A stretch of 11,893 nt of DNA from Chitinophagaceae bacterium (GTDB lineage: Bacteria > Bacteroidota > Bacteroidia > Chitinophagales > Chitinophagaceae), in the NCBI GenBank assembly GCA_023251335.1, contig JAHEZA010000031.1, positions 1-11,893 on the forward strand. Direction: 5' to 3'. Shown piece after piece: positions 1-11,893 of this stretch. Each line of letters opens with the position of its first letter. Position 1 is the first letter of the stretch. Made by a program: the position numbers and the translations under genes. The notes beneath the pieces were generated by a model. It was given only the letters and a program-made list of their open reading frames with translations, was not told the DNA's origin and searched no databases.

Positions 1-75
1 TAATATCAACAGATAAAAAAATAGGGAGAAAAAAAAATGTTTATCTTGAAATATTTAATAAAATAAATTTGGCCT

Positions 76-1677
76 ATGGAGGGAGTTGGATTAATTACGA
101 TACTATTATTGGGAGTAATTGTGCTGGCAATTATTAGTAATAAATATAAATTTCCTTTTCCCATTGTATTGGTGCTTTCCGGAATTGCGATAAGCCTTAT
201 TCCGGGCCTTCCTCCCATATCATTGCAACCGGATATTGTCTTTCTTATTTTTTTACCGCCGTTATTATACGATGCTTCATGGAATACCAACTGGTATAAT
301 TTTAAAGTATATAAACGTCCTATTTTATTGGTCGCATTCGGGCTTGTTTTTTTTACAACTTTCATTGTGGGGGTTGTTGCACATACCTTTATTCCCGGTA
401 TCAGTTGGCCGGCCGGATTCGTCCTGGGGGCTATTATTTCTCCGACCGATTCGGTAGCTGCCATTTCTATGACGAAAGGGTTGCCGCTTGCCAAGCGAAT
501 CACTTCTATATTAGAAGGTGAAAGCCTGGTAAACGACGCCAGCGGACTGATAGCTTATAAATATGCAATAGCCGCAGTGATGGCCGGTAATTTTGTTTTT
601 TGGCAGGCGGAATTAAATTTTCTTTGGGTAGTTGCCGGCGGGGTAGGTATTGGGCTTGGCATCGGGTACCTGGCATTTCTTATGTCAAAAGGAAGAAATT
701 TTGATAGTATTATCCTGACATCAATAAGTCTTATCGTTCCATTCACCTCTTACCTGCTTGCTAATTTTTTTGAGGTATCGGGCGTATTAGCGGTGGTGAC
801 GACCGGCTTATTCTTATCCTATCACTCCCAGTCAATTATTACGCACCAGGCAAGAATTACAAGATATGCGGTGTGGGACGTTATCGTCTTTATTCTTAAC
901 GGGCTGATCTTTATTTTAATTGGCCTTCAGCTAAAAACCATTATGGCCGGAATTACATCCTACTCAACAGGAGAGCTTGTTTTTTACGGAATTCTCATAA
1001 GCGCGGTTGTCATCATTACACGGTTTATTTATGTGGTCCCCACTGCATTGCTACCGAGATACCTAAGCAAAAAAATAAGAAAGGAACCTTTTGATAAGCG
1101 ATACATGTTCATTATTGGATGGACGGGTATCCGGGGTGTAATATCATTGGCTGCAGCATTATCAATACCCATACTGTTGCCTGATGGCACTGCCTTTCCC
1201 GCGCGCAACCTTATTATCTATCTTACATTTTGTGTAATACTCGCCACATTGCTGGTCCTGGGATTGCCACTGCCGTGGATTATCCGGAAATTAAAAATAC
1301 AGACACATTCCATTGTTGCCGAAGAATATGAAGTGCGCTCAGCCATACTTAACGCCACCATTGATCATCTTGATCAGAACATTGAAAAAGTACGGGAAGA
1401 ATTCAGGGAAAAAATAAAAAGGAAATATGATTATAAATTACAGCGCATTCAAAAAACGGATCTTCCACCCGGCTATTTTGGAAATGTGAAACCAACGATG
1501 ACGCCTGAAAATATTTTCAATCAATATTCCCAACTGGAAGTAAATATCATAAATGTAGAACGCCGCCTGTTACAGGATATGTACCGCAAAGGGAAAGTGA
1601 GTGAGGAGATAGTGCGTAAAATTGAAAGAGAGCTAGACCTTGAGGAGAGCAGGCTTGCGTTGATAATGGGAATATAA
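76..1677 (+). CDS. CPA1-family Na+/H+ antiporter (NhaP/YjcE type)
   Basis: This is an inner-membrane cation/proton exchanger of 533 aa, expected to expel Na+ (or K+) in exchange for H+ for pH and salt homeostasis. About twelve hydrophobic segments fill residues 1-405. The signature residues of the family are visible: PTDS at 123-126, and the ion-binding Asn-Asp pair in GESLVNDA at 148-155. The conserved GWTGIRGVISLAAALSIP segment, with its arginine, lies at 348-365. The last ~125 residues are a charged, helical cytoplasmic tail (EEYEVRSAIL onward), as in many bacterial NhaP/YjcE proteins. The start at 76 places the first membrane helix immediately at the N terminus, as expected. The gene stands alone: the next gene is 163 nt away and unrelated. 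The exact ion preference cannot be read from the sequence. Confidence 0.93.
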   Translation: MEGVGLITILLLGVIVLAIISNKYKFPFPIVLVLSGIAISLIPGLPPISLQPDIVFLIFLPPLLYDASWNTNWYNFKVYKRPILLVAFGLVFFTTFIVGVVAHTFIPGISWPAGFVLGAIISPTDSVAAISMTKGLPLAKRITSILEGESLVNDASGLIAYKYAIAAVMAGNFVFWQAELNFLWVVAGGVGIGLGIGYLAFLMSKGRNFDSIILTSISLIVPFTSYLLANFFEVSGVLAVVTTGLFLSYHSQSIITHQARITRYAVWDVIVFILNGLIFILIGLQLKTIMAGITSYSTGELVFYGILISAVVIITRFIYVVPTALLPRYLSKKIRKEPFDKRYMFIIGWTGIRGVISLAAALSIPILLPDGTAFPARNLIIYLTFCVILATLLVLGLPLPWIIRKLKIQTHSIVAEEYEVRSAILNATIDHLDQNIEKVREEFREKIKRKYDYKLQRIQKTDLPPGYFGNVKPTMTPENIFNQYSQLEVNIINVERRLLQDMYRKGKVSEEIVRKIERELDLEESRLALIMGI

Positions 1678-1840
1678 ATAATCCTTTTTTCATATTTTGT
1701 CTCTGTTAGAGTTCCTTCAGGCAGATGCCGCCGTGTGTTCTCACAATCTAAGGTATTGGATACATTTACGACTTAAGTGAAAGAGAAGCGATACCGGCAA
1801 ATAACATAATTTCATACTTTTAATTTACGATTTCAACATA

Positions 1841-2947
1841 ATGAATATAAACGGCAAACATTTCCGGACAGTGTGGTTGAATGAAAATGATCCGCAGGTA
1901 GTAAATATTATTGATCAACAAATATTGCCTCACCGGTTTGTGATTAAAAAGTTGCATACGGTAAGCGAAGTGGTACATGCTATACACGATATGCACGTAA
2001 GAGGAGCGGGGCTTATTGGCGCGACAGCGGGCTATGGAATGTACCTTGCAACAATAGAAGCTGCGCAAACAAAATCTTTTGACGAACATTTAAATCGGTC
2101 TGCAAAAGAAATTGCAGCGGCAAGGCCAACAGCAGTAAATCTTTCATGGGCGGTAAACAGGCAACTAACTGCGATAGACACCCGGAAACCGGTGAGTGAA
2201 AAAATAAAGATTGCAAGAGACACGGCCATTGCCATTGCAGATGAAGATGCTGAGCATTGCAGAAGGATTGGTATGCATGGTGTAAAAATTATTGAAGCCA
2301 TTTCAAAAAAGAAAAACGGCGCTCCCGTAAATATTCTTACCCATTGCAATGCAGGCTGGCTGGCCTTTGTGGATTATGGTTCTGCCACGTCGCCTGTTTA
2401 CGAAGCATATCAAAGAGGCATCAACGTACATGTATGGGTTGATGAAACGAGGCCACGGAACCAGGGTGCTGGATTAACAGCATGGGAATTGTTGAATCAC
2501 GGTGTACCGCATACGGTAATCGCGGATAATACAGGCGGGCATTTGATGCAACACGGAATGGTGGATATGGTAATCACCGGTGCGGACCGCGTTACACGCG
2601 TCGGGGATGCCGCCAATAAAATCGGCACTTATTTAAAAGCGCTTGCGGCGGCGGATAATAATATTCCTTTTTACATAGCGCTTCCATCGTCCACATTCGA
2701 CTGGATGATCAGTGATGGATTAAAAGAAATTCCGATTGAAACAAGGAGCGCTGATGAAGTGAAATATGTGGAAGGCCTTTGCGACAATGAAATAAAAAAA
2801 GTGCTGATCACCCCATTGGGCAGCGAGGCAATTAACTATGGTTTTGATGTCACACCGGCCAGGCTTATTACAGGGCTGATAACCGAACGTGGTATTTGTA
2901 ACGCCAGTGAAAATGATATTCTGCAATTGTTTCCGGAAAAATCATAA
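1841..2947 (+). CDS. mtnA: MtnA-like S-methyl-5-thioribose-1-phosphate isomerase
   Basis: This is an aldose-ketose isomerase of the MtnA/eIF2B-like family, 368 aa, of normal family length. MtnA converts 5-methylthioribose-1-phosphate to 5-methylthioribulose-1-phosphate in methionine salvage. Visible motifs are the phosphate-binding VRGAGLIGATAGYG (53-66), THCNAG with the catalytic Cys169, DETRPRNQGAGLTAWEL (201-217), and GADRVTRVGDAANKIGTY (247-264) with catalytic Asp248. Two positions differ from the consensus I remember (VRGAPAIG and QGARLTAWEL): Pro-Ala is replaced by Gly-Leu at 57-58, and the usual Arg by Gly at 211. This may point to a paralogue with altered substrate, for example 5-deoxyribose-1-phosphate. 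The next gene starts 4 nt after the stop codon, so the two form an operon. A weak -7-like TACTTTTA lies at 1815-1822. The fold assignment is sure; the substrate is less so. Confidence 0.88.
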   Translation: MNINGKHFRTVWLNENDPQVVNIIDQQILPHRFVIKKLHTVSEVVHAIHDMHVRGAGLIGATAGYGMYLATIEAAQTKSFDEHLNRSAKEIAAARPTAVNLSWAVNRQLTAIDTRKPVSEKIKIARDTAIAIADEDAEHCRRIGMHGVKIIEAISKKKNGAPVNILTHCNAGWLAFVDYGSATSPVYEAYQRGINVHVWVDETRPRNQGAGLTAWELLNHGVPHTVIADNTGGHLMQHGMVDMVITGADRVTRVGDAANKIGTYLKALAAADNNIPFYIALPSSTFDWMISDGLKEIPIETRSADEVKYVEGLCDNEIKKVLITPLGSEAINYGFDVTPARLITGLITERGICNASENDILQLFPEKS

Positions 2948-2951
2948 AACC

Positions 2952-3548
2952 ATGAATGAAGAAGGCGTTATCAAATTTAACTGCATCTGGATAAAGCAGG
3001 CTCCGCTGAATATTGAATTAATAAAGGAGTTGAATACCTGGCGCGATAAATTATACAGGCTAAAACTGTTGGGTGCCACAAAAGATGGTATCGGTTATGG
3101 AAATATCAGTTGCAGGTACAAGGAACATTTTATTATTAGCGGATCAGGAACAGGGAAGCTAAAGCATCTCACCAACGAACACTATGCTACTGTTACAAAT
3201 TACAGTGTTCAGGAAAACACGCTTACTGCCGTTGGCCCGGTAATTGCCTCTTCTGAATCTTTAACACATGCAGTGATCTATAAAAGCCAGCCCACTATCA
3301 ATGGTGTTTTTCATGTACATCATTTTGCCTTATGGAAAAAATTATTAAATAAAATTCCCACTACTCATATTGACGTTGCTTATGGCACTCCTGCAATGGC
3401 AAACGAAATAGTAAGGCTGTTCGAAGAAACCGATCTTGCATTGAAAAAAATATTTGTGATGGCTGGTCATGAAGAAGGAATTGTTTCTTTCGGCAAAGAT
3501 GTAAATGAAGCGGGCCATCTATTACTGGCTGCGTTACGTGCGTTGTAG
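2952..3548 (+). CDS. Class II aldolase/adducin-family protein (MtnB- or Ald2-like)
   Basis: This is a cytoplasmic metal-dependent sugar-phosphate enzyme of 198 aa. It carries the class II aldolase hallmarks in order: GYGNISCR (48-55), the phosphate-binding ISGSGTGKL (62-70), the acidic residue Glu102 in SSESLTHAVIY, the metal-binding histidines in FHVHH (His121, His123), and a third His173 in GHEEG. The reading frame is open from 2889, but that would overlap mtnA by 59 nt. The ATG at 2952, 4 nt after the mtnA stop, puts the fold at its normal N terminus and is preferred. Being coupled to an MtnA-like isomerase, it should act on the ketose-1-phosphate product. It could be a dehydratase (MtnB) in methionine salvage, or an aldolase (Ald2/DrdA type) releasing dihydroxyacetone phosphate plus an aldehyde. 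No mtnC, mtnD or kinase gene is visible here. The family is certain; the reaction is unresolved. Confidence 0.85.
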   Translation: MNEEGVIKFNCIWIKQAPLNIELIKELNTWRDKLYRLKLLGATKDGIGYGNISCRYKEHFIISGSGTGKLKHLTNEHYATVTNYSVQENTLTAVGPVIASSESLTHAVIYKSQPTINGVFHVHHFALWKKLLNKIPTTHIDVAYGTPAMANEIVRLFEETDLALKKIFVMAGHEEGIVSFGKDVNEAGHLLLAALRAL

Positions 3549-3566
3549 GACAAGTCGCAACTTGTC
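3549..3566. repeat. Perfect short palindrome just after the aldolase gene
   Basis: GACAAGT and ACTTGTC form a 7-bp perfect stem around the loop CGCA, beginning at the base after the stop codon. There is no following T run, so it is not a classic terminator for the + strand. It could stabilise the 3' end of the mRNA or be one unit of a dispersed extragenic palindromic repeat. Only this copy was noticed in the window. Confidence 0.55.
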
Positions 3567-3596
3567 TCACAGGAAAAAATTAATGCCACCCGGGTG

Positions 3597-3632
3597 CTGT
3601 TGTTGGCGTCTCCGCCATCAGTCATGCAACAG
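3597..3632. repeat. Nested imperfect hairpin (extragenic palindrome)
   Basis: An inner stem TGGCG/CGCCA (3604-3608 with 3613-3617, loop TCTC) sits inside an outer stem CTGTTG/CAACAG (3597-3602 with 3627-3632). The outer arms are separated by a bulge on the 3' side. A 10-bp self-complementary CACCCGGGTG lies immediately upstream (3587-3596). The stretch is more G/C-rich than its surroundings. Together with the palindrome at 3549-3566 it resembles an extragenic repeat block of the REP kind. That family assignment is an inference, because dispersion in the genome cannot be tested here. Confidence 0.45.
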
Positions 3633-3746
3633 TAGCGCATCTATTGATTGGTAGAAAAAAACAGGGCATATTCTGCAAGCAGGCAACCAATCCTAAAAGA
3701 TTTCCGATTATATAATCAACTCAAAAGTCAAAATAAAAATTATATC

Positions 3747-4097
3747 ATGAAAATTAAACATTTTGTCATGCTTTTTCCTGCGTGCCTGCTAATATCATTT
3801 CTGCCTTCCTGTTCAAAATCCGGTACTGATGCGACTTCCGACCCTAATACAACAACGGTAATTATTTCAGGAAGCACATTCCCAACAACGATATCCGTTA
3901 AAATGGGAACGACAATTGTATGGAAAAATATAGATGCGATGGCTCACACCGTTACATCCGATGATGGAACAGAATTTAGCAGTGGAAATTTAGCATCGGG
4001 TGCAAGCTTTTCCTACCTGGCAAAAACAGCAGGATCGTTGCCTTATCACTGCGAGTATCACGCAAATATGCATGGCACATTGGTGGTAAATCCGTGA
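3747..4097 (+). CDS. Small cupredoxin (plastocyanin-like) lipoprotein
   Basis: This is a 116-aa exported blue-copper-type electron carrier. Residues 1-22 are a lipoprotein signal ending in the lipobox LPSC, with Cys22 the predicted lipidated residue, followed by a short Ser/Thr/Asp-rich linker. The remainder is one cupredoxin domain. The expected type 1 copper ligands are all present: His67 (AHTV), Cys102, His105 and Met108 in the C-x2-H-x2-M arrangement of PYHCEYHANMHG. The frame is open upstream to 3648, but that extension lacks export features. The ATG at 3747 gives a proper signal peptide and is preferred. It is a single gene, with a terminator about 85 nt after the stop codon. Redox partners are not visible nearby. 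Confidence 0.88.
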   Translation: MKIKHFVMLFPACLLISFLPSCSKSGTDATSDPNTTTVIISGSTFPTTISVKMGTTIVWKNIDAMAHTVTSDDGTEFSSGNLASGASFSYLAKTAGSLPYHCEYHANMHGTLVVNP

Positions 4098-4423
4098 CAG
4101 AGGATATATTCTTTTTCGTAAACGCCAGCGTGCTTTGAAAAGTTTTCTTCTCACGAGAATTTTTTAGATTTTGGCAGCGTAAACCGGGTAACTGAAAGGT
4201 CCCGGTTTTTTTTGTGTTCGGAGACTGATTATGGCAAACATAAAGATCAAAAGCAATTTTAAGGTGGCAGTTTTTAGGAAATAGAATTCGATTACAAATG
4301 CTGGGCGAAGTGTTTGATAATGACCACAACTTAGGCTCTGAAATATTGCGAATTTCTACAGGAAATTTTCGCATCCGTTTCTTTTGTCCATTAAAATCAT
4401 AAATATTTATACCCTAAACTGTT
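4098..4423. other. Non-coding gap between convergent genes
   Basis: This 326-nt stretch separates the + strand cupredoxin gene from the 3' end of the - strand T9SS gene. It holds the terminator at 4181-4213 and a weaker hairpin (TTCTC/GAGAA, 4148-4159) followed by six T, which may be an earlier weak terminator. The rest (4214-4423) contains only very short open frames, such as 34 codons from 4298, with no recognisable similarity. I see no clear terminator for the - strand gene. Confidence 0.6.
4181..4213 (+). terminator. Intrinsic terminator after the cupredoxin gene
   Basis: AAACCGGG (4181-4188) pairs with CCCGGTTT (4201-4208) around a 12-nt loop. The T run from 4206 to 4213 overlaps the descending arm. 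It ends the transcript of the cupredoxin lipoprotein gene. Confidence 0.8.
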
Positions 4424-5914
4424 TTATTGTTTTACCACTTTCACTGATCTTTGCATTCGCCCATTATTCCATTCAGCATACAAATAATAAACACCAGTTG
4501 TTAGCGGTATCATATTCACCATAATTTGATTACTCCCTTTAGAAAGTTCTTGTTTTTGCATTTTTATCATTGCCCCTTTACTGTCAAATACCTTAATCAA
4601 AATCCGGGATCTTGATTGTGCCGCAATGTCTATAGTGATTCTGCCAGGTGTGGGGTTTGGCGAAACGCGAATTACATCTGATATGCTACAGGAAGCTTTA
4701 ACAACGCTACTATATTGCACCTTGCCATCCACATCATATTCTGCAATGCGGTAGTAATTATCCGGCAAACCATTACTATCAATAAAAGAATAGATATGTT
4801 CTGTTTCGCTATTGCCAGCCGCAGCAATGTCGGCGACCATTGACCAGCTATGGCCATTGGGGCTTTTTTCAACACTAAAATGACTGGTGTTCTGTTCCCC
4901 TGCAGTTTTCCATTTGAGTAAGATTTTGCCTTCTTCACATTTTGAATTGATAGAAAGAAAGCTAACAGGCAGAGGCCCTGTTGCAATTGTTTTGAAATAT
5001 AATCCGTCATCTTTTGCCAAAAATAGTTTGTCGTTAAATTCAACTATATCGAATGAATAACCTCTAGGAAAAAATTCTTCATTTATTGACCAGCTTTCAC
5101 CAATAACAGCATTCTTTTTACGCTCCTGGATCCATGTTCCTTTAGGTACTTCATTTGTCAACATGTAATTATTTGCCGACCCGGAATAGATATTTCTATC
5201 GGCGCCGTCATGGGTTCTGGTGTTATCATCTGTCCATCCAATGCCCGAATTGTTACTTCTGATAACCTTATTGCCATTGACTGCAAAGATTGTATTGCCA
5301 TTGTTTATCATCCTGTTTATTTGCAGTCCCGGCTTTAAAGTGCCATAGTAATATTCTTCGTTCCATCGATTGGCAGCAAAATCGTAGCGGTAAAAAGTTC
5401 CATTTGACCCGGCACCGATAATTAAAAAATTCGGTGCGCTAATAATATTTTGCACATTGTAAGAATAGGTGGGTAGCCCATTAGTAAAGGGTAGCCATCT
5501 GTTGGTGTTTATATTAAGACTATACACACCATCGCCGAAAGTGGCCCCATATAAAATATTATTATTCACAACAAACCTGCTTGACGGTATAGTACTTAAG
5601 GCATTGCTATGCCACGTAATGCCATCGTCCGAGCTGTTAAACACAGTTACATCACCTGTGCCAACATAGATATCATTATTGTAAAAGGTCATTGAAATGA
5701 TCTCAGCGGGTACATCGCTCACACTTGTTGCAGTCCAGTTAAAACCATTGTTACTTTTGTAGATTATGTTTGAATCAGATGCTGCATAAATTGAGCTATT
5801 ATGAACAACCAATGCCACAATACTTTTAGATGGAATAGAAGAAATTTTTGTCCATTGTGCAAAAGTAAAGGTGAAAGGCAATAGCAAAAATATATTCAAA
5901 TAGATTTTTTTCAT
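4424..5914 (-). CDS. T9SS-secreted protein: beta-propeller-like region, FnIII-like domain, C-terminal sorting domain
   Basis: This is a 496-aa exported protein predicted to cross the outer membrane by the type IX secretion system and stay at the cell surface or be released. Residues 1-20 are a Sec signal peptide ending FAQ. Residues ~21-310 contain repeated strands with motifs such as IYKSNNGFNW, NSSDDGITW and IRSNNSGIGW, typical of BNR/sortilin-like beta-propellers. Residues ~313-407 form the FnIII-like module often found in these proteins (begins PLPVSF, ends DNYYRIAEYDVDGKVQYSSV). Residues ~414-496 are a type A sorting domain with SPNPTPG (418-424) and a terminal strand ending VKVVKQ. It contains no recognisable enzymatic site, so adhesion or binding is likely but unproven. 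The promoter upstream belongs to the shared TRRGK architecture. Confidence 0.88.
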   Translation of the reverse strand: MKKIYLNIFLLLPFTFTFAQWTKISSIPSKSIVALVVHNSSIYAASDSNIIYKSNNGFNWTATSVSDVPAEIISMTFYNNDIYVGTGDVTVFNSSDDGITWHSNALSTIPSSRFVVNNNILYGATFGDGVYSLNINTNRWLPFTNGLPTYSYNVQNIISAPNFLIIGAGSNGTFYRYDFAANRWNEEYYYGTLKPGLQINRMINNGNTIFAVNGNKVIRSNNSGIGWTDDNTRTHDGADRNIYSGSANNYMLTNEVPKGTWIQERKKNAVIGESWSINEEFFPRGYSFDIVEFNDKLFLAKDDGLYFKTIATGPLPVSFLSINSKCEEGKILLKWKTAGEQNTSHFSVEKSPNGHSWSMVADIAAAGNSETEHIYSFIDSNGLPDNYYRIAEYDVDGKVQYSSVVKASCSISDVIRVSPNPTPGRITIDIAAQSRSRILIKVFDSKGAMIKMQKQELSKGSNQIMVNMIPLTTGVYYLYAEWNNGRMQRSVKVVKQ

Positions 5915-5933
5915 TTTAGAAATTTTTTAAAGA

Positions 5934-6000
5934 CAAAAGTAGGTTTACATCCAAGTCAGCTTGTAAGCAGTATCCCTTAATTTTATTTTTTTGTTCCTTA
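5934..6000 (-). promoter_or_regulatory. Promoter E: tandem TRRGK sites plus -7 element for the T9SS gene
   Basis: Read on the - strand, the distal site TAAGGAACAAAAA begins at 6000. The proximal site TAAGGGATACTGC spans 5979-5967, 21 bp further on. After exactly 25 bp the perfect Bacteroidota -7 element TACTTTTG occupies 5941-5934. The predicted transcript leader is about 14 nt. There is no TTG at -33 spacing. The proximal site matches site A in 8 of 13 positions, so this is the weakest sequence match of the five. Both the 25-bp spacing and the 21-bp period fit exactly. Confidence 0.6.
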
Positions 6001-6149
6001 ATTTATCGCCTTCAAGGGCTGCCAGTCTTTAATTCAACCATCATGCTTGTCAACTTGCAGGGACCATAATTTAATTTTTTTAGTAGCTCCCTACAGAACA
6101 CATACAGGCATGCAAAAAATTATAAAATTGATACTGAATTTGTCCCGGC

Positions 6150-6785
6150 TTACTCTCCCGGTTTCACTGGTAATACATAGGCGGGAAGCAATCCATGAGC
6201 TTCTCTGTGGGTGTCGATTACTGAGATAGAATCTTTTGCCTGTGACAAACACATTACGACGCCATTTTTTTCATCAACCCAATAGTTGATAAAGTTTACA
6301 CCGTATTTTTTCTCAACAGCCAGGTCTTTCGCGTGTGCGTCGGCAACATCTTTAGCAGTGACCTTTCCTGCTCCCAGGTAATGAACATCAAGAAAAAATT
6401 TTTTTTGATTAATCAGGCTTGCGGCGGTTCCATCTGTTACCTTGTAAATATACTCAGGCAATAATCCATGTGCTTCCGCATGTGTTTTTCTTATGGACTC
6501 AGTATCGCCGGATGAAGAAAGACAATACACGAGGCCTTTGTCCTCATTAACCCAATACTCAATAAAATGCACACCATATTTTTTTTCCACCGCGAGATCT
6601 TTGGCGTGCGCTTTTGCAACATCTTCGTATTTTACCTTTCCAGGCTCCAACTGATGTACATCTATGTACAGATTTTTTTCTTTTGAACCGCTACCATTTG
6701 AGCCGGGCATACTTTTCTGTGCGTAGGAATACGAGGAGGCAAAACTGAACGCCGTCATCGTGAATAACATAAAAACAGATTTCAT
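6150..6785 (-). CDS. Exported protein with two tandem DUF4242 (SCO4226-like) domains
   Basis: This 211-aa protein has a Sec signal peptide (residues 1-22, cleavage near YAQ) and a Ser/Gly linker, so it should be periplasmic or secreted. Two copies of the same ~77-residue domain follow (39-115 and 130-206). They are identical at 48 of 77 aligned positions and share the exact block HAKDLAVEKKYGV. Histidines and a cysteine are conserved in both copies: His44/135, His60/151, Cys88/179, His102/193, His106/197. The pattern (DVH at the start, Y-W-V-x-E, C-L-S, T-H-x-E-A-H-G-L) is that of DUF4242, whose Streptomyces member SCO4226 has been described as nickel-binding. Metal binding here is inferred only from family and His/Cys content. 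The gene is divergent from the LuxR-type regulator and has promoter C. Confidence 0.83.
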   Translation of the reverse strand: MKSVFMLFTMTAFSFASSYSYAQKSMPGSNGSGSKEKNLYIDVHQLEPGKVKYEDVAKAHAKDLAVEKKYGVHFIEYWVNEDKGLVYCLSSSGDTESIRKTHAEAHGLLPEYIYKVTDGTAASLINQKKFFLDVHYLGAGKVTAKDVADAHAKDLAVEKKYGVNFINYWVDEKNGVVMCLSQAKDSISVIDTHREAHGLLPAYVLPVKPGE

Positions 6786-6826
6786 AATAAATAATTTTAA
6801 ATTTGATAAATGAATTGATTCTGATG

Positions 6827-6894
6827 CAAAGCAACCATTAATGAATTGTTGGCGTTTATGAGGTTTTCCCTATTTTATGAAGACTGTTTCCTCA
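6827..6894 (-). promoter_or_regulatory. Promoter C: tandem TRRGK sites plus -7 element in the divergent DUF4242/regulator gap
   Basis: On the - strand the distal site TGAGGAAACAGTC (6894-6882) is followed 22 bp on by the proximal site TAGGGAAAACCTC (6872-6860). Then come exactly 25 bp and the -7-like TTGCTTTG (6834-6827). The proximal site matches site A at 11 of 13 positions. The leader to the DUF4242 start is about 36 nt. Because this gap is shared with the divergent regulator gene, the same sites could also mediate autoregulation. Confidence 0.68.
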
Positions 6895-6910
6895 TTTTAT
6901 AAAATACAAT

Positions 6911-9508
6911 ATGGAACTGATTGAACGAGATGAATTTTTACGTTTGCTGCAAAAGCATTTTAATAATATTTCGGAAAGTGATGGCCATTGCGTGATGGTA
7001 AGTGGTGAAGCTGGTATCGGTAAAACTGCGCTGGTGAGGGCTTTTTGTAAACAGAAAGAAGATGAGTGCGATATTTTCCTTGGCGCTTGTGATGATTTAT
7101 TTACTCCGCGTCCCCTTGCGCCGTTATACGATGTTATATCCCAGTTAAAAAAGGTTGACTTGACTAAAACTCATTCAGGGAATGATAGAGCAGATTTGTT
7201 TTCAAATTTTTTTGAAGAGTTTAGGAATCGTAAAAAAAAATTTATCCTGGTTTTTGAAGACATACATTGGGCTGATGAGGCAACACTCGATTTTATAAAA
7301 TTTTTTGCAAAGCGCATTTCCGGCATCCCTTGCCTGTTCATTCTTACGTACCGTGATAATGAAATTCATTCAAGGCACCCATTAAGAAATATATTAGGAC
7401 AATTGCCACCTGATTCATTCACCAAAATATCTATCACCCCCTTATCAAAAGAAGCAGTTCAGAAGATGGCGGTAGAGAAGGGATATTCCGGTGAAGACGT
7501 GTTTAGCATTTCGGGGGGAAACCCATTCTACGTAAACGAAATTTTGGCAAGCTATAGCCCTGGAGTTCCTGATAATATTAAAGATTCCATTCTTTCTGTT
7601 TATGAGCGCCAGGAAGAAGGAACCAAGCATGCATGGCAAATATGTTCTGTAATTCCTGAAGGATTAGAGGTTGACCGTTTTGCAACAATCAGGGCTTCGT
7701 GGGATGAAGGTATGGATCATTGTTTTGCCATGAATGTTATCATCGTCAAAAATAATAAAGTTATTTTTAAACATGAATTATACAGACGGACGATTGAAGA
7801 ATCGCTTTCACCCTTTAAGCGTATCGCGCTCAATAGAAAAATACTCGATCTCTTTTTAAATTCTTTTGAAGAAGGAGGAGAGATCGAGCGAATTTTGCAT
7901 TATGCAAAAAATGCTAACGAAAAAGACCTGGTTGTTAAATATGCGCCTCTTGTTGCAAGCAAGGCGGCATGTGTAGGATCGCACATGGAAGCGGCAAAAT
8001 TATTTTTTACTGCTATTGAATATTCCGAGACAAATGATACCGACCAATTGTTGCAATTTTATGAAGGCTATGCTTATGAATGTTACCTTACGAACCAGAT
8101 CCAAAAGGCTATCATCTATACAGAAAAGTCATTAACGCTTTGGAAGGAAAAAAATGATATAGAAAAAACCAGCAATAGTCTTCGCCTGCTTTCACGCCTG
8201 TGGTGGCTGGACAGTAATCGCGAAAACGCAGAAAAATATGCGGAGCAATCGATTGAGATTTTGCATAGTCACCCCCGGACAGCAGCAAAGGCAATGGCCT
8301 TGAGCAATATGGCACAATTGAAGATGTTATTGGATGAACCTGATAAATGTTTAGAGTTGGGTGAAAAAGCAATTGGTATAGCAACGGAGGTAGGTGCTGA
8401 AGAAGCGCTATCTCATGCACTGAATAATGTTGGAACCGTGCTGATGGATATGCCGGCATCAAAGGAAAAAGGTATTAGACTTTTACAGGAAAGCCTGGCG
8501 ATTGCTTTAAAAAACTCTTTTCATGAACATGCTGCAAGGGCTTATTCTAACCTGGCAAGTAATGGAGTGAAACTGAAGGATTATGCATTTGCAAAAAAAA
8601 TATTAGACGAAGGGGTACTCTATTGTGAAGAGAGGGATTTGGATTCCTGGCGATTGAACATGATGTCGCTGAAAGCAATCGTATATCTCGAGACAGGCGA
8701 TTGGATTAAGGCTTATAGCATTGCAGACAACCTGTTAAAGACTGAAGATAAGCCACGCGCCTTTAAAATTAGAGCGCTGATCGTTGTTTCCAAAATAAAA
8801 CTGCGTACAGGTGATGCCGATCCACTTTCCTTATTGCAGAATGCGGAATCAAAGGCTTTTGAAACGATGGAATTGCAAAGAATTATTCCACTGTTGATAG
8901 CATTCTTAGAATATGAATGGTTAACAGGAAAGGCTTGCATTAGACCCGAAAATCTTGCGTGGATCATTAAAAGAATTGACCATTCAATCTACAGTGCTGA
9001 AAACAGTGAATTTGCTTTTTGGTTGCGGAAAGCAAGAAAGCAACATCTGCAGCTAAAAGAAATAAATGAAGAATATGACGTAAGCACAGTAAAAATGGCA
9101 CTGAAAGCAGCCGAAATATGGAAGAGATCAGGTTGCCCATACCAACAAGCCATTTCATTGTCAGAAGGAAATGAGGACGATAAAAAAAGTGCGCTTGTGA
9201 TTTTCCAGCAATTGGGCGCAAAAGCAATAGGCGAAAAAATAAAAATGGAAATGCGTGCCAGTGGTATTAAAAATATTCCCAGAGGTATCAGAGAAAGCAC
9301 AAAGGCAAATCCCGCCCAACTCACTAATCGCGAACTTGAAATAATCTATCTATTACAGAAAGCTGTCCATAATAAGGAAATTGCTGACATGCTTTTTATT
9401 TCACCTAAAACCGTTGATAATCATATTTCCAGCATACTATTTAAGTTGGATGTAAATTCACGTTCAAAAGCTGTTGTTGAAGCACGTCGTTTGGGCATTC
9501 TAAATTAA
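6911..9508 (+). CDS. ATPase/TPR/LuxR-type transcriptional regulator (LAL/MalT-like architecture)
   Basis: This 865-aa cytoplasmic regulator has three parts. The N-terminal AAA/STAND-type ATPase carries Walker A GEAGIGKT (32-39) and Walker B FILVFED (111-117) followed by IHWAD. SGGNPFYVNE (201-210) is typical of the AAA_16/LuxR ATPases. A long alpha-helical region of TPR-like repeats covers roughly residues 330-700 and is the likely signal-sensing or assembly part. A LuxR/GerE helix-turn-helix occupies about 803-850 (LTNRELEII, NKEIADMLFISPKTVDNH, KLDV). There is no receiver or PAS domain. Proteins of this plan, such as MalT, bind ATP and an effector, multimerise, and occupy tandem direct-repeat sites. 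It lies in the centre of five promoters with tandem direct-repeat sites and is their best candidate activator (inference). It has no clear -7 element of its own. Confidence 0.92.
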   Translation: MELIERDEFLRLLQKHFNNISESDGHCVMVSGEAGIGKTALVRAFCKQKEDECDIFLGACDDLFTPRPLAPLYDVISQLKKVDLTKTHSGNDRADLFSNFFEEFRNRKKKFILVFEDIHWADEATLDFIKFFAKRISGIPCLFILTYRDNEIHSRHPLRNILGQLPPDSFTKISITPLSKEAVQKMAVEKGYSGEDVFSISGGNPFYVNEILASYSPGVPDNIKDSILSVYERQEEGTKHAWQICSVIPEGLEVDRFATIRASWDEGMDHCFAMNVIIVKNNKVIFKHELYRRTIEESLSPFKRIALNRKILDLFLNSFEEGGEIERILHYAKNANEKDLVVKYAPLVASKAACVGSHMEAAKLFFTAIEYSETNDTDQLLQFYEGYAYECYLTNQIQKAIIYTEKSLTLWKEKNDIEKTSNSLRLLSRLWWLDSNRENAEKYAEQSIEILHSHPRTAAKAMALSNMAQLKMLLDEPDKCLELGEKAIGIATEVGAEEALSHALNNVGTVLMDMPASKEKGIRLLQESLAIALKNSFHEHAARAYSNLASNGVKLKDYAFAKKILDEGVLYCEERDLDSWRLNMMSLKAIVYLETGDWIKAYSIADNLLKTEDKPRAFKIRALIVVSKIKLRTGDADPLSLLQNAESKAFETMELQRIIPLLIAFLEYEWLTGKACIRPENLAWIIKRIDHSIYSAENSEFAFWLRKARKQHLQLKEINEEYDVSTVKMALKAAEIWKRSGCPYQQAISLSEGNEDDKKSALVIFQQLGAKAIGEKIKMEMRASGIKNIPRGIRESTKANPAQLTNRELEIIYLLQKAVHNKEIADMLFISPKTVDNHISSILFKLDVNSRSKAVVEARRLGILN

Positions 9509-9573
9509 GGCGGGGCTTCTCATTAAATAGGTAAAATTCCTTAGTTTATTATGCCATGAGGAAAATAACTTTA
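9506..9573 (+). promoter_or_regulatory. Promoter D: tandem TRRGK sites plus -7 element for the single-domain DUF4242 gene
   Basis: The distal site TAAGGCGGGGCTT begins at 9506 and includes the regulator's TAA stop codon. The proximal site TAGGTAAAATTCC (9528-9540) follows at a 22-bp period. Exactly 25 bp later comes TAACTTTA (9566-9573), which matches TAnnTTTG at 7 of 8 positions. The leader is about 20 nt. The proximal site shares TAGGTAA with site B but is less similar afterwards (9 of 13). Confidence 0.6.
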
Positions 9574-9599
9574 TTCCTTAAATTAAAAAATTATTAAAA

Positions 9600-9875
9600 A
9601 TGAAAAAGTTTATTATTGAAAGAAATGTGCCTGGTGCAGGTAACATGACTTCAGAAGAATTACAGGAAATATCAAAAACGTCAAATGCTGTTATATCGGT
9701 GCTGGGCAAACCGTATATCTGGATCGAATCCTTCGTTACCGCGGACAAAATTTATTGTATTCATGAGGCAGAAGATGAAGATGATATTAAAGAACATGGA
9801 AAATGCGGAAATTTCCCGGTTGACAAAATTGAAGAAATAAAAGCAGTGATAAGTCCTGCCACCGAAAAAGGTTGA
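9600..9875 (+). CDS. Cytoplasmic single-domain DUF4242 protein (SCO4226-like)
   Basis: This 91-aa soluble protein has no signal peptide. It fits the single-domain DUF4242 pattern: MKKFIIER with an early Pro-Gly-Ala-Gly, SEELQEIS, a central W-I-E-S-F-V-T-x-D-K-I-Y-C stretch (41-53), His66, and FPVDKI (72-77). It belongs to a different branch of the family from the exported two-domain protein at 6150-6785, which shows the DVH and HAKDL motifs that this one lacks. The biochemical role is unknown, and metal binding can only be suggested from the family name. The gene follows the LuxR-type regulator by 91 nt, has its own promoter-like element (promoter D), and ends in a strong terminator, so it can be a monocistronic unit. 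Read-through from the regulator is also possible. Confidence 0.83.
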   Translation: MKKFIIERNVPGAGNMTSEELQEISKTSNAVISVLGKPYIWIESFVTADKIYCIHEAEDEDDIKEHGKCGNFPVDKIEEIKAVISPATEKG

Positions 9876-9950
9876 TATAAAAGGCATAGGAATATTTCTG
9901 AATTAAATTTAAAAGAAAAAAAACATTAATAGCATTTTTGTTCAATGGAG

Positions 9951-9982
9951 AGAGACAGGATTTGAATCCTGTCTTTTTTTTT
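9951..9982 (+). terminator. Strong intrinsic terminator after the DUF4242 gene
   Basis: GACAGGATT (9954-9962) and AATCCTGTC (9965-9973) form a perfect 9-bp stem with a two-base TG centre, extendable by outer A-T pairs. Nine consecutive T follow (9974-9982). It separates the regulator/DUF4242 unit from promoter A. Confidence 0.85.
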
Positions 9983-10046
9983 GAATGCAAGAGAGTTCGA
10001 ATTAGAGCATCGCACAAAATCAAGAGGGAAATCTGTGTAACTAAAA

Positions 10047-10113
10047 TGAGGATTTTTTATAAATAATTAGGGAATAACTCTCAGTACAATTAAAAACGGC
10101 CGATGCAATTTTG
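10047..10113 (+). promoter_or_regulatory. Promoter A: tandem TRRGK sites plus -7 element for the PepSY-like gene
   Basis: The distal site TGAGGATTTTTTA begins at 10047. The proximal site TAGGGAATAACTC (10068-10080) follows at a 21-bp period. Then come exactly 25 bp and the -7-like CAATTTTG (10106-10113). The leader is about 38 nt. The block ATAATTAGGGAATAACTC (10063-10080) matches promoter B at 17 of 18 bases. The 11-mer CAATTTTGTAT is identical in A and B at the same distance. There is no TTG at the -33 spacing, suggesting dependence on an activator. Confidence 0.72.
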
Positions 10114-10156
10114 TATCTAATATTTATCAAAAATTATTCAATCAAAAATTAAAAAA

Positions 10157-10705
10157 ATGAAAACATTTCTTTTTGCCTTTGTAGCGGGAACAATTTCCGC
10201 ATTGTCACTTACAATTGGAGCATTTGCACAAACATCAAACAAAGTGAAAGTATTTGAAGCCCTAAGTACTGTTGTTATAGACAGCAATGTGAAAGTAGCA
10301 GTAAATAAAATAGCAAGCTTTGATGAAATCAATCCCAGAGCATTAAGCAACTTCAAGAAAACTTATAAAGATGCTGATGACGTTAAATGGCACAGGTATA
10401 ATAATGTAATTACTGCAGAATTTGTATCTAATGGAATTAATACCAGGGCATATTATAATACTAAAGGAATTTGGACGGCTTCCATAAAAGCCTACCAGGA
10501 AGAAAAATTAGAGTCAAAAATCCGTAACGAGGTAAAACGCACTTACTACGATTATAAAATCATTTGCATTCGTGAATTAGAAACTATTAGTTCTGATGGT
10601 ATACCAACTTATTTTGTCTACATCAAAGACGAAACCAATTTTAAGATATTAAGAATCTGGGATTTGCAGATAGACATTTTTCAACAATTTATCCAACAAA
10701 ATTAG
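10157..10705 (+). CDS. Exported PepSY-like (BLIP-fold-like) protein
   Basis: This 182-aa protein has a clear Sec signal peptide (residues 1-24, cleavage at AFA-Q) and no lipobox, so it is probably periplasmic. The mature part resembles the PepSY-like/DUF2874 proteins of Bacteroidota. Their pattern of an early F-x-x-x-Y-x-D-A-x-x-V-K-W, then I-T-A-E-F-V-S-N-G and A-Y-Y-N-T-K-G-I-W-T-A, is seen at about 67-107. A later Y-x-x-Y-K-I and T-Y-F-V-Y-I pair of strands lies around 129-156. The assignment is by eye and moderate in strength. No catalytic site is visible; such domains are thought to bind proteins or peptides. The gene stands between a strong terminator and the ECF sigma factor gene, and shares a nearly identical promoter with the latter. 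Confidence 0.62.
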   Translation: MKTFLFAFVAGTISALSLTIGAFAQTSNKVKVFEALSTVVIDSNVKVAVNKIASFDEINPRALSNFKKTYKDADDVKWHRYNNVITAEFVSNGINTRAYYNTKGIWTASIKAYQEEKLESKIRNEVKRTYYDYKIICIRELETISSDGIPTYFVYIKDETNFKILRIWDLQIDIFQQFIQQN

Positions 10706-10798
10706 AATTCAGAATGGGCATTAAGCTTTAAGCGGCAATCAAAAATTTTGTGCGAACCTATAGAACTAATGCCAGCATAAAAATGGCCAATAATAAAA

Positions 10799-10865
10799 TA
10801 GGGGATTTACCAAAATAATTAGGTAATAACTCATATAACGGTCACGAATTGTCATCCCAATTTTG
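10799..10865 (+). promoter_or_regulatory. Promoter B: tandem TRRGK sites plus -7 element upstream of the ECF sigma gene
   Basis: The distal site TAGGGGATTTACC begins at 10799. The proximal site TAGGTAATAACTC (10820-10832) follows at a 21-bp period. Exactly 25 bp later comes CAATTTTG (10858-10865). It differs from promoter A by one base in the 18-bp block at 10815-10832 and shares the CAATTTTGTAT 11-mer. The next long gene starts about 230 nt downstream, much further than in the other four cases. Confidence 0.7.
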
Positions 10866-10901
10866 TATTCATAGTTACGATGCTATCATTAAAAAATATT
10901 T

Positions 10902-11009
10902 ATGACGCTAAAAAAACAAAAGTCATTTGCTTTTATTAAACCAGTTGCTGATCGTCTTTTCGATATGAAAGTTTTCTCCCTGTCAACATATCTCGAGACT
11001 TTTTTCTGA
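10902..11009 (+). CDS. Possible small ORF in the leader of the ECF sigma gene
   Basis: A 35-codon frame starts with ATG about 31 nt after the predicted start of transcription from promoter B, a leader length like that of the other genes using this promoter type. The peptide starts MTLKKQKSFAF and ends YLETFF. It is fairly basic at its N terminus and has no signal peptide or known domain. It could be a leader peptide, a small protein, or a chance frame. A shorter overlapping frame starts at 10880. Nothing in the sequence decides whether it is translated. Confidence 0.25.
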   Translation: MTLKKQKSFAFIKPVADRLFDMKVFSLSTYLETFF

Positions 11010-11093
11010 ATGAAAGATCGCGGTGATAGAGACTATTGAAGAGTACAAAGAATTTTATGATTTATATTAATTATCACTACTCAAATTGAATCT

Positions 11094-11696
11094 TTGCAAA
11101 CAAATAATAAACTGGAAGACATTGTAAAAGGATGCATTAGCTTAAGCCGTGAAAGTCAACATCATCTTTATCGCTATTTTTATAGTTTTTGCTTTCGTTC
11201 TTGTGCCGTGTATTGCCAAACCAATGATGACGCCCTTGAAGTAGTAAATGATGGGTTCTTGAAAATATTTAAGGAATTAAAGAATTTCAAGCCCCGGTAT
11301 GAAAACTTTGAAATTTCTCTAAACGGTTGGATCAAACGAATAATGATAAATACTGCTATTGATCATTATAGAAAGAATAAGAGCCATTACCCGACAGTTT
11401 ATCCCGGAGCTAACATATTAGAAGTGGCATCCGGTGAATCTTCCGCGATAGATATGTTATCCCATAAAGAAATTATCAAGCTTGTTCAACAGTTGTCGCC
11501 ATCTTACCGAATTGTATTTAGCCTCTACGTAATTCACGGATTTAAACACGAAGAAATTGCCAGGGAACTAAATATTTCGATCGGTACTTCCAAATCAAAC
11601 CTTGCTAAAGCAAGGCTGAATATTCAAAAAATGATCTTGGTGGGATCGGGAAAGCTTGTCGCCAGTCGTGAAAATGAAGTGTCGTATTCAATTTGA
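11094..11696 (+). CDS. ECF-type RNA polymerase sigma factor
   Basis: This is a 200-aa sigma-70 family factor of the extracytoplasmic-function group, with only regions 2 and 4. Region 2 spans about 24-97, with DDALEVVNDGFLKIFKELKNF (core binding) and WIKRIMINTAIDHYRKNK (-10 recognition). Region 4 spans about 126-180, with LSPSYRIVFSLYVIHGF, HEEIARELNISIGTSKSNL and a basic AKARLNIQK end. The start is a TTG: the frame is closed upstream at 11058-11060 and has no ATG before region 2, so TTG at 11094 (MQTNNKLED) is the best choice. No FecR-type anti-sigma gene follows within the visible 197 nt. Its promoter (B) is of the shared architecture, so it may relay the signal of the LuxR-type regulator to further genes. 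Confidence 0.9.
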   Translation: MQTNNKLEDIVKGCISLSRESQHHLYRYFYSFCFRSCAVYCQTNDDALEVVNDGFLKIFKELKNFKPRYENFEISLNGWIKRIMINTAIDHYRKNKSHYPTVYPGANILEVASGESSAIDMLSHKEIIKLVQQLSPSYRIVFSLYVIHGFKHEEIARELNISIGTSKSNLAKARLNIQKMILVGSGKLVASRENEVSYSI

Positions 11697-11858
11697 AGTG
11701 CCTTAGGAACAACTTAAAAATCTTTAGCAAAATCAAATCAAAAGTATGCTTTTTAAATTGCTCTTAAATTCTAATGCAGTAAACAAACATTTAAGCGAAA
11801 AAGCTATTTGGAAGCAGTTACTTAAACTTGATACGTTTATTATTCATTCGTAGTTATT

Positions 11859-11893
11859 ATGGCCCTGGAAGGATTCAATTTTTTATTAAAGTC
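11859..11893 (+). CDS. Possible start of a gene cut by the window end
   Basis: An ATG at 11859 opens a frame beginning MALEGFNFLLK that runs off the window. A -7-like TACGTTTA lies at 11832-11839, giving a leader of about 15 nt. The upstream sequence does not contain the TRRGK tandem sites at the required spacing. Too little is visible to name a product. It could be an anti-sigma partner of the ECF factor only by position. Confidence 0.3.
   Translation, partial: MALEGFNFLLK

Follow-up and report, generated by a model that had tools for sequence, protein, structure and literature searches.

The window analysed here, an 11,893-nucleotide stretch from a Chitinophagaceae bacterium, raises the question of whether five promoters around a central gene for a LuxR-type ATPase share one element, and whether that ATPase is the regulator acting on it. 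The window is one entire contig (G000:C203); the genome assembly comprises 671 contigs and 3.40 Mb and is 85.8% complete. No tRNA was found in it, and it gave no Rfam match at the gathering score. The features discussed are listed in Table 1.

Table 1. Predicted promoter elements and neighbouring genes in the window
Feature	Position	Strand	Description
Site A	10042..10113	+	Tandem TAAAATRGGGAA-type repeats and box, upstream of the gene for the 182-aa predicted secreted protein
Site B	10794..10865	+	Tandem repeats and box; the next large gene downstream encodes the ECF sigma factor
Site C	6827..6899	-	Tandem repeats and box, upstream of the two-domain SCO4226-like gene
Site D	9501..9573	+	Tandem repeats and box, upstream of the single-domain SCO4226-like gene
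Site E	5934..6005	-	Tandem repeats and box, upstream of the Por_Secre_tail protein gene (candidate target)
LAL-type regulator, 865 aa	6911..9508	+	Pfam AAA_16 (1.5e-20), TPR_12 (2.7e-13), GerE (4.2e-15)
Two-domain SCO4226-like protein, 211 aa	6150..6785	-	PF14026 (4.7e-41, two stretches); divergent from the regulator
Single-domain SCO4226-like protein, 91 aa	9600..9875	+	PF14026 (1.7e-18)
Predicted secreted protein, 182 aa (family 4)	10157..10705	+	Signal peptide by eye
35-aa ORF	10902..11009		Between site B and the ECF gene
ECF-type sigma factor	11094..11696	+	Sigma70_r4_2 (1.1e-14), Sigma70_r2 (7.5e-9)
Secreted protein, 496 aa, with type IX secretion sorting tail	4424..5914	-	Por_Secre_tail, PF18962 (6.6e-9)

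Gene content and promoter element of the window

In the regulator, the AAA_16 ATPase is followed by a TPR region and a C-terminal LuxR/GerE helix-turn-helix (GerE at residues 803-857). The motif GEAGIGKT or a near variant was present in the aligned members covering that region, and the helix-turn-helix was the best-conserved 50-aa block of the protein (0.82 versus 0.79 for the next). Both SCO4226-like proteins exceeded the PF14026 gathering score of 28.5, with 139.3 bits for the 211-aa protein and 67 bits for the 91-aa protein. Judged by eye, the N-terminus of the 211-aa protein resembles a signal peptide, and no signal peptide was recognised in the 91-aa protein. The 182-aa protein had no Pfam match and obtained no function from Pfam or NCBIfam; a homologue (L027:12938-13474) gave a weak PepSY_like match (PF11396, E 0.0017), which is below the cut-off. 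Across loci, the recurrent neighbours of the regulator are a divergent, predicted secreted two-domain SCO4226-like gene and a single-domain SCO4226-like gene downstream. The lipoprotein-like family 3, the 182-aa family 4 and the ECF sigma factor are rarer neighbours, and Pfam and NCBIfam yielded no function for the family 3 proteins tested.

Each of the five sites consists of two direct repeats followed by a box. The proximal 13-mers that the initial annotation had placed at 10068, 10820 and 9528 on the plus strand and at 6872 and 5979 on the minus strand were all confirmed in position and strand. The claimed TRRGK start was present in 10 of 10 half-sites, the repeats were 21 bp apart in three pairs and 22 bp apart in two, and the exact 25-bp gap before the quoted 8-mer was found at all five window sites. 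Parts of the description had to be changed. The TRRGK core of the half-site was retained but not its extent, as the conserved part begins five bases earlier (TAAAA), giving TAAAATRGGGAA. The 25-bp gap is exact in the window but not elsewhere, with 24 bp in a few sites of other genomes. Sites D and E, regarded as the weaker ones, both match the full pattern; site D recurs before the orthologous gene, but no counterpart of site E was detected before the L003 homologue by pattern and matrix scans of this one homologous locus. The L003 homologue of the site A gene has the element, and the ECF gene of L083 has it upstream as well, like site B. In the window, site B lies about 230 bp from the ECF gene, whose start codon is uncertain, and the ECF gene is a candidate target.

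The consensus of 27 aligned sites is TAAAATRGGGAA, a repeat-to-repeat distance of 21 or 22 bp, TWAAATAGGGAAWAMCTC, 25 bp and TWNYTTTG. The half-site is 12 bp long, asymmetric and not palindromic. Tandem direct repeats at 21 or 22 bp were present in 27 of 27 sites, but the sites had been chosen for tandem repeats, and independent support comes from the five-site matrix scan described below. In a spacing grid, 29 of 35 raw matches had 21 or 22 bp with a 25-bp gap. When only repeats preceded by AAA or AAT were counted, 27 matches had this geometry, three had a 24-bp gap and one had a repeat spacing of 23 bp. In the box, TTT was found in 27 sites and G in 25, TTTR having been demanded by the search. 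The leading TA was poorly conserved, the first base being T in 13 sites, C in nine and G in five.

Housekeeping sigma promoters of Bacteroidota have a TTG element at -33. The absence of TTG near -33, as originally described, holds for the five window sites but not overall, since 2 of the 27 sites have TTG in the range -39 to -31; the -33 TTG is thus missing in 25 of 27. In Flavobacterium psychrophilum, TAnnTTTG is located at -12 to -5 according to the accessible part of PMC9723704. With the box placed likewise here, transcription would start near 10118 for site A, 10870 for B, 6822 for C, 9578 for D and 5929 for E, and the 12-mers of site A would lie at about -76 to -65 and -55 to -44.

The pattern TAAAWTRRGKN{16,17}TRRGKN{36,38}TTTR was found at five places in the window and in none of 200 dinucleotide-shuffled versions of it. 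In the own genome (3.40-Mb assembly), the five matches of this strict pattern were all inside the window, and the reversed pattern had none. The strict pattern was composed after sites in several genomes had been viewed, and the cross-genome tests are therefore the cleaner evidence.

Distribution of the regulator and the element across genomes

At E<=1e-30, with three candidates scored per genome for a call of absence, the regulator was found in 15 of 294 sampled genomes of the family (own genome included) and in 13 of 101 genera. The relatives in the 14 other family genomes have 50-63% identity, and one further record, VBAS01000041.1, carries the regulator. In an order-wide sample of 396 genomes (E<=1e-100), it occurred once outside the family, in G528, at 41% identity. 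None of five other sampled genomes of the same genus had it, indicating a patchy distribution. Some genomes scored as regulator-less are incomplete (G048, 83%; G152, 87%).

A matrix made from the five window sites only, with the 21/22-bp and 25-bp geometry, was scanned over 279,429 bases, comprising 19 loci in 16 further genomes or records that carry the regulator. All 16 had at least one match with a score of >=20. The scan gave 39 rows at >=16 and 35 at >=20, the latter corresponding to 34 distinct sites, as the L084 site appears twice in adjacent registers. Of the four rows scoring 16-20, two were shifted registers of counted sites, one (L023, 19.9) is a likely site and one (L021, 18.6) is background-like. 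In 2,235,432 strand-bases of first-order Markov sequence, two matches reached >=16, with a maximum of 17.4, and ten loci of regulator-less genomes (91,949 bases) gave one, at 16.1. The 27-site matrix had no match at >=14 in the same ten loci and found sites in L086, L126 and L127. The element occurs in two families of one order, G528 belonging to the other family.

The strict pattern gave 26 matches in 13 of 15 regulator-carrying genomes, and the reversed control gave two. Twenty-one of the 26 were at the regulator locus. Three others, all in G038 but on different contigs from the regulator, precede regulon-type genes, and the last two (G272:C1:372076 and G064:C12) were background-like. The pattern was found in 51 of the 294 genomes. 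In the 279 genomes without the regulator, 38 genomes had 41 matches, which is no excess because the reversed control gave about 80 matches there.

A sequence-only model of the 27 sites (R1; 75 columns, rough E-values) was applied with 150 candidates scored per genome. Among these candidates, 15 of 16 regulator-carrying genomes together had 39 R1 matches at E<=0.001. The 32 regulator-less genomes, which were picked rather than random (genus mates, sister species and SCO4226 carriers), had none at this level. At E<=0.1, 13 of the 32 had a match, the best at 0.00235. R1 was trained on sites from carrier genomes, and its count is therefore partly circular, whereas the five-site matrix is not. The sixteenth carrier, G013, had an R1 match at E 0.0022 only, level with the best regulator-less match; its site is supported by a location 40 bp before the orthologous gene and by a window-matrix score of 23.8.

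Most R1 matches (31 of 39) were no more than about 2.1 kb away from the regulator gene, and the remaining eight were on other contigs. Four of the eight belong to G038; the genes after them are a two-domain SCO4226-like gene with family 3 behind it, an ECF sigma factor gene in divergent orientation, a 68-aa lipoprotein-like gene and a TauE-like exporter, respectively. In G129 and G077, the match precedes a two-domain SCO4226-like gene, in G158 a small ORF and then a cytochrome-like protein, and in G120 a lipoprotein-like gene. Several carrier assemblies are fragmented, so that another contig need not mean a distant location. In the own genome, R1 recovered the five window sites, followed by two weak matches, at E 0.012 and 0.038, outside the window contig. 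Enrichment of the motif genome-wide, as anticipated earlier, was not seen in the own genome, where five of five strict matches are local, but a few extra sites occur elsewhere in other genomes.

At the gene level, the element was present at 14 of 14 two-domain SCO4226-like genes examined in genomes with the regulator and at none of nine examined in genomes without it. These numbers count the genes examined: the carriers may hold further two-domain genes (at least 14 in all), the 14 include the window gene, which is a training case, and one promoter of the nine (L121) may fall beyond the contig end, leaving 0 of 8, the count used in the Fisher test. L125 (G152:C123) was excluded, as its ORF runs off the contig and resembles a PF14026-AraC fusion. 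The best score in the regulator-less group was 7.2, compared with 23.8 for the weakest carrier site. In the carriers, the box ends 18-44 bp before the start of the two-domain gene. Three of the 14 genes (L083, L126 and L127) do not share a contig with the regulator, but their assemblies are fragmented. Of the single-domain genes adjoining the regulator, 11 of 12 had a site scoring >=25; the L003 site had diverged and scored 15.1. Some SCO4226-like genes of carriers, such as those at G272:C1:2307736 and G055:C1:944468, had no adjacent R1 match at E<=0.1. G158 and G120 have the regulator together with four and two R1 sites, respectively, at E<=0.001, and no PF14026 protein among the matches listed.

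The element, with its geometry, is associated with the regulator across genomes. The regulator is very probably its cognate factor, because the element tracks the regulator across genomes and across genes, also where no SCO4226-like match is listed. The proposal of an undescribed regulon of the central LuxR-type ATPase is supported by the genome counts (15 of 16 versus 0 of 32), by the gene counts and by the sites on other contigs. Another factor always travelling with the regulator would produce the same co-occurrence.

Proposed regulation and alternative explanations

The preferred explanation, with a probability of roughly 0.8, is that the LAL protein is a ligand-switched activator that acts on tandem TAAAATRGGGAA repeats at activator-dependent promoters of a mostly local regulon. 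The 865-aa protein, a STAND-type ATPase with TPRs and a LuxR/GerE domain, would bind the two repeats head-to-tail. The asymmetric half-site suits monomers bound in tandem. The repeats are two helix turns (21-22 bp) apart and would lie just upstream of the usual -33 position. As the -33 element is missing, the promoters should depend on an activator. The regulator would recruit the holoenzyme of the housekeeping sigma factor, through a contact set by the near-constant 25-bp spacing, and its action would be class-II-type activation, not repression. The mostly local regulon would comprise the two SCO4226-like proteins, the secreted and type IX-secreted proteins and the ECF sigma factor, which may provide a second regulatory tier. 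The SCO4226-like domains might serve as sensory partners, but this is a guess, as is the inducer.

Chance resemblance in AT-rich intergenic DNA, picked by the spacing rule, is hardly credible. The sequence is AT-rich and sites D and E were found via that rule, but the shuffles gave no match, all strict matches of the genome fall in one 12-kb contig, and both the five-site matrix (16 of 16 other genomes or records) and the gene-level comparison contradict this idea. The element might also be the promoter of the ECF sigma factor (11094-11696) rather than a LAL operator. An ECF gene is located in or beside the regulon in the window, L003, L026 and L083, with the element upstream in two of these. 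However, 13 of the 16 regulator loci, short ones among them, showed no ECF homologue but nevertheless have the element. An arrangement of two direct repeats, two turns apart, with a TTTG box 25 bp beyond them looks like an activator operator joined to a housekeeping -7 box and unlike a -35/-10 pair. Recognition by the ECF sigma factor is therefore disfavoured and very unlikely.

SCO4226-like genes are the commonest targets, and SCO4226 expression in Streptomyces is nickel-responsive according to the part of PMC4186839 available, which would fit an element tied to these genes and bound by a SCO4226-like protein or by an unlinked metal sensor. Such a link has little probability, as the two-domain genes examined in genomes without the regulator lack the element (the L121 promoter perhaps being off the contig). 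The sites of G158 and G120 disfavour a SCO4226-like protein as the binder, because both genomes have the regulator and sites with no PF14026 among the matches listed. A motif that follows the SCO4226-like genes and not the regulator was rejected on the same two observations. The sign of regulation is a separate matter. Many LuxR-type proteins both activate and repress, and the sites alone do not give the sign, so the regulator could bind the repeats as a repressor, or as activator or repressor depending on the promoter. This is unlikely, since repeats upstream of the -33 region, the TTG missing at most sites and the near-fixed spacing to the -7 box form an activation geometry.

To our knowledge, few activator-dependent promoters have been defined in Bacteroidota. 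The regulator, a 12-bp operator with an almost constant layout and a limited number of targets are all predicted here from sequence, in two families, and activation at promoters without a -33 element is thereby directly testable. The SCO4226-like proteins, which are sparsely covered in the open-licence literature, gain a regulatory context.

Comparison with known systems and the operator at the regulator stop codon

No paper describing this regulon was found by title or abstract in the open-licence literature. A LAL activator with a tandem operator is known as a kind; this regulator clade, its operator and its regulon did not turn up in that literature. Like MalT of Escherichia coli and Klebsiella, the regulator combines an ATPase, repeats and a C-terminal LuxR-type helix-turn-helix, and both regulons have direct-repeat sites with a G-rich core at target promoters. 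The regulator scored 46 bits against the MalT equivalog model (cut-off 537), with the best stretch confined to the helix-turn-helix. The MalT box GGGGA(T/G)GAGG has its 5' end at -34.5 to -35.5, as stated in the part of PMC7567727 available. The half-site here is TAAAATRGGGAA instead, the sites are farther upstream, the box is of the Bacteroidota type, and no maltose genes were among the targets seen. The same source, as far as available, describes for Actinoplanes sp. SE50/110 a MalT-named regulator that likewise activates a large local region via a motif at many starts, but the two halves of this motif, TCATCC-5-GGATGA over -35, form an inverted repeat (PMC7567727), in contrast to the direct-repeat pair here.

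SCO4226 of Streptomyces coelicolor has a weak affinity for nickel and is encoded by a nickel-responsive gene, according to the accessible part of PMC4186839. The PF14026 domain is common to SCO4226 and the window protein, whose only solved relative found was 4oi3/4oi6 (E 6.5e-9), but the window protein has two such domains in tandem and is predicted to be secreted. It scored 96.9 against the SCO4226 equivalog (NF033706), below the cut-off of 125, and the 91-aa protein had no match to this NCBIfam model. The LAL-type architecture is also partly shared with the SARP-LAL regulators of Streptomyces. Their sites are reportedly direct repeats as well, but heptameric. The SARP part is the DNA-binding part of these regulators, and, unlike in them, no SARP domain was among the Pfam matches of the window regulator.

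In G013, R replaces the usual H in the regulator motif VDHHISS, and the site of this genome has diverged; the window protein has N at this position. Coevolution of the DNA-contact helix and the motif would be compatible with this single case, which is suggestive only.

The overlap of the operator with the regulator stop codon and the Bacteroidota promoter geometry are notable features. In site D, the distal repeat includes the stop codon of the regulator gene (9506-9508). Of the 16 regulator genes whose 3' end could be seen, 13 show the same overlap: the sequence from the final codons through the stop to the bases after it is TAAAATAG-GG or TAAATTAR-GG. The conservation of the distal repeat at these promoters could partly reflect the last residues of the regulator; the proximal repeat and the box are non-coding. 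A sensory module may be imagined in which the regulator and its first target move and evolve together, consisting of a MalT-like ATPase, a SCO4226-like co-factor or ligand carrier, secreted targets that include SCO4226-like proteins, an ECF second tier and the stop-fused operator, but this is a doubtful extension. The exceptions to the overlap are G120 and G013, in which no single-domain gene follows in the locus, and G528, in which the site is farther downstream. In G158 and G081, the single-domain gene is absent beside the regulator, and the overlap is kept before other genes.

Regulator gene 3' ends and neighboring sequences

Comparison of regulator gene 3' ends indicated that, in 13 of 16 loci, the regulator stop codon forms part of the following operator, within its distal half-site. 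The regulator copy in locus L004 carries a single in-frame TAA, despite which its two adjoining sites are retained. A 35-aa ORF separates site B from the ECF sigma gene; the start codon of the latter, a TTG at 11094, is uncertain.

Features and their locations (L numbers, loci from other genomes or records)
Feature	Locus	Position
Stop codon/distal half-site overlap	Window	9501-9508
Same overlap, regulator gene 3' ends	L003, L021-L028, L031-L033	
Regulator copy with in-frame TAA	L004	G064:C70:119985-122564
35-aa ORF	Window	10902-11009
Small cytochrome-like proteins near regulon sites	L163	4118-4462
	L083	1-327
	L027	12375-12803
Lipoprotein-like family (~210 aa), members including	L027	11605-12228
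	L083	417-1052
	L003	4565-5212
AraC-type/SCO4226-like fusion	L106	122-1231
Single-domain SCO4226-like gene	L106	1375-1767

Lipoprotein-like and cytochrome-like proteins

A conserved lipoprotein-like family with the motif LHAWVW..NPDG recurs in the regulon; the two members scanned gave no Pfam match above the cut-off. The cytochrome-like proteins of L163 and L083 share a C-x5-CH motif, and the one cytochrome-like protein scanned matched PF13442 at just E 0.047.

AraC-type fusion

In L106, an AraC-type helix-turn-helix is fused to an SCO4226-like domain, and the single-domain gene that follows encodes an apparent signal peptide. Coordinates among the SCO4226-like matches listed suggest that this gene pair occurs in several genomes. 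The fusion may represent another regulator family tied to SCO4226-like domains.
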